NCBI GenBank assembly: GCA_902789505.1
Contig: CADAOO010000007.1
Location: forward strand, 1 to 64,000
Source of the DNA: an uncultured Methanobrevibacter sp.
GTDB lineage: Archaea > Methanobacteriota > Methanobacteria > Methanobacteriales > Methanobacteriaceae
DNA length: 64,000 bases
Reading direction: 5' to 3'
Part shown: positions 1 through 64,000 of the stretch, in pieces
Position numbering within the stretch: position 1 is the first letter of the stretch
Layout of the letters: each line of letters begins with the position of its first letter
The notes under the pieces: model-generated
The model's database searches: none
Told to the model about the DNA's origin: nothing
The model's input: only the letters and a program-made list of their open reading frames with translations
Made by a program: the position numbers and the translations under genes

Positions 1-53
1 ATTTGCTTTTTGTCTTCATCCATGTATGATGAAGTATTATTAACATTAGCCAT
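1..53 (-). CDS. 5' end of a gene running off the left edge
   Basis: A minus-strand ATG at 51-53 opens a frame without stops to the left edge (starts MANVNNTSSYMDEDKKQ). AT-rich TATA-like sequence lies just upstream at about 70-115. Only 17 codons are visible, so no family can be named. Confidence 0.4.
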   Translation of the reverse strand, partial: MANVNNTSSYMDEDKKQ

Positions 54-182
54 AGCTATTACAACCTGTATATAATAATTAATATAATATTTTATTATTA
101 CTTTTATATAAAATTATCATTACAGACTCCCTATTCAAAGTCATGGATTTCCCATACATTGTACCTATTGAATCATAAATGT

Positions 183-710
183 TTAATGGGATTTATACTC
201 TTCAGAAAATAGCTTTTCATAAATCCTATCTAATGCTTTTCTTTGATCAATGAATTTGTTCATTTCTTCAATAGCGCCCACTTCACTAGCATAACGTCTA
301 TTACGATTAGCAGATTTAATTTCATCTTCTAAAACATCTTTTGTGTTATCAATAAATTGATTTTGTGAATTTAACAATAATACAATCTCTTCTAGGTTAT
401 CATATTCTTTTTGAGTTATTTTATCTAAAATTTTATTATTGCGAGTTAATTCAAATCTTGCATATTCAATGTTTCTATAAGCAAATTTATCTGCGATTTT
501 ATCAACAACAACATCACCGGATATTTTATATCTTGAAGGGTTCAACATAAAATATGATTTTCTAGATTTTTTATCAATTATAATATCATGATTAGTTATT
601 ATAAATCGTTCATCTTCGTATATACCATAAGAATAATCCTTATTTCTTTTAAATAAATTTAAAAATTTTCCAATCATTTTTTCACAAGCTTTATTAATAA
701 ATTTTTTCAA
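183..710 (-). CDS. Hypothetical protein, 175 aa
   Basis: I do not recognise this protein. It is lysine-rich at the N-terminus (MKKFINKACEKMIGKF), has a beta-rich middle and a charged, probably helical C-terminal third (about residues 105-170). No signal peptide or membrane segment is evident. It begins 6 bp after the zinc-ribbon gene at 717-1463 on the same strand, so the two are probably co-transcribed. Base composition matches the surrounding AT-rich DNA. Confidence 0.7.
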   Translation of the reverse strand: MKKFINKACEKMIGKFLNLFKRNKDYSYGIYEDERFIITNHDIIIDKKSRKSYFMLNPSRYKISGDVVVDKIADKFAYRNIEYARFELTRNNKILDKITQKEYDNLEEIVLLLNSQNQFIDNTKDVLEDEIKSANRNRRYASEVGAIEEMNKFIDQRKALDRIYEKLFSEEYKSH

Positions 711-716
711 GTATAT

Positions 717-1463
717 TTAATCTGTGAGTATGCTGCATTCTAACTTTAGTTTGCCTTTACCGCATTTCGGGCATTTTGAAGATTCGGTTAAATATCCTAA
801 TTCATCACCACATTCCGGGCAAGACTTTGTGGTGTTTTCTAAATGTATTGTAAAATCAGAAATATGATTATTTAAAATATCTTTTATTTCATTTCCATTT
901 AAATTTTCAGGATTTCTGATTATAATAAATTTATTTATTTGTTTTCTGCAGTCGCTACAGAAATAATCATAGTATTTGCCCAATAATTTATATTTAATAT
1001 TGTCTCTTCTAATTAAAGCATCAAGAACAGAAAGAGATGATTCATCAATTATTTCAAGTTCATTATTTTCTTTTAAAACAAAGTATTTTATTCTTTTTTC
1101 ATTTAAATCAAGGTGTTTACCACAAGTAAGACATTTTTGAATTTTATCACTGAATTCAATTATTTTTAAAGAATCATCATAATTTTCAATATATCCGATG
1201 ATTTCATTATCATCAAAACCAGGAATATTTTTCCAAACTTCATTAACATAAAATTCTTTAACTACTTTCCCACAGTTATAACAATAATATTCACCGTAAT
1301 ATCCCGTTACTGGTCGATACTGCATAATTTTAGATGTTGAAATTAAAAGTGGCACTACAATTACATCATGATTTTCATTAATCATGAAAACATCATTATT
1401 CCTAATATATGTCCATCCACAGTTATCACAAACATACTCTCTATATTCGCCCATATAACTCAC
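717..1463 (-). CDS. Multi-zinc-ribbon protein, 248 aa
   Basis: The protein contains four or more CxxC pairs: CDNCG near residue 12, CYNCG near 56, CLTCG near 112, CSDC near 168, and a C-terminal CPECG...CPKCG ribbon near 215-237. This arrangement predicts several zinc-binding knuckles separated by beta-rich segments, with no catalytic motif that I can see. It lies directly upstream of the gene at 183-710 (6-bp gap) and probably shares its transcript. The specific role is unknown; nucleic-acid or protein binding is usual for such ribbons. Confidence 0.75.
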   Translation of the reverse strand: MSYMGEYREYVCDNCGWTYIRNNDVFMINENHDVIVVPLLISTSKIMQYRPVTGYYGEYYCYNCGKVVKEFYVNEVWKNIPGFDDNEIIGYIENYDDSLKIIEFSDKIQKCLTCGKHLDLNEKRIKYFVLKENNELEIIDESSLSVLDALIRRDNIKYKLLGKYYDYFCSDCRKQINKFIIIRNPENLNGNEIKDILNNHISDFTIHLENTTKSCPECGDELGYLTESSKCPKCGKGKLKLECSILTD

Positions 1464-1475
1464 TTCATTTCAATA

Positions 1476-1639
1476 TTACTTTATATGCTCCCAAACTTCA
1501 CCTACTTTCTTACCAGTTTCAAAAACAGGAAATTTATTCTCATCCTCTTTGCACAATCCGATTTATGTTCACTTAACCAAAAGAATCTTTTCAAATTGAA
1601 AGCATTTGCAATAGCTAGATTTAGACAATTTAATTTCAT
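1476..1639 (-). pseudogene. Short degraded reading frame
   Basis: An ATG at 1639 opens a protein-like frame (MKLNCLNLAIANAFNLKR...). It must shift frame near 1545-1560 to continue into a second protein-like stretch ending FETGKKVGEVWEHIK before a stop at 1476-1478. The two halves read like one small gene broken by an indel. No family is recognised. Confidence 0.3.
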
Positions 1640-1714
1640 TTATAATATAAATCCTTAAATAATAATTTATTCACACAACATAAATAATTTACAATTCCCT
1701 CATCATAAACTAAG

Positions 1715-2593
1715 TCATCCGCAAATAGGATAATAATCCATTGCTAAGTCATATGCTGGATATTCAGAGGCATACTCTCTTTTTATTAAATCATCCTCCT
1801 CCTTCACAAAACTTATTGCAGTTTCTTCAGAATACCTGCATGAATGAATTAAACAGAATTTAACATCCTCAATATATTCATCAATGTTATTATAGTCTTT
1901 AAATTTAGCACATTCAGTTAGACGTTTGTTTATTTCAGATTCTTTAACATCAATAGTGGGATGATGTTGGTTAATCATTTTTTCAGCGGACTTATCTTGT
2001 TTGTGTTTTTTTAGAATATTCCAAATGGTTTTAAATTCTTCAATTGTTAAAGAAGAAGACTGATTATCTCCAACAAAACTTGAAACAAGTGCATTTGCTA
2101 CAAATCCTTTTGAATAAACCATGCTTTTAACATTAACTGCAACAAAACCTCTTCCTCCATAGCCATCATAAATTAGTTCTTTAAAGTTTTCCTCATTAAG
2201 ATAATCTATAAATTCATTATGATATTCCTCAAGTATTTCATCAACTACAAGAAATGTTGAGCAACCTTTTTTAATTTCATTTGTTGAATTTAAATTTCCA
2301 ATATGCTTTTTTAGTATGTTCCAGATTGTTTTAAACTCATCAATTGTAAATGGATTTTTTATGCTTTCACCAACAATTGTTCCTGTAAGAGGTGCGGCTT
2401 TAGGAACTCCTGCCGAATAGCGTAAGCTATTGACATTGACGTAAAAAGATCCTCTGTCACACCAGCTATATTTCCTGAATTCTTCAAATCCTTCTTTTTT
2501 AAGATAATTTTCAAAGTCTTCTCTAGACATTGTAGCAGAGGTATTCTGCACTAAAAAACATGCATTGCCTGACAATATTTTAAATTTATCCAT
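1715..2593 (-). CDS. Hypothetical protein with an internal domain duplication, 292 aa
   Basis: Two copies of a roughly 95-residue module lie in tandem, residues about 8-103 and 108-200. Each ends with an almost identical helix (FKTIWNILKKH) and contains a conserved core (RGSFYVNVNSLRYSAG versus RGFVAVNVKSMVYSKG). The last 90 residues are unrelated and helical. No known family is recognised. The gene is isolated, with 75 bp to its left and a 413-bp spacer upstream. Confidence 0.7.
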   Translation of the reverse strand: MDKFKILSGNACFLVQNTSATMSREDFENYLKKEGFEEFRKYSWCDRGSFYVNVNSLRYSAGVPKAAPLTGTIVGESIKNPFTIDEFKTIWNILKKHIGNLNSTNEIKKGCSTFLVVDEILEEYHNEFIDYLNEENFKELIYDGYGGRGFVAVNVKSMVYSKGFVANALVSSFVGDNQSSSLTIEEFKTIWNILKKHKQDKSAEKMINQHHPTIDVKESEINKRLTECAKFKDYNNIDEYIEDVKFCLIHSCRYSEETAISFVKEEDDLIKREYASEYPAYDLAMDYYPICG

Positions 2594-3006
2594 ATTATCA
2601 CCAATTAATCCACTAGGATTTGTATTTTAAATATTCTACGTATTCCCCATCAATCATATCCTCGTTTTTTCAAAGTCTTTTTATTAAAAAATACTTCTTC
2701 ACGTTCCATTTTTTAAGTATACATGGATTATATATCCTCAGATAATAGGAATTAGCTCACTATTCTAATATATAAAAAAATTTGCATAAACTTTGTTAAT
2801 AAAATGTTGGTGTGACGTGGTTTATAAATGTACCATATCGAGTAACTAGTTTATAGGCAATTCTTAATGTAACTGTTAATTAAATAAAAAGGAAATTCTA
2901 ATTTTAATATTAATGTGCCAAGATTAACATTAACACTAAGTTTTGCTAATCAAGCTGATTTAAACACTCCCTAATGAAAAAAAAGAAAAAAGAGTTAACA
3001 TTAACG
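2594..3006. other. Intergenic spacer with TTAAC-type repeats
   Basis: No gene is supported in this 413-bp spacer. It holds the promoter side of the gene at 1715-2593 and the 3' flank of the endopeptidase remnant. A near-palindrome, AGTTAACATTAACGTTAACT, sits at 2993-3012 over the endopeptidase stop codon, and a related TTAACATTAACAC string lies near 2923. Function unknown. Confidence 0.4.
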
Positions 3007-3826
3007 TTAACTACTATACAAATCTGTGAATATCCATGATGGGTCATAAGCTATTAAATATCCATCTTCACACCAGATTGCTCTGACATTACCTGAAGTA
3101 GTATCTGCCACTGCCACAGGATTTCTGTTAATCCAGTTTCCTGAAGTATGTTTTTTATGCCTAAACCTTAACCTAATATGGCCAGTACCGCTTACACGGC
3201 ATTTAACATGGACAAACTGCACGTCATAACCTAAGCTTTTAGCTATTCTGTAATACACTTGTCCCCAGTCAACACAATTGGAACCCTTGCCCTGACTGGC
3301 ATCATTGATTGTTTTCTTGTCTGTCTTTTGTGAATTAAAGTATTTGCTGTACAATTTCTTCTTTGCTATAATAGCTAAAGCCTCATCTATTGTGTTTTCC
3401 TTTGTAGTTGAATGTCTTGATAAACAGCTTCATTGTTGAGTCATTATAATCAGGAAGCTTTGACATTCTGTAAACGATTGCAGGAAGCCTTCCGTTTGCT
3501 CTTATGTAGCTTTCAGTCCTTATGGCCATGTCCACATATTCAGCTTTATCAATTTGGGTTCCATTTTTTAGCGTTACATAGTTTGGAAGGAAATCTAAAG
3601 ATGTGTTGTCTTTGATTATGGCCATTGTATACATTGCCACTAGCTTATCGCTTCCAAGTTTTTTGGCTTTATTTTCTATATATTTACAGTTTCCTTTTAA
3701 TGTTAATATTTGGTAATAGTCACGTTTCTTATACTTCTTTTTGTTTTGGATAATCCAGTACGCTATTGAATTCATAGCTTGGCAAAAACTTGTCCAACTA
3801 ATATTATCATTTTTATTATCTAACAT
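3007..3826 (-). pseudogene. Pseudomurein-binding repeat / C71-type endopeptidase, frameshifted
   Basis: The 5' part (3383-3826) encodes pseudomurein-binding repeats, seen as SLDFLPNYVTL and then YVDMAIRTESYIRANGRLPA. The 3' part (3007-about 3400) encodes a transglutaminase-like cysteine peptidase with the expected triad: Cys in GSNCVDWG, His in GTGHIRLRF, Asp in VAVADTTS. This is the architecture of methanogen and methanophage pseudomurein endopeptidases (PeiW/PeiP, MEROPS C71), which cleave the pseudomurein peptide bridge. The halves are in different frames: the second continues upstream as TKENTIDEALAIIAKKKLYS, so one indel near 3385-3425 separates them. The N-terminus is short for a secreted enzyme and no signal peptide is visible. 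Possible prophage remnant, or a sequencing error. Confidence 0.75.
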
Positions 3827-4082
3827 ATTATATTATTTATATAACATGGCTATTATATTTTTTGCAATTTTGTTAAGTGGGCAAGTTTCTAGAAAAAAGA
3901 GTAATAATTTTAGAGAGATTCAAGTATTTAAATAATTTTTCAACAAAATAAATAATATGCTTAAATAATAACCAAACACATTAAATTAATCACATTCTTC
4001 ATCATTGATGTCTTTCTCTACTTTCTGTAGCACTCTTCACTTTGAATAGGACAAATAATTTATAAAATAATTTAAATTATTA

Positions 4083-6095
4083 ATGATAAATATTACCACA
4101 ATGTGGATTGACAAATATTTTGAATTAATGTTTTCTTCAAAAAAAAGAAATATAAAATTAGCACATGAATTAAAAAATAATCATTTTCCAAATTCATTAT
4201 ATAAATATAAATATTTTGATGATAATAATCACACTTTAGATTTATTAAAAACTGATTTAATCTTTTTATCCAAAGCAAGTACTTTGAATGATCCTTATGA
4301 AGGAGAAATATTCTATGACAAAGATATATTATATGATTACTACTTTTACAAAGAAATCCTACCAAATTTTTTCAAAAAAGCTAAATTAAATAACAATCAG
4401 ATTGAACAGATTATATTTAGTAAAAATCCAAAAAAAGAACAACATAAATTTATTTACGAAAATGATTCATTGGTAAATAAAGAAATTCCCATTGAAGAAC
4501 ATTATAATAAATCTATGGAAATTAACAAAAAATATTTTGATTATCCAATTAAAAAAATAATTAAACAACGTAAAGAAGAAGTTTATTTAACTTGTTTTTC
4601 AAAAACAAATACAATAAATCCAATGTGGGCGCATTATGCTTATAATCATACGGGGATTTGTATTGAATACAATATAAAAGATTCAAATGAAGAATATGTT
4701 TCAAACTGGTGTTACCCAGTTAAATATGAAGATAATTATGATTATACAAAAGAATTAATGAATATTAAAGATAATGGGAATAAATTATTACATGAAACAT
4801 TACTTAAAAAATCTACTGAATGGAAATATGAAAAAGAATGGAGGATTTTAATAGATTATGATATTCAATTAAGTGGATTAATTAAAAAAGAATCTGATTA
4901 TTTTTTAAAATTACCAAAACCACAAGCAATATATTTAGGAATAAATATTTCAAACAAAAATAAAGAAAAAATATTAAAAATCTGTGAAGATAGAGAAATT
5001 TCAGCATATCAAATGGAAATTAATAGAAAAAATCATCAATTAAAAACTAGTAATATTAAAAAATTTCCAATGGGCAAATGGAATGAAACAGAATATATAA
5101 TTGATTGTATCAAATATAAATCATTGAAAAATTTATTAAAAAAATACTTTTTTAAACATAAAACTAAAGAAGAACAATATAAAGATTTTTCAAGAATAAT
5201 TAATTCCTTTTGTAAACTATCCCCTGATGAAATAACTTATTTTTTAGATACAATTTTATTTAACAATGAAATATTTCCAGTTTTATATCCATATTACTAT
5301 AATGTATTATTATTTTTGAATCATTTAAATGAAATTGACAAATTTAATAAGTATAAAACTAGAGATGGATTAAATATTTCTGAAAATATAAAAAAATGGA
5401 TAAGCAACATGATATCAAATTTTTATTTCAAAAAAATTATAAGATATATGATATTTTATGAAAAATTATTTATGAGATTCTATAATCGTTATGTGATTTT
5501 AGATAAAAAAGAAAAAGAGAAATATGAATCCCAATTGAAAAAATATGCTATTAAAAATGATTATGTGACATTAATTGAAAAACATGATAAAACTTTAATA
5601 CATCCATTTTCTAACCCTTCAATAACTGAATTAATCAAAGAAAACATATTACATAACTTAGAGATACTAATAACTTCTTATTATAAGCATGGAATATTTA
5701 ATGAATGTTTATGTTACAATGAATATAAAACATTTAATTCAATGATAATTAAATTAGAAAATTTAACCTGTGATAAATACAATAAAATATATGAAAATTC
5801 AGAATTACCATTTATATATGACTGGATTTTTAATGAATACTATGATAATACATTACATTGTGCATGCAAAACCCTAAAAGATAATCCTCATTTATTAACA
5901 TTAATTTCACTTAATGATGAAGAATTATTAAAAAATATTGCAATTATTAACTATAATAATGATAAACAAATAGCAAACTTTGCTGAAAAATGTTGTGATG
6001 AATTAAATTTAAATTATAAAAAAATAATCCCCCTAAAAGATATATTCCTAAATTATTTTAATCCAAAATTTAATCCATATAAAATATTTGAATAA
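4083..6095 (+). CDS. DUF2971 family protein with long C-terminal extension, 670 aa
   Basis: The N-terminal 300 residues carry the DUF2971 signature: LYKYKYFDD at about 39-47, LNDPYEGE at 68-75, CFSKTNTINPMWAHYA at 171-186 with GICIEY following, and WKYEKEWRI near 247. DUF2971 proteins are common in phage-defence neighbourhoods, but their biochemical activity is not established. The remaining 350 residues are very rich in Lys/Asn/Ile and probably alpha-helical; I recognise no domain there. The start may be Met1 or Met7 (MWIDKYFELM). It is the only plus-strand gene among minus-strand neighbours and appears monocistronic. Confidence 0.8.
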   Translation: MINITTMWIDKYFELMFSSKKRNIKLAHELKNNHFPNSLYKYKYFDDNNHTLDLLKTDLIFLSKASTLNDPYEGEIFYDKDILYDYYFYKEILPNFFKKAKLNNNQIEQIIFSKNPKKEQHKFIYENDSLVNKEIPIEEHYNKSMEINKKYFDYPIKKIIKQRKEEVYLTCFSKTNTINPMWAHYAYNHTGICIEYNIKDSNEEYVSNWCYPVKYEDNYDYTKELMNIKDNGNKLLHETLLKKSTEWKYEKEWRILIDYDIQLSGLIKKESDYFLKLPKPQAIYLGINISNKNKEKILKICEDREISAYQMEINRKNHQLKTSNIKKFPMGKWNETEYIIDCIKYKSLKNLLKKYFFKHKTKEEQYKDFSRIINSFCKLSPDEITYFLDTILFNNEIFPVLYPYYYNVLLFLNHLNEIDKFNKYKTRDGLNISENIKKWISNMISNFYFKKIIRYMIFYEKLFMRFYNRYVILDKKEKEKYESQLKKYAIKNDYVTLIEKHDKTLIHPFSNPSITELIKENILHNLEILITSYYKHGIFNECLCYNEYKTFNSMIIKLENLTCDKYNKIYENSELPFIYDWIFNEYYDNTLHCACKTLKDNPHLLTLISLNDEELLKNIAIINYNNDKQIANFAEKCCDELNLNYKKIIPLKDIFLNYFNPKFNPYKIFE

Positions 6096-6126
6096 GTTAA
6101 CTTTTAATATAGTAAACACAGGAATA

Positions 6127-7162
6127 TTAATTACCCAAATATTGATTTAACTCCTTTAAAAATAAATCAAAAAAATTTAGAGTTGACTTATCCCGTGTAT
6201 TTAATTTAAATTCATCAATTACACTTATCAACTTTTTAAAATCATAATATTTTTTTAATTTTTCAAAATCAAAAGTCCATTGTTTTCTTGAAATTCCATT
6301 TAATAGATTAATGGATTTAGAACTTTTAATAGAACTAACTAAAAATTTGGCTAAATTTTCACTTGAAATTGAATTTAAATCTAGAAAATCATCAATTTCC
6401 TCTTTATTGCCCCATATTTCCCAATATTGAATTATTTCCAAAAGATGATTAGAATCAAATAACTGTTTATTATTTGCTAATTCTTTAATTTTCTCATAAA
6501 TTATTTTTTCAAGTTTTAACACACCATCTTTAGAAATATATAACTCGTGTTGATTCTTTTGTTTATTACCATATACTCCCTAATCACATTCAATTCCATA
6601 AATTAATCTGGAAATAGAATATAAACTAAAATTTTTAGAAATTGATTCGCAAATTAGATTAAAAGATACTTCTTGAGAATTTAAATTATAAAATAGATTA
6701 TCTAATAATTTTTCAATAGATATAACTATCCGAAAAAATAGTTCCATTATCAATATTTATTTCATCAGCAATTATGAAAATTGCTTGAATTAAATTTTTA
6801 CTTTGATCTTTTTCAAAATTTTTAGATTGATGTATTAATTTAGTAAATAATGATAAAGATTTTCCATATTCATTCAATGATTTAATTTCGATAGATATTT
6901 CATTAAAATCATCTAAGTTTACAATTTGATCTACTAAAGCATTACTTCCTTCATCATCTTCAAGAGATAATGTGAAATATTTATCAAAATGATTGTTACT
7001 GCATAATCTCAATTCCTTATCATCCATAGTATCGTGATCTAAGCTGACATTAGGAATATGTATTCTATTAAAAATAGGTAAAATATAAGCTAATAAAGAT
7101 AACAAAGACTTATTATCCACTTTAGAAACATTACATAAGATATTATAAAAATCATTAATCAT
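6127..7162 (-). pseudogene. Decayed C-terminal part of a KAP P-loop NTPase
   Basis: Two open segments (6713-7162 and 6127-6522) are pieces of one gene. The first contains LAYILPIFNRI and LCSNNHFDKYFTLSL, which match the post-ATPase region of the intact KAP proteins at 25925-30210 (for example HHPNHFKAYFKLNS). After a frame change at the TGA at 6713-6715, translation resumes as SIEKLLDNLFYNLNSQEV. It then meets an in-frame TAG at 6580-6582 and continues in the same frame as GVYGNKQKNQHEL into the 6127-6522 segment. No Walker A/B part remains upstream. This is a 3' remnant with at least one frameshift and one nonsense codon. Confidence 0.6.
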
Positions 7163-7426
7163 TTCATTCTGTTTATCACGGTCATGCCTTTGAATTGAAA
7201 CATTCTTTTTTCAATGGATACATATATATTTACGTCTTAATTCTAACAACGTATGACCATAACTCCTGAGGAAATCATGATTTTTATAATCTTTAAAACA
7301 CCACCCCATGACAATCGAAATTCTTTAAGGAGTTTTGGTTTTAGTGGGGTGTTGAATTTTTTTAGATATATATGATAGTTCTTGTATTTTAGAATAAATT
7401 GTTAAAAAATAAAATTCCAATACTTA

Positions 7427-7858
7427 TTAAAAAGAAAAATTATTAATTATAAACTCCGCAGTAAGAATTGCATCACGAGTAGATAAACGAATCCATTTCT
7501 TTGATTCATCAGTCCCAGGACTAGGAAGTTCTAAAAAATAATCACATTGTCTTCTAAGTCTTTTTAAATCTTTAAAATTATTAGCAATGTCATGATTAGT
7601 TTGAAAATCACATGGCCCATTATTATATATAAATTTAGGAATAATTGAATGATCCTCCCCATTATTTTTTAAAAGATGGCCATAATTTTCTTCTTTCATC
7701 CATTCTCTTAAAAATAAAAAAACAGCATAATAAATTCTAGTAATTATAGTTCGTTCTAATGCAGATTTATACTCTGAATCATTTACATCATTATACAATA
7801 ATTTTGCTAACTCAAGAAAATGACCTGATTCAAAATTAACAAAATCTTCATCCTCCAT
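7427..7858 (-). CDS. HEPN-domain protein, third gene of a three-gene operon, 143 aa
   Basis: The pattern RIYYAVF at residues 41-47 followed by LRRQCDYF at 101-108 is characteristic of small HEPN proteins of the YYA/DY type. These include toxin-antitoxin and abortive-infection partners, often nucleases or nucleotidyltransferase partners. It starts 5 bp after the gene at 7864-8205. It lacks the adjacent minimal nucleotidyltransferase that usually accompanies such HEPN proteins. A canonical Rx4-6H RNase motif is not obvious, so catalytic activity is uncertain. Confidence 0.65.
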   Translation of the reverse strand: MEDEDFVNFESGHFLELAKLLYNDVNDSEYKSALERTIITRIYYAVFLFLREWMKEENYGHLLKNNGEDHSIIPKFIYNNGPCDFQTNHDIANNFKDLKRLRRQCDYFLELPSPGTDESKKWIRLSTRDAILTAEFIINNFSF

Positions 7859-7863
7859 AACTA

Positions 7864-8205
7864 TTACCTACTTAAATAAATATAAAAATTATTTATATAA
7901 ATTAAATCATTTTCAAAACAATAATTTTCTATATCTTTTCTTATTTGAGAACGTAATTTATTTTTTTCATGAAAAGACAAATCATTTTTCAATTTAATAA
8001 AAAATTCTGTTGAATTATCTTCTTCATCTTCATATTTAAAACATTCTAATAAATTATATTTTTGTATAACATCACTACGAATAAAATCATAAATTAACGA
8101 CATAGGATCATAATTTTTTAAATAATCCTTTAAATCATTACGATATACATCTTCTTGAGAAGAATCACTCCCTTGAAATTGATTTGGAAATTTTAAATTA
8201 ATCAT
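7864..8205 (-). CDS. Hypothetical protein, second gene of HEPN operon, 113 aa
   Basis: The start is placed at 8205 (MINLKFPNQF), preceded by GAGGATAACT. A longer frame from 8229 lacks a ribosome binding site and lies inside the upstream gene. The ATG overlaps the stop of the upstream gene (ATGATTAA), which indicates translational coupling. The protein is acidic and helical with a middle DEEDNSTEFF segment. No family is recognised. Confidence 0.6.
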   Translation of the reverse strand: MINLKFPNQFQGSDSSQEDVYRNDLKDYLKNYDPMSLIYDFIRSDVIQKYNLLECFKYEDEEDNSTEFFIKLKNDLSFHEKNKLRSQIRKDIENYCFENDLIYINNFYIYLSR

Positions 8206-8482
8206 AGTTATCCTCAAAATCCAATGCAAAATATAATTTATCTAAATCTTCTGGAACATCAACATCTACAACTAGTTTTTTATCTTTTGTATGTCTATGA
8301 GTTGGATAAAATAAAGTTAATGTTTTTGGTTGATTTTTTGAAATAAAAATCATTTTAATTGGACTAAATTCTTCATCACCAAAATTTTCTTTGAGTTTTT
8401 CAATAAAATTAGGATGCAATATGTCTTGAAGTGAAAAATCCTCTTTTATTGCTTGTAAAACATTTCCGTCATACTCTTTCAT
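8198..8482 (-). CDS. Hypothetical protein, first gene of HEPN operon, 94 aa
   Basis: A small acidic protein with a basic central stretch (ISKNQPKTLTLFYPTHRHTKDKK) and a DVDVPEDLDKL tail. I cannot assign a family. Its stop overlaps the start of the next gene by 8 nt, so the three minus-strand genes 8482 to 7427 form one tight operon. Promoter elements would lie in the AT-rich spacer upstream (8483 onward). Confidence 0.55.
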   Translation of the reverse strand: MKEYDGNVLQAIKEDFSLQDILHPNFIEKLKENFGDEEFSPIKMIFISKNQPKTLTLFYPTHRHTKDKKLVVDVDVPEDLDKLYFALDFEDNYD

Positions 8483-8927
8483 AATATCACAACTAAAAAA
8501 AAATATCTTAAATATATTATATTTTGAAATAATATATAAAATTTTCTAATAAATTTTGCCATAAAATAAAAGTTTTTTAATTTTTTATTTTAAATAGAAT
8601 GCTATCTCAGATTACCTCATCTACTTCAATTATAAAATTTATGTGATTTTAAACCAGTTTTTAACATCCGCATTTTTAATCGAGTGATTGAAATCGAATG
8701 TAGTCAAAAAAAATCAATTTGAAGATTTAAAATATTTTGTTTTTTGTTGAGGTCATAAAATTATAACACCCAAATCTTCTTTTTAATCATAGGTTGTAAA
8801 ATAATTTATATTTAACAAATTCTATTTTTCAACCTTTTAGTATAAATGACCACCATAGAAGAAAAAACAAATTATAGAAAATAAAAATGAATTGATCAAC
8901 ATTTCCAAAAATTTGATGAAGTAAAAC
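8483..8927. other. AT-rich intergenic spacer
   Basis: No gene is supported here. The sequence holds the probable promoter of the 8482-7427 operon (TATA-like AATATATT near 8510-8535). A short open frame on the minus strand at 8829-9023 is antisense to the HNH remnant and is not credited. Confidence 0.4.
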
Positions 8928-9179
8928 ACCAAAGAGCATAATGACTGGGCAAAAGAGGTAAAAACCAGAGACAGGGAAAGATGTGTCCTGTGCGGAGTTG
9001 GCCATCACCTGGAGACACACCATGTCATTTCATTTAAGAATTGTGTACCTCTTCGATTTGACCTTGATAATTGAATTACCCTTTGCCATTGGTGTCATAA
9101 AAAGCATCATACGCTTTATAATCTGGAGAATACCAATCCAGTTACCTTATTGAAATTTTTCAAAGCCTTCAGGTTTTAG
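8928..9179 (+). pseudogene. HNH endonuclease remnant
   Basis: A plus-strand frame reads DWAKEVKTRDRERCVLCG, then HHLETHHVISF, FKNCVPLRFDLDN, a TGA stop at about 9075, and ITLCHWCHKKHHTLYN to a TAG at 9177-9179. Two CxxC pairs, the HH motif and the trailing CxxCH form the classic zinc-supported HNH nuclease core. There is no start codon or N-terminus (an in-frame TAA precedes it) and an in-frame stop splits the core. It is a dead fragment, of the type found in phages and mobile elements. Confidence 0.65.
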
Positions 9180-9415
9180 GGAAAAGACTTTTTTTAAAAT
9201 TGGAATCTCTGAACGCAGTATTAAAATAGTATCCAGTTTAGATTTTTTATTTTTGTAGTTAAAAATTGTTCCGAAGGCATGATTATACAGTAATTTAGTG
9301 AGAAATAATCATAAGACAAGGTAAATATATCTTGCTTTTAGAATCATTTATATATGGAGATAATCTTATAAATTAAAATATTTTGTCAAATAACCGTTAA
9401 TTAGATTATATATTG

Positions 9416-10489
9416 TTAATAGTTTAATTTAATTTTTTCATATTTATCTTTAAGCCTATAAAACTCCGCTCTATTTTTCATCGCTTCTGCAACACCCCAA
9501 TATCCAGGAAATAAGTATTCTTCTGAGTAACCATCAGCATATAACTCTTTTAAAATTTCATATTTACATTCCCCAGGAATAATAAATTTATAAAATATTC
9601 TTTCATTCTCTTTAAGAGTAAATTTTTCAATACCGCAGATTCCAATTTCGATTTCTGAATTACTATTTTTATTATAGATACCTCGTTGAACCATATTGCA
9701 AACCATTTTATCCAATGATTCAAATGAATGTTTATTAAAAGTTTCGGATTTGTTAATTAAAAAAGTAAATAAACCTTTTTGAGCTTTTAAATTAGAATTA
9801 TTATAATATCTTGGCCTATAAAATCTAAGTTGAGGCTCATTTTGTGATTTTAATCCATCTTCCACAACAAATGTTGAATATTTTTCAAAATATTTATAAT
9901 TAAACGCCCATAATACGCAGTCTTCTTCATTTTCATTTAAAATATTTTTCACAGCAAAATATAATGCAACCTTATAATCATATGACCAATCTAAAGCACA
10001 TGTAGGCAATCCATAATGTTGTGCTAGGGATATTACTTCATAAAATTCAGATTTTGGCCAATAACCTGGAAAATGATTAATATTGGAATGCAATAGTTTG
10101 CGAACACTCATACTTACAGGGATTTTCAATCCACTTTTATCTGCCCAGTCTAGAAATCTGAATAAAATAAACAATTCTCTTTTATACTGCAACTGCAAGG
10201 TTAATTCATCGTCATTGCCGCATCCGATATCTCGAAAAGAAGCCGAGTGATATTCTACAGTATTTGAATTTAAATATTTACAAATCTCATATTTTCCATC
10301 ATCAGATGTTCTTAAAGCTTTTGGAACTAATCCATATTTAGTATTACTTACTCCTCTAAAAATACACTCATTCTTTAGATTTACTGGAAATTTTTTACCA
10401 TTAGGATGTCTTCCATCTTTTACTTTTTTTAAATCTTCAGGTAGAAGAACTATTTCTTCAACTAAATCATCATACACATCATCAGTCAT
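9416..10489 (-). CDS. FRG domain protein, 357 aa
   Basis: The FRG signature is intact: ECIFRGVSNTKYGLVPKALR at about 38-57, then EVISLAQHYGLPTCALDWSYDYKVALYFAVKN around 148-178. FRG proteins (named for the conserved F-R-G) are frequent in bacterial and archaeal defence islands; their activity is not established. The start at 10489 follows TTGAGGTGATTAA, a good ribosome binding site. A paralogue with the same GLPT-ALDWSYDYKV core lies at 24475-25734. Probably monocistronic, upstream of the HNH remnant. Confidence 0.8.
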   Translation of the reverse strand: MTDDVYDDLVEEIVLLPEDLKKVKDGRHPNGKKFPVNLKNECIFRGVSNTKYGLVPKALRTSDDGKYEICKYLNSNTVEYHSASFRDIGCGNDDELTLQLQYKRELFILFRFLDWADKSGLKIPVSMSVRKLLHSNINHFPGYWPKSEFYEVISLAQHYGLPTCALDWSYDYKVALYFAVKNILNENEEDCVLWAFNYKYFEKYSTFVVEDGLKSQNEPQLRFYRPRYYNNSNLKAQKGLFTFLINKSETFNKHSFESLDKMVCNMVQRGIYNKNSNSEIEIGICGIEKFTLKENERIFYKFIIPGECKYEILKELYADGYSEEYLFPGYWGVAEAMKNRAEFYRLKDKYEKIKLNY

Positions 10490-10606
10490 TTAATCACCTC
10501 AATTGAACTTAATATAGTTTATAAGTAAAAATATCTGTATTAGCAATATTAATTAAATTAATACTTTATTTATTTTTATTTAAAAATTTTAACATCATCA
10601 TTTTAA

Positions 10607-12088
10607 TCAATCAGATTCAAATATTTTACTATAAAATTTTTTTATTTCTTTATAATTTCGCCTAAAATCTTTATTAGGTAATTTTTCAGTTATTGGTAAT
10701 TCTGTAAAAGATGTTAAATCAAAATAAATATCTTGATTTAATAATCTAAGAATTATCCGGTTTATAAAAGTCCTATAAATATCCGTAGTATAAACCATTT
10801 TTAATCTTGTTTCTATTGGCATGACATGACCATGAGCTGAAATATTTCTATGCCCTCTAGCCTTTTTTTCTGCCCTTCCTTGCTCTAAACCTATTTCATC
10901 TAAAAATTTCTTAACTTTTTGATAACCTGTAATTTCATAAGATTTTTTAATATTCTCATATACATCTAGATAACATTTTAATTTATCTTTAATAATTGGT
11001 AATTCATCATTCATTAATTCGCAGTATTTTTCTTCTTTAATCAATTCACCATTAGAACATGTTTTTGATGAATTAAACCACATTTCTGCTAATTCATCTA
11101 AACAACCTCCAATCATGATAATTTCAGATTCTGTTGGAAAACCAGTTGAGACATATAAATATTCTAAAATATGAGATAAATTTAATTCTGTTTCATTTAA
11201 ATATGCATTAATAATTTTACTTAATTGATTTTCAAAATAAAATTCATCTATGAAATCTCCATAAAATGAGATTGCAGGAACTTCATATGATGAACACAAC
11301 CTTTTAATATCAATTTTAGGAGAAATATTTGGTAAAAATGAAATTTCTTTTAAAATATTGTTATTCTCATCATAATAAGTTTCCCCTATTTTGATTAAAT
11401 TTTTTCCCAAAGAAAACGAAAGAATTTCTTTTATTTTCTGTCGTATTTCTGAAGAAGGAATATTAAATTGATTTTGATACTCAATACATAAATTATTTGA
11501 CCACTTTGGTCCGAAATCATTAACCTTTTCTAATACAAATTTACAGTTATCTAACTGTATTAACGAATGATTGTAAGAAACTCCATTCACTGATTCTATA
11601 ATTTCATAATTATCTTTTTCAAATTCATGTACTTTAAATGGAAAATCATTAAAATAAAGAGTTCTTCGAGCAAACATTACTGATTCAGACGGACCATTTA
11701 AATACCATTCTTTTACTTTACTTAATGAATCGAAATCTTTATTTTTATATTCCCTTTCAATATTATAAACTTTAAATTGTAAAAATTGATGAAAACCTAC
11801 TCCATTTTCCACAGAAATACGTTGTTTATTGAAAACACAGAAATTTGCAGTAATTTTTTCATCATTATTTTCAAAAACAAAATAAATTACATCATATTTA
11901 ACATTTAATTCCTTAGAATTTATCACAAAACTTCCTTCAACATCCAAGATTAGATCATATTTTTCATTTCTTTTAATAATACAAGAACTAACACCAGTTA
12001 AATCAATATTGCTACTTATTTCATAATCCTTAATTAATTCAATATCTTCTTGAATAAACTCCCATTCTATTTTTGATAAACTTCCCAT
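10607..12088 (-). CDS. ApeA-like HEPN protein, 493 aa
   Basis: The C-terminal domain has GHRNISAHGH, a perfect RxxxxH HEPN ribonuclease motif (Arg about 414, His about 419), embedded in helices as in ApeA-type anti-phage HEPN proteins. The N-terminal 250 residues are beta-rich and unassigned, again like ApeA N-terminal domains. I place the start at 12088 (MGSLSKIEWEF) because GGTGATGTT precedes it; an upstream in-frame ATG at 12103 lacks such a site. It follows the STAND gene at 12184 by 95 bp on the same strand. If active, it would cleave RNA when triggered by infection (inference from the family). Confidence 0.55.
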   Translation of the reverse strand: MGSLSKIEWEFIQEDIELIKDYEISSNIDLTGVSSCIIKRNEKYDLILDVEGSFVINSKELNVKYDVIYFVFENNDEKITANFCVFNKQRISVENGVGFHQFLQFKVYNIEREYKNKDFDSLSKVKEWYLNGPSESVMFARRTLYFNDFPFKVHEFEKDNYEIIESVNGVSYNHSLIQLDNCKFVLEKVNDFGPKWSNNLCIEYQNQFNIPSSEIRQKIKEILSFSLGKNLIKIGETYYDENNNILKEISFLPNISPKIDIKRLCSSYEVPAISFYGDFIDEFYFENQLSKIINAYLNETELNLSHILEYLYVSTGFPTESEIIMIGGCLDELAEMWFNSSKTCSNGELIKEEKYCELMNDELPIIKDKLKCYLDVYENIKKSYEITGYQKVKKFLDEIGLEQGRAEKKARGHRNISAHGHVMPIETRLKMVYTTDIYRTFINRIILRLLNQDIYFDLTSFTELPITEKLPNKDFRRNYKEIKKFYSKIFESD

Positions 12089-12183
12089 AACATCACCTGA
12101 CAACCTTAAATTCCTTTAATTTCTCTCATTAAATTTTGAATTAGAATTATTATTTTTTACTAATTTATCTTAATCTTTCAACA

Positions 12184-15100
12184 TTAAAAAATAAATATTT
12201 TATTCATTTCATACTCATCGATTAACTCTTCTAACAAAATAATATGAAGCATATATTCATCTTTAATAGGTATTTCTTTTTTAACAGCCTTGTAAAATTC
12301 TAATTTATTTTCAATAACTCCTGATTCATCACCTATTAATCTTATACTACTTTTAGGATTTAAAACGTTTCTAAAGACATCAACATCCTGATTTAACTCC
12401 AATAATAATTTTAAAAAATAGATATATTCATCAAGAGAATAACATTTATCTATAGATTCAAATATTCTTCTCATATACTTCTTATTTCCATGATTTTTTG
12501 AAATGAATTCCTTTATAAATTCATATTCTTTAACTCCAGTTTTTGAAAAGAATATTGAAAGAGTAGCTAAATAAGAATTATCAATAAAATACGAAATAAT
12601 ATCTTCTAATTCTTCATATGTATAATCCAACTCCCAAATGAAAGTTAATTTATAATTTTCATTTCTAAGATTTTTACCCCTGACCATACCCAATTCTATA
12701 GATTCATATCGAAGAGTATCATCATTAGGTATTGCCCATTCCAAATATTCTTTTAAAAAACGTCTATCAATAGAGCACATCACCGATAATTCTTTAAAAT
12801 TATAGTCATAATGAGGATCTAATGTTTTATTATTAAAATAGAATTCTTTTAATAATTCAAAATTATCTTTAAAATATTCAATGTATGATTCACAGAAATC
12901 ATAATCAAATTTTATAGGCATATCTTTTGATTTTTTAATCAATACTTTAGTCATATATTGTATTATATTGGACGTAGGCAGATTCATATCATCTTTTAGT
13001 TTTAAAAACCATTTATTATATTTTAAATAATAATTTAAATCATATAGAATAAAAGTTCTATTTTCAAAGTGATTTAGATAATTAATAAATTCTTCAAAGA
13101 ATTCAGGAGTAATATCTTGTTCGGGAATTTCTAAGAAAAATTCACCATTAAATTTATCTTTTTCAATAGGGTTTTCTTCATTTAGCATATTATAAATTTC
13201 CAAAGAAAAAATATGGCATTTAAATAATTTTCTTATAAAATACGACCTATTAAATAATTCAAACTTGTTGTTTTTATAATAGTTAAATGCCTCCTTAAAT
13301 TCACTAATGTCTTTGCTTATTAAAAAACAAAACAATTCATTAGCATATAACAAAACATTATCTTCATTGTTTTTTATCTCATTCATCAGCCTAATTAAAT
13401 CATTTGGACTGAACCTATCTAAATTTTCTTCAAACTGCTGATAAACCATTGATTTATCAAATTTTTTATATTTATCTAACGCATTAGAACATAAATCAAT
13501 CTTTTTAATCATATCTTCATCTATAAATTCAAAATCACCATCATTATCAATTGAATATTTTTTTAAGGTAGCACAATATTTAAAAGCTAATTTATTTGGA
13601 ACATATTGAGTATAATCCAATGTTTCTAAAAAACCATAAATTAACGGAAATTCTTCTTGGATAATTTTTTCGACATTTTCATAAATTAGATTAATATATG
13701 AGTTTAATGTACTGATTACAAATTCAGGATAACTATCTTTCATTTTAAAAAGATAATTTAATAATCTGGATCTCAATCTCATTAATTCATTTGTATAGAC
13801 AAGAGTAAAATTAAAAAGAGTTACACTCATTCCGGTTGGTCTATCTTCAAAATGATGCCATTCTAAAAATCTTAAATTCTCAATAATAAATATGAATAAG
13901 TAGTCGACAACGATTGGATTGACATCTATTAAATTATTTTTATCTTCAATTACATCCATTAACAGATGTTGAAAATGAAATTGTTCATGCTCAACACTAT
14001 ATCTATCGATTGAATATATTTCTTCAATTTTTTTCAAGATATCTCCAGTTAATGATGGATAATCAGACATTAATTTCAAGGAATATTTAAGAACCAATTC
14101 ATATTCGTTTAACATGAACAAAAGATTTATCATTCTATCTGTTGAGTAATGATGCCCCAAATCAGGTATTTGGAATTCTGAAAAATCATATTCTTCTTTT
14201 TTCTGGTTTTTATAATAATCCATTATAAAACGCAATGTTTTAGCTTCATTAAGTCTGTAGAAGATTTCATGAAAAGAAATTTTATCTTCATCGCCCAAAT
14301 TCCTTTCAATATTATCTAAAATTGTTGAATATTTATTTCTGAATTCATTCATTCCGAAAATATTTAATACATCCCATATTTTAGATTTTAATTTGTCAGG
14401 ATTATCTTTGATGAAAGTCTCAGCAATTTTTTCAAAATCAAAAAAGTCATTCTCAACAAAAGCCAAATAAGAAATGTAAGTTGATAAAATAGAATCTTCA
14501 AAATAATACTTATTGTCCAGTTCAAAAATTAAATTGCTCTCAAGTAGGCTTTTTAAATCATTATCCTCTTCAGTAATTCGATAATCAAACAATTCATTTA
14601 TTAAATTAATGATTACTGAATTATCTTTTTCAATAACATCAAAAAATGAAAAAATAGATAATGTCTTTAACAGATTTTTATCTGAAAAAATATCATTTAA
14701 TTTATCGTAGCTTTTAAAATAGTTTTCATATATTAATCGAGGATGCTTAATGTAGGAAACATCTCTCTTTTCAATTATTGGTTTTATTGCCATTAAGCAG
14801 AGTGCAGGATTACCTTTAGATACTTGAACTAATTGATCAATGAGAATCTGATTAAACCTAAGACCTTCTTGTTTTAATATATTTTCAATAAGGTTTCGCA
14901 TAAACAAATCAGAATAATTACCTAATTTTATAGATTCGCCTATGAAATTTCTTAAATTCTGATAGAACATATTTAAGAATTGATTTCTTAAACTAAATAT
15001 GAATTTAAAGTTATTTTCGCCATGCATATTATCTAAATCTTCGAGAAATTCAGATAAGTTTGAAAAATCATCAGTATAATCATCTATAATGAATAAAAAA

Positions 15101-15888
15101 TTATCCTGTTTATTAATTATTTTTCTAATATTCTCAATCAAACCAGATGAATGTCTCTTTATAACAACTATCCTGTAATTATATATTCTTGAAAATTCAC
15201 GAGCAACTTCTATTGATAATCTGGTTTTTCCAACCCCTTGAATACCATGTAAAAGCAGATAATCATTGTTTGATAACTTTTTAATAGTCTCTTTGAATAG
15301 GTCATCATCCCTGTAAAAATAATTTTTTAAATCTGGCCGCATTCCATTTTTACTATTTTGAATAAATGAATCGAGAGAATAGATTCCCCCCATATTCGGA
15401 AAACTTGGAATGTAACTGCCAACGTTCGGAAAATATTGCAATTCTACTGATAGATTTTGAATGTTAAATATTGTTAATTCTGTTCCAGCATTAAACTCAC
15501 TCACCAAGTCTTCTAAATCTTTAAATTCATCTGGAAGAATTTCACTATTGAATATCAAAATGATTTCACTTATATCTGAATTAGAAATTTTGGATTTAGA
15601 TTCGTTGAAACAATGCCTTATATCACCCTTTAATTTTTTTAAAAATTCATTAACATTATCATCCCTATTTTGTGTAGTAACCTCGCAAAAAATAAATTCC
15701 CCATTATATTTTTGAAAAAAACCATCAGGAGTTCCTTGGGAGGTTTTATTCTTACCAATAACTGCTCCAGGAGCTCCAATGAAATTATATCCTTTAAAAT
15801 TTAAAAAATCAAAACTTAACTTTTGAAAAGTAGATTCGTTCATGGATTTTAATCCATCTTCTATTATTGAAGTAACTTCAGACAACAT
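12184..15888 (-). CDS. PD-(D/E)XK nuclease-STAND NTPase, Avs-like, 1234 aa
   Basis: The N-terminus (1-160) has a restriction-endonuclease-like core: GTPDGFFQ at 52-59 and FIFCEVTTQ at 65-73, matching the PD...ExT/K pattern. A linker leads to YFYRDDDLFKE and a Walker A GIQGVGKT at 215-222. Walker B follows as FLFIIDD at 264-270. The remaining 900 residues are helical and probably form a sensor of TPR/solenoid type. This nuclease-NTPase-sensor layout is that of STAND/AVAST anti-phage sensors, where ligand binding triggers oligomerisation and DNA cleavage. Assignment to a specific Avs type is not possible by eye. It heads a minus-strand defence cluster with TIR and HEPN genes upstream. Confidence 0.75.
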   Translation of the reverse strand: MLSEVTSIIEDGLKSMNESTFQKLSFDFLNFKGYNFIGAPGAVIGKNKTSQGTPDGFFQKYNGEFIFCEVTTQNRDDNVNEFLKKLKGDIRHCFNESKSKISNSDISEIILIFNSEILPDEFKDLEDLVSEFNAGTELTIFNIQNLSVELQYFPNVGSYIPSFPNMGGIYSLDSFIQNSKNGMRPDLKNYFYRDDDLFKETIKKLSNNDYLLLHGIQGVGKTRLSIEVAREFSRIYNYRIVVIKRHSSGLIENIRKIINKQDNFLFIIDDYTDDFSNLSEFLEDLDNMHGENNFKFIFSLRNQFLNMFYQNLRNFIGESIKLGNYSDLFMRNLIENILKQEGLRFNQILIDQLVQVSKGNPALCLMAIKPIIEKRDVSYIKHPRLIYENYFKSYDKLNDIFSDKNLLKTLSIFSFFDVIEKDNSVIINLINELFDYRITEEDNDLKSLLESNLIFELDNKYYFEDSILSTYISYLAFVENDFFDFEKIAETFIKDNPDKLKSKIWDVLNIFGMNEFRNKYSTILDNIERNLGDEDKISFHEIFYRLNEAKTLRFIMDYYKNQKKEEYDFSEFQIPDLGHHYSTDRMINLLFMLNEYELVLKYSLKLMSDYPSLTGDILKKIEEIYSIDRYSVEHEQFHFQHLLMDVIEDKNNLIDVNPIVVDYLFIFIIENLRFLEWHHFEDRPTGMSVTLFNFTLVYTNELMRLRSRLLNYLFKMKDSYPEFVISTLNSYINLIYENVEKIIQEEFPLIYGFLETLDYTQYVPNKLAFKYCATLKKYSIDNDGDFEFIDEDMIKKIDLCSNALDKYKKFDKSMVYQQFEENLDRFSPNDLIRLMNEIKNNEDNVLLYANELFCFLISKDISEFKEAFNYYKNNKFELFNRSYFIRKLFKCHIFSLEIYNMLNEENPIEKDKFNGEFFLEIPEQDITPEFFEEFINYLNHFENRTFILYDLNYYLKYNKWFLKLKDDMNLPTSNIIQYMTKVLIKKSKDMPIKFDYDFCESYIEYFKDNFELLKEFYFNNKTLDPHYDYNFKELSVMCSIDRRFLKEYLEWAIPNDDTLRYESIELGMVRGKNLRNENYKLTFIWELDYTYEELEDIISYFIDNSYLATLSIFFSKTGVKEYEFIKEFISKNHGNKKYMRRIFESIDKCYSLDEYIYFLKLLLELNQDVDVFRNVLNPKSSIRLIGDESGVIENKLEFYKAVKKEIPIKDEYMLHIILLEELIDEYEMNKIFIF

Positions 15889-15986
15889 AACTACATATAA
15901 CTTTTTGAACTTACATTAAATAAAATTGTTGAATTCAAGTCTTGTTGAAATTTATGTTTATCTCAATCATTACATTATTATTATCA

Positions 15987-17060
15987 TTAATTCAAATTCC
16001 AATGCTTTTTAAATCTCTCAACATTTTTACTTTCTAATTCTCCTTTAAATCTACTGAAGTATTTTGATAAATATTTACGAGATTCTTCACAATTTAAAAC
16101 TTGATCATTCATTAATGTTATTTCAAGAATTTCATTTGCTTGTGAGACAGTGAGTTCGTTTGATTCTAATCTTTTAAAAATTTCATTAGATTCAAAATAA
16201 CTATTAGATTTTCTTAATTTATCAATGAGATTAGCAACTTCTTCTCGTTGTTTAATTTTATTTATTTTTAATGCATTTTTAAAATAAGCGTTTGGAACAT
16301 TTATTAATTCTACAAATTTTTCTAAAGAATCAAAATCATCATAATTTATGCCCTGAACATCATAAAAAATACCATATGGTCTTAAATCATCAAGATAAAT
16401 TGGAATTAAAAATGCATTATTTAAATCGTGCTGTAAAAATGCTATACTAGCTTCTTGATTACACCATGGAGATTTATAAAAATTATGGCTAAGCATCAAA
16501 ATAAATAAATTTGAACTTTTTAGTTTTTGAAGAATAATAGGATTCCAATTAACACCACCTTTTAAATCAATTTGGGCTAAAAAACATTCTATTTCCACAT
16601 TATTGAACATGTCATACACTTTTTCAGCATTTTCATAATCCTTACTGGAATAACTAATAAAGACTTTTAATTCTTTAGAATCTACATTTGGCAATTCCAA
16701 ACTAGTTTCATTAAAGTTATTATCATTCTTTTCAATTAAATTTTCTTTGAAATTATAAATTCCATCTCCAGTTTCATCAATAATTGATTCTAAAATTGCC
16801 ATACCTCTTTTAGCATCCCCATATTTGTTTGTTTGCACTTCATCTTTAAAATTAATTAATCTATAATCATCTGCTTTTAGTATTTGATTTAAATAAGAAA
16901 TACATTTTGATTTCCATTTAATGAATTTCCTTTCATCAACTTCATCTTCTAATATTATAATAAACTCTCCGTAAGAACTATCATTATATTTTGTAGCGAG
17001 TACTTCCTTTCCTTCATCAAATAATTTATTTAATCTTTCTAAAATCTCTTCAATTCTCAT
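15987..17060 (-). CDS. TIR domain protein, 357 aa
   Basis: The TIR domain spans about 130-265. LKVFISYSSKDYENAEKVY at 131-149 is the first strand and helix, and SHNFYKSPWCNQEAS at 191-205 carries the catalytic-type glutamate (Glu203) of NAD+-consuming TIRs. The N-terminal 100 residues (MRIEEILERLNKLFDEGKEV...) form a small conserved-looking alpha/beta domain that I cannot name; the C-terminal 90 residues are helical. The start lies 21 bp after the HEPN gene at 17082-18035, so the two are co-transcribed. A plausible role is NADase effector activated by a partner sensor. Confidence 0.8.
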   Translation of the reverse strand: MRIEEILERLNKLFDEGKEVLATKYNDSSYGEFIIILEDEVDERKFIKWKSKCISYLNQILKADDYRLINFKDEVQTNKYGDAKRGMAILESIIDETGDGIYNFKENLIEKNDNNFNETSLELPNVDSKELKVFISYSSKDYENAEKVYDMFNNVEIECFLAQIDLKGGVNWNPIILQKLKSSNLFILMLSHNFYKSPWCNQEASIAFLQHDLNNAFLIPIYLDDLRPYGIFYDVQGINYDDFDSLEKFVELINVPNAYFKNALKINKIKQREEVANLIDKLRKSNSYFESNEIFKRLESNELTVSQANEILEITLMNDQVLNCEESRKYLSKYFSRFKGELESKNVERFKKHWNLN

Positions 17061-17081
17061 AATTTCGCCTAAATATTCATG

Positions 17082-18035
17082 TTAAATATCTAATCTTTTT
17101 TCAATCACTGATTTTAATAACTTAGGAATATAATCCTCTAAAAATTTCAAACAATTCTCAAATTCATCTCTAATTACGCCTTCATGGACAAATTTACTTC
17201 TCACTTTATAAGACACCCCAATCATCTCTTCAATATCAATATTTTCTAATAATATATCATACTCTTCAGATAATTGTTTAATTGAATAACTTATTGATCT
17301 TTCGTGAATATGAGACAAACTACTCATTATTTCATTAAATTCTTTTTGAAGATTTTCATCAGCATATTTTTCTTGATATTCTTTAACTTTATCTTTTAAA
17401 TCACTGCAGCATTTTTTACTTTCGTTTTCACGTCTAATTTTTGGTTTTAGTAGTTCTAATATTGTAACATATATTAAAAATCTAGACATGTCATCTTTAT
17501 AATAAGAATCTGCATAAAGATTAATAGCTGTTTTCTGTTTTTTATTTAAAAAATTTGATTTAATTTTTGGAAAGATTATTGAAATTTTATTTTGTATTTC
17601 TTCTACAGAATTATATTCCGTAACTTCAACTTTGACATCCATTTTGATATTCATTTCAATTGGAGGCATTATTACTTCATATCTATTTCCTTTTTTTATT
17701 ATTTCAACATCATCATTTTTTGTTGAATTTAATTTCTCTCCAAAGATATATCCTTTGAGCTCATCAAAAGTAATATCTTCAATTTTAATACTCCAAAAGT
17801 CTTTAGTAATATTTAAAAGATGAATACTATCTCTAAAGTTAAGATAAAAAGTATAAAGTTCATCTGAATCATAATTACCAATGTTATAAATATCAAAGTA
17901 GCCAACATGAGTGTTATTAGTATTTATACGAATTTCACAATCATTTAAATAAAAACTCTCATTTTTACTAGATTTTATTTCACTATTTTCATTTAATTTA
18001 AATGGTATTCGTAAATATGTATCTTTAGTATTCAT
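17082..18035 (-). CDS. HEPN-type protein paired with TIR gene, 317 aa
   Basis: The last 100 residues are helical and contain YKVRSKFVHEG (Arg279, His284), an RxxxxH motif typical of HEPN domains of the ApeA-like type. The N-terminal half is beta-rich (NTHVGYFDIYNIGNYDSDELYTF) and unassigned. It is immediately upstream of the TIR gene (21 bp), suggesting a functional pair in which one senses and the other kills. The gene begins with MNTKDTYLRIPF, and AT-rich promoter-like sequence follows upstream at 18036-18080. Confidence 0.6.
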   Translation of the reverse strand: MNTKDTYLRIPFKLNENSEIKSSKNESFYLNDCEIRINTNNTHVGYFDIYNIGNYDSDELYTFYLNFRDSIHLLNITKDFWSIKIEDITFDELKGYIFGEKLNSTKNDDVEIIKKGNRYEVIMPPIEMNIKMDVKVEVTEYNSVEEIQNKISIIFPKIKSNFLNKKQKTAINLYADSYYKDDMSRFLIYVTILELLKPKIRRENESKKCCSDLKDKVKEYQEKYADENLQKEFNEIMSSLSHIHERSISYSIKQLSEEYDILLENIDIEEMIGVSYKVRSKFVHEGVIRDEFENCLKFLEDYIPKLLKSVIEKRLDI

Positions 18036-18130
18036 GATATTATTATATTACATTAATTTTATTATTAATTTTCCATCCAAACGAGTTTTTTAAAAAAGAG
18101 TACATAATCTTTAAAACATCAGAATAATAA

Positions 18131-19021
18131 TTAAAAAATTTCTGGAAGATTTAAATCTAGACATTCATTTCTTGTTTGTTCGAATAAATACAATCTATTG
18201 TTTTTTAATATTAATTTAAACTCACAATTATTTGAACATGAAAATCCTAACTTTTTAATATAATCTTCATTACTTAATTCATCATCATGTTTATAGATCT
18301 CTTTGATTAAGTTATCAATAAACCGGAGATAATTAGTAGGAACCCCATTACTTCCAATTCCTGAAAAGAAAGGAAGAAATACATTTCCATCAATATCTTT
18401 TAATAGAGTAACGCATTTGGACAGTTTATATTCATCTTCACGATTATGTTTAGGATTAAAATCCGTGACGCTTCTAAGTCTTCTTGATTCGTAAATAAAT
18501 GGCCAGTTATTATATACTATTTCAGCGTATTTTTTATCAATCCATTCATCACTGTGAGGGTGCCTATCTATATCAATTAAAAAGACCGCATCCCCATATG
18601 TAATAAAAAATAGTAAATAATCACTTCCTTCCATAAAATTAGAATTATTCTTAAGTTTTGAACTTAAATGTGCATGATTAATTCCATAATTATTAAATAA
18701 TGTGTCAAAAGAAGTAGAATCAATATGTCTACTTTGATATGGAATTAAATTACCTTTACTGCTGATAATTTCAAGAACCGTATGAAAATTCCTAACATAC
18801 TCATTTGGAATTTTAGATAATTTTCCTTTAAGTTCTTTTGAACACACCACATAATATGATTTACCATATAATGTCCTATTTTTAAAATTCATCAACTTTA
18901 AAAATAGATTCCTATGATAATACCTGTCTCTATTAATATCTTTTCTTAAATCCAATTTAACATTCAGTTGAATTTCATCAACTTTGTCTTCTATTATTTG
19001 ATTAAAATCATCTATTAACAT
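18131..19021 (-). CDS. Unrecognised protein at the head of the TIR/STAND cluster, 296 aa
   Basis: The start at 19021 (MLIDDFNQIIEDK) is chosen because GGAGGT lies 8 nt upstream; the longer frame from 19102 has no such site. Features include GNLIPYQSRHIDSTSFDTL, YGINHAHLSS, a hydrophobic beta segment YLLFFITYGDAVFLIDIDRHPH, and NNWPFIYESRRLR. The spaced His residues (INHAHL and DIDRH) could form a nuclease-like site, but that is a guess. I know no family name. It has the cluster's strand and composition, with 95 bp to the HEPN gene downstream. Confidence 0.65.
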   Translation of the reverse strand: MLIDDFNQIIEDKVDEIQLNVKLDLRKDINRDRYYHRNLFLKLMNFKNRTLYGKSYYVVCSKELKGKLSKIPNEYVRNFHTVLEIISSKGNLIPYQSRHIDSTSFDTLFNNYGINHAHLSSKLKNNSNFMEGSDYLLFFITYGDAVFLIDIDRHPHSDEWIDKKYAEIVYNNWPFIYESRRLRSVTDFNPKHNREDEYKLSKCVTLLKDIDGNVFLPFFSGIGSNGVPTNYLRFIDNLIKEIYKHDDELSNEDYIKKLGFSCSNNCEFKLILKNNRLYLFEQTRNECLDLNLPEIF

Positions 19022-19102
19022 ATTATAAACCTCCATTGAGTTTTTGCAATAAAATTTAAAAAATATTCTATTGAATATTTTTCTAGTACAGTAATTTATC
19101 AT

Positions 19103-19444
19103 TCATGTGTTACTATTGTAACATTTACATATCCTGACAAAATTATACTTACCAAACTACCCTTCCCAATATGATTAAGATTAGTTTAAGACTTCCAAAA
19201 ACCATACATGATTCCGTTAGAATATATCTCCCAAATCATGTACGATAATGTTTCATGAGTTCATACATGTTCATCCATTATGGTGGTGGTTTTACTCATG
19301 ATTGGGATAACATTCTTATATTATATTAATATAAATTACTATATTATAAAATTTTCGGATAAAATGAAAAACATCAGATATATTTATATCCTATTATAGA
19401 TAGACAATATAATATATTATCTAAAATCGATATTTTTCCAAGAG
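19103..19444. promoter_or_regulatory. Divergent regulatory spacer with inverted repeat
   Basis: This 342-bp spacer separates the divergent 18131-19021 gene and the VapBC pair. It contains an inverted repeat ACATGATT (19206-19213) and AATCATGT (19234-19241) with a 20-bp gap, plus further CATGA-type strings (about 19253 and 19297). TATA-like AT runs lie near 19330 and 19405. An AbrB-type antitoxin could bind such an operator, but this is inference. Confidence 0.35.
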
Positions 19445-19453
19445 GTGAGAAAC

Positions 19454-19687
19454 ATGCTCATATTAGCTACTAGTAAAATTCAAAGCAATTACCAAACCAC
19501 AATACCAAAAGAAATCAGAAAAAATTATGATATCGACAATGACACAGTTGTAGAATGGGCCATAAATGAGAAAGGAAACCCTGAAATAAATTTCAGAAAA
19601 AAAAGAAGGTTTAAAGATTTAGTTGGTGCCTTTAAAACTGAAGAAAAAACTAATGCAGTAGAATTGAAAAGGAGTTTGTACGAATGA
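19454..19687 (+). CDS. AbrB/VapB-type antitoxin, 77-80 aa
   Basis: The sequence has an AbrB/SpoVT swapped-hairpin signature: ATSKIQSNYQTTIPKEIRKNYDI, then DNDTVVEWAINEKGNPEI. The C-terminal tail (RRFKDLVGAFKTEEKTNAVELKRSLYE) resembles the toxin-binding tail of VapB proteins. The start at 19454 (ATG, MLILATSKIQ) follows AAGAGGTGAGAA; an upstream in-frame TTG-type start at 19445 overlaps that site and is less likely. It overlaps the PIN toxin gene by 4 nt, the usual antitoxin-first order. Confidence 0.85.
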   Translation: MLILATSKIQSNYQTTIPKEIRKNYDIDNDTVVEWAINEKGNPEINFRKKRRFKDLVGAFKTEEKTNAVELKRSLYE

Positions 19688-20121
19688 ACAAAGTATTCCT
19701 GGACACTTCATTTATACTGGCCTATGTTAATTCAAATGATGATTTACATGAAAACGCTTTAAGATTAGAAGAAGGTAAAAATATATTATCACAGGACTGT
19801 TACATCAACAATAATGTGTTAAATGAAGTCTTAACATTAACTGGCAGAAAAATCAACATTGACGCTGCTGAAGAAATCTACTACGGTCTTATTGATAGCT
19901 TTGAAATATTAAACGAATACAATATCTTCAACTACACCGCCAAAACTTTTGATATCTTCAAAAGGATTATTGGGCCGAACAGTAAAAAGACAAAATTAAG
20001 CTTTACCGATTCAAGCATCATTTTAACAATGCAGGAATCGAACATTACTGATTTAGTCAGCTTTGATCAGCAATTTGAAAATTTTGATGGAATTAATCTT
20101 ATTGGTTTAGATTATTTATAG
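19684..20121 (+). CDS. PIN domain toxin, VapC-like, 145 aa
   Basis: The PIN core is seen from the start: FLDTSFILAYVNSNDDLH carries the first acidic residue. NVLNEVLTL supplies the second, SFTDSSIILTM the third, and LVSFDQQFENFDGI the last. VapC toxins are Mg2+-dependent ribonucleases that cut tRNA or rRNA. The gene overlaps the antitoxin by 4 nt (ATGA-type coupling). It lies within the defence island next to the SEC-C nuclease gene. Confidence 0.85.
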   Translation: MNKVFLDTSFILAYVNSNDDLHENALRLEEGKNILSQDCYINNNVLNEVLTLTGRKINIDAAEEIYYGLIDSFEILNEYNIFNYTAKTFDIFKRIIGPNSKKTKLSFTDSSIILTMQESNITDLVSFDQQFENFDGINLIGLDYL

Positions 20122-20254
20122 AGAATAATTTGAACTTAATACCCAATGATTATTAAAATGAAATTATATTGATGCAAAAAATAAACATTTGACATTAATT
20201 GTAGTTCAGACAGTTAATTACACTATTCAAATAATTCTCCTAATGGCGTTGTAT

Positions 20255-23200
20255 ATGAAAATTGGTAGAAATAAACCATGTCCCTGTGGCAGTGGAAAGA
20301 AATATAAACATTGTTGTTTTAAAAAAGATAATTATTTGAAAAATCTTCCTGATGATGCATTAAAAAGATTAAAAGGAGAATTTTCCAAATATGATCAGGA
20401 AGATTTAATTAAAACTTTAGCAGCATTATCCACCTGTCCTGAAAATCAATCACAACAAATTCGGATTGAAATAGCAACTCAAATAGCATGTTCCAATATT
20501 TATTGTGGAAATAAAATTATTACCTTACATGAACTAAATGAATTATTTTTAAAATACCTTCCTTCAGAAGGACCAATAGGTTCGCTAGAAGACCCTTCCG
20601 ACAATTTATTTACAAATAATATTTCCTTCTTTAAGAATAATATTATATTTACTGGACCATCTACTTCTGAGTATTATATATTACAAAAAATACTCAATTG
20701 CATCCACTTTAACTCTTCAAGTTTTTCTGAAAAATATCTAAATAATTTCTATCAAAATTCAATGTTTATTTTATCTTTAAGCGATTATGTTGCTAAAAAA
20801 ACAGGGCATGATCGTTATGAAATTTATGAAGATAGATTTATGCAAGAAATATTTTTTCCAAATATCAATGAATTAAATGCTCATAAAAAAAGCGTCACAT
20901 TAAATGTTAATGAGTTGAAAGAGTTTAAAGACTTCTTAAATATTGATAAAAATATAGGTAAGGATTTTATTATTGAAGTAGGTGATGATAATTTTAATAG
21001 TATTCTATTAGTTGAAAACAAATTTAAAGAAGAAAATAATTTTAAAGATTATTTTAGTAAAACAATTATGTATTCTGAATCAGTAGATGACAATCCATTA
21101 TTAAAATCACCTTTAATAAAAATTGAAGATAATTATATAGTTTTTCCTCCATCATTATCTATTTCTTTAAGACATAACATTTTATCATCTGTAGTAAAAT
21201 TTAATGAAAAGAATAATTTTATAAATAATTATCAAAAAGAGTTATGGTCTAATATTTTGTTTAATTTAAAGAATAAAATGAATTTTGAAGACTTTGATTA
21301 TGAATTGCCAGAATGGGAAAATACAATATTTAAAGATGAAATTTTTAAAATTGATACTGATAAATTAGCTTATTGTATTCTCATTAACGATGATTTAAAG
21401 AATTATGGTAAAAAGGGACCTTGTGAAAAAATAGATTTAAAATACGAATCAAAATTAAAAAACAGAATAAACTTTATTATTAGTAATTTTGATTCCAATG
21501 AAACAATTAATGACATTCTTATAATTTTATTTATTGGCCAAAGTGGACGGCAGTTTTATACAAATATCCCTAAATATCATAATTTATTAATAATCAATTG
21601 TGAAGAATTTGAAATCCTTATCAATTCCGGCAATTATGATAGTTTGACTCTTTTTAAATTTGCAAATTTATTAGAAAATAAAGATATTATGGGAAATGGT
21701 TTTTTAGATAAGTTTAGTATTTATATCGAAAAAAGCCATTCATTTTATTTAGACGATAGAAAATTTGATTCAATCTTATTAAGCTTTGATTCAACATCAG
21801 AAACTACTAAAAAATTAAGAAAAAAAGCAATTAAAGACAAAGACCCCCACTTAGAAATTTATGGTGATAAATTAGTTTCAGTTAAAAAAAATAACGAGTT
21901 TATGTATGTAGCAGGTTCAAATTTATTTTTAATCAAAACACATAATCAAAATATTTGGATTAATTTTGAAAATTACTTTGAATCTGCAATTGCTGAAGCA
22001 ATATGTTATTGGATCTGGCAATTTAGTGATGAACTTCAAATTGACTTAAACTCATTGAAAAACCATCATATTTTTATTTCAATCAATATTGAAGAGTATG
22101 ATGCTTTAGACTTGACAATTGAAATAACAAATGAAATTAAAGAAAATTTAATTATTTCAAGTAATGTATCTGAAAAAGAAATTAATTTAAGAATCAGCAA
22201 ATATTTAATATCCATAGCAAATCAAAAAGATAATGAAGCCGATCGGCTTTTAATGAATGAAATCTTAAAATTAATGGGAATTTTATTAGAAAAAAATAGA
22301 TTACAAAATACACTAACCAAAGAGCGAAGATGTGAAATTATCAATAAAAAAGCACCTTTAGGTTTAAAAAAATATATTCTAATTTATACTTCAGAAAATA
22401 TCATGAATATTCCTGTAAAAAATCAAATACGATTATTACAAGAACATAATGTCCAATTAGTAATGGATGACTTAACAAATAAAGTTCATTGTGATTTTGA
22501 CTATAATCAAAAGTTAAACAAAAAGCAATCACTTGAATTGACCCATCAAATTGTAGATTATTTGCTAGATTGTATTAAAAAAGAAATAGTAAAATATGAT
22601 TGGGAGGATCTTATCCAAAAATTAATTTTAAATTATGAAAATATACTATTTAATAGGTTTTACCTTTCATCCACTAATATATATTCTTTAAATAGTTATG
22701 ACAACCCGTCCAGCATTTTAAAAGATATTGTAACTGATGACCATGAATTAGATAAACTGGGATTGCCAACAAGGACTTTAATAGAAATTTTATCTGCAGA
22801 ACAAAACTTTACTAGTGTAGTAAAAATATCAAATGAAAGCTTTGATAATTTAATGGCTTTATCATATGTTTATATTGAATGGACACTTGGCAGTGACTAT
22901 ATTCATTATGAAAATGTGGATTTTGAAATTACACCATTAGAATCAGGTCGTATTGGAACTAAAACAGAATTAAATGATATTCTTGATACTTTTAGAACGA
23001 ACAGGACATTAGAACATATTAATAATTTATCTACAAATATTTTTCATGAGAGTAGTGGTGGAGAAAAACCAAGCGATAAAGAAGATGATGCATTTGAATC
23101 AGAATTTGGTATCAATTTAACCGATTATGCTGAGTTTATTTCAGTGCTAATAAGTTTAGCTATATGTGACGAAAAAGATATTGTTTTTATTAATAAATCT

Positions 23201-24010
23201 AAGTTAGTAAATATTTTGAAAGATGAGTTAGACTGGAAATATGATAAATCGGTACAAGCTATAGAAAGTTTTTCAATAAGTCATCGTGGAGACTGGGAAA
23301 CCCCTCCTGAAGGTTTTAGTGAAAACGATATTAATCCTTGGGTTTTTAGAAGGCCATACTCCTATTATTTGAAACCTTTAATTATTAAAAATAATGCTGA
23401 TGAAACATTGATTTATGGTTTTAGAAATGTCTATCATTCTGGTTTAAATTTACTGAAGTTAATTTATAAAGGATTATATAAAACAGATAATTCTTCAAAA
23501 AAATTTAAATCATTTAAAAGTAAAATGCTTGATGTTAAAGGAAAAAAATTTAACGAAATGGTTTTTGAGTGGTTAAAAGACAATTTAGACACATCTGAAA
23601 AATTTTATTTAAGACCTAATGTAAAAATAGACAAAATAATTAAAAATAATCCTCAATATGGAGATATCGATGTCTTATTATTAGATAAAGAGAAAAAACG
23701 TTTATTTTCAATTGAATGTAAAGATATTGAAAGTGCAAAAAATCCTCGTCAGATTAATCATGAAATAAAAAATTTTTTTGGTGAAAAAGGTTGGATAAAA
23801 AAACATCAAAAAAGAGAGGCGTGGATAAAAAATAATTTAGATAAATTAGGTGATAAAATCGGGCAGGATATAAAAGATTATAAAGTCTTCTCAATTTTTA
23901 TAGTATCTCAGGTGTTACCTACAATTTATTTAAAGAAATCTCCTATTGACATAATTCCTTTTTCAAAAATAAAATATGACGGAGTAAATTTCTTAGACAA
24001 ATACAATTAA
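20255..24010 (+). CDS. SEC-C motif / PD-(D/E)XK nuclease giant protein, 1251 aa
   Basis: I choose the start at 20255 because it places the SEC-C motif at the N-terminus (MKIGRNKPCPCGSGKKYKHCC, Cys9/11/20/21); the longer frame from 20189 adds a hydrophobic non-conserved leader. The SEC-C motif binds zinc. The C-terminal 200 residues have YGDIDVLLL (Asp about 1139) and FSIECKD (Glu about 1154, Lys about 1156). This is a PD-(D/E)XK nuclease core, followed by a Lys-rich helix and beta strands. The 900 residues between them are unassigned and helical. Its position in the island suggests a single-gene defence nuclease. Confidence 0.75.
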   Translation: MKIGRNKPCPCGSGKKYKHCCFKKDNYLKNLPDDALKRLKGEFSKYDQEDLIKTLAALSTCPENQSQQIRIEIATQIACSNIYCGNKIITLHELNELFLKYLPSEGPIGSLEDPSDNLFTNNISFFKNNIIFTGPSTSEYYILQKILNCIHFNSSSFSEKYLNNFYQNSMFILSLSDYVAKKTGHDRYEIYEDRFMQEIFFPNINELNAHKKSVTLNVNELKEFKDFLNIDKNIGKDFIIEVGDDNFNSILLVENKFKEENNFKDYFSKTIMYSESVDDNPLLKSPLIKIEDNYIVFPPSLSISLRHNILSSVVKFNEKNNFINNYQKELWSNILFNLKNKMNFEDFDYELPEWENTIFKDEIFKIDTDKLAYCILINDDLKNYGKKGPCEKIDLKYESKLKNRINFIISNFDSNETINDILIILFIGQSGRQFYTNIPKYHNLLIINCEEFEILINSGNYDSLTLFKFANLLENKDIMGNGFLDKFSIYIEKSHSFYLDDRKFDSILLSFDSTSETTKKLRKKAIKDKDPHLEIYGDKLVSVKKNNEFMYVAGSNLFLIKTHNQNIWINFENYFESAIAEAICYWIWQFSDELQIDLNSLKNHHIFISINIEEYDALDLTIEITNEIKENLIISSNVSEKEINLRISKYLISIANQKDNEADRLLMNEILKLMGILLEKNRLQNTLTKERRCEIINKKAPLGLKKYILIYTSENIMNIPVKNQIRLLQEHNVQLVMDDLTNKVHCDFDYNQKLNKKQSLELTHQIVDYLLDCIKKEIVKYDWEDLIQKLILNYENILFNRFYLSSTNIYSLNSYDNPSSILKDIVTDDHELDKLGLPTRTLIEILSAEQNFTSVVKISNESFDNLMALSYVYIEWTLGSDYIHYENVDFEITPLESGRIGTKTELNDILDTFRTNRTLEHINNLSTNIFHESSGGEKPSDKEDDAFESEFGINLTDYAEFISVLISLAICDEKDIVFINKSKLVNILKDELDWKYDKSVQAIESFSISHRGDWETPPEGFSENDINPWVFRRPYSYYLKPLIIKNNADETLIYGFRNVYHSGLNLLKLIYKGLYKTDNSSKKFKSFKSKMLDVKGKKFNEMVFEWLKDNLDTSEKFYLRPNVKIDKIIKNNPQYGDIDVLLLDKEKKRLFSIECKDIESAKNPRQINHEIKNFFGEKGWIKKHQKREAWIKNNLDKLGDKIGQDIKDYKVFSIFIVSQVLPTIYLKKSPIDIIPFSKIKYDGVNFLDKYN

Positions 24011-24474
24011 TTTCAAATTTAATGAGTATTTATTACTAAAAAAACATCATTTATAATTTTAATGAATTTAACTTATTAATTTCCATTTTATTAAATCTTG
24101 TTAAATGAAAAATATAAATATAATTTATTCTGCCCGTAAATTCAGATATCTTATCTTTGCTATGTTGTAAAATCGAAACATAAATGGAATCATATTTAAT
24201 ATTAAAATTTTCAGATGAATCTTTAAGATTAATATCTGTATGGTTGCACAATATTTCATGAGTATTGGAACTTGTACTATATCTCGAAAATCCATTATCT
24301 GATATGATTAGAATTATTTTTTCGCTGCAACTTGCAATATCTACATATTTTAATTCATGGTCATTAAGTAAATGTTTTTGTAAATAAAAATATGAATTAA
24401 TTCCCTCAGCACTTAGAAAAGATAATTTAAACCAATTAAAAATTGATGAATTCATTGAACCCGACAAAAAATTT

Positions 24475-25734
24475 TTGATTGAAGTCCCTGAAAGTGAAGT
24501 TATAATAAATAATTTAGAATACTATGAATATGAAGATTTTACTGAAAAAAAATTTTATATAGAAGTTAACAAAAACGGAAATCCAATTTCAGATAAAAAT
24601 ATTAATTATCATGTTGCCAAAAATGAAATACAAAATAAAAAAGAGTCATATATTCTACAAAAATTTTTAAATTATGCTGACAAATGCGGTTTAAAAGTAA
24701 ACACGAATAATATCACTAGAGAATCAATTCATCCTCCTTCACAAATACGTTCGGAATTAGAAGAAATACTTTATGATTTTAATGAAATAATATCATTAGC
24801 CCAACATTATGGTTTACCTACTCAGGCTTTAGATTGGTCTTATGATTATAAAGTTTCACTATATTTTGCAGTGAAAGATGTTTTATCTAACTCAAATATG
24901 CATGATTGTGTTTTATGGGCTTTAAATTATAAATTGTTTGAAAATCAACTGCCCAATGAGACGTGCAAAATTAATTTAACACTTTACAGACCAGAATATA
25001 ATACTAATCCAAATTTAACTGCTCAAAAGGGATTATTTACATTTTTAGGAGATTATGATGGAAATTATGAAAGTCTAGATAAAATTATATCAAATGAGAT
25101 AAAACAAGAAAAAATTGGCAAAAGAAAAGGAGAATATTATAATCAAAATAGTAATGCATCATCTTCAAAAGATACTGTTTTATATAAATTTATCATACCA
25201 AAAGAAATTAAAACAGAAATTTTAAATGAATTGTATTTAGATGGATATTCCGAAGGATATTTATTTCCAGGTTATTATGGAGTTTCAAAACATATAATTA
25301 ATGAAGTTAAATTAAGAAATTTATTAAAAGAGTCAAAAACATTGAAAAAGAATATTTTATTATCCGTAAATTGGAACATTGATAAAGTGAAAAATAAAGA
25401 AAAATTGTATGAGTTTATACACCATGATTTTAAATGTGAAATCAATAAAATTTTCATTTACCAAAATCATGAAGTTATAGGTTATTTTAAAGGAAATGAA
25501 ATAATCAAAGACTATCCTGAAAATTTATGGGATAACTTCGGAAAGCAATCTGGAATATCGCAGACAGAATTTAATGAAACTTTTAAAGATTCTAATTGTT
25601 TTGCTATTCGGATAAATGATTTACATTTATTTAAATATCATGTGAAATTATGTGAATTTAAATTAGAGAGTGATTTTTGTTATATTGAAGAATATGATGA
25701 AAATTTGAACTTTTTATTAAATTTTAGTGATTAA
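24475..25734 (+). CDS. FRG domain plus PUA/ASCH-like tail, 5' end damaged
   Basis: Residues about 75-150 carry the FRG core (EIISLAQHYGLPTQALDWSYDYKVSLYF), closely matching the gene at 9416-10489. The last 130 residues (LSVNWNIDKVKNKEKLYEF, KIFIYQNHEVIGYFKG, DNFGKQSGISQTEFNETFKD) resemble PUA/ASCH-like domains that bind modified bases or RNA. The only usable start is a TTG at 24475. FRG-like coding (KYELIPSALRKDNLNQ) runs further upstream in the same frame from 24388, right after a TAA at 24385-24387. The first FRG segment with the F-R-G residues is therefore lost, and function is doubtful. Confidence 0.6.
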   Translation: MIEVPESEVIINNLEYYEYEDFTEKKFYIEVNKNGNPISDKNINYHVAKNEIQNKKESYILQKFLNYADKCGLKVNTNNITRESIHPPSQIRSELEEILYDFNEIISLAQHYGLPTQALDWSYDYKVSLYFAVKDVLSNSNMHDCVLWALNYKLFENQLPNETCKINLTLYRPEYNTNPNLTAQKGLFTFLGDYDGNYESLDKIISNEIKQEKIGKRKGEYYNQNSNASSSKDTVLYKFIIPKEIKTEILNELYLDGYSEGYLFPGYYGVSKHIINEVKLRNLLKESKTLKKNILLSVNWNIDKVKNKEKLYEFIHHDFKCEINKIFIYQNHEVIGYFKGNEIIKDYPENLWDNFGKQSGISQTEFNETFKDSNCFAIRINDLHLFKYHVKLCEFKLESDFCYIEEYDENLNFLLNFSD

Positions 25735-25924
25735 AAATTAATTATATGGCTAAGTGAATTAAAAACTATCATGAAATTACCTATTGACAAAGTTCTTTCA
25801 AGAAATATGCTTCAAAATATTTTACATTTTCTAAAATTGTTCCAGACTTTAATTCCACATAACATGTATTAATTTGAATAAATTAATAAAATGTTTTAAT
25901 AAATATTAAATGGTACATAGAGTT
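25735..25924. other. Convergent intergenic spacer
   Basis: A 190-bp AT-rich spacer between the converging FRG-PUA gene and the KAP operon. No gene, hairpin or RNA is supported. Confidence 0.3.
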
Positions 25925-27973
25925 TTATTGGGCATTCCATTTATCATAACCTTCTAAAAAGATTTTAACAATGAATTCATCTTTAATAGAATCATCATTA
26001 TCAACTAACTTTTTAATTTCATCAATATTTTTATATTCATTTAGCTGTTCCATATCTCTTAATAAAAAACTTGAATTTTCTTTTATAGGTAAGAATGAAT
26101 TCAATAGATTTAATAATCCAACAGATGTTGAAATTAGATTATTTATAATCGACTCATTTTTACTTTCCAAATTTAATTTAGCTCCAATGTATAATACTTC
26201 ACTTAATTTATTTTCTATAATAAAACTATTATTTGGTATTTTATTAAATTTCTCTTTTATAATTTCAGTTAAATCATTTATTTCCTCATCTTCTAATATT
26301 AATTCATCATAATTATATGGTAAATAATTTTTCATTTTAATATTATCCAATATATCAAATAATAGGATTACATTATTTGAATTTTGATAAATTTCTTTTA
26401 ATACGCTAAATCTATCTTTTTTACCTATCTGATAAATCATTTCTAAACATAATTCTTCAATTTCCTCTCGATTTAAAAAGAAAATATCTTCCCACATTAG
26501 GGTTTCAATGTTAAAAAGAAAATTTAAGAAGAATTTATTTTTATGAATCTTATCTAACCTATTTTTAATATTTTCAAAAAATATAGTTAATTTATTTTCT
26601 TTATATAATCTTGTAAATTGTATGACTACCCCAGAATCATTTCTGGAGTTAATAAAATCAACCACAAAATCTGTTTCAGATTCGGATAATTCTTTTATAA
26701 CACTATTCAACTTAAAATAAGCTTTAAAATGGTTTGGATGATGGATTAATAAATTTTTATCTGCAAAATCCTCATTGTTAAACTTAAAAGAGGGATTGCC
26801 TTTATAAATATTTCCAATTTTGGGAAACAAAACTCTAAGAATATGATTTACATTCTCATTCTTATTGACTAATTCTTCAAATTCTGATTTTTCAATTTCA
26901 AGAATATCTCTTTGAAGCTCATCAAAAGCAGTATAATGATAGTTGATTAATAAAAATTCATTTAACTTTATCTTATCATAAATTTCTGAATGAAATACCT
27001 GAATAGCCGTAATAACTATAAAATCAACTAAATTAACTTCATCAATTATTAATTCAAGATTAAATTCTAAAATATTAATAAAACGAGTGATATCCCTCAT
27101 ATTTGTAAAAAAATACAATATTCCGCATCTTTTTCCGTGTTGGAATGGTTGGAAATCTAAAAACTGGTTCAATCTACCAATATCTAAATTCTTTTTATAT
27201 GTTCTTGAAATTCTTTTAAAATGTTTAACTAAAAAATCCCTCAATTCAGTATAATCAATTGATGGAACATACAATGGAACATTGATAATCTTTTCGATGT
27301 ATTTTTCACCACCATAATCCTCTTTTAAAGCTTCAGATACAACATCTTTATCAAATGAAACCAAATAAACCATATTTTTAAAATCGGCCATAATCTTAAT
27401 TAGCTTAAACATTTCAGCGATTTCATCCTTAGATAACCTGTCCAAATCATCAATTATGCAAACTACTTTGCGACCAGCTAATTGACCATTAATTTTCTTC
27501 TTAAGATATGCCAAGTTTTCTTCTTCAGAAGATGAGCCTAAAATACGTTCAACACCACTACCCAATCTTGAATCAATAAGTGAAGTGCCTACAACAGCAA
27601 GTTTTTTTGCCAATTCCAATTCATTTACTTTTATTTTGTATTGTCTTAAAAAGCCAGTTAAAGAAACATCACGAGAATCTGTAAACTCCATTATCAATTC
27701 ATCAAAAAACTGGCCAACCAGTTGATTATATGATGAATAAAGCCAAGGATTAAATTTAATAATTTTAATTTTAGAATCCTTTAAATACTCCTCAGTCATG
27801 TTTAAAAGAGATGTTTTTCCAGATCCCCATTCTCCCATCAATCCAATTGTTAAACAATTATTAACATCTTGTCTACCAAAATAATTTTGAATATTTAATG
27901 CTAAACTTTTAGCGAAATTCTTTCTATTTAAAGTATCTCCACTAATTTTTACATCTTTATCTTCTTTAAACAT
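25925..27973 (-). CDS. KAP family P-loop NTPase 2, 682 aa
   Basis: Walker A is GEWGSGKT at 47-54 and Walker B is VCIIDDLDRLS at 171-181, the LDRL ending being typical of KAP NTPases. The N-terminus (DTLNRKNFAKSLALNIQNY) is the standard KAP entry. About 400 residues of helical C-terminus follow, including the HHPNHFKAYFKL segment shared with the paralogue and with the remnant at 6127-7162. No membrane insertion is obvious. It is the last gene of a four-gene minus-strand operon, 11 bp after its paralogue. KAP ATPases occur in several phage-defence contexts; here it probably acts with the other KAP protein. Confidence 0.8.
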   Translation of the reverse strand: MFKEDKDVKISGDTLNRKNFAKSLALNIQNYFGRQDVNNCLTIGLMGEWGSGKTSLLNMTEEYLKDSKIKIIKFNPWLYSSYNQLVGQFFDELIMEFTDSRDVSLTGFLRQYKIKVNELELAKKLAVVGTSLIDSRLGSGVERILGSSSEEENLAYLKKKINGQLAGRKVVCIIDDLDRLSKDEIAEMFKLIKIMADFKNMVYLVSFDKDVVSEALKEDYGGEKYIEKIINVPLYVPSIDYTELRDFLVKHFKRISRTYKKNLDIGRLNQFLDFQPFQHGKRCGILYFFTNMRDITRFINILEFNLELIIDEVNLVDFIVITAIQVFHSEIYDKIKLNEFLLINYHYTAFDELQRDILEIEKSEFEELVNKNENVNHILRVLFPKIGNIYKGNPSFKFNNEDFADKNLLIHHPNHFKAYFKLNSVIKELSESETDFVVDFINSRNDSGVVIQFTRLYKENKLTIFFENIKNRLDKIHKNKFFLNFLFNIETLMWEDIFFLNREEIEELCLEMIYQIGKKDRFSVLKEIYQNSNNVILLFDILDNIKMKNYLPYNYDELILEDEEINDLTEIIKEKFNKIPNNSFIIENKLSEVLYIGAKLNLESKNESIINNLISTSVGLLNLLNSFLPIKENSSFLLRDMEQLNEYKNIDEIKKLVDNDDSIKDEFIVKIFLEGYDKWNAQ

Positions 27974-27984
27974 AAAAACTCCAA

Positions 27985-30210
27985 TTAAATATTGTTATTA
28001 GATTTTGTAAAATTAACACCATTACACTTAGGACACGGTGGAATAACATTATTATTATCATCAAGTATTATTTCTTGATTACAATTAATACAAATGTATG
28101 TTCCAGCACCAGATTTTTGACCAGATTTGAATGTGAAATATTCCTCATCAACCTGTTTAATTAAAGAATTACATATCTCCTTTTCAGAATCGTTTAAAGA
28201 TTCATTACAGATTTCAACATATTTACTTCTTAACTCATCAATACTTCCAAAATATTTCAACATTGACTTTAAATTAAACTTTTGAATAATTTCATATGGT
28301 GAATCTGCATGCATTACATTAGAATTGATGTTTCTAAATCCTCTTGCAAAGCGCAAAGCATTTTTACCTTCATAAATAAATTCATGAACTCTTTTAGCTA
28401 CATCAATGTCACGATCCCAAAATTCCCAGCTATAAAGAATATACTCTAAATCAAGACTATCCCAAAGTTTATCTGTTTCATCCCACTTTCTGATTTTTAA
28501 AACCATCATATCTTCGAGTTTTTCTAAATCATCTTCATTAATCAAAGCTTCAGAAACATCTTTTCTATCATTTTCATAATTGAATTTATTATAAATAAAA
28601 TCTTGACTAGATAAAAACTCAACAGCAACATACAAACTGTTTTCAGAATTATCAATAGCTTTTTCTAATACATTAAATCTCTCAGAATTATTTTCAAATT
28701 CTTTAAGTAAATCATCAATAATTCTACTTAAATAAATTCTTTTATCAAAAAACGTGTTAAGGGGAACATGTAACTGATCTCCAATATCAATTAATGATAT
28801 TATAAAAAATGGCACATTTTCATTTGGAATATCTCTAATACGATTTATAATAATATCAAAAAGTTCCTTTGTTTGATTATTCCCATCATACTCTAAAAAC
28901 ATTTTAGAAATCTTTTCAACATCACCTAAATTAAATAAATCCTCAATTGAATTAACACTTAAATCTTCAGCATCTAAGTTTAATGTAAAATAATTATAAA
29001 AATATTCAGTAGTACAAATTCTAAAATTGTATTTCCAATCCCGATAAGAATCTTCTAAATCAATATTTCGGTAGTACATTCTAATTCTAGGAAATAGCTT
29101 TAATAAAACATTGTAAATTTCATCTTCAGACAATTTTGAGCGTAATTCCATAATCTTTTGGATTTTATCTTTATTATCATTTTTAACATCATATTTTTGA
29201 TTTTCAGTTGAAACTAAAAATAAACTTGGATTATCTTTAATTTTATTATAGATTTTATGTTCAAACAATTGCAAGGCTAAAATCAACATAAAATCATTGA
29301 TATAAACATTATCTTTTATAACAGAAAAATAAAATGTTATAATATTGACATACCGGTATAAATCCCTTAAGTTATCAAAAAATAGCTTTAAATATGAATA
29401 GATATCAAAAAAATCTTTTTGATAAGTTTCATCAACATCACGATAATTTTTATAAAAATCATCCAAATAGGATGTGACTAACCTATCTAATTGAGACGCT
29501 CTAATTTCAGGTACAACAATAGGTATCTGGATAATTTTTTCCAAAAACATTTCCGGTGCATAAACTTTTAGATTATTTAACGAACCAACAACCGCATCTT
29601 TATCAAATGATAAAATATAGACTACCTTCGGAAAATCGGCCAATGATTTGACAAGCATCATGATTTGCTTAACTTCATCATCAGATAATCTATCAATGTC
29701 ATCAATGATAATTATCACTTTCTTTTCAAGCTTTTTAAATTCCTCAGAAATTTTATTCTTTAGACTTAATAATGTTTCTTCATCACTTAAAGTATTATTA
29801 ACCTCCGGATCAATACTAAGTGAACCTAAACCAAAATTAAGGCTAAATGAAGTCATATTAATTAGAGATTTACCTAATTTTTTAAGATTATCCTTATTAA
29901 CATGATTAGTGAACTCATTATTAGAAATATTACTTAAAATATCAAAAAATTGGAATAATAAATTATCATTATTAGAAAAATGCCAAGGATTGAAATGAAT
30001 AACAATATTTTCACTATCAGATTGATTCCAGTAGTCTTCAACCATCTTAATAATTGAAGTTTTCCCAGAACCCCATTTTCCCATTAACGAAATTGTTAAA
30101 CAATGCTCATTTTTATGATTTAAAATAGATTGTGCTAATGATTCGGCAAATTTTCGCCTATTCAATTTATCATCATCTAATAAAGAAATAGGATTTTCTT
30201 CAATGAACAT
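27985..30210 (-). CDS. KAP family P-loop NTPase 1 with C-terminal zinc ribbon, 741 aa
   Basis: Start at 30210 (MFIEENPISLL) with AAAGGTGG just upstream; an in-frame ATG at 30228 precedes that site. Walker A GKWGSGKT at 44-51 and Walker B VIIIIDDIDRLS at 165-176 are intact, with the usual FNPWHFS motif at 73-79. The C-terminus adds a short zinc ribbon (YICINCNQ...PPCPKCNG), which the second KAP protein lacks. The paralogues are adjacent and diverged, which suggests a heteromeric ATPase pair. Operon gaps: 54 bp to the Abi-C gene upstream and 11 bp to KAP2. Confidence 0.8.
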   Translation of the reverse strand: MFIEENPISLLDDDKLNRRKFAESLAQSILNHKNEHCLTISLMGKWGSGKTSIIKMVEDYWNQSDSENIVIHFNPWHFSNNDNLLFQFFDILSNISNNEFTNHVNKDNLKKLGKSLINMTSFSLNFGLGSLSIDPEVNNTLSDEETLLSLKNKISEEFKKLEKKVIIIIDDIDRLSDDEVKQIMMLVKSLADFPKVVYILSFDKDAVVGSLNNLKVYAPEMFLEKIIQIPIVVPEIRASQLDRLVTSYLDDFYKNYRDVDETYQKDFFDIYSYLKLFFDNLRDLYRYVNIITFYFSVIKDNVYINDFMLILALQLFEHKIYNKIKDNPSLFLVSTENQKYDVKNDNKDKIQKIMELRSKLSEDEIYNVLLKLFPRIRMYYRNIDLEDSYRDWKYNFRICTTEYFYNYFTLNLDAEDLSVNSIEDLFNLGDVEKISKMFLEYDGNNQTKELFDIIINRIRDIPNENVPFFIISLIDIGDQLHVPLNTFFDKRIYLSRIIDDLLKEFENNSERFNVLEKAIDNSENSLYVAVEFLSSQDFIYNKFNYENDRKDVSEALINEDDLEKLEDMMVLKIRKWDETDKLWDSLDLEYILYSWEFWDRDIDVAKRVHEFIYEGKNALRFARGFRNINSNVMHADSPYEIIQKFNLKSMLKYFGSIDELRSKYVEICNESLNDSEKEICNSLIKQVDEEYFTFKSGQKSGAGTYICINCNQEIILDDNNNVIPPCPKCNGVNFTKSNNNI

Positions 30211-30264
30211 TAAACCACCTTTAATCACTATTAAATCAAATTATTTCTATTAAAAATTTATTAA

Positions 30265-31155
30265 CTACAATCCACTTGCTTCAATTACAAATAATATACA
30301 AGACCCTGTGATATTTATAGCATATCTTACCAAATAATCTTCAACGACTCTTTCTTCACTCCCTTCACCATGACCCGCAAAATTATTTCTCACAGGAGGA
30401 ATTCCACTTCGTAATAAACTATTTAAACTTGTAAATTCTGATTTCATTTCTTGAGGAACTAAATCATTATCAAAACAAATATTAATTAGTTTACTACATC
30501 GATCTGTTTCATTATACTCCCATCCTTTTTCATCGCAAATAATTTTTAAAGTGCTTTCAAAAGCCTTTAATAATTTAACTATACAATCTTTGTTATCTCC
30601 AGATTGATATTCTTTAATCGCATCAACAAAATCCACATTGACATTTTCAAACAATTCATTATAAGTTAAATTAATTGTTGGTTCAATTATTTCAGTGAAT
30701 GTTACTTCAGAATCTTGTCTTATAATTTGACCTTTAACCATCTTATAACCCATTGATGATTCTTTAAAACGGAGATTAATTAAATCTTGAATTTCACTGA
30801 TATATTCTATAATGTCATCTTTATAAAATTGACCAGCCATATCATTAACTTTATATTTTATTATCAATTCCATTAAATCAAATATTAACTCTAAATTATA
30901 ATCATCTCTAGTCAACACTTCTGTCAGAGTTTCATTATCTTTAACTCCCAACCTATGCTTTGAACTTAAACTAAGCTCACCATATTTCTCACATAACATT
31001 CTATGAATATCCTCATATCCAAAAAGAACCCCAGTTAAAACCTTATCCATTATAAATTTAAACTGAACCCTTAATTTTCTAGGGAGTTCATCGAATATTA
31101 TTACTTCATCAGCATTTCTTGCTTTGTTTCTATCAGAATATAAGTTAGATATCAA
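30265..31155 (-). CDS. Abi-C/HEPN protein of the STM4504/CBY_0614 type, 296 aa
   Basis: The opening (MISNLYSDRNKARNADEV) and the C-terminal abortive-infection segment match what I know of the STM4504/CBY_0614 family. That segment is DCIVKLLKAFESTLKIICDEKGW, then LNSLLRSGIPPVRNNFAGHGEG. The RNNFAGH stretch (Arg256, His262) fits a HEPN-type Rx4-6H motif. The start is a TTG at 31155 with AAGGAGTAG upstream; no ATG is better placed. It sits between the DUF4062 gene (14 bp) and the KAP pair, as the likely effector or RNA-binding partner. Confidence 0.7.
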   Translation of the reverse strand: MISNLYSDRNKARNADEVIIFDELPRKLRVQFKFIMDKVLTGVLFGYEDIHRMLCEKYGELSLSSKHRLGVKDNETLTEVLTRDDYNLELIFDLMELIIKYKVNDMAGQFYKDDIIEYISEIQDLINLRFKESSMGYKMVKGQIIRQDSEVTFTEIIEPTINLTYNELFENVNVDFVDAIKEYQSGDNKDCIVKLLKAFESTLKIICDEKGWEYNETDRCSKLINICFDNDLVPQEMKSEFTSLNSLLRSGIPPVRNNFAGHGEGSEERVVEDYLVRYAINITGSCILFVIEASGL

Positions 31156-31169
31156 ATTGACACTACTCC

Positions 31170-32570
31170 TTAATCAACAATTTTTTTATAAATAATCTGC
31201 TTACCATTCTTAATTTTTTCCAACATTCTTTTATCTGCCAATTCATTCAAATCTTTAGTTGCAGTATTTCGCACAACACCAAACATTTCCATATATTCTT
31301 TTATTGTGATTTCTGATTCATCACTAAATCTCAAAAACTCTTTTTGCCTATCATTTAATCCATTATGCGCATCATTTGCTCTGAAAGTTACTTTAAAGAA
31401 TTCCCCTGTTTCGGCAAACTCAGGTTCTTCCAAACCGTGTGCCCTCATGGCATCCTTCATTCTTTTGATTCCATTTCCAACATGCTCCATGTATTTTGTT
31501 TTTGAAAATATGTTGCATATTGCTTCATTTCTGTGTATTGGACCATCTTTTTCAAGTCCGGAAATTGTCAGCGGATAGACCAAACGTCCTGGACTTTTTA
31601 TTTCAATCCTGTCATTGTAGATATAAAATGTTATGGGGGCAGTAGTTATGGTATAGTCCCTATGAGCCAGAGCATTTACAAGCCCTTCACGTATTGCCTC
31701 AAAGGGATAATCCTGAACAGTTTCTCTTTCAAATCCTTTGATTTGAGAAATATTAACTAATGTTTTGTTAAAGAATAATTTTGCTTCTTTCAATAGCTTT
31801 AAAAAAGATAGGTTATATTCTGCTTTTTCAAAAGTGTTTATTCCTTCATCATCAAAGAATCTGACCATTTTCACCTGATGTGATATGTTGAACTTTGAAA
31901 TGTCTTTAGCGAAAAATAATGCCCCGGCAGTATTTAGCCTGAATTCTCCATTTTCATATTCCCCTGCACGTATTGTGGACAATACGTTTTTCAATCCTTT
32001 TTCATCCCTGATTTTTTCAATCGGTTCGTACTCCAAAACATTGAAAAACAATTCCAGTGCTTCCATATCCACATCATCACAGGAGGAATCAGTTAGGATT
32101 TCATAATCAAAAGCCCTATAGTTTCTTAGGTTTTTATCAATGAAATCCACTAAACTTTCTTTGATTTGTTTAATCAAATCATAGCGGTCATTGAATCTGG
32201 TATAACTATGGACGCCTATCTTTTTTATGAAATCTTTGGTTCTCCCATCTCGGAATTCAACATCCTTGATATAGATTAAGGCATCGTTATGTGTTTTGTT
32301 ATACAAGTCATATTCCAATTCGGTTGGGGAGATGTCGGATTCTAAAATGGTTCCATAATCAGATCCAATTAAACCTATGTAGATATCGGAATTAATCGCT
32401 TCTTTAGAGTATACTTCTTTGGGAGCTGAACCTAATGCAGACAAATCTTCATATAAAAAAACATCAAAAAATCTATTCAGGACATAATCGTTTTCAATCT
32501 CCTGTTTGATGAATTTTCTCTCTTGTTCAAATTCTTTTCTAACACTGCTTATGAAAATTTTATATTTCAT
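31170..32570 (-). CDS. DUF4062 / divergent HATPase / winged-helix protein, 466 aa
   Basis: Three parts are visible. DUF4062 at the N-terminus (KIFISSVRKEFEQERKF, then IYIGLIGSDYG) is a TIR-like alpha/beta fold. A divergent HATPase of the AlbA/RecG-associated type follows around 285-360 (IREGLVNALAHRDY, YNDRIEIKSPGRL, HRNEAICNIF). A C-terminal winged helix sits at about 405-466 (EITIKEYMEMFGVVRNTATKDLNEL). Proteins of this build are usually called transcriptional regulator or helicase-related. Leading a defence operon, it may sense or regulate. Its DNA is slightly less AT-rich than the KAP genes. Confidence 0.8.
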   Translation of the reverse strand: MKYKIFISSVRKEFEQERKFIKQEIENDYVLNRFFDVFLYEDLSALGSAPKEVYSKEAINSDIYIGLIGSDYGTILESDISPTELEYDLYNKTHNDALIYIKDVEFRDGRTKDFIKKIGVHSYTRFNDRYDLIKQIKESLVDFIDKNLRNYRAFDYEILTDSSCDDVDMEALELFFNVLEYEPIEKIRDEKGLKNVLSTIRAGEYENGEFRLNTAGALFFAKDISKFNISHQVKMVRFFDDEGINTFEKAEYNLSFLKLLKEAKLFFNKTLVNISQIKGFERETVQDYPFEAIREGLVNALAHRDYTITTAPITFYIYNDRIEIKSPGRLVYPLTISGLEKDGPIHRNEAICNIFSKTKYMEHVGNGIKRMKDAMRAHGLEEPEFAETGEFFKVTFRANDAHNGLNDRQKEFLRFSDESEITIKEYMEMFGVVRNTATKDLNELADKRMLEKIKNGKQIIYKKIVD

Positions 32571-33353
32571 GCTTAAACCTTCTAAATCTCATTAAGTTAT
32601 TATCTTAAGATTAATTTACACTTGAAATGATAATAACTTTATCAAATAAATAATTAATTTAATATTGTATTATAAAGTATATAAAGTTAATGATTATGTA
32701 AAATGGAAAAACTAAACAAAAAATTATATTTAACTACTAAAAACTATTTTAAGCCATTTATTTTAAATTTAAATACTTCAATTAGATATTTTTAATCAAG
32801 AGTAATCTTTAATCGATAGTATCAAAAAACAGGAAAAAATTGATAATATAATAAATCATTAAGGAAAAATGAACTAAGAAAAATAATGAATTTATTATTT
32901 ATATAGAAATCAATAATAATAAAAGATTAATCTAATTAAAATAATAAAAAATAGAAAACTATTAAAAATATCACTCATAACTTCAATAAAAATATATGCA
33001 ATGAAAATAGCCATATTATCAATTAAATATTGATAATATTAATAATATTAAGAAAGAAAATAAAAATTTAAAAATCAGATGGTCTATTTATATAGTACTC
33101 AATAATAATTAGTATAAGCACAAAATAAATTAAATATGATTCAATAAACTGATAAAATATTATATCAAATTATGATAAAAATATATGCAATGAAAATATC
33201 CATATTATCAATCAAATATTGATAACATTGACAATATCATAAATTATCCATGAAAAATTTGTACCTATAATCCCTCATAACTGATTTTTGAATAATAATC
33301 CGATAGCATTCAACACATGCCAAATGATATCACTACTACTTTTTATATCATTA
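32571..33353. other. 783-bp gene-free AT-rich region
   Basis: No coding sequence is supported. The left part should hold the promoter of the 32570-25925 operon. The right part contains the 189-bp tandem duplication described separately. Confidence 0.5.
32898..33262. repeat. 189-bp imperfect tandem duplication with hairpins
   Basis: Unit 1 starts at 32898 and unit 2 at 33087. Matching markers are offset by 189 bp: TTTATATAG at 32898/33087 and AAAAATATATGCAATGAAAA at 32988/33177. Each unit carries an inverted repeat TTATCAAT...ATTGATAA with a 5-nt loop (about 33017-33037 and 33206-33226). The element lies upstream of the recombinase remnant. It could be a replication, partition or recombination site; none of these is shown. 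Confidence 0.6.
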
Positions 33354-34494
33354 TCATGAGCCCTCACCAACTTTGTTTATGATACCTAAAAGTTCTTTTT
33401 TCAAACCTCGCATTTCCTCAAGTTCACCTCTCATATCACCCACTTCAGATTTTAATGCTTCATTTTCTTTTTCCATCTGAATAAACTGAGGTGATTTGAC
33501 AGACAGCTTTTCAACATCAGTGTTTATGGTAACAGCAGCAAGTGTTGTATATATTCATATTTCAAATCATCAGGATTTGTCATGAAGTATGCTGCATCGG
33601 TTTTGTTTTTGGCCTTTCCCTGCAAGTCATTGACCTTATCTATGCTCATGCCGTCATTATATAATGCTGAAGCATGAAACTTCCTGAGCATGTGGCTTCG
33701 AAACCTGCGGTATCGTCCAACTCTTCCAAGACCTAAAGTGTCATTGATCATCTCAAATGACTGGACCATATATGTCCTGCTGATTTGAAAGAGCGGACTT
33801 TCATCAGTTATTGGCTTATCCCTCAGCAACAGATATGCATTGATGGCCTTAACAGCTTCAGGACTGCAGTATGTAAGATAATACTTGTTTGTCTTTTTCC
33901 TCAGGATACTGAAGGTCGGAACAACGTCATCGACATCCTGCAGATAATCAATAACCTCAAATATGTCCATTCTATGTCTTGGCAGATATTCGGACAATGC
34001 CTCAATGTAATCTCCGATTGTCAGGCTCAGTGTCTCTGTTCTGGCACATCCGCTGGAGCAGGAAAACAGTATGATGGCTTTCATCAGGGGAGAAGCTATT
34101 TGAAAAGCCTCCCTTATCACTTCCTTATCCGGCAAGTCCTTAAAGTATATCGGAGCAGGTTTCTGGATGTTTTTGTCATTGACTTTAGGCAAATCCAATA
34201 CTTCTATGTCATAGAACTTGTAAAAAAAGATGATGCAGTTCATTTCCTTTCTTACGGTCCCGGCAGCATAGTTTTGAAACATGTAATGCCTATATTCGAT
34301 CAGTTTTGATTTCAAGCGGCTGCGCTTCCATTTCACACAGTTCATCTCATCCTCTTCGGCTTCCCAAGAAGTTCCTTAAGAGACATGTCAAAATAGTTGC
34401 AGTACTTTCTCAAAGAAAGCTCATAGCTCTGTGTTGTCCCAATTGCATGGTTACAGCTTATTGTGAAATTTTTGAATAGCTCGTCATTCATCAT
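33354..34494 (-). pseudogene. Tyrosine recombinase/integrase with two frameshifts
   Basis: Three frames join into one integrase. The N-terminal core-binding part (34494-about 34350: ELFKNFTISCNHAIGTTQSYEL) ends at a TGA that overlaps the ATG of the main frame. The main part (33524-34345) has the catalytic Arg in SSGCARTETLSL and HMLRKFHASAL (HxxR). The tail continues after a second shift near 33540 as LAAVTINTDVEKLSVKSP and a coiled coil (KENEALKSEVGDMRGELEEM) ending at 33354. The whole resembles site-specific integrases common in Methanobrevibacter genomes. As written it is inactive, unless the ATGA overlap is a genuine split. It borders the 37-bp repeat array. Confidence 0.75.
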
Positions 34495-34654
34495 ATTAAC
34501 CACTTTTATTTCTCAATTATTAAAAACCTTGTGAGAGAGCGCTTGAAAAGTAATAAGTATCTGAACTTTTGAAAGTTCGTATAAAACTGAATGATGTTGC
34601 AAAGTTAAATTTTGGAATATTAATTAAATTCATGGTTATCAGGTCTCATTTTTG

Positions 34655-35424
34655 TTATATTATTAATGGAACAAAACAGATTACCATTAAAATCAAACTA
34701 ACTATCGCAAATTTAAAAAAACCTTTATACCGTTTTATCTCAAATGGAAAAACATTATTTGCAATATCCGGTGATAAAATAAAAGAACCTACCAGCAAAC
34801 ATAAAATAAAACATAACAAAGAATATTCTAAAGAATAATTATGTAAGAAAATACTTTCAAGGACTCTCCTAAATGAAACACCTAAAATTCCCCAACCAAA
34901 AGGAACACCTAAAAGCATATAATAAACAATTGGATTATAACCGAATACCTGCTCATAATGATCCATTCCATCAAGTTTCCCAACATATAATAATCTGCTA
35001 TCATTATTAAAAACATTTAACCGCAATAGCATGAAAACTGTCGGGAAATTAATACATAAACAAGTTGAAACAGCAGCATAAATCCCTCCTTTAACAAAAG
35101 CCAATGCAAAAAAAGCAAAAGATAATGCAAAACTTGCTGAAGATAAAAGTATTACTGAACCCTGATAAGAAATTCCTTGCAAATAAGGGTCAAATAAACC
35201 TATTTTTTCATCAAGCCAATCTCTTTTATATATCAATATCGAATAATAAACGGATGTCAATAAAAATCCTATAAATGTAAATTCAATTATGAATAAATTT
35301 CTAATGAGAATAAATAAAGATATTGAACCTACTATTGAACAACTTAAATAATTAAAAAAGACCTTATAGCCCTTGATTTTAATTTAGATGCATCTACCAA
35401 GTCCCATCTCCTTCCTAATCCCAT
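34655..35424 (-). pseudogene. Integral membrane protein, frameshifted near its start
   Basis: The open part (34655-35260) encodes about five hydrophobic segments (for example VILLSSASFALSFAFFALAF and ESIFLHNYSLEYSLLCFILC). The true start is probably ATG 35424 (MGLGRRWDLVDASKLK). A missing A in a poly-A run near 35375 would join it to YKVFFNYLSCSIVGSISLF, which runs on in the frame of the open part. The family is unknown. It is the last gene before the recombinase remnant, oriented toward it. Confidence 0.55.
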
Positions 35425-35427
35425 GAT

Positions 35428-35589
35428 TTAAGCCTCTCCATAATAATAATCAAAGATATTTGAAAATACCTCATGCAAACCAGATGATACCAAATCATAA
35501 ATAATAAAATCATGAATATGCCCTTTTACAGGTTTATTAAGAACATTTTCAAAAATAATCTTGCCTAAATCCCATTCAACACAATCCAA
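35428..35589 (-). pseudogene. Small 3' gene fragment next to repeat R1
   Basis: An open frame out of the repeat reads LDCVEWDLGKIIFENVL, then KGHIHDFIIYDLVSSGLHEVF, to TAA at 35428-35430. It has no ATG; a TTG lies at 35587-35589. It looks like the C-terminal piece of a protein whose 5' part was replaced by repeat R1. Confidence 0.4.
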
Positions 35590-35594
35590 ATTAA

Positions 35595-35631
35595 GTTTTA
35601 AATATTCTACTCACAAACATTTATTCCGAAC
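35595..35631 (+). repeat. 37-bp cassette repeat R1
   Basis: First and most divergent copy (three substitutions: ATTCTAC, CTCAC, AAACATTT), ending in ATTCCGAAC. Left flank: the 3' gene fragment at 35428-35589. Confidence 0.9.
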
Positions 35632-35672
35632 CTTAAAATGAATCTGATTTTAAAAAAAACATATTAGGCTTA

Positions 35673-36575
35673 TTAATTCTTCATTAAACTTAATATTTGT
35701 TCTTTTTCATATTTAATCTCATCTTTTGGAAAATTAGGATATCTCTCCAAATATTCATCATATAATTTTATTGATTCATTAAATTTTCCCATAATTCCCA
35801 ATGCTTTTCCATAATATATATAATACATTTTTATCAGACTGTAGTTGTCGAAATAAATTTCAGAAATGATTTTAAAGCCTTCTTGTGATTCTTTGAATTT
35901 CCCAAGATTCGCCAATGACAAATATTTAGTTAATAATAACATTATATCATTTGGATTTTCAGCAAGAGCACAATTAATATACTTATCTGCATTTTCATAA
36001 TCTTTTTTATTTTTATAAATATTAGATGCCTGTAATAAAATAGAAGTATTATTTGGCTCTATTTTTAATGCTTTATTAATATAATTTAATGATTTCCCAT
36101 AATTCTTTAAATCATTATATATAAGACTGATATTTAATAAAGCTTCAGTATTTTTTGAATCAATTTTTAAAATCTTATTAAAATATTCAAACGCCAAATT
36201 ATATTCTTTTAAAAACATGTATGAAAAACCTATTAAATTTAACGAAGCAACATGTTTTTGATTGAATGTTAAAACTTTTTTAAAAATATTAATGGCAAGA
36301 TTATACTCTTCTAATTGAATACATGCAACACCTTTGTTATAATAACCATAATGATAATTAGGAGAATAAGTAAAAACTCTATCAAAACATTTAAATGAAT
36401 TATTTTTATCAAAAAGATAAGCGTAGTATAAACCTTTTAGTGATAATGCTTCAATATTTTTCTTATTAATAAGTAACACTTTATTAATTGATTCAATAGC
36501 TTTATTATATGAATTATTATGACTATACTCTATTTATTTATCTAAATAATAATTAATAATTTTATTTTTAAACAT
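35673..36575 (-). pseudogene. TPR protein with an in-frame stop after 13 codons
   Basis: ATG 36575 follows an excellent TTGAGGTG site and opens MFKNKIINYYLDK, then a TAA at 36534-36536. The same frame continues as IEYSHNNSYNKAIESINKVL and from a GTG at 36479 runs 268 residues to 35673. That part has at least six TPR units (GYYNKGVACIQLEEYNLAI, ALLNISLIYNDLKNYGKSL and others). TPR arrays mediate protein-protein contacts. The single nonsense codon means either a recent pseudogene or re-initiation at the GTG. Confidence 0.65.
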
Positions 36576-36583
36576 CACCTCAA

Positions 36584-36988
36584 TCACCCTCCAGTAGAAT
36601 TATCCTTTGAAAGTTCAAAAAGAAAAATATTTATTAAAAATTCAATTAAATCAATTGTTCCAACATATGTATTAAGTGCAAATAACTCTAATAAATGAGC
36701 TTTTACAAATTGAAAACCGTTGCCTAATCTTTTAGCATCATTATAATCATCATACAGTTCTCTAACATATTTACCAACTTCCCTATGAGGATTATAAGAT
36801 TCCGTACCATTTGAATCATCACCCTGAATTGGACCCAATTTTGTTTGAAATTCTCTTTGAATCAAATAATTATTTATATGATTATTAATTGAATTTTTAT
36901 CATAATTTGGATTTTTAGGGTCACGATTTTTTTTAAATTCTGATATAATATAATCCTGTAAAGTTTTAAATATTTTACTCACAAACAT
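36584..36988 (-). CDS. Hypothetical protein whose start lies inside repeat R2, 134 aa
   Basis: The only ATG is within the repeat, so the first nine residues (MFVSKIFKT) are repeat-encoded and there is no ribosome binding site upstream. The rest (LQDYIISEFKKNRD..., ESYNPHREVGKYVRELYDDY) is acidic with a hydrophobic C-terminal helix near 115-128. It reads like the C-terminal part of a larger protein joined to the repeat. It lies 9 bp before the TPR gene start, so the two form one unit. No family is recognised. Confidence 0.5.
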   Translation of the reverse strand: MFVSKIFKTLQDYIISEFKKNRDPKNPNYDKNSINNHINNYLIQREFQTKLGPIQGDDSNGTESYNPHREVGKYVRELYDDYNDAKRLGNGFQFVKAHLLELFALNTYVGTIDLIEFLINIFLFELSKDNSTGG

Positions 36989-36999
36989 TTATTTCAAAC
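36963..36999 (+). repeat. 37-bp cassette repeat R2
   Basis: Copy of the ATTTCAAAC class with CTCAC instead of CTCGC. The stub 36975-37010 ends within it and the gene 36584-36988 begins within it. Confidence 0.95.
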
Positions 37000-37010
37000 T
37001 CAGTTGGCAT
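36975..37010 (-). pseudogene. 5' gene stub ending in repeat R2
   Basis: ATG 37010, 7 nt after GAGG, opens MPTEFEINVCE and stops at a TAA supplied by the repeat. The good ribosome binding site and abrupt stop suggest the beginning of a once longer gene cut by the repeat. Confidence 0.4.
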
Positions 37011-37019
37011 AATTATTCC

Positions 37020-37403
37020 TCATTTAGTTTTAGTCACAATATCAAAATCCACATCAAGATATTCTTTAGCTAAATCTTTAATTTTTTGATTATATCTTAA
37101 TGTAATTTTTTCACGTTCCCAAATGTCTTTAGCATTTACAGATTTACATTGCCTTTCTTGAATTAAAGCATGATATTCTTTTTCATAATTTTCAACATCA
37201 TAACCTTTAGCAATGAAATTTTCACGTTTATTTTTTTCTATATTTTCAGCTTCTTGTTGCGAATATTCTTTATCAAAATATTTTTGACCATCATAAATTG
37301 AAGATAATAAGAATGATCCTTTGAAATTAAAAATACTTGTCATCCAACCTACTCCCAATATCAGTTTTAAATATTTTACTCGCAAATATTTATTCCGAAC
37401 CAT
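37020..37403 (-). CDS. Hypothetical protein downstream of repeat R3, 107-127 aa
   Basis: The frame runs out of the repeat (repeat-encoded MVRNKYLRVKYLK). A more likely start is the ATG at 37343 (MTSIFNFKGSFLLSSIYDG), giving 107 aa. It is lysine/glutamate-rich with a helical middle (EAENIEKNKRENFIAKGYDVENY). No family is recognised. Single gene between repeats R2 and R3. Confidence 0.5.
   Translation of the reverse strand: MVRNKYLRVKYLKLILGVGWMTSIFNFKGSFLLSSIYDGQKYFDKEYSQQEAENIEKNKRENFIAKGYDVENYEKEYHALIQERQCKSVNAKDIWEREKITLRYNQKIKDLAKEYLDVDFDIVTKTK
37364..37400 (+). repeat. 37-bp cassette repeat R3
   Basis: Canonical ATTCCGAAC-class copy, identical over 37 bp to R4, R5, R6 and R13. Confidence 0.97.
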
Positions 37404-37451
37404 AACCCATTTATATATTGCCCAATTTAGTTAGTGTGTATAAATACACAC

Positions 37452-37961
37452 TCAAACAAGATACGCCAAATAACAAGCTAACAAAGTATTAGGATACTTG
37501 TCATACGCTTCTTGCATTCCATCAAAATTAGGTAATTCAATCGAAGAATCATCTTTAATACTCCTATCTCCAGAATATTCTCTTCTTTTTTTAGCAAACC
37601 CTTCAGAGGGTAATCTAACATATAATAAATCCACAAAACTAATGAACTCATTATTGTTCTTCATATCCTGGTAATCATCAAAAGATTCTTTGGCAATGAT
37701 TCCTTCAAATTCAGGATGCACATCTAACCATTCAATAAGAAGACTATTATAAGCTTTGATTTCATCATCACAAAAATTACATTTCTGACGTACTAACTCA
37801 TTCATATTTTGAATGGTATTTAATAAATTTTTAGATCTTAAAAATTCATCCCTCTCATGCTGCCTATCATATGGAACAAATGAAACAGGCACATAATCCT
37901 CAAGCTCAACTAACTCATCAATATGCTCTCTAATAAAAAAATTATCTACCATTAACAACAT
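37452..37961 (-). CDS. Hypothetical acidic protein, 169 aa
   Basis: Second gene of the unit between R3 and R4. It is acidic and helical, with CNFCDDE near 81, a WLDVHPEFEGIIA segment and a hydrophobic end (NTLLACYLAYLV). The helix with xYPxFxxII-like ending recurs in other cassette proteins (KKYPEHKDLI, EKYPQFKPMI), suggesting related folds. The start ATG 37961 follows TGAGGTGAT. Function unknown; immunity protein is a possibility by context only. Confidence 0.6.
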   Translation of the reverse strand: MLLMVDNFFIREHIDELVELEDYVPVSFVPYDRQHERDEFLRSKNLLNTIQNMNELVRQKCNFCDDEIKAYNSLLIEWLDVHPEFEGIIAKESFDDYQDMKNNNEFISFVDLLYVRLPSEGFAKKRREYSGDRSIKDDSSIELPNFDGMQEAYDKYPNTLLACYLAYLV

Positions 37962-38072
37962 AAAACATCACCTCAGATTATACTTTTCATTATACACTGT
38001 AAGGAATAAAATTAAGAAAAAAACCGGAAAAATCAAAAATTGTAAAAAAAATGACTAACATTATTCTCAAAG

Positions 38073-38477
38073 TTATGCACAAGATTGATAAATAGTTAAA
38101 AAACGAGAGTAATCCTTATCATATTTCTCTCTTTCTTCTTTTGAAAACCCATCATAATAATCATCAAAATCCTCTTTAATAATTTCTTTTAAAAACTTTA
38201 AAAAAGAGGGTTTATCATTTATCAATCCCCAATAATTATTTTCTTGAAGAAAATTTAAAAGATCAATAGAAATATATATGGAGGACATTCTGGATCTAAA
38301 TTCCATTTTTTCTTGACCATATCTATCTCTTAAAGATTCATCAAAACTTTCTCGAATTTCATCAAATGTTAAAAAACTTCTGATAGATTCTGGAATAAAT
38401 TGTTTAGAAGAAATAATATCCAGTTTAATTTCATTGAAATATTCTTGATTAATAAAATCAGTAATCCTCATAATCAT
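38073..38477 (-). CDS. Hypothetical protein, first gene after repeat R4, 132-134 aa
   Basis: Starts 14 bp from repeat R4. Met3 (MRITDFINQEYF) is as likely as Met1. The protein is strongly charged and helical (FLKEIIKEDFDDYYDGFSKEEREKYDKDY). No family is recognised. Followed at 111 bp by the 37961-37452 gene. Confidence 0.6.
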   Translation of the reverse strand: MIMRITDFINQEYFNEIKLDIISSKQFIPESIRSFLTFDEIRESFDESLRDRYGQEKMEFRSRMSSIYISIDLLNFLQENNYWGLINDKPSFLKFLKEIIKEDFDDYYDGFSKEEREKYDKDYSRFLTIYQSCA

Positions 38478-38490
38478 TCATCCCACAAAA

Positions 38491-38527
38491 GTTTTAAATA
38501 TTTTACTCGCAAATATTTATTCCGAAC
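38491..38527 (+). repeat. 37-bp cassette repeat R4
   Basis: Canonical copy, 14 bp upstream of the gene at 38073-38477. Confidence 0.97.
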
Positions 38528-38587
38528 TAAATATACTCGGAGTAATAATGACCGCAATATCCTTACTACTCCAAATAAAAGACAGAA

Positions 38588-38610
38588 AGAGGGATTGAAA
38601 AAATCCCTCT
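38588..38610. terminator. Hairpin, probable terminator
   Basis: AGAGGGATT (38588-38596) pairs perfectly with AATCCCTCT (38602-38610) across a 5-nt loop. It sits in the non-coding gap between R4 and the plus-strand small genes. Confidence 0.5.
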
Positions 38611-38684
38611 CTACAATTTAAAATTATATAATTTTTTTTATTTAAATTTTTACATAAAACAAACAAAAAAGAGGTAAACAAAAA

Positions 38685-38828
38685 ATGTTAAACATAATAC
38701 AAATAACAAACCTAACATTACTAATAATACTAGCAATATTATTATACAAAAACCATGAAAACAAACTAATAATAGCACTATTCATAATATGCATAATTAT
38801 ATTTATTTGTGGGATAATAATCCCATAA
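38685..38828 (+). CDS. Small membrane protein, 47 aa
   Basis: ATG 38685 follows AAGAGGTAAAC. The product is almost entirely hydrophobic with two likely transmembrane helices (NLTLLIILAILLY and LIIALFIICIIIFICG) separated by KNHENK. This plus-strand gene is opposite to the cassette genes and precedes the RHH gene copy. Small two-helix proteins of this kind are common in archaeal viruses and plasmids; the role is unknown. Confidence 0.5.
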   Translation: MLNIIQITNLTLLIILAILLYKNHENKLIIALFIICIIIFICGIIIP

Positions 38829-38942
38829 AATATTTTTTTTATTAAAAAAAAGGATGTGAACTAAAAATGAGCGAATACACAAGCATAAAAATAACCAAAG
38901 AACTAAACGAAAAAATGCAACTAATCAAAAAACAAAACAACT
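38816..38942 (+). repeat. Duplicated block, copy 1 (RHH gene 5' region)
   Basis: About 127 bp nearly identical to 41375-41503, from AATAATCCCATAAAAT to AAACAAAACAACT, differing mainly in homopolymer lengths. Contains the start and N-terminus of a ribbon-helix-helix-like protein. Confidence 0.9.
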
Positions 38943-39129
38943 AGAACAACCAATATTCTATGTAGGCACTGAACCAATAACATGGACAACACTTAAAGAC
39001 GCGCAAACTGGTGATAAATGGAGTCAAGGAAACAATACAGTAACAGTACTATTCAAAGATAATCAAGGAGCATTATTAAGATTCGAAAAATTAGATGAAA
39101 TAAGAGTAGAATACTATCATTTCATATAA
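38867..39129 (+). pseudogene. Ribbon-helix-helix-like protein, frameshifted
   Basis: ATG 38867 gives MSEYTSIKITKELNEKM and stops at TAG 38942-38944. One frame over, coding continues from 38941 as EQPIFYVGTEPITWTTL to TAA 39127-39129. The N-terminus (TSIKITKELNEKMQLI) resembles the DNA-binding strand and helix of RHH proteins, often antitoxins or small repressors. The intact protein would be about 87 aa. The 3' end overlaps the converging gene 39117-39425. Confidence 0.5.
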
Positions 39130-39425
39130 TTTTTTTCTAATTTTATTAATTTAAATTTCATATCTTCAACTCTACTCTCATCATCACTTTCAGCAATGCC
39201 TTTCTTTAGTATCCTCATTTCATTTTCCATGTCATTTAATTCATGGTATATTTCAGCCAAAGATATATAAGATGCTGAATAATCAACTTTACTTTCAACA
39301 TTCATTTTATGTAATTCAATTGCTTTCTCTATATCACCATATTTCCTTTGATATTCCGCTTCATTATACCTATCTGCACAATCATGAAGTTCACAAATAA
39401 ATTTAGCTAGTTCTTCTGAGTTCAA
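39117..39425 (-). CDS. TPR-like small protein, 102 aa
   Basis: Helical protein with a TPR-like pair of helices (YNEAEYQRKYGDIEKAIELHK and ASYISLAEIYHELNDMENEM). It follows the coiled-coil gene 39438-39719 by 12 bp, so these two form the unit between repeat R5 and the plus-strand genes. Partner unknown. Confidence 0.6.
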   Translation of the reverse strand: MNSEELAKFICELHDCADRYNEAEYQRKYGDIEKAIELHKMNVESKVDYSASYISLAEIYHELNDMENEMRILKKGIAESDDESRVEDMKFKLIKLEKNYMK

Positions 39426-39437
39426 AATAACCCTTCC

Positions 39438-39719
39438 TTAAATAATATTATCCCATTTTGGTCTATTCTCTTCCAAAGCACGTAAACGTTCCTCAAAACT
39501 ACTATACTCATCCAACTTAGACTCCAACTCCTTATTCTTATTCTCCAATTCATTAAGTTTAATTTCCATCTCTTTACGAATTTCACTAGTATACACTTTT
39601 GCCTCAACATTTTCTAAACTTAAATCAGGTAATGCTGCCAAATATACTTCTTTAACATCTTCAATTGCAATATGAATATAAGATGGATCAGTTTTAACAG
39701 GCGGAACATGACCTTCCAT
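39438..39719 (-). CDS. Coiled-coil protein, paralogue of 41838-42080, 93 aa
   Basis: After MEGHVPPVKTDPSYIHI the sequence is nearly the same as the gene at 41838-42080 (EAKVYTSEIRKEME, KNKELESKLDEY, SFEERLRALEENRP). Heptads from about residue 48 to 85 predict a coiled coil, typical of short oligomerisation tails. This copy has a proper start; the paralogue is cut at its 5' end by repeat R9. It could be a C-terminal module once fused to something larger. Confidence 0.6.
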   Translation of the reverse strand: MEGHVPPVKTDPSYIHIAIEDVKEVYLAALPDLSLENVEAKVYTSEIRKEMEIKLNELENKNKELESKLDEYSSFEERLRALEENRPKWDNII

Positions 39720-39782
39720 AAGTGTGCAGAGTCTTAAGTTACCGCAGTTTTTAGCAATTGTTGTCTGGAAAAATTTTCGTAA

Positions 39783-39819
39783 GTTTTAAATATTTTACTC
39801 GCAAATATTTATTCCGAAC
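39783..39819 (+). repeat. 37-bp cassette repeat R5
   Basis: Canonical copy, 64 bp upstream of the coiled-coil gene. The stub 39795-39854 ends inside it. Confidence 0.97.
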
Positions 39820-39854
39820 TTTATTAATTGTTGAACTGTTTGAGGAGGAGTCAT
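39795..39854 (-). pseudogene. 5' gene stub ending in repeat R5
   Basis: ATG 39854 overlaps the stop of the upstream gene (ATGA), a real translational-coupling arrangement. It reads MTPPQTVQQLIKFGINICE and stops at the repeat's TAA. The N-terminus resembles the stub at 42556-42666 (MTKTQTVQHLLNQF). Confidence 0.45.
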
Positions 39855-40270
39855 AGTTGTGCCTCTTCTGAGATTATAAGATCTTTGTGTTCAGGATATT
39901 TTTTTACAATATCTAAAGCTAATCTGATATCGTCCTCCTGCATTTCAGAAATAGTTCTTGAAACGTCTCGATCAAACAATTCCATCCACATATAAATGCC
40001 ATGTTCTTTTTTTAGATTGAATTTTCTCTTACCTTCCCAATCTTCAAAAATCCTTTTACTCATTGCAGCATTTATTTCAGATAACCTAATCATTTGATGA
40101 GGAATTACAACATCTCTTAATTGAATTAACTCTTCAAGATGATCCATCAAATAATCTAAATTAACAAAATACTTACCTACTAATGACTTTTCATATTTTT
40201 CAAATAAAACCCCATCCAAGGTATATTCAAATTCAATTCCAGTAAACATTTCACTTTTCATTATAATCAC
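39851..40270 (-). CDS. Hypothetical protein, 136-139 aa
   Basis: Single complete gene between R5 and R6, coupled at its 3' end to the stub above. It contains WMELFDRDVSRTISEMQEDD and the terminal helix LALDIVKKYPEHKDLIISEE, a motif shared in style with the 42701-43045 and 37452-37961 proteins. Met4 (MKSEMFTG) is an alternative start. No family is recognised; possibly an immunity-type protein. Confidence 0.55.
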   Translation of the reverse strand: MIIMKSEMFTGIEFEYTLDGVLFEKYEKSLVGKYFVNLDYLMDHLEELIQLRDVVIPHQMIRLSEINAAMSKRIFEDWEGKRKFNLKKEHGIYMWMELFDRDVSRTISEMQEDDIRLALDIVKKYPEHKDLIISEEAQL

Positions 40271-40394
40271 ACTATTGCACGTAAGATAACTTTATGTTCA
40301 TTTTTAGTATCAATTACTTTAATGATTTCACATTCAGTTCCGTCTTTTACAATGGTTTCCATTTGATTAATAAATTTATTTTTATATTTTTTAC

Positions 40395-40431
40395 GTTTTA
40401 AATATTTTACTCGCAAATATTTATTCCGAAC
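40395..40431 (+). repeat. 37-bp cassette repeat R6
   Basis: Canonical copy, 125 bp upstream of 39851-40270 and 9 bp downstream of the 40441-40701 stop codon. Confidence 0.97.
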
Positions 40432-40440
40432 CTCCTAGAA

Positions 40441-40701
40441 TTATAATGACATTAATATTGTACTAACTGCTCTAGATTGCAATAAAAAATCTTCAAAATA
40501 TGCTTCAGGATACTCTTTGTCACGGTCATAAGCTCCACATGTTGAACTATATAAATGTTTAAACATATCAGGTTCCCCCTCTAATAAATCTTTTAATTCT
40601 TTTTCAGTTTCCTTTTTTTCTACAGGATCCATTCCTTCAAATAATAATTCCATTACTTTTTCTTTGAACTCTTCATATGTCATCGGATATTTTTTAACCA
40701 T
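40441..40701 (-). CDS. YPMxYxE family small protein, copy 1, 86 aa
   Basis: Shares a pattern with the protein at 44505-44792: YPMTYEEFKEKVMELLFE versus YPMNYKEYEKRVIELFLE, then a Cys and YD motif (CGAYDRDKEYPE versus CFRYDHPE), then a similar hydrophobic tail ending (AVSTILMSL versus PVANLRMLIG). Acidic and helical. Start ATG 40701 lies 49 bp from R7. The family name is unknown to me; duplication within the array suggests a useful cassette. Confidence 0.6.
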   Translation of the reverse strand: MVKKYPMTYEEFKEKVMELLFEGMDPVEKKETEKELKDLLEGEPDMFKHLYSSTCGAYDRDKEYPEAYFEDFLLQSRAVSTILMSL

Positions 40702-40749
40702 GAGTTCACCTTATTAATTCGTGTGAATTGCAGATTTCTGATGTGTTCA

Positions 40750-40786
40750 GTTTTAAATATTTTACTCGCAAACATTTATTCCGAAC
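40750..40786 (+). repeat. 37-bp cassette repeat R7, hybrid
   Basis: Combines the AAACATTT core of the R8-R12 class with the ATTCCGAAC end of the R3-R6 class, and lies exactly between the two groups in the array. Confidence 0.97.
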
Positions 40787-40813
40787 CTATATCAACAAAA
40801 ATTAAGAATAAAC

Positions 40814-41290
40814 TTAACCTATCTCAATATCATCATCATTAACAAGATTTGGGTTAATATAATTAGGATTTTTTTCAATAACCTCAGAAATAATATTGTC
40901 TTCAGAATTAAATAAAATTAACCGCCTATATTTCGATTCAAGATTTCCCAGGTTAGGTTCTTGTTTATCTTTTGAATGCCAATATTCAATTTTTAAAGAA
41001 AATTCCTTCCCAAAATTAACAATTCTTTCTAACTCAAATTCTTTAGGTTTGCCTTCAAGTTTAAGTTTTCGATAATCTTTATATTTTAATTTATGAACAT
41101 TCTCCTCAATTTCATCATAAATCTTTATATTATCTTTCCAAATTACTTTTTGAACACAATCTGCAGAAATCCGAGAACTTGCATGGAATACATAACTTTT
41201 TTTCCCTTCATACTCAAAAGGCCTTACATAATTTAATTCAATAATATAATTCTCAGGTAACCTAAATTTATCATCGTAACTTACATACAT
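40814..41290 (-). CDS. Hypothetical protein, 158 aa
   Basis: Beta-rich protein with ENYIIELNYVRPFEYEGKKSY, LERIVNFGKEFSLKIEYWH and an acidic C-terminus (NPNLVNDDDIEIG). Single gene between R7 and R8, starting 48 bp from R8. No family is recognised. Confidence 0.6.
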   Translation of the reverse strand: MYVSYDDKFRLPENYIIELNYVRPFEYEGKKSYVFHASSRISADCVQKVIWKDNIKIYDEIEENVHKLKYKDYRKLKLEGKPKEFELERIVNFGKEFSLKIEYWHSKDKQEPNLGNLESKYRRLILFNSEDNIISEVIEKNPNYINPNLVNDDDIEIG

Positions 41291-41337
41291 ACTAACCTAT
41301 CTGCCAAATACTTTAGATAAATATTCCTCTTTTTTTG

Positions 41338-41374
41338 GTTTTAAATATTTTACTCGCAAACATTTATTTCAAAC
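41338..41374 (+). repeat. 37-bp cassette repeat R8
   Basis: ATTTCAAAC-class copy. Its last base at 41374 is directly followed by the duplicated RHH block (41375-41503), giving an exact junction. Confidence 0.97.
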
Positions 41375-41503
41375 AATAATCCCATAAAATATTTTTTTTT
41401 ATTAAAAAAAAAGGATGTGAACTAAAAATGAGCGAATACACAAGCATAAAAATAACCAAAGAACTAAACGAAAAAATGCAACTAATCAAAAAACAAAACA
41501 ACT
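41375..41503 (+). repeat. Duplicated block, copy 2 (RHH gene 5' region)
   Basis: Second copy of the 38816-38942 block, abutting repeat R8 on one side and the 3' end of gene 41518-41835 on the other. Confidence 0.9.
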
Positions 41504-41523
41504 CACTATTCTATGCATTATAA
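41428..41523 (+). pseudogene. Truncated ribbon-helix-helix-like gene, 31 aa
   Basis: Same N-terminus as 38867-39129 (MSEYTSIKITKELNEKM), then KKQNNSLFYAL and TAA at 41521-41523. SLFYAL replaces the PIFYVG of the longer copy, so the gene is cut shortly after. Its end overlaps the stop of the opposite gene 41518-41835. Confidence 0.5.
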
Positions 41524-41835
41524 TTCCGCATCTATAAACTTTTGAATTAAGATATTATCATTAGAATGAATCCCCAAATCTTTTACCATATCAAAAGATT
41601 TTTGAACCTCTGCCCAAACATTAACTTCTTCGACTTCAAATTTTACAGATTCTTTTAATAGTAAATATTCTTTTACAAATAAACATCCCACGTATAATAT
41701 ATTTCCAAAATTAAAAATTATTTTATCTGCATCTTTAGGGACATTCTCAAATAACACTCTTGCTTTCTCTTTACCTAAACAAGTATTATCCCATGGATCC
41801 CCAATATTAATTTTTATTTCATTCATAATTATCAT
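41518..41835 (-). CDS. STAS-like (DUF4325-type) protein, 102-105 aa
   Basis: The pattern KINIGDPWDNTCLGKEKARVLFE, KIIFNFGNILYVGCLFVKEYL resembles STAS-like DUF4325 domains, which have a short alpha/beta fold and occur beside ATPase-like partners. Resemblance is by eye only. It begins 2 bp after the coiled-coil gene, so the two are translated together. Met4 (MNEIKINIGD) is an alternative start. Confidence 0.45.
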   Translation of the reverse strand: MIIMNEIKINIGDPWDNTCLGKEKARVLFENVPKDADKIIFNFGNILYVGCLFVKEYLLLKESVKFEVEEVNVWAEVQKSFDMVKDLGIHSNDNILIQKFIDAEL

Positions 41836-41837
41836 CT

Positions 41838-42080
41838 CTATTCTCTAATTTTATCCCATGTTGGTCTATTTTCTTCTAAGGCACGTAAACGCTCCTCAAA
41901 ACTATTATATTCATCCAATTTAGATTCCAATTCTTTATTTTTATCCTCTAAAGCATTAATCTTAGCCTCCATTTCCTTACGAATCTCACTAGTATAAACC
42001 TTTGCTTCTGCATTCTCAAGACTCAAATCTTCGATAGCAGCCATATAAGCTTCTTTAACATCTTTTACATCATGTTTCAC
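41838..42080 (-). CDS. 5'-truncated coiled-coil paralogue at repeat R9, 80 aa
   Basis: Aligns with the gene at 39438-39719 from its residue 12 on, but its upstream part is replaced by repeat R9 10 bp away. The start is only a GTG (MKHDVKDVKEAYMAA). The coiled coil (KNKELESKLDEYNSFEERL) is intact. This is direct evidence that the repeat marks a recombination junction. Confidence 0.55.
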   Translation of the reverse strand: MKHDVKDVKEAYMAAIEDLSLENAEAKVYTSEIRKEMEAKINALEDKNKELESKLDEYNSFEERLRALEENRPTWDKIRE

Positions 42081-42089
42081 ATAAGATGA

Positions 42090-42126
42090 GTTTTAAATAT
42101 TTTACTCGCAAACATTTATTTCAAAC
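42090..42126 (+). repeat. 37-bp cassette repeat R9
   Basis: ATTTCAAAC-class copy, 10 bp from the truncated coiled-coil gene. Confidence 0.97.
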
Positions 42127-42143
42127 AAAAAAAATAAATTTTT

Positions 42144-42443
42144 TTAATCAAATAAAATTTCTGTGAATAATCTCCCATTTTCATCATAATAACAAGAACA
42201 TATACTGAGCCATAAAGTGTAATCCGGAACATCAGGATAAATCACTAAATTATGACCATCACTAGATTTAAAATGGAAAGTTTTAGTAAATTTATTATAA
42301 TCTAAACCACGACAAGTATCCCCAGATTCCACATATGCATCAACAAATTTATAATCTTTATTCCCTACATCTAAACTTAATAATCCTTGATTTAATTTTA
42401 AAGTTAAATTATTTTTTTTTAATATTTCTTTCAGAGTTACCAT
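42144..42443 (-). CDS. Hypothetical protein, 99 aa
   Basis: Small beta-rich protein (LKLNQGLLSLDVGNKDYKF, TFHFKSSDGHNLVIYPDVPDY) with two Cys in SICSCYY. Single complete gene between R9 and R10. No family is recognised. Confidence 0.6.
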   Translation of the reverse strand: MVTLKEILKKNNLTLKLNQGLLSLDVGNKDYKFVDAYVESGDTCRGLDYNKFTKTFHFKSSDGHNLVIYPDVPDYTLWLSICSCYYDENGRLFTEILFD

Positions 42444-42529
42444 AAAAAATCACATTGAATCAATTTCATTTTCTGAAATTCTTCTTTGATAATTTTTTTA
42501 TTCTTTCTTGATAATATTCATATCTATTT

Positions 42530-42566
42530 GTTTTAAATATTTTACTCGCAAACATTTATTTCAAAC
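42530..42566 (+). repeat. 37-bp cassette repeat R10
   Basis: ATTTCAAAC-class copy. The stub 42556-42666 ends in it at the repeat's TAA. In the other direction an open frame starting at the repeat ATG runs 29 codons (MFASKIFKTNRYEYYQERIK). Confidence 0.97.
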
Positions 42567-42666
42567 CAAAATCCCCTTCAATTTCAAGGTTTAAAACTTC
42601 AGAAGTTAAATTTAATTCTAAATCAAATTGATTCAATAAATGTTGTACAGTTTGAGTTTTAGTCAT
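42556..42666 (-). pseudogene. 5' gene stub ending in repeat R10, 36 aa
   Basis: ATG 42666 gives MTKTQTVQHLLNQFDLELN and ends EIEGDFGLK with a TAA formed by the repeat. It shares the MTxxQTVQxL start with the stub at 39795-39854. Probable N-terminal remnant of a longer cassette gene. Confidence 0.45.
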
Positions 42667-42700
42667 TATATTACCCCGTACATATAAAAAAAAGAGTAAA

Positions 42701-43045
42701 TTAAGGTTTTGCTATTTCAACACCTTTGATCATAGGTTTGAACTGAGGGTATTTTTCAAGAAAATCTAAGGCATATTGAGTATGGAAATCTAAAATATCT
42801 TCAATTGTATACTTAGGATTATTTCTCATTTTAAACACAATAGCTCTTTCTTCATGATCCATTTCTTCAAACTCAGGATGTTTAATAGTTGCATCAAATC
42901 TAATAACATTTACATCTGGAACAACTTTTCGTACAAAACGCATTAAATCATGAGGTAACCCATCCGGAGTGTTTATAAATTCCTTAAAAAAACCCCTCGG
43001 CATATTATTCAAAAAATCATAATCTGGAATCAAACATCTAATCAT
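42701..43045 (-). CDS. Hypothetical protein, 114 aa
   Basis: Helical acidic protein with HPEFEEMDHEERAIVFKM and a terminal ALDFLEKYPQFKPMIKG segment like those of the 39851-40270 protein. It starts 49 bp from R11; in-frame ATG 43045 (MIRCLIPDYD). No family is recognised. Confidence 0.6.
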   Translation of the reverse strand: MIRCLIPDYDFLNNMPRGFFKEFINTPDGLPHDLMRFVRKVVPDVNVIRFDATIKHPEFEEMDHEERAIVFKMRNNPKYTIEDILDFHTQYALDFLEKYPQFKPMIKGVEIAKP

Positions 43046-43093
43046 AATACACTACCTCATGATATATTTAATATAATATGTATTTAATCTACT

Positions 43094-43130
43094 GTTTTAA
43101 ATATTTTACTCGCAAACATTTATTTCAAAC
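43094..43130 (+). repeat. 37-bp cassette repeat R11
   Basis: ATTTCAAAC-class copy, 49 bp upstream of the 42701-43045 gene. Confidence 0.97.
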
Positions 43131-43147
43131 AAAAAAAGTTTTTTATG

Positions 43148-43177
43148 AGTAACCCCTCATTATTATGAGGAGTTACT
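43148..43177. terminator. Strong hairpin, probable terminator
   Basis: AGTAACCCCTCAT pairs with ATGAGGAGTTACT across a 4-nt loop with one mismatch. It is followed on the plus strand by A-rich sequence and preceded by a T run, so it is T-tailed on the minus strand. Confidence 0.55.
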
Positions 43178-43596
43178 AAAAAATTGTCTTTTTACACAAA
43201 AGGAGGTAAAAAAAGACTATGGTAATTGAGGTAGGAACAGTTTTACATCTTATTCCAGGATGAAAAAAAGTTAAAGTAGCGAAATGACTATAAATCACAA
43301 AATTGTATATGGAATGGTTTGAAAAACCACATACGCCAAGTACATTTCATTCTTATTAACACATTCTTACCAGAATTATCAGTGACAGTATACGTAGCTT
43401 CATATTTCAAAGGCAGTAATTGTTTTAAAACAAATTTAATTTTAGATAGCATAAGCTAACACTTCCACTTTTATTAAAAAAAACAAGTTTATAAAAATTA
43501 ATTTTCCCTCATCTTTATCCCATATCTATGTTAAGTTATGGGCTAAAATTTCATGATTTCTTTTTAATGTTTCATCATCATTAGGCAATCATCAAT
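43178..43596. other. Gene-poor spacer with remnant start
   Basis: The plus strand has a strong site AGGAGGTAAAAAAAG before ATG 43219, but the frame stops after 14 codons (MVIEVGTVLHLIPG). This looks like the start of a lost gene. Nothing else is supported. Confidence 0.4.
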
Positions 43597-44250
43597 TCAC
43601 CTTTTTTGAACATCAATAGCAAATCCTTTATCATTATAAATTATAATCTCAAGAGAAGAAATATATTTTATTGGTTCTTTTTTAGAGCTAGGAGATATGA
43701 TTAATTTATCATCAGTATACAATTGATCTTGGAATACCCAGGATTCAATTCCAGTATTTTCATCAACAATTTTTTCGTGGAATATAAATTTACCAATCAA
43801 TTTTAAATTTGCTTCAAACTTTTCAAATTGAAAATCAAACCCATTTTGTTTAAGGATTTCGTTAATGGATTTAGTGTTTTCTTCTTTTTCCTCTATGGCT
43901 GGGAGAAATGGTTGAAGTTTACTATATTTTTTGAGAATTTTTATCTTTTCTTTATTATTTTTAGCTTTTTTAGATTCTTCAACTAACTTTTCCCATTCTT
44001 CCCCTTCAAATGAAACATAAACTGGATCTTCATATTGATAAAAATCTTTTAGGTAACCATGATGCCGACACCAAAATTTAAATTGTTCATATAAATCAGA
44101 GTTATCTTCAATTAATTTTTTTTCATATTCTAACTTTTCAGAATATGATCTCATTTCAAATTGAGCTACTTTTTCTGAATTTCCCCACCCATATGCAAAA
44201 TTTCTATGAAATTTGGGTCTAAAACCATCATCCTCTGGTGGAATCCACAT
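43597..44250 (-). CDS. Hypothetical protein, 217 aa
   Basis: Largest intact cassette protein. N-terminus is Arg/Phe-rich (GFRPKFHRNFAYGWGNSEK), the middle helical and charged (EEWEKLVEESKKAKNNKEKIKI), the C-terminus beta-rich (ESWVFQDQLYTDD, SSLEIIIYNDKG). It starts 26 bp from R12. No family is recognised. Confidence 0.65.
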   Translation of the reverse strand: MWIPPEDDGFRPKFHRNFAYGWGNSEKVAQFEMRSYSEKLEYEKKLIEDNSDLYEQFKFWCRHHGYLKDFYQYEDPVYVSFEGEEWEKLVEESKKAKNNKEKIKILKKYSKLQPFLPAIEEKEENTKSINEILKQNGFDFQFEKFEANLKLIGKFIFHEKIVDENTGIESWVFQDQLYTDDKLIISPSSKKEPIKYISSLEIIIYNDKGFAIDVQKR

Positions 44251-44275
44251 AAATAATACCTCTAAAAACTAAATT

Positions 44276-44312
44276 GTTTTAAATATTTTACTCGCAAACA
44301 TTTATTTCAAAC
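44276..44312 (+). repeat. 37-bp cassette repeat R12
   Basis: ATTTCAAAC-class copy, 26 bp upstream of the gene at 43597-44250. The stub 44307-44423 ends at the repeat's TGA. Confidence 0.97.
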
Positions 44313-44423
44313 CACAATATCTTCAAATTCCTCTTGAGTATACTGTATTTCTGTATAGTAGATGGTTTCCATATGTTCCTCATATCCACTTGCAGATAAT
44401 TTATAAAAATAGATGTTAATCAC
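44307..44423 (-). pseudogene. 5' gene stub ending in repeat R12, 38 aa
   Basis: A GTG at 44423 after GAAG opens MINIYFYKLSASGYEEHM and continues YTQEEFEDIVV to a TGA made by the repeat edge. It is protein-like to its last residue and looks like the N-terminal third of a small protein cut at the repeat. Confidence 0.45.
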
Positions 44424-44504
44424 CTTCGTTGTTTACTTATTTCAATCCATTTTTTAAATTCATTGTATCGTTTAGGGTCTTTTTTTTTCTAATTCTTTTT
44501 CTAT

Positions 44505-44792
44505 TTATCCTATGAGCATTCTTAAGTTTGCAACTGGTGTTTGTTTTAATCGATTATCTTCGAATCTTTTTTTACAAGAATCTCCGAAAATTTCAGGATG
44601 GTCATAGCGGAAACAATCTTGCCCATAAAAACTTTCAATGTAATTTGGTTTATCAGATAACTCTGCTTCTACTCGTTCCATCATTAATTCTAATGTTTCA
44701 CCTTCATAATCTTCAAGAAATAACTCAATTACTCTTTTTTCATATTCTTTATAATTCATAGGATAATTCTCTTCATTAACCATAATTTTCAC
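44505..44792 (-). CDS. YPMxYxE family small protein, copy 2, 93-95 aa
   Basis: Paralogue of 40441-40701: YPMNYKEYEKRVIELFLE, CFRYDHPEIF, PVANLRMLIG. Acidic and helical. Start ATG 44792, or Met4 (MVNEENYPMNY). It lies 70 bp from R13, the last repeat, so it heads the array. Confidence 0.6.
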   Translation of the reverse strand: MKIMVNEENYPMNYKEYEKRVIELFLEDYEGETLELMMERVEAELSDKPNYIESFYGQDCFRYDHPEIFGDSCKKRFEDNRLKQTPVANLRMLIG

Positions 44793-44861
44793 TAACTCCT
44801 TTTATATATTATTGTCTCTTGTATCTTTTGCATCATCATAAGCATTGTTTCCCGTATTTGG

Positions 44862-44898
44862 GTTTTAAATATTTTACTCGCAAATATTTATTCCGAAC
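44862..44898 (+). repeat. 37-bp cassette repeat R13
   Basis: Last copy in the array, canonical ATTCCGAAC class, identical to R3-R6. Beyond it the repeat is not seen again. Confidence 0.97.
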
Positions 44899-45519
44899 AC
44901 TATATAAATTTCCTTTAATTAGTTGTTTGAAACATTTATATTTCTTCTTTTAAAAATGTTGTTAGGAGGTGATTTTTGCATAGCAAATATGATGGTGGTT
45001 TCCTCAAAATGTTGTGATTTGGCAGGCCATATGATGCTTATTTTTATGAATTTTGAGGAGATGATTTTGATGTTGTGAAAGGGTGCCAGGTTTCCTCAAA
45101 AAATTAATTATGTAAAACAATTCTTAATTTCAATTATATATAGCATTAGCATAATATTTTTAATTGGCACAAAAAAAAGAAAATGGTTCCAGAGTGGAGG
45201 GTTTTCCTCCACATTACTCATAATTATTTCATTAGTTTTTTAATTTTGCGTGTGTTTAATTTTAATAGCTATTTATATAAAAATTCTTGAATAATTACTT
45301 GATTTTAGCCTTTTGAACGAAATTGAAATTATTTAAAAAAATATGACCTCCATAAAAATAAGTAGAGAAAAACAAAAGTCTATGATATTAATATATTAAT
45401 AATTAGTGGCTTCATGAAAGAATTAAAAAAATCTATAGATATACCGATTTTTAATCTAAATGAATATTACTATCCCTAACCACATCAAACTTAAATATTT
45501 ATAAAAATAATATATTACC
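44899..45519. other. 621-bp gene-free boundary of the array
   Basis: No gene is supported. It contains short repeated strings (CCTCAAAAT at 45002 and its complement ATTTTGAGG at 45050) and isolated GGAGGTG-like sites without usable frames. The right part carries the promoter of the 45520 gene (TATA-like TTAAATATTTATAAAAA near 45490). Confidence 0.4.
45194..45212. terminator. Hairpin in the boundary spacer
   Basis: GTGGAGG and CCTCCAC form a perfect 7-bp stem with a GTTTT loop. The flanks have only modest T richness, so terminator function is tentative. Confidence 0.4.
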
Positions 45520-45942
45520 ATGACTTTCATGAACAGAAATGCCAATATCAAACAGTTTCAGCTTGTCAAATTCATAAATGAGAACACCGGCGACGACCAT
45601 GTGATGTCAAAAATCTCAATCGTGCTTCGTCGTGACAAGATAGAAGCTCCATATTACATGGTAACCAAGGCCAGGCTCTCAACATGCATTGACAGACCGG
45701 ACAACGGACTCATTCATGCAATGGATATCCTGAACCATCAAAGGAAGCATAACCTCACCGAAGACAGATTCAATGAAATCAAGTCATTAATCCTTAACAG
45801 CAATGAAACTGAGCTTGTGAAAATCACACAAAGCGAAAAGCAAATCAAGATGGATTTGATGTCCAGAAACGAGAAAGAATTCCAAGACCTTTTCAAAGAT
45901 TATCAGGAACTCTTTGACAATATAGACAGCCTAACCGACTAG
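45520..45942 (+). CDS. Hypothetical protein, 137-140 aa
   Basis: First gene with the higher GC of the right half. Contains YYMVTKARLSTCIDRPDNGLI and a helical charged C-terminus (MSRNEKEFQDLFKDYQELFDNI). Met4 (MNRNANIKQF) is an alternative start. No family is recognised. Confidence 0.65.
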   Translation: MTFMNRNANIKQFQLVKFINENTGDDHVMSKISIVLRRDKIEAPYYMVTKARLSTCIDRPDNGLIHAMDILNHQRKHNLTEDRFNEIKSLILNSNETELVKITQSEKQIKMDLMSRNEKEFQDLFKDYQELFDNIDSLTD

Positions 45943-46097
45943 AAAACCAAACGGTAAAAAAATGGATGAATGGCATATCAGAGACCCTGTTGACTGGGCA
46001 GAATCAAAAGCCTTCCGGACTGCATGAAAGCAAAATTCCTTTTTGAATATAATCGCAAATATTACATTGCAGCAATTGTCGATAATATTTAAGACAT

Positions 46098-46385
46098 CTA
46101 TCCGTAGTGCTCGCCGACCCAACCCTGATTTACATCAGGAATTCCATCTTCACAGTATTCATCATCCTCATAATCATCATAATCGATATACCTGGGTCTG
46201 GGTCTGGTTATGCCTTCATTATGGCAGTTTTCACATTCCCACAAATCACCGCTCCAGTCGAAGAGGGTATCGCAGTTGTAGCATTGAAAAAAACCGTCAC
46301 CCCAGTCTTCATATCCGCAGAACGGACAGTCCCATTCATTGTCATCCTCACCAATTTCCTCGCCGCAATTTGGACATTCAGGCAT
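46098..46385 (-). CDS. Zinc-ribbon protein with PDVNQGW tail, 95 aa
   Basis: Start at 46385 (MPECPNCGEEIGED), preceded by GTGAGGTGACAATA. Three zinc-ribbon-like CxxC sets are visible: CPNCG, CPFCG, CYNCD and CENC. An acidic DYDDYEDDEYCEDG linker leads to PDVNQGWVGEHYG. The same tail (PDINQGWIGENY) ends the next upstream gene, 46413-46673. Three consecutive minus-strand zinc-ribbon genes form an operon here. Confidence 0.75.
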   Translation of the reverse strand: MPECPNCGEEIGEDDNEWDCPFCGYEDWGDGFFQCYNCDTLFDWSGDLWECENCHNEGITRPRPRYIDYDDYEDDEYCEDGIPDVNQGWVGEHYG

Positions 46386-46412
46386 TATTGTCACCTCACT
46401 TAAAATCATAAC

Positions 46413-46673
46413 TTAATAGTTCTCTCCAATCCATCCCTGATTGATGTCGGGATATCCGCATTCCTCACAGTATCCGTCATAGCCGGGGGCTCCGCATGAA
46501 GGGCATTCCGAATATGAGCTTCTGGAGTAATAGCTGTTCTGCCTATTGTATGTGTTTCGGTTAGTAGTTGTATTTCTTTTGGCTGGAGTGCTTCCGGAAG
46601 AGCTGCTGTCGCTTGCACAGCAGGCCGAAACGACAATTACAAAAAAGATTATCAGAAAAATCCATCCGACCAT
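46413..46673 (-). CDS. Membrane-anchored zinc-ribbon protein with PDINQGW tail, 86 aa
   Basis: An N-terminal hydrophobic segment (WIFLIIFFVIVVSACC) is followed by a Ser/Thr/Asn-rich linker and a zinc ribbon (CPSCGAPGYDGYCEECG). The tail PDINQGWIGENY matches its neighbour. The Cys pair at the end of the hydrophobic stretch could be lipidated or simply part of the anchor. Start after AGTGAGGTGAAAAT. Confidence 0.75.
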   Translation of the reverse strand: MVGWIFLIIFFVIVVSACCASDSSSSGSTPAKRNTTTNRNTYNRQNSYYSRSSYSECPSCGAPGYDGYCEECGYPDINQGWIGENY

Positions 46674-46686
46674 ATTTTCACCTCAC

Positions 46687-47322
46687 TTAGGACTCATAAA
46701 GCTTTTTGAAGTTCAAATCCTCATCAATCCCATAGATTACCTCATGATTTCCGTCTGTAAACTCAACTTTCAGGCCGTCAAAGAATGGAATGCTTATGTC
46801 ACTGTAGATCTGTTTAAGTTCAAGACCCTCCTTTGCAAGCTCCACAACCTGGCGCTGGAACTTCTCCTCTTCCAGGAGCCTGGTGTATACATAATGAAAC
46901 TCCCTTCCCCCAGGGTCAAAGCGTCCCGGGAAATGTTCGACATAGCACCTGTTGAAAATCATGACGTCCCTGTATTTGTCCTGCCTTAAGAAGATGAACA
47001 CCTTTGGATAGGGGGCTGTATAGACCATTATGAACCTGCAGCCGTACATCTCCTCCTCGCTGTGAATCTCCTCTCTTACCTCCTCAAGCTGGTAATCGGT
47101 AAGGAAGAGATAGTCCTTGAAGAGGTCGAACCTTTCATCGGTTGTCATATCGCTTTTCACCATCAAGTGATATAACTCATGCAGGTCGTCAGAATCCTCT
47201 TCATCAGAGGAATGTTCATAATCCTCCTCGTCATCAAAATTCCATCTCAGGGTGGCTCCGCAGTTAGTGCAGTAAGGATCTCCGTTCATCACTATCTCAC
47301 CGCAGTTCGGACATGTCGCCAT
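46687..47322 (-). CDS. Zinc-ribbon protein, 211 aa
   Basis: Start at 47322 (MATCPNCGEIVMNG) after GGGGGTGATGAG. The ribbon CPNCG...CTNCG occupies residues 4-24 and an acidic linker (DDEEDYEHSSDEEDSDD) follows. The C-terminal 140 residues form an alpha/beta region (CRFIMVYTAPYPKVFIFLRQDKY) that I cannot assign. It follows the SseB-like gene by 13 bp and precedes the membrane-anchored zinc-ribbon gene by 13 bp. Confidence 0.75.
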   Translation of the reverse strand: MATCPNCGEIVMNGDPYCTNCGATLRWNFDDEEDYEHSSDEEDSDDLHELYHLMVKSDMTTDERFDLFKDYLFLTDYQLEEVREEIHSEEEMYGCRFIMVYTAPYPKVFIFLRQDKYRDVMIFNRCYVEHFPGRFDPGGREFHYVYTRLLEEEKFQRQVVELAKEGLELKQIYSDISIPFFDGLKVEFTDGNHEVIYGIDEDLNFKKLYES

Positions 47323-47335
47323 CTCATCACCCCCA

Positions 47336-48166
47336 TTAATCCTTATCATAAAACGGCTGGTCGCCGCACATCCATAAATTCTGGGTTTTATCCATAGTGT
47401 CCTGAAGATGGAACTCCGTTCCGGGAGCTATGATGATGTCAAGATCATTGTCAGGTCCTGTCGGCAGAATCCTTTTGGATTTCGGCATCAGCAGTATATT
47501 GGTGTATTTTAAATCTTCACCGTATTTGGGATTGCTGCTTACATAAAACGGACCTTCAGGAGTGAATACTCCGTCAACCGCATTTTCAATCATGAAGTTT
47601 TCATCACTTCTGATGAAAAGTGTTGTGTTTTCTTCCAGCTCGACTGAATTCTCCTTTAAAAAATCCAAAAATTCAATCAATTCTTTTAAAAACTCTTTTC
47701 GGTCATTTGAAGGCTCTTCAAACAGGTTCAAAAATGCATCAACAGGCATGTTGATGTCAAATTCCGTAAATGGGTTTACCGCAATGACTGAATACTTGTC
47801 AGTCTGTTTGAGCATGTCGGCCAGGTCGCTCATGAATATTGCAATAGCAGAACTTCTAAGCCCGGTTGATTCCATTATTTCAGAGCTTGTAAACAAAGGC
47901 ACAGCCATATTTCCTTCGCTGTCGGTTAAACAGTTAATGTCAAAGCCAAACCTTCCGGAAGGTTCTATGACGTCTCCAGGCTTTGCGTTTTCAATGCCTT
48001 CAAAGAGGTTTTCGCTATAGATGACCGGCATGAAAAGCTGTGAGTCCTTAAAGATTTCAAAAAATTCCCTCTGGCTTTCGGGAGTGATTTCCTTTTTCAT
48101 TATCTCTTCCAGTGCAGAATTGTCAATCTGAGATTCTTTTTTTAAATTTAAATCATCATTAGTCAT
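47336..48166 (-). CDS. SseB N-terminal domain protein, 276 aa
   Basis: Residues about 20-135 match the SseB-type N-terminal domain: FEIFKDSQLFMPVIYSEN, DSEGNMAVPLFTSSEIM and KYSVIAVNPFTEFDINM. The second half (FIRSDENFMIENAVDGVF...) has a related alpha/beta pattern. These domains are found in Esx/toxin-related and housekeeping settings; the role in methanogens is unknown. It leads the zinc-ribbon operon (48166 to 46098). Confidence 0.7.
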   Translation of the reverse strand: MTNDDLNLKKESQIDNSALEEIMKKEITPESQREFFEIFKDSQLFMPVIYSENLFEGIENAKPGDVIEPSGRFGFDINCLTDSEGNMAVPLFTSSEIMESTGLRSSAIAIFMSDLADMLKQTDKYSVIAVNPFTEFDINMPVDAFLNLFEEPSNDRKEFLKELIEFLDFLKENSVELEENTTLFIRSDENFMIENAVDGVFTPEGPFYVSSNPKYGEDLKYTNILLMPKSKRILPTGPDNDLDIIIAPGTEFHLQDTMDKTQNLWMCGDQPFYDKD

Positions 48167-48314
48167 TTTACCACCTTAAATTGCATCAGAAATATTACCC
48201 ATTCCATTCAATAATACATCTGTTAAATATTATCATGAATATTAGTAATATAATTGTGCTTAAATTATTTATGAATCGGAAAAAATAAGAACCGAAGACT
48301 TACATTAAAGCAGC

Positions 48315-49079
48315 TTAAGTATTTACGTGATAAGTTTTTCCGCCGACATCAATCGTTCCATGAATATTTCCTGAACTGTCCATATATGAATCCACTCTAT
48401 AGTCCCCGTAGTCAGTATGTCCTGTCTGATGAGATTCCACACTTCCATCTTTATATACTGTTCCATAAGTATCGCTTGAGCCATACTCCCCTTCGTAATG
48501 TGATGACACGTCATGCCCATTTGATGAAGAAGAATGTTTGCCGGAATCACTGCTGGAATATGAAGAAGATGATGAAGACACATCCGATTTTGACAAACCA
48601 CTATCATAATCAGATGTTTTGGAAACAATATCGGAAGTCTTTGGAGATAATGCGCCGGATATGCCTGCAAGGGCAATCAGCAATATTACCAGTATGGCAA
48701 TGCAGCATCCGATCTTTTTTGGATTCTCCATTCCTTTTATATCTTCAACTAGATTTGGATTGGATACTCCATTTGCAATCTTAACTTCATTATAGGTTTC
48801 ATACAATCCATAAACCCAAATTAAAATTCCAATTACCGAACATATTGAAATACCTATTCCTAAAATGCTAAATACAAAACCAACAACAAAAAGGACAATT
48901 CCTTTTTTCCTATTTCCAGCATATGCAATTCCCAAACCAATTAAGATAAATGAAATTAACAATGCAAGAAACATATCCTTGCCATTCGATTTGACAATCC
49001 CCTTTTGTATTCTCATGCCGCAGCCTGAGCAAAATTTTGCATCATCGGGATTTTCAGCACCACATTTTTCACAAAACAT
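48315..49079 (-). CDS. Zinc-ribbon membrane protein with Ser-rich tail, 254 aa
   Basis: CEKCG...CSGCG zinc ribbon at 3-20, three or four transmembrane segments (FLALLISFILIGLGIAYAG, IVLFVVGFVFSILGIG, IGCCIAILVILLIALAG), then a Ser-rich linker (about 160-195) and a Gly/Tyr-rich beta tail (YGTVYKDGSVESHQTGHTDY). The ribbon probably faces the cytoplasm and the tail the outside. Divergent from the gene at 49124, with a 44-bp shared promoter region. Confidence 0.75.
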   Translation of the reverse strand: MFCEKCGAENPDDAKFCSGCGMRIQKGIVKSNGKDMFLALLISFILIGLGIAYAGNRKKGIVLFVVGFVFSILGIGISICSVIGILIWVYGLYETYNEVKIANGVSNPNLVEDIKGMENPKKIGCCIAILVILLIALAGISGALSPKTSDIVSKTSDYDSGLSKSDVSSSSSSYSSSDSGKHSSSSNGHDVSSHYEGEYGSSDTYGTVYKDGSVESHQTGHTDYGDYRVDSYMDSSGNIHGTIDVGGKTYHVNT

Positions 49080-49123
49080 AAATTATAATATCAATCATAA
49101 AGTATATATAAATGGTGATTAAT
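49080..49123. promoter_or_regulatory. Divergent promoter between zinc-ribbon genes
   Basis: Only 44 bp separate the divergent genes 48315-49079 and 49124-49495. It contains AT-rich AAAGTATATATAAATGG with a TATA-like core and GGTGAT, the ribosome binding site of the right-hand gene. Confidence 0.4.
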
Positions 49124-49495
49124 ATGATATGTCCAAAATGCGGAAGTGTATACGATGATTCAAATAAATTCTGTGTCAAATGCGGAAGTGCCCTTGTAAG
49201 CAACAAATTATCTACAGTCAATCCGTCAGTGATTCCAACAATAGAAAGTGAAGTCGGCTCACTTGACGTCCAATTGGTCAACAAGAAAATAACACAGTAT
49301 CAACATGAAGCCAACCTGGCTGACAGAGTTTACAAATCTTATATTACAAATGGAATTTCAAGACTTGACAAGATAAACGGCCGATTCCTGGCAACCCAAA
49401 CTATAAAATTAGATGTATTGATAGAACAGAACAAACAGTTAATTGAACAGAACAACACAATTATCAAACTATTGGAAAAAATTTCTGAAAAATAA
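49124..49495 (+). CDS. Zinc-ribbon protein with C-terminal coiled coil, 123 aa
   Basis: Start at 49124 (MICPKCGSVYDDSNKFC), with GGTGATTAAT upstream; the in-frame ATG at 49112 precedes that site. The ribbon is CPKCG...CVKCG. The last 40 residues (LDVLIEQNKQLIEQNNTIIKLLEKI) are a clear coiled coil. No catalytic motif is seen. Confidence 0.75.
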   Translation: MICPKCGSVYDDSNKFCVKCGSALVSNKLSTVNPSVIPTIESEVGSLDVQLVNKKITQYQHEANLADRVYKSYITNGISRLDKINGRFLATQTIKLDVLIEQNKQLIEQNNTIIKLLEKISEK

Positions 49496-49540
49496 GACTG
49501 AACTTAATTGAGATATAGTGATAACTAATTCTTTTGAATT

Positions 49541-49620
49541 GCTATAGAATCCAATCCGAAAACAAGAGAAATGTATGCCGAATTCGGAATCGAGGCAAGA
49601 CCGAAAGGGGATTTCATCTG
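49541..49620 (+). pseudogene. Short 3' gene remnant
   Basis: A protein-like frame IAIESNPKTREMYAEFGIEARPKGDFI ends at TGA 49618-49620 with no start and no upstream coding. It looks like the last codons of a lost gene. Family unknown. Confidence 0.3.
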
Positions 49621-49649
49621 AATAACGACAAATAAAAGGAGGAAATGAC

Positions 49650-49964
49650 ATGACATCAAGCAAGCAATATCTGGAATACATACTGGAAAGGCTGTCCGGT
49701 CTCGATGACATCTCATACAGGGCAATGATGGGAGAATACATCATATACTACCGCGGAAAAATCATCGGAGGTATATATGATGACCGATTTCTAATCAAGC
49801 CTGTGAAATCGGCAAAGGCAATGATGCCTAATGCGGATATGGAACTGCCCTATGAAGGCGCAAGGGAAATGATTCTTGTCGATGAGACTGAAAACGAGGA
49901 TTTTTTAAAGGAACTCATTGAAGCCATGTATGATGAGCTTCCCTCACCACGAAAAAGAAAATAA
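49650..49964 (+). CDS. TfoX N-terminal domain protein, 104 aa
   Basis: The sequence fits the TfoX/Sxy N-terminal domain: YLEYILERLSGLDDISYRAMMGEYIIYYRGKIIGGIYDDRFLIKP is the classic beta hairpin and helix pattern. In bacteria the domain belongs to competence regulators; stand-alone archaeal copies have no defined role. Start after AAGGAGGAAATGAC. Length is normal for a stand-alone domain. Confidence 0.8.
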   Translation: MTSSKQYLEYILERLSGLDDISYRAMMGEYIIYYRGKIIGGIYDDRFLIKPVKSAKAMMPNADMELPYEGAREMILVDETENEDFLKELIEAMYDELPSPRKRK

Positions 49965-50214
49965 AATTCACCTTTTAAGCCATCACATCTACATCACATT
50001 TAAAAATCAGACTTATTTTACAAAAACACTACCGTTAATGTCAATACCTATCAAGCAAATTTAATGATGAGCATATTACCCTCAGTTTAATTGTCCCTTC
50101 TATCAATTATATGGCAGAAACATCCGGCTGAGATTCTGAATGACCCGCCAAATCCAAAAAAGAATATATATCATTGAATACAAAAATTTAGTCATACCTA
50201 AAAAATGTGATGTC

Positions 50215-51165
50215 ATGGATTTAATTGAAAAACTCGAACCGGTTATAATATTTTCGGCAGTCATTCTGGGACTTCTTGCAAGCAGTGTCCAAATCATTGC
50301 CGATAACACAGGCCATCTGATAAACATATTCCTGTGCCTGATGCTTTACGGGCTCTTTCTTGAAGTTCCCCTAAATGAACTGAAGGACAGTTTCAAAAAC
50401 ACAAGATTCACATCACTAAACCTGATAATCAATTTCCTGTGGACACCTCTTTTCGGATATTTCATCGGATCAATCTTCCTTAAGGGAAACGTCGATATCC
50501 TCATCGGATTTTTCATGCTGATACTGACCCCCTGCACAGACTGGTATCTTGTATTTACAAAAATGGCAAAGGGAAACCTGACATTAAGCCTGTCAATACT
50601 TCCGATAAACCTGATACTTCAGATAATATTGCTTCCGGTTTATCTGATTATATTCTTCTCGGCTGCAAATTCAATGGACTACTCTCAGCTTGCATATTCG
50701 CTTATGATAGTCATAGTCATTCCGTTCATTGCAGCTCTGATTACAAAACGGGCGCTCGAAAGTGATTTAAGGAAAAGAGCATCTGAAGCGATGAGCAATT
50801 TGCAGATATTTTTCCTCTCCCTTGCTGTATTCTGCATCTTTGCAAGTCAGGGCAATCTTCTCTTTGAAAACATAACCTCAATCGTGAGCATATTTCCTCC
50901 CTTAATCATATTCTTCATCGCCAACACATTGATTGACCTGGCGGTGTCAAGACGAATCGGCTTCAGCTATCCGGAATATGCAAGCCTTACAATGACCACG
51001 CTTGCGCGCAACTCACCGCTTGCCCTTGCAATCGCGATAAATTCCTTCCCCGGCCATGAGCTGATTTCGATAGCCCTTGTTATCGGACCGCTGATAGAAC
51101 TGCCTGTGCTCTATATCATCTCAAGGTTCTGTCTTATGGTAAAAAAATCAGACATTTTCCTTTAA
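50215..51165 (+). CDS. ACR3/BASS-type transporter, 316 aa
   Basis: About ten transmembrane segments, with ILTPCTDWYLVFTKMAKG in the middle (the proline/cysteine loop seen in arsenite ACR3 exporters) and MTTLARNSPLALAIAINSFPG in the later half. This matches the bile acid:sodium symporter/ACR3 superfamily; arsenite export is possible but the substrate is not shown. The start at 50215 (MDLIEKLEPVII) is preferred over the in-frame ATG at 50140, whose extra residues are basic and non-hydrophobic. Confidence 0.75.
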   Translation: MDLIEKLEPVIIFSAVILGLLASSVQIIADNTGHLINIFLCLMLYGLFLEVPLNELKDSFKNTRFTSLNLIINFLWTPLFGYFIGSIFLKGNVDILIGFFMLILTPCTDWYLVFTKMAKGNLTLSLSILPINLILQIILLPVYLIIFFSAANSMDYSQLAYSLMIVIVIPFIAALITKRALESDLRKRASEAMSNLQIFFLSLAVFCIFASQGNLLFENITSIVSIFPPLIIFFIANTLIDLAVSRRIGFSYPEYASLTMTTLARNSPLALAIAINSFPGHELISIALVIGPLIELPVLYIISRFCLMVKKSDIFL

Positions 51166-51372
51166 TTCCATTCAATACTGAAAAAACAGACAAAGATGAA
51201 AAAAAAGACAATGAAAAACGGGAAAATATAAAAAAAATGGCAGAATCTGCACTGCACAACATTAGGATAATACCCTTCCACAACACTCCTTTGATTAAAA
51301 AAACATCACAGAACGTGCTAAGTTGTTGTAAATTTTATATATGCTTTGGCGACAAAATAATAAACTGATATT

Positions 51373-52104
51373 ATGAAAACGGTTACGAAGATTTTAATAG
51401 GTCTTTTGGTTTTGCTGATTGTTTTTGCAGGAATCCTGACCATTGAACATTATAATATGGAAGAGGAGGATTCGAACGCCCTTCCCCTGGACAACTATAC
51501 TGAAATACTCGGAAAGAATTCCAACGGAACAGTATACAAGATAACCTGCGGAAACAACTCATCAAGCGATACCGCAATACTCATTCTGGGAGTTCACAGC
51601 CTTGAAAGCGGCATCCACAATGCCACATACGAATCCATAATGAACTTCACAAAACACAACGACCTAAACAAGAAATATATCGTATACTTCATCAAGCTCA
51701 ACTTCAAGGACAGCGGAATGAACACAAGCGACTACGACACCAACAGGCATATGGGCGAGATGCTTGCAAACGAGTATATCGTTCCCGACATCGAGAAATA
51801 TGATCCTTATCTTGTCGTTGACGTTCATGAGATGGAAGTCTACTGGGAAAACCAGAGATACGTGGGCGTGCTTGACAATGACTCAAGCGTTGAAAAGGAA
51901 TATGCAAACAGAATAAGCGAAAATCTGAACTATCCTGTAATGGTAATCAACGGAGGCACATCACCTGAATGGGTGACAATACCGATTGAGAAAAAGAACC
52001 ACAACACAATTCTTTTTGAAACCGCACAGGCCGACAACCAGCAGAACAAGACCGAAACCGCAATCAAGCTAATCAGGACAATAGATGCCCTGAATGCCTA
52101 CTGA
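51373..52104 (+). CDS. Exported M14-like metallocarboxypeptidase-type protein, 243 aa
   Basis: An N-terminal signal/anchor (ILIGLLVLLIVFAGIL, 7-23) precedes an alpha/beta domain with GVHSLESG (His75, Glu78), the zinc-binding HxxE of M14 peptidases. VVDVHEM (His152) follows as third ligand and FETAQ (Glu216) as catalytic acid. This pattern supports an M14/AstE-like hydrolase acting outside the membrane, perhaps on pseudomurein peptides (inference). Monocistronic, converging on the GGCT gene. Confidence 0.65.
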   Translation: MKTVTKILIGLLVLLIVFAGILTIEHYNMEEEDSNALPLDNYTEILGKNSNGTVYKITCGNNSSSDTAILILGVHSLESGIHNATYESIMNFTKHNDLNKKYIVYFIKLNFKDSGMNTSDYDTNRHMGEMLANEYIVPDIEKYDPYLVVDVHEMEVYWENQRYVGVLDNDSSVEKEYANRISENLNYPVMVINGGTSPEWVTIPIEKKNHNTILFETAQADNQQNKTETAIKLIRTIDALNAY

Positions 52105-52120
52105 TTTTTTCAAAAAAGGA

Positions 52121-53554
52121 TTATCTTATGCAGGAATCAAGATAATCCTCAATTTCCTCATCGCTCATTTCCGGCCAGTTTTTTCTGATTCCCATGCGAA
52201 GAGTATCAAGATATTCTTCACAGGGTTCGTTGTATGGGCGAAGGTCACTGTTGGTGAGTGTTTTCACCCCAATTCCTTCGAGAGTGGCCAAATCGATGAT
52301 GTCGGTATACCATCCCCAGCTTTCATGAGGAGGTGTTCCGCCGTTTTCCTGGGCTACAACATGGTCGAACTGCCTTTTTGTTATGAGATAGGCAACGCCA
52401 AGAGCTTTTCCATTTTTTGTGGTGTCAAGAAAAGAGACGCCGCAGCCCTCCCATGACCCGGAACTGTTTCCGAAATACATGGCGTATGGTATCTCAAGGG
52501 TTCTCACCGCAAGAGGAGGTGTTGTGTCGCTGCAAGGTCTGCGATATGAGCTTTCCCCATATGATCCTCCCTTGATATAGCAGAGAAACCTCTCATCAAG
52601 CATGTTGCTTCCGTAAGAGACATACCATACATGGTCATCCTTCCATGAAGCTATCCTTTTAAGGTCTGAGCAGTCCCTCAGGTAAACATAAAGGAATGCA
52701 AAGGTTGTGTTTCCTTCGCCATCTTTTATGCTTACGCATTTCTTGATATATAGTGAGCCTTCCCCCTCGAGCATGTCGATGGAGGGCATGTCCTGAAGCG
52801 GAACCCTGTAGACCTCACCTATGATGAGGCCGTCTCCTGAAACCACAGCAGGATACCAGCCGACACTGTACATGTCATATCCTTCTATTACCGCCTTGCC
52901 GAGAAATGCGGCGTTTTCAAGGTAGCGGTGATTGGCCTCGCCGCTCATGAGTGTGCCGTAAACGAAGACTTGCCTTTGACAGAAGTATTCATTTATGGAT
53001 TTGATATCCTCCTCATAGCTTTCGTTCCATGGACCGAGGAAATTGCCTTCGGATTCCATGTTCTGGAACTTGGAGATGATGTTTGCCATCATTTCGCTGA
53101 ATTTAGGGCAGAGGTCCGGATGCAGGTCCAGGAATTCCTTTACCCCAGCCTTCATGAAGATGTTTATGGCTTCAATCTGGCCTTTGAGGGCTTCGTAGCC
53201 GTGTCCCTTGAGATTTATGATGCAGGACATTTCAAGACCCTTTGAAAGGGCTGATTTCTCCTTCATGGTGAATGCTTCTGAGTCAGTCATGAAAGCCTTC
53301 ATGAGGACTGCTGAGCAGATGTATGTAGGAGTGAAGCAGAAGTCGATTTTAGCTTCAAAAGGCATGGAATCCATGTCAAGAAGCTTGAATCCTCCGTCAG
53401 GGTCCTGGAAATCAAGGATTGTATTCAGGTTTTTGTTCCACTTGCGACTGTTCAATTCAGCATCCTCAGCGAGGAAATCCTTCAAGTCAGAAATCATGGC
53501 GAAAAGTTCGTCAAATTCAGGTTCATTCAGTTTTTTGAGTTTTAGCATTTTCAT
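52121..53554 (-). CDS. Toroid repeat / GGCT-like domains protein, 477 aa
   Basis: Three parts. N-terminus (1-170) with NTILDFQDPDGGFKLLD resembles prenyltransferase/terpenoid-cyclase alpha-alpha toroid repeats. The middle (about 194-305) is a gamma-glutamylcyclotransferase/AIG2-like domain starting VFVYGTLMSGEANHRYLE. The C-terminus (about 310-420) starts VWYVSYGSNMLDERF, a second GGCT-like fold. GGCT folds cleave gamma-glutamyl amines by cyclisation. This combination is not one I know. Start after AGGAGACC. Confidence 0.65.
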   Translation of the reverse strand: MKMLKLKKLNEPEFDELFAMISDLKDFLAEDAELNSRKWNKNLNTILDFQDPDGGFKLLDMDSMPFEAKIDFCFTPTYICSAVLMKAFMTDSEAFTMKEKSALSKGLEMSCIINLKGHGYEALKGQIEAINIFMKAGVKEFLDLHPDLCPKFSEMMANIISKFQNMESEGNFLGPWNESYEEDIKSINEYFCQRQVFVYGTLMSGEANHRYLENAAFLGKAVIEGYDMYSVGWYPAVVSGDGLIIGEVYRVPLQDMPSIDMLEGEGSLYIKKCVSIKDGEGNTTFAFLYVYLRDCSDLKRIASWKDDHVWYVSYGSNMLDERFLCYIKGGSYGESSYRRPCSDTTPPLAVRTLEIPYAMYFGNSSGSWEGCGVSFLDTTKNGKALGVAYLITKRQFDHVVAQENGGTPPHESWGWYTDIIDLATLEGIGVKTLTNSDLRPYNEPCEEYLDTLRMGIRKNWPEMSDEEIEDYLDSCIR

Positions 53555-53727
53555 GGTAATGGTCTCCTAAAATTTGTTTTATTAAAAAAAAGCCTTATGG
53601 CTGTTCTGGAGCTTTAGGTGTTTTTGCTCTTAGAACATATTATATTGTACTTCACTTATATATAAACCTTTCGGTTTTTATTGCCATAAACCTGAAATTT
53701 TTTGTTTGCATGATGCTGATTTGAACA

Positions 53728-55842
53728 TTATTTGAAGAATTCCCCTTCATCATTCATCCCAACAGGAAACTCGCATCTCTCAAGCCATTCATCAGCAGTA
53801 AGTTCTTCAATGACATCCTTTTTCAAATCGTCAATGAAGTTACTGCGCTGCATTTCGATGAACTCCTCCTCGACATCAGTCCTGTTTTTAAACACTTCCT
53901 CAAAGCCTTCGGGAAGCTGCAGAAGCAGTATCTGTGTCTTGCCCTCATGGGTGAATATGTCGAGAACCTTGAAATTTGAACCTCTTTTGGCGACGTGCAG
54001 GCCCCAGTTGGTATTTTCCTCAAAGCGTGAAAAGTCAGCCATATACTTTGAGAGTATCAGGTACCTGTGGGTTGTCACCATTCCTCCGATTCTTGATGAT
54101 GCATCAAGATACCCTTTTTCTGTGATTATCTGGCCGATTTCATATCTTTCTGCAAGATTCATGTCGAGATTCACGTCACGCACATACCTTGAAGAGCCGT
54201 TGAAAGTTGATGATATGACCATGTATTCCGGAGACTGCATGTCGTTCGGGTCCCTATGATGGTTGAGGTATGGATAGGCCTCCTTGATATATTCTGTGTA
54301 TCTCCAGTCAATGAGATCCTCATTTTCGCAAAGCCTTCTTATTTCATCCCTGACCTGCATCAGCGCAAAGCCGAAGATGTTTTCATCCCCTCCCCATTCA
54401 TCATCTGAAACATAGACAAGGGATTTGTTTTCAGTTGCAAGAAGCCTTTCCTTTAAATCCTTATCCTGCATGAACAGGTAATATGCCGCATTCAGGCATA
54501 CTGTGTATCTGAACTGATTCCAGTGGGCCAGCTGCTCATCGGTTATATTATAGTCGTTTTTGAGCTCCTCAAAGGTTACCTTGTACGGGTTAAGCTCATT
54601 GTATGAGGCTATTTTTGAGTATGTGACCGCATGCTCGATGGAGCTGAAGTGAAGCGCATCTATCCTGAACTCGCATTCATCAGACGGTGTGATGAAGTCA
54701 TTCACCTCAACGGCATCATCTCCAATCTCTGAGTATTTTGGAGATAAATCCTCATCCCATATCATTGAGAGGAATGGAATTCTGCCCAATTTCTTGAATT
54801 TAGGATTTCCCGGGTTGAACCGCCAGTTTTCAGGCCGTGGAAATAGCTTGCCGAATTCCCTATCCCGAGGAGGTTCGTTCATGCAGTAGTCCTCACCTAC
54901 ACCCATTCTCCATCCGATTGTCCAGGCAGTGAATCCCGGAAAGGCAAGCCATCTTGGAGCCGCGTACTTGCCCGGATCGCAGTATGTCTTCATCCTGTCG
55001 GAATCGAAAATATATCCTTCAGACGCTTCTACGACAAAGCCTATTTCCTTAAGGCGCATAATGAATGCATCAAACTCACGGTCGCTTAAAGCATCCATTT
55101 CCCCGTGAAGTTCCCTGAGGGATGCCCTTCTTTTGAGAAACTCCTTGACTGCAGCGAGCTTGTCGCAGATGTAATAATACAAATGGATATCATCGCATTC
55201 GATATGGGTTTTCTGAGGGCTCATGAGGATTTTCTCACCGCAGCCTTCACACACTGAAGAGGTGCTGTCCAGTTTTACCCCACACAGCGGACAGATTTCA
55301 TCATCGGTCATGTACCTTATCATGCCAATCCATTTCATGCAGTACCTTTCATCAAGGCGGCCGGACACGTCAATGTCTGAATGCCTTTTAATTCGCTTAT
55401 ATCCGTCGATTATGCGGCAGTTCAAAAGACTGTCAGTTTCATTAAGCCTGTCAAGACATTCAAGGGCCTTTTCATATTCTTCCTGAGTGATAAGTTCATG
55501 GGCCAGAATTTCAACACTTTGCCTGTCCGAATCTTCATCATTCATGATTTTATAAAGGTCATATGCCATCGGGGCTCTGCCGGATTTTGCAAGGGCTCTG
55601 ATTTTGAAATACCTGTAGTATCTGTCGGCGCGATTCATTTCAAGAATCCTATCTATAATCTCCAGTGCCCCTTCATAGTCCTCAAGGGAGTAAAGGGCCA
55701 TTGCCTTATATGACAACGCTTCAATGTTTTCAAAATCATCATTCAAAATCAAATCTGTTTTTGTGATGACGCCATTCCAGTCACCTTCGGCTGAAAGCAT
55801 CTCACATTCTTCAAGCAGTTTTTCAATAGGTGTGGTTTTCAT
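53728..55842 (-). CDS. TPR / zinc ribbon / NADAR protein with possible ART-like tail, 704 aa
   Basis: Order: TPR repeats (about 1-150, ALSYKAMALYSLEDYEGAL), zinc ribbon (CPLCG 184-188 and CEGCG 198-202), an unassigned helical region, then a NADAR-like (YbiA/DUF1768) domain at about 395-503. The last is supported by FSSIEHAVTYSK, LKERLLATENKSLVYV, EWGGDENIFGFALMQVRDEIR. NADAR hydrolases remove ADP-ribose from nucleobases. The tail (540-650: VISSTFNGSSRY, GYLDASSRI, EGKTQILLL) is suggestive of an ADP-ribosyltransferase fold. If so, writer and eraser are in one chain. The gene ends 174 bp upstream of the GGCT gene on the same strand. Confidence 0.65.
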   Translation of the reverse strand: MKTTPIEKLLEECEMLSAEGDWNGVITKTDLILNDDFENIEALSYKAMALYSLEDYEGALEIIDRILEMNRADRYYRYFKIRALAKSGRAPMAYDLYKIMNDEDSDRQSVEILAHELITQEEYEKALECLDRLNETDSLLNCRIIDGYKRIKRHSDIDVSGRLDERYCMKWIGMIRYMTDDEICPLCGVKLDSTSSVCEGCGEKILMSPQKTHIECDDIHLYYYICDKLAAVKEFLKRRASLRELHGEMDALSDREFDAFIMRLKEIGFVVEASEGYIFDSDRMKTYCDPGKYAAPRWLAFPGFTAWTIGWRMGVGEDYCMNEPPRDREFGKLFPRPENWRFNPGNPKFKKLGRIPFLSMIWDEDLSPKYSEIGDDAVEVNDFITPSDECEFRIDALHFSSIEHAVTYSKIASYNELNPYKVTFEELKNDYNITDEQLAHWNQFRYTVCLNAAYYLFMQDKDLKERLLATENKSLVYVSDDEWGGDENIFGFALMQVRDEIRRLCENEDLIDWRYTEYIKEAYPYLNHHRDPNDMQSPEYMVISSTFNGSSRYVRDVNLDMNLAERYEIGQIITEKGYLDASSRIGGMVTTHRYLILSKYMADFSRFEENTNWGLHVAKRGSNFKVLDIFTHEGKTQILLLQLPEGFEEVFKNRTDVEEEFIEMQRSNFIDDLKKDVIEELTADEWLERCEFPVGMNDEGEFFK

Positions 55843-55997
55843 GATATTAAATATGTTCTAAGTTGTTAATAAAGTTTCTCTTTTATATCATTTCTAGCAT
55901 CCAAGGACAATTCTCTGCAACCTTAAAGCAGTCCATCAGAAAAAATTATTAAAACAATTAACAACAAAGTTACCACAACAATACACGAGGTGATTTC

Positions 55998-56864
55998 ATG
56001 ACCAACTTCTTCGAAGACAGAACTTTAGAGCTTCCGGATGACATAAACCTGCCGTTTTTTGCATACGGAATATTCAAGCCGAGACAAATAGCCCACCCCA
56101 AAATTAAAAGATTTGTAGACGAATACACCAACAATGTTAAAATCAGCTACCTTATGAAACATAGGGACGGCGTTCCTATTCTCATTGAAGGTGAAAACGA
56201 ACGTTTCCAAACCGAAGGCACCATCATCAAATTCAAAGAAGGCAAACAAAGAAAGGCATACGGAACAATATCAAAAACCGAACTGAGAAAGTTATATGAA
56301 TGGAAAACCATAAGCATCAATGGAGAGACAGTCAACGTGCTGTTTGGAGTGAATCCTGAAAACGGCAGTGATTATATCGAAAATAAAAAGGAAAGCATTT
56401 GCTTTGATGGAAAAAATGATCCTTTATTTAAGGAAGCAATTGAACTGATTGAGGAAAATCTGAAATCCAGCGAACACTCCTGGAAAGCGGAAAACTTTTT
56501 TAAACTTCAAATGAACTATATACTGCTCTGGTCTGCAATCGAGAGATATTCAAGCATAAAATATAATAGACCAAAGAAAAAATGGAACAATGAACAATTT
56601 GCAAAAGAAAGACTGTTTAAAAAAGGCATAAAAAAATTTAAAAATAACCGACATATACCAGTATACTCAACAGAAGATTTGGAAATGCATGAATTCGATG
56701 CCGATGATGCATTTAAAACCCTGAATTACTACTATACATTCAGATGCAACATAGTCCACAGAGGCAAATCCATGTACAACGACTATAAAATGCTTAAAAC
56801 AGCTGCAGATGAACTACTTGAAATATTCAAGAATATCCTTGAAGACACCTTCGATGGAGAATAA
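55998..56864 (+). CDS. GGCT-like / HEPN fusion protein, 288 aa
   Basis: N-terminus LPFFAYGIFKPRQIAHPKI (19-37) resembles the YGTL entry of gamma-glutamylcyclotransferase/AIG2 folds, though the Thr-Leu of the motif is replaced. The C-terminal half is helical with FRCNIVHRGK (Arg249, His254), a HEPN Rx4H motif. The start at 55998 follows ACGAGGTGATTTC. The combination of a GGCT-like module with a HEPN RNase is unusual and hints at a toxin with a small-molecule or peptide control module. Confidence 0.6.
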   Translation: MTNFFEDRTLELPDDINLPFFAYGIFKPRQIAHPKIKRFVDEYTNNVKISYLMKHRDGVPILIEGENERFQTEGTIIKFKEGKQRKAYGTISKTELRKLYEWKTISINGETVNVLFGVNPENGSDYIENKKESICFDGKNDPLFKEAIELIEENLKSSEHSWKAENFFKLQMNYILLWSAIERYSSIKYNRPKKKWNNEQFAKERLFKKGIKKFKNNRHIPVYSTEDLEMHEFDADDAFKTLNYYYTFRCNIVHRGKSMYNDYKMLKTAADELLEIFKNILEDTFDGE

Positions 56865-56891
56865 CAAAAAAAAGGAAAATAGCTTAATAAG

Positions 56892-57785
56892 CTATCCCAA
56901 CAGTATGTCAACAATCTGGTTCAGCGCTTCTTTTGACTCGGGAACTCCTGGATAAACGGGATATACGTGGGTCATTTCCCTACCGATAATGAGTTCAACA
57001 TTAACGCCGCTGCCCTTGAGCCTGTTGTAGAACTCCACCACATCCGGATACAGTATCTCATGTGTCCCCACAAACAATGTGGTCTGAGGAAGGCTCATCA
57101 TATCGCCGAACATCGGACTTATCCTGTAGTCCTTCAAATCCAAATCGCCTGCCCAGGCCTTTCCCATTTCGCGGGCACCGTCCACTCCAAGCATCGGATC
57201 AATGTCCCTGTATTCATCATAGTCACCTGACATTGACACGTCAACCCAAGGGGAGAGAAGAATAAGATGTTGAGGCTGCGGCAAATCCCCATATGCCAGA
57301 TATTCACAGAATGCTGCGGACAGTCCGCCTCCTGCGGAATCGCCCATCATAGCAATCGGTTTATTTCTCTTCAAAACATCACTATAGAGCTTTTCAACAA
57401 TTTCATAAGTCTCCTTGTAGGTGTGGTTAGGTGCAAGGGGATATATCGGAGCAATTACTGTTGCATTGGCCTTTTTTGCAAGCTTATCACAGAATTCAAT
57501 GTGAAGGGTGAGAATTTCATTGACGTATGCCCCTCCGTGGAGATATATGATGAAACGTTCGGTATCGGGGTTTTCATTGAATATCACCATCTGGCATCCG
57601 AAGAGTTCCTCTATTTTGACTTTAGTGTGATAAATCCTTTTTGGGAGCTTGTACGGTTCATCCTCCTCCAGTGAACGCTCTTCCAAATGTTCATGCGCCA
57701 TATCGATATCATCCGTTCTCTTTTTAAATGCGGCATGCTTCAATGCCTTTTCATAAACTCTTGACATTTTTGACATTTTTGACAC
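56892..57785 (-). CDS. Alpha/beta hydrolase (HSL/acetyl-esterase type), 297 aa
   Basis: The oxyanion motif HGGAY at 83-87, nucleophile elbow GDSAGGG (Ser150), and EMTHVYPV near the C-terminus for the His fit the hormone-sensitive-lipase family. Typical length. The first residues MSKMSKMS come from a 9-bp tandem repeat (TGTCAAAAA-type) at the start. Cytoplasmic; substrate unknown. Converges with the GGCT-HEPN gene. Confidence 0.85.
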   Translation of the reverse strand: MSKMSKMSRVYEKALKHAAFKKRTDDIDMAHEHLEERSLEEDEPYKLPKRIYHTKVKIEELFGCQMVIFNENPDTERFIIYLHGGAYVNEILTLHIEFCDKLAKKANATVIAPIYPLAPNHTYKETYEIVEKLYSDVLKRNKPIAMMGDSAGGGLSAAFCEYLAYGDLPQPQHLILLSPWVDVSMSGDYDEYRDIDPMLGVDGAREMGKAWAGDLDLKDYRISPMFGDMMSLPQTTLFVGTHEILYPDVVEFYNRLKGSGVNVELIIGREMTHVYPVYPGVPESKEALNQIVDILLG

Positions 57786-57931
57786 CCTAATATTAGTTTT
57801 ATCAGAATTTTATATAAATTTTAGTTGAAAGTAAAAATCATTTTCCAATGATAAAAAAACGGATTCCTTTCACAGGAACCGAATCATGGAAGCAGAAATC
57901 AATGAAAAAAATATCATTTCCATAGGCATGA

Positions 57932-59296
57932 CTATCCCACCTCAAGGATGCCACCTTCGTTTTCGGCTATCCTGTTGGCCAGCATGATTCTCATCACAAC
58001 AAGCATCAGTGCGGATTCAATGACATTCACAATTATCAGTGCCATGAATATGCCGAAGTCCGTCAGTCCAAAGGCATAATCGAATGCTGCCAGGACTGCC
58101 ACAAACAGGACTACGTTGAAAATGAGAAAATACAGTGAGTAGACACTTTTTTCAAGCCCTACATAGACATAATTGCAGGTAACCAGAACCGGATGAACAA
58201 CAAGAATAATCAAAAGAAACATCATAATGTTTCTTACCTCTTCATAAATGATCTGGTCGGATGAGAAAAATGAAAGAATTTCAATATGGCATAACGACAT
58301 GACAACTGCAGTAACTATTCCAATTGCCAGTGCAATCAGAAGTATCCTTCTTACAGTATCTCTAAGCAGTGAAAATCTTTTTGCTCCTGCCAAATGACCT
58401 GTAACAATACATAAACTCTTACTTAAACCCTGAACTGGTGTAAAGACAGTTGTCTGGATTCTCAGCAGCACCACATATGCAAAGGCAGCCACAGGAGTTG
58501 CATAAACGTGAAGAGCATAATTGATTATGACCCCTACAATGCTCAAAAGCAGACCATCAAAAATAATCGGCAGCGCCAGCTTGACTATTTGCCATATTAT
58601 TGTCCAGTCGAACTCAAAACCCTTAAAGTCCACCTTCACAAGGGTGTCTTTGCGTATGTAGAAAAGGTAGATAAAAAGTGAAAATGCAAATCCGCATCCT
58701 ATGATTGTTGCAAATCCGGCTCCCAGCATCCCCATGCCAAAATGGAATATCAGTATCGGGTCCATGACAAGATTAATCAGGTTGCCTGCAATAATGATGA
58801 TTGTGGCTCTTTTTGTATCCCCCTCACTGCCCAAAATGGAAGAGAAGTAATTGTTCATCATCGAAAGAATTATGAATCCCAGAATTGGTGCAAGATATGC
58901 GAATATCAAATCTGCATAGCCGTCAAGATTTACAGCAAAACAGATGCCCCTGATAATTGGAATTCCAATCAGGGGAATGATTATTGAGACTGCAAAAATT
59001 AGAATCATTCCATGCTGAGCATAAATTTTCGTTTTGCCTCGCCTGCGGGCTCCGAATGCATTTGAAATCAGGACGTTGACAGCACGGCCTATCCCATCAC
59101 CCATCTTGCTCAGCACATAGACTGCATTAGAAATGTAGCCCATGCAGACTATTGCTGATGTGCCTATACTTCCAATCCAGTAAAGGTCTGCCACCGCATA
59201 GAATGTATCCAAAAACAAAAGCACAATGATAGGTATTGACAGTGCTATTGTTGATTTTACCGGATTTTCCTGAATACACTTAATATTGTCAATCAT
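57932..59296 (-). CDS. MATE family efflux transporter, 454 aa
   Basis: Twelve hydrophobic segments of two six-helix bundles, beginning VKSTIALSIPIIVLLFLDTFYAVADLYWIG, characteristic of MATE transporters of the DinF/NorM type. Drug or metabolite/Na+(H+) antiport is the usual role. Length is normal. The neighbouring genes are unrelated. Confidence 0.9.
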   Translation of the reverse strand: MIDNIKCIQENPVKSTIALSIPIIVLLFLDTFYAVADLYWIGSIGTSAIVCMGYISNAVYVLSKMGDGIGRAVNVLISNAFGARRRGKTKIYAQHGMILIFAVSIIIPLIGIPIIRGICFAVNLDGYADLIFAYLAPILGFIILSMMNNYFSSILGSEGDTKRATIIIIAGNLINLVMDPILIFHFGMGMLGAGFATIIGCGFAFSLFIYLFYIRKDTLVKVDFKGFEFDWTIIWQIVKLALPIIFDGLLLSIVGVIINYALHVYATPVAAFAYVVLLRIQTTVFTPVQGLSKSLCIVTGHLAGAKRFSLLRDTVRRILLIALAIGIVTAVVMSLCHIEILSFFSSDQIIYEEVRNIMMFLLIILVVHPVLVTCNYVYVGLEKSVYSLYFLIFNVVLFVAVLAAFDYAFGLTDFGIFMALIIVNVIESALMLVVMRIMLANRIAENEGGILEVG

Positions 59297-59332
59297 GATT
59301 ATAGGTATTATGTTGTTTTTGAATCAGAAGAA

Positions 59333-59704
59333 TCATGAAAATCTTCTCAAGTCAAGCTTCCAGTTCTTGTATGCAAGGTCTCTGTCGGTTTCTCTCCATT
59401 CAAGACCCTCCTTCAGGACATTCTTCTTCAGGGTCTGGAGGCTGTGGGATTTCAAATCTGATCCGCGGTAATGCCAGAACTCACCCTTCCTGTAGACGTT
59501 TAAAAAGCCCGTATGATTGGCTTTGTCCGCCTCAAGAGATTTTTGAGCAAGGTCGCTGTCCAGAACCGCCCACTTCAAACCGTGCATTCGAACAAGAAAC
59601 TCCAGGTCCTTCAGGTTGGATGCCGTATGTGACTTTTCGCCGAGAACATACTTCCAGCTCATATCATCCATGAGATAGACATTCATGAATCCCGAAAATT
59701 TCAT
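59333..59704 (-). CDS. Small protein with an internal tandem duplication, 123 aa
   Basis: Two copies of an approximately 55-residue unit: FMNVYLMDDMSWKYVLG...LKWAVLDSDLAQKSL and FLNVYRKGEFWHYRGSD...LEWRETDRDLAYKNW. Shared pattern: FxNVY, W-Y, LKxLxxxV, GLxW, D-DLA. I do not recognise the unit. Confidence 0.65.
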   Translation of the reverse strand: MKFSGFMNVYLMDDMSWKYVLGEKSHTASNLKDLEFLVRMHGLKWAVLDSDLAQKSLEADKANHTGFLNVYRKGEFWHYRGSDLKSHSLQTLKKNVLKEGLEWRETDRDLAYKNWKLDLRRFS

Positions 59705-59844
59705 GTTTAATAGTCTATTTTAATTATGATATAAATTTTACACATTCGAATCTATTGATTTGACCGTGTAAAATTGCATAAATATCATCAAATTGCAGTT
59801 ATTTTAACAAATAAATAAATATAAATACCTTGATAACAAAACAA

Positions 59845-60415
59845 ATGGATATGAACAGACTAAAAAATATTTCAAAAAAGGAGTTGGAATATAACCAATA
59901 TACAGACTACATATTCAAAAGGACTGTCCAAAAGTATGCAAACGGAGTGCTTAAATTTCTGAAAATCCCCTATGAAATCACAAACATGATTTCATCCGAA
60001 CTTACAAGCTAGATAAAATAAGAAATAACGAAACAGTTACCGATGAAACAATAGCATGTCTGCAGCTGATTGCCTATACCGACTACAGTGAATCAACACT
60101 GAAAATTCTTATTGAAACAAGCAGGTTGATAGAGCAATTGAACATTGACATGAATGAAAAGCAGTTTTATACGTTCTGAATGTACTGAGTACAAATATGC
60201 TGAATGAAACTGAGAAAAACAAATTCATGGAGGAAAGAAAAATGATGATAAATCCGAGAGATGAATATTTGGTTAACAAAGGAATAGAAAAAGGAAGACT
60301 AGAAGGAATGGAAAAAGGAAGACTGGAAGTTGCTAAAAAACTACTAGAAAAAATGACCATCAAAGAAGTATCAGAAATAACCGGACTGAGCGAAAAACAA
60401 ATAGAAGAACTCTAG
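59845..60415 (+). pseudogene. Decayed Rpn/PD-(D/E)XK family transposase-nuclease
   Basis: Fragments in succession: TDYIFKRTVQKYANGVL with stop, then TIACLQLIAYTDYSESTLKILIETSRLIEQL, then LVNKGIEKGRLEGMEKGRLE with VAKKLLEKMTIKEVSEITGLSEKQIEEL. The last two are the hallmarks of the C-terminus of Rpn (PDDEXK family) proteins. The catalytic middle is missing, and at least two stops interrupt it. Confidence 0.65.
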
Positions 60416-60639
60416 TCCAAATGCTCAACTATTTCCTCACCTGCATCAGTCAGCCTGTAAATCCTTCCCTTTCTGACTTCCTCGTTTACACATTCCACAA
60501 TGCCTGACTGTTTCAGTTCACGAAGAACATTTGACATGTGGGACCTGTTTATGCCTGTATCCCTTGATATGTCCGTAGGTGTTTTTACCTCATCCTGCAA
60601 TGCCTTAACTGTCCTGTTGCGGTAGGAGGATATGTTCAC
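60412..60639 (-). CDS. Small winged-helix transcription regulator, 75 aa
   Basis: Winged helix-turn-helix of the ArsR/MarR type: RTVKALQDEVKTPTDISRDTGINRSHMSNVLRELKQSGIVECVN, then wing and GRIYRLTDAGEEIVEHL. The GTG start at 60639 is uncertain; the frame continues upstream without stop (VIIDDETLKKIAY) to about 60680. It overlaps the 3' end of the Rpn remnant by 4 nt on the opposite strand. Confidence 0.75.
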   Translation of the reverse strand: MNISSYRNRTVKALQDEVKTPTDISRDTGINRSHMSNVLRELKQSGIVECVNEEVRKGRIYRLTDAGEEIVEHLD

Positions 60640-60719
60640 ATAAGCAATCTTTTTTAATGTCTCATCGTCGATAATAACACAACCTCAATCATAGTTAATA
60701 ATTATTTTATATCTACTTA

Positions 60720-61685
60720 TTAATAACTTTTATCCATAATCTGTGAAAATATTTCCCTTTCACGGCTACTGTCCAAGGAAAGTCCGTCCAAAGCAGCTAT
60801 CTTTCCTTCGATTGCACGGGCAAAATCACCGTCCAAAGTGAAATGAACCGTCAAAAACTCATCATAACATTTCAATGCATCATCAAAACAGTTCACATCA
60901 TTGAAAATGTCTGCCTTCATAAGCAGATGCCTTTTGGAGATTAAAACGGCATGGCGCAGACTTTCAGCACAGTCAAGACCCAGTTCATGACGGCAATATC
61001 CCCGGCCGAAGTATGCCGAATCGTTTTCATGAACATCTATTGACAAATCAAAGCTCTCAAGCGCCTCATCAAAACGTTTCAGCTTAACGAGAGCATGTGC
61101 CTTTTTGTTCAATAGCTTGAAAAGAATGTTGTTTTTGAATTTTGATGAATCAGACAATGCCCTTTCATAAAATCCCAGAGCCTTTTCAAACTCTCCTCTG
61201 GATGCCGCCTCATCGCCCGCATAGATGTTTCTCTTGATTTTCGGAAATGCATCCCTTTCGGCGGATGATTCAGCCAGAAGCATTCTGTGATAATCCTCAT
61301 CGTGTGAATCTGACCTTTTAAAAAATCTCAGTGCCTTGACGAAGTGTCCCTGTCCGCAGAGGGCATGGGATTTGCCGATTAATGCCCCACAATATCTGGA
61401 ATCATAATACAGGACATCATCAAAACAGCCAATGGCTCTGGAATACCTTTCAGAATTCAGAAAATCGATTCCCTCATCGAGAATGTTTTTGATTTCGATT
61501 TCCTTTAAAAGATGTTCCTTCAAAAAGAAGGGATTCAAATTTTCAGGGCTGATTCTTTCAAAAAACGGATCATCCAAGGAAATCCATCCTGTGGATGCAG
61601 CGCCAAATCCAATCCTTACACTGCCGGCGTTTTCAAGAACAGTTAAATCTTCACATATTTGCGAAAGCTCTTCCGGTGTCATCAT
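60720..61685 (-). CDS. TPR protein, 321 aa
   Basis: Repeated helical pairs (AIGCFDDVLYYDSRYCGALIG, ALGFYERALSDSSKFKN, ALESFDLSIDVHENDSAYFGRG, ALKCYDEFLTVHFTLDGD) identify TPR units from about residue 75 on. The first 70 residues are a separate, poorly defined domain. It is 42 bp downstream of the helicase gene on the same strand and may share its transcript. Confidence 0.8.
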   Translation of the reverse strand: MMTPEELSQICEDLTVLENAGSVRIGFGAASTGWISLDDPFFERISPENLNPFFLKEHLLKEIEIKNILDEGIDFLNSERYSRAIGCFDDVLYYDSRYCGALIGKSHALCGQGHFVKALRFFKRSDSHDEDYHRMLLAESSAERDAFPKIKRNIYAGDEAASRGEFEKALGFYERALSDSSKFKNNILFKLLNKKAHALVKLKRFDEALESFDLSIDVHENDSAYFGRGYCRHELGLDCAESLRHAVLISKRHLLMKADIFNDVNCFDDALKCYDEFLTVHFTLDGDFARAIEGKIAALDGLSLDSSREREIFSQIMDKSY

Positions 61686-61727
61686 GATTATTTATAACTT
61701 GAATACGATAAATAACTTTTCAATGTT

Positions 61728-64000
61728 TCATCTGGAAAACCTGCAGGTCACTTCGCTGAACTCGCAGTTCGGACAGTTGACTTCATGTTTCGGATAGCTG
61801 TCGGCTTCAATGTGGCTCACGACGCTTTTCAGGTAATCCAGGATAATGCTCTCATCCTCATCAAAGGCTATTTCATACTGCTTGTTTTCGTCAAGCACAT
61901 GCAGAATCAGGGAATTTATCTCAAAGTCATCATTTTCAAGAAGCGCATATGCATAGTAGTGTAAACTTTCCATGTAGAAATTGTGATAGTTCCTTATATC
62001 GTCCCTAGACCTTATGAAATGAACAAGATTTACGCTGCCATCATTTTCCCTTGTGATTAAATCAATTATTCCATTGACATCATAGCCACCCATTTCCAGG
62101 GTCACCGGATAGGCATAGTCAACTATGTCATAGTGCCTGCCGAAGTCAGCCCAGTAGTCTGCTATGGAATCGAAAAGCTCCTTCAGGTTTTTCCTCATGG
62201 TCTTTGATGCAAATCCGTATGACTTTATGACCTCACCCGTCAGTCCGGTGATGTCATCGCGGCTCCATTCACGGGAAATCTTTGGATTGTGGATTGTGGA
62301 GAGAACCACACGGAGCTTGGAGTTAATGAACTTGTTGATGTTGTGGGGGTTCTGATATCCCAGATTGTTTTCAAGATTATACCTCAAAGGACAGAACAGG
62401 TAATCATCCAGAACATCCTCAAAATCAATCTGACTGAACAGGCTTGTCTCGCGGTTCATGTGGGAGGTCACCTTCTTGAGCTTGACCGTGTCGTCTGTTT
62501 CTATCCTTTCAATTTTGCCGAAATCATTTTCAAACCTGTTCAAAACATCCGGAAGAGGATGGGCAATCCTTGTCTGGACGGCTGAAAGTATCAGAAGCTC
62601 CTCAGCACGGGTATTTGCAACATAGACAATCCGCTCCTCCTCACGGTTGAGGGCCTTTATCTCACTGGCCTCGCTGTCCTTGTATTTCAGGAATTCATTT
62701 GGTGTCGGATATGTCGGACGGTCAAAGTCATCGCTTTTCCTGTCGCGGAAAACTATCGGAAACTTGTTTTCCTTAAGCGATGAGGTTATGACAACAGGAT
62801 ACTCAAGGCCCTTTGCCTTGTGGACTGTCATTATATGGACCTTCATGGAATTGTCCTCATGCTCGTTGATCGGACAGCTGTAGTACTTGAGCGAACGGTG
62901 AAGGTAGTTGAAAAGGCCTATGACATCATGCTTTCCCATAATGTTTTCATAATCCGAGATTATCCTTGATATAAGCGCAAGGTTAAGGGATGCCTTTCTT
63001 GCATCAAAGTCGCTTCGAGACGACAGCTCATCAAGATATCCTGTAATGTTCATCAGCCGGTAGAACACCTGAAGGGAAGTCGGCTTCTTGTCATAATCTA
63101 TATCACTGTCGAACAGCAGCTTTTTCAGCCCATTCAGACGACAGAAAAAGTCCAGGTCATGCTCATCGGTGATTCCGATATCCTGAAGTTCGCTTCTTGA
63201 AAGCCTGGAGATGTCAGTCTTGTTTGTCTTTTTGACAATTTCGCGAATGTCTGCATCCGAATAGTCGCGAACGACATCCATTATGGAGCTTGATGAATTT
63301 CCGTTGAGTGATTCGTATCTTCCGGAGCAGTTTACGACATTCTGATGATATCTGAGCTCAAGCTCCTCAAGAACTGACATTGTCCTGTAGTCAAGGTTGA
63401 ATATCTTTGACGCATCGTAATACTTGTCTGTGAATGAGAGAAGGTTGATCCATCCCCCTCCGTCGCCATATCTTGGAATTGATGTTGGGTTGAACGGGAT
63501 TATATACCAGAACAGTGCAAGAACTGCCTTCACCTCATCCTGATAAATCAAATCGTCAATTCCCTTGAGATAATAAGGGATTCCTTCACGCTCGAAGACT
63601 TCAAGAATCTCTCTTTTGTCCCTGTGGCTTCTGAAAAGTACGCATACATCACTGTACTTTTCGATTTTGCCGTTTGCCATGAGGTTCTTGATTATGAATG
63701 CAAGGTATCGGCATTCCTCAGCATCGTTTCTGTTTTCAAGAAGATAGACAGGCATCTTTGATGAGTTAAATGCCCTGAGCCGCTTTTGGGTTTGCCTTTT
63801 TGATTCAATGTAGCGTTCGTTGAACTCGACTATATCGGATGATGAGCGGTAGTTGTTGACAAGGGTCTTCACTTCAAAATCATCGCTTTCAGCATACTGC
63901 GTGAAGAATTTAGGATTGGCTCCCCTGAAGGAGTAGATGCTCTGGTCGGCGTCGCCTACAACCGTGAACGTATCGGCAATGGACTGAAGCCTTTCGAATA
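61728..64000 (-). CDS. UvrD/REP-like helicase with C-terminal RecB-type nuclease, partial
   Basis: The frame continues to the right edge, so the gene is cut there. Visible helicase motifs: GDADQSIYSFRGA near 63930, LVNNYRSSSDIV, HIMTVHKAKGLEYPVVITSS, and EEERIVYVANTRAEELLIL. The C-terminus has a PD-(D/E)XK-like segment (GYDVNGIIDLI, then NLVHFI) and a Cys cluster CPNCEFSEVTC, as in RecB/Cas4-type nucleases with an iron-sulfur ring. Function: DNA unwinding and processing in repair. The N-terminal Walker A part lies outside. Confidence 0.9.
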   Translation of the reverse strand, partial: FERLQSIADTFTVVGDADQSIYSFRGANPKFFTQYAESDDFEVKTLVNNYRSSSDIVEFNERYIESKRQTQKRLRAFNSSKMPVYLLENRNDAEECRYLAFIIKNLMANGKIEKYSDVCVLFRSHRDKREILEVFEREGIPYYLKGIDDLIYQDEVKAVLALFWYIIPFNPTSIPRYGDGGGWINLLSFTDKYYDASKIFNLDYRTMSVLEELELRYHQNVVNCSGRYESLNGNSSSSIMDVVRDYSDADIREIVKKTNKTDISRLSRSELQDIGITDEHDLDFFCRLNGLKKLLFDSDIDYDKKPTSLQVFYRLMNITGYLDELSSRSDFDARKASLNLALISRIISDYENIMGKHDVIGLFNYLHRSLKYYSCPINEHEDNSMKVHIMTVHKAKGLEYPVVITSSLKENKFPIVFRDRKSDDFDRPTYPTPNEFLKYKDSEASEIKALNREEERIVYVANTRAEELLILSAVQTRIAHPLPDVLNRFENDFGKIERIETDDTVKLKKVTSHMNRETSLFSQIDFEDVLDDYLFCPLRYNLENNLGYQNPHNINKFINSKLRVVLSTIHNPKISREWSRDDITGLTGEVIKSYGFASKTMRKNLKELFDSIADYWADFGRHYDIVDYAYPVTLEMGGYDVNGIIDLITRENDGSVNLVHFIRSRDDIRNYHNFYMESLHYYAYALLENDDFEINSLILHVLDENKQYEIAFDEDESIILDYLKSVVSHIEADSYPKHEVNCPNCEFSEVTCRFSR

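Follow-up and report, generated by a model that had tools for sequence, protein, structure and literature searches.

Architecture of the Repeat Array

In the 64,000-nucleotide stretch of DNA analyzed here (the window), which comes from an uncultured Methanobrevibacter, 13 repeats of 37 bp (R1-R13) extend from 35595 to 44898, every copy on the + strand, and a leader abuts the last of them. The repeats and the spacers between them (S1-S12) are the following, percentages being amino acid identities for genes (-, minus strand).

R1, 35595..35631 (+): leader-distal repeat, diverged
S1, 35632..36962, 1331 bp: TPR protein 35673-36479 (-) and small ORF 36584-36961 (-)
R2, 36963..36999 (+): diverged repeat
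S2, 37000..37363, 364 bp: gene 37020-37361 (-), which stays open at the border with the repeat; a 49% relative lies within the array of genome G002 (locus L159)
R3, 37364..37400 (+): class A
S3, 37401..38490, 1090 bp: gene 37452-37961 (-), related at 54% to one in array L101, and gene 38073-38477 (-), related at 74% to one in array L155
R4, 38491..38527 (+): class A
S4, 38528..39782, 1255 bp: genes 39117-39425 (-) and 39438-39782 (-); also, on the + strand, a fragment of a gene whose homologue in proviruses is linked to an integrase
R5, 39783..39819 (+): class A
S5, 39820..40394, 575 bp: gene 39851-40270 (-), 83% identical to a viral gene immediately upstream of the head protease and capsid genes
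R6, 40395..40431 (+): class A
S6, 40432..40749, 318 bp: gene 40441-40701 (-), with a partial relative in the L104 array and, at 79%, another among clustered small genes on the chromosome of genome G013
R7, 40750..40786 (+): hybrid of classes A and B
S7, 40787..41337, 551 bp: gene 40814-41290 (-), with relatives in the L168 and L111 arrays
R8, 41338..41374 (+): class B
S8, 41375..42089, 715 bp: genes 41518-41835 (-) and 41838-42089 (-), the latter running into the repeat; S8 starts within an element that S4 has captured too (96% over 116 bp)
R9, 42090..42126 (+): class B
S9, 42127..42529, 403 bp: gene 42144-42443 (-)
R10, 42530..42566 (+): class B
S10, 42567..43093, 527 bp: gene 42701-43045 (-), 48% identical to the gene that follows a toxin, a MuF-ADP-ribosyltransferase, in a provirus carried by genome G007
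R11, 43094..43130 (+): class B
S11, 43131..44275, 1145 bp: gene 43597-44250 (-)
R12, 44276..44312 (+): class B
S12, 44313..44861, 549 bp, leader-proximal: gene 44505-44792 (-), with relatives in the L101 and L159 arrays and, elsewhere in this genome, a 94% paralogue (contig C4)
R13, 44862..44898 (+): class A, leader-proximal
Leader, 44899..~45180, ~280 bp: abuts R13

The earlier note on this DNA had described 13 same-direction copies at these positions with minus-strand genes in the gaps, and both points are borne out, the main inter-repeat ORFs lying on the minus strand. Its repeat classes hold as well: one sequence is shared by R3-R6 and R13, another by R8-R12, and R7 is a hybrid of both. 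R1 and R2 are diverged. With an 18-mer and up to 3 mismatches, 14 matches are found in the window against 0.6 expected by chance, the one at 10614 being a weak chance match. Three bases distinguish R13 from R12, a difference not expected under a simple duplication of the leader-proximal repeat. The repeat core has perfect 9-bp inverted arms around a 7-bp centre (TAAATATTT-TACTCGC-AAATATTTA), and this centre differs between arrays. No copy of the window repeat (up to 3 mismatches) occurs in 66 other genomes of the genus, but repeats built to this design around another central core are frequent in them. Four further copies are present in the draft genome of the window itself, three on contig C51 and one on C2, the latter with an adjoining leader 94% identical to that of the window. 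Leaderless repeats are also present at other sites, which counts against the explanation favored below. Regarding structured RNAs, no Rfam match above cut-off was obtained in the array region or leader of the window, and only a tRNA in two relatives.

Leader and Associated Cas1-Cas2

At least 16 further genomes of the genus have related leaders, each adjoining a first repeat; in 14 of them cas1 comes next, at 231-234 bp from the repeat start, with cas2 after it. On the opposite side of the leader, these relatives carry arrays whose 37-bp repeats have the design seen in the window and whose spacers are gene-sized. The leader of the window contains conserved inverted TGAGGA/TCCTCA motifs and, in the direction of the array, a TATA-like ATATAAA, a putative promoter. 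At the relatives' loci, profile matches identify cas1 (TIGR00287, 5e-71) and cas2 (TIGR01573, 3e-14); the closest solved relative of the gene-array Cas1 is 4n06 (6e-60), and in the gene-array Cas1 the residues E163, H227, and E242, aligned with the known active site, are invariant or nearly so. The leader of the window does not adjoin cas1-cas2, and no match to cas1 was found in the draft genome to which the window belongs (84% complete, 109 contigs), where the integrase would have to have escaped assembly, have been lost, or act in trans.

In a Cas1 tree that contained no casposase, 20 gene-array Cas1s form one clade with support of 100/100, nested within the Cas1 of Methanobacteriaceae. The Cas1s of loci L224, L225, and L230, whose arrays may be of either type, also belong to this clade. 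A sister Cas1 lineage of the same genus is found with ordinary type III-A arrays having a 72-73-bp unit, together with genes for Cas10, Csm3-5, Cas6, and Csx1, and beyond the gene-array clade, those repeat arrays that were detected near Cas1 mostly have ordinary units of 66-78 bp. While these III-A loci, taken as controls, do show effectors, none was matched among 109 ORFs (at least 160 aa) within ~12 kb of 15 gene-array loci. Scanning of viral sequences with Cas1 gave short, distant matches only.

Size, Sources, and Turnover of the Spacers

Altogether, 24 gene arrays were compared, with 82 spacers of 204-7033 bp (median 738 bp). Five spacers, three in G002 and two in G062, match chromosomal loci of the same genome at 98-100% identity, and these source loci, in two species, are still in place and have no repeat, which argues for acquisition by copying rather than by cassette excision and implies that the units have no recombination site of their own. 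No consistent PAM-like motif was seen at the source flanks in this small sample (n = 5 sources), and a search for the sources of the short spacers of G042 found only the array itself.

The earlier note had proposed an integron-like cassette array. Part of this stands, namely captured genes between repeats and the turnover of whole units, since in two close species the number and content of the units differ between conserved flanks; the mechanism does not, because the repeat-free sources are intact and the enzymes of the relatives are cas1-cas2 and not intI. An integron-like or pdif-like array moved by a tyrosine recombinase acting at the repeat, possibly the one encoded at 33524-34503, would fit the perfect inverted core with its array-specific centre and the position of that gene, 1.1 kb from R1. 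The reading frame of this gene is broken, however, and relatives of it, present in 59 of 67 genomes, had no array in any of the 20 neighborhoods checked, upon which this candidate was rejected; the leader, moreover, travels with cas1-cas2. CRISPR repeats, too, often contain inverted motifs. Such a recombinase-built array is accordingly held to be improbable.

Even less credible is an ordinary multi-gene island in which the repeat would be a conserved promoter or regulator site. Although the repeats of the window do precede minus-strand genes, the arrays of relatives have genes in both directions between repeats, the repeats match exactly across 37 bp and have a core specific to each array, and the copied source loci lack them. 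Several spacers of the window end within genes, and the occurrence of spacers that are internal gene fragments contradicts this view directly.

Regarding polarity, repeats decay with distance from the leader (permutation test, p = 5e-5 when the window is left out and 0.0024 when it is included, mismatch counts for indel-bearing repeats having been assigned by hand). Gene-internal fragments make up 7 of 23 leader-proximal spacers versus 3 of 59 others (p = 0.004). Complete ORFs point away from the leader more often than towards it (64:27, p = 1.3e-4), while partial ORFs show no significant bias (30:22). Since the tests pool arrays of related species, these p-values for orientation and polarity are approximate.

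Content of the Spacers

The gene families of the window recur in other arrays, and the same small-protein families are found across species. Two genes of the window, in S5 and S10, are related to genes that occupy the place of the immunity gene in viral MuF toxin modules; the genes of the window array are co-oriented, and immunity by position concerns these two only. The MuF polymorphic toxins of temperate phages have small downstream immunity ORFs (PMC5576092), to which the two genes would correspond, with the difference that the array gene stands without a toxin. Scans of viral sequences with three cassette proteins gave nothing useful; a further one led to locus L359. A role of captured genes in immunity is probable, although its support, from gene position and recurrence, concerns a minority of cassettes. 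The arrays of related species hold copied host DNA and, likely, genes for antidotes to viral toxins.

It can alternatively be supposed that Cas1-Cas2 builds the array as a relaxed module inserting random DNA, with captured genes having no selected role. The newest spacers are often host-gene fragments and the contents are mixed, some spacers holding unrelated host genes, which speaks for this view. Nevertheless, the orientation bias of complete but not partial ORFs, the sharing of small-protein families between species, and the fact that matches to one provirus concern mainly a toxin-immunity pair and one other gene family speak against it, and this alternative is considered unlikely, though a more serious contender than the two above.

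Comparison With Known Systems

CRISPR adaptation is known for guide spacers of tens of bases. The earlier note had set CRISPR aside on the grounds that the gaps hold genes, but gene-filled gaps are precisely the unusual feature of an array that otherwise resembles CRISPR-Cas, and most closely the type III-A systems of the same archaea, in the Cas1 and Cas2 of relatives, a leader at the first repeat, polar growth, and spacers copied from existing DNA. CRISPR-Cas systems have direct repeats of ~24-47 bp beside a leader, and those of the window are of 37 bp. The gene arrays differ in that their spacers are of gene length and not short and near-uniform, in that no effector genes lie nearby, and in that there is no sign of short guide spacers. 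As in integrons, most captured genes are directed away from one fixed end; unlike integrons, there is no IntI or attI, and the recombinase beside the window array is not array-linked in the relatives checked.

Casposons are Cas1-solo transposons in which a Cas1 relative integrates kb-scale DNA (PMC4046053, PMC10359463). A Cas1 relative would handle DNA of such size here too, but Cas2 is adjacent, the Cas1 is nested among CRISPR Cas1s, and the cargo contains no cas1. Recombinase-associated acquired interbacterial defence (rAID) of Bacteroidales consists of co-oriented short orphan-immunity genes with conserved intergenic sequences, its targets being T6SS effectors and its acquisition route being stated as not yet clear (PMC12247911). 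The gene array shares with it co-oriented short genes and conserved intergenic sequences; whereas a tyrosine recombinase heads rAID, a leader does so here, with cas1-cas2 in relatives.

Proposed Mechanism and Significance

The best explanation, to which we give a probability of about 80%, is that of an adaptation-only, CRISPR-derived gene-capture array in which the retained genes form a bank of protein-coding immune memory. The Cas1-Cas2 integrase would take up long double-stranded DNA, of ~0.2 to several kb, copied from chromosomal or viral/proviral DNA, and insertion between the leader and the first repeat would duplicate the 37-bp repeat. Fragments carrying a whole gene that can be read from the leader, where a promoter may lie, would be kept, while random ones would tend to be lost. 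The retained set would be enriched for small genes resembling the immunity genes of viral (MuF) polymorphic toxins, and it is from this enrichment that a function as a memory bank is proposed, cassette products presumably protecting the cell. The further claim, that this is heritable adaptive memory in the form of protein-coding genes, in which an effector-free and guide-RNA-free Cas1-Cas2 copies immunity genes from infecting viruses, as well as self DNA, into a leader-driven array and thereby renders the cell immune to virus-borne toxins, is only slightly favored over its negation.

No earlier report of a comparable system was found in the open-access literature searched, most subscription papers and preprints falling outside its scope, and neither "long spacer" nor Methanobrevibacter occurs in the main text of a 2025 CRISPR classification (PMC12669027). 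Priority is not certain.

If the proposal is true, a Cas1-Cas2 lineage working with gene-length DNA would represent a second use of the same integrase, and gut methanogens, in which the gene arrays are found, would possess a natural gene-capture device in archaea, functionally bridging CRISPR, casposons, and integrons. For the growth of immunity-gene arrays, a question still open in rAID, gene capture also offers a testable answer.

Repeats and array architecture

The window carries the following features:
33524-34345 and 34342-34503: tyrosine recombinase, frame broken
35595-44898: thirteen 37-bp repeats (R1-R13), all in a single direction
44899-45180: leader, right of R13

The thirteen repeats described in the earlier note were found where it had placed them, and its repeat classes (A, R3-R6 and R13; B, R8-R12; R7 a hybrid) also held on re-examination of these copies. 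The draft genome of the window, an 84% complete assembly of 1.89 Mb in 109 contigs, contains four additional copies, of which contig C51 carries three and contig C2 one; with up to three mismatches allowed, none was found in 66 other genomes of the genus. Because R13 belongs to class A whereas R8-R12 belong to class B, exchange between arrays within this genome is suggested. The three copies on C51 (L018, 10762-13839) have genes between them and a transposase remnant inside, without a leader.

Repeats of relatives have the same layout as those of the window, i.e., GTTT, an AT-rich arm, a 7-bp centre, a second arm and AAC, the centre varying between arrays. Spacers are gene-sized, with a median of 738 bp and a range of 204-7033 bp over 82 spacers in 24 arrays. 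At a single locus of G026 (L150, 4496-16645), two arrays that share one repeat are in opposite orientations. In G062, exact or near-exact repeats are present outside the main array, single or paired 3.5-3.6 kb apart (L361-L365), and may represent insertions off target or pieces displaced from an array.

Most genomes of the genus carry relatives of the window recombinase in which the frame is open (about 330-430 aa), with identities of up to 97%; the recombinase is probably a separate mobile element.

Leader and adjacent cas genes

The window leader and the sequence to the right of the single repeat on C2 are 94% identical. At least 16 other genomes have a related leader that starts directly at a repeat. 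Since a conserved TATA-like element within the leader faces the array, the sequence suggests a putative promoter. TGAGGA and TCCTCA motifs, conserved as inverted pairs (window 44963-45094), could be binding sites or hairpins.

In 14 of these genomes the leader is followed by cas1 (331 aa) and then cas2 (91 aa), both oriented towards the leader and supported by NCBIfam; the repeats lie on the opposite side of the leader. The Cas1 active-site residues are retained, and in a tree the 20 gene-array Cas1s form one clade (support 100/100), which also takes in three Cas1s of unsettled array type. None of 109 ORFs (160 aa or longer) beside 15 gene-array loci matched a Cas effector. Orphan arrays, with a leader and no adjacent cas1, occur in relatives (L114, L117, L118) as in the window, and no cas1 was found in the window's own 84% complete draft. 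At L103 and L104, the cas1 frames appear damaged near the start; both genomes keep leader and repeats.

As a control, Cas1s of the same archaea that are 43-46% identical to the query accompany ordinary arrays whose units measure 72-73 bp (L161-L165, L167), two scanned loci of which have type III-A genes (Csx1, Cas10, Csm3-5, Cas6). Both kinds of Cas1 are found together in five genomes (G004, G052, G062, G063, G066). Arrays detected at Cas1 loci of other taxa mostly have a unit of 66-78 bp.

Acquisition of spacers

Three spacers of G002, a one-contig genome, of 499, 483 and 529 bp, copy stretches of the same chromosome at 99-100% (an adhesin-like gene, a genus-wide conserved gene and an acyltransferase region), and two leader-proximal spacers of G062 copy two chromosomal loci at 98-99%. 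As these matches stop at the spacer edges, and no repeat was found at the source loci in either genome, these spacers, judged from the alignments, entered the array by copying and not by transfer of cassettes owning a recombination site.

Repeat divergence grows with distance from the leader, and gene-internal fragments make up 7 of 23 leader-proximal spacers versus 3 of 59 others. ORFs pointing away from the leader and towards it number 64:27 when complete and 30:22 when partial. Between the related genomes G002 and G007, flanks are conserved and arrays differ; both have captured one and the same viral locus, the two captures differing in their ends and running in opposite directions. In the L114-L118 pair, the flanks are likewise conserved and one spacer is different.

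Contents of the arrays

Relatives within arrays of other species exist for the C2 cassette protein and for at least 9 of the 16 cassette proteins of the window. Besides viral genes (portal, minor head, head protease) and many small unknown proteins, spacers hold adhesin domains, an ADP-ribosyltransferase domain and a single type IIG restriction enzyme. The restriction enzyme, identified by a defence scan, is likely the 897-aa ORF in a 3.2-kb spacer of G048 (L110, 453-3660), i.e., a captured defence gene.

MuF toxin genes of phages are followed immediately by small immunity ORFs (PMC5576092). A provirus gene lying immediately behind a MuF-ART toxin shares 48% identity with window gene 42701-43045; spacer matches in this provirus region (57 ORFs) are concentrated on the toxin, this neighbouring gene and a small gene linked to an integrase. 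For window gene 39851-40270, the match (83% identity) is a viral gene immediately upstream of a head protease and capsid, both named by reading the ORFs. Small acidic genes related to window cassettes also form tandem clusters on chromosomes, outside arrays (L213, 7006-8906; L214, 8308-9824), and these clusters are possible source loci.

Relation to known systems

No description of such gene arrays was found in the searchable literature. They resemble CRISPR adaptation in the manner of unit entry, and the integron and rAID in what is stored, and match none of the three in full. The simplest account of these sequences is that a Cas1-Cas2 module without interference would insert long DNA at the leader, and that selection would retain readable genes, often putative immunity genes.
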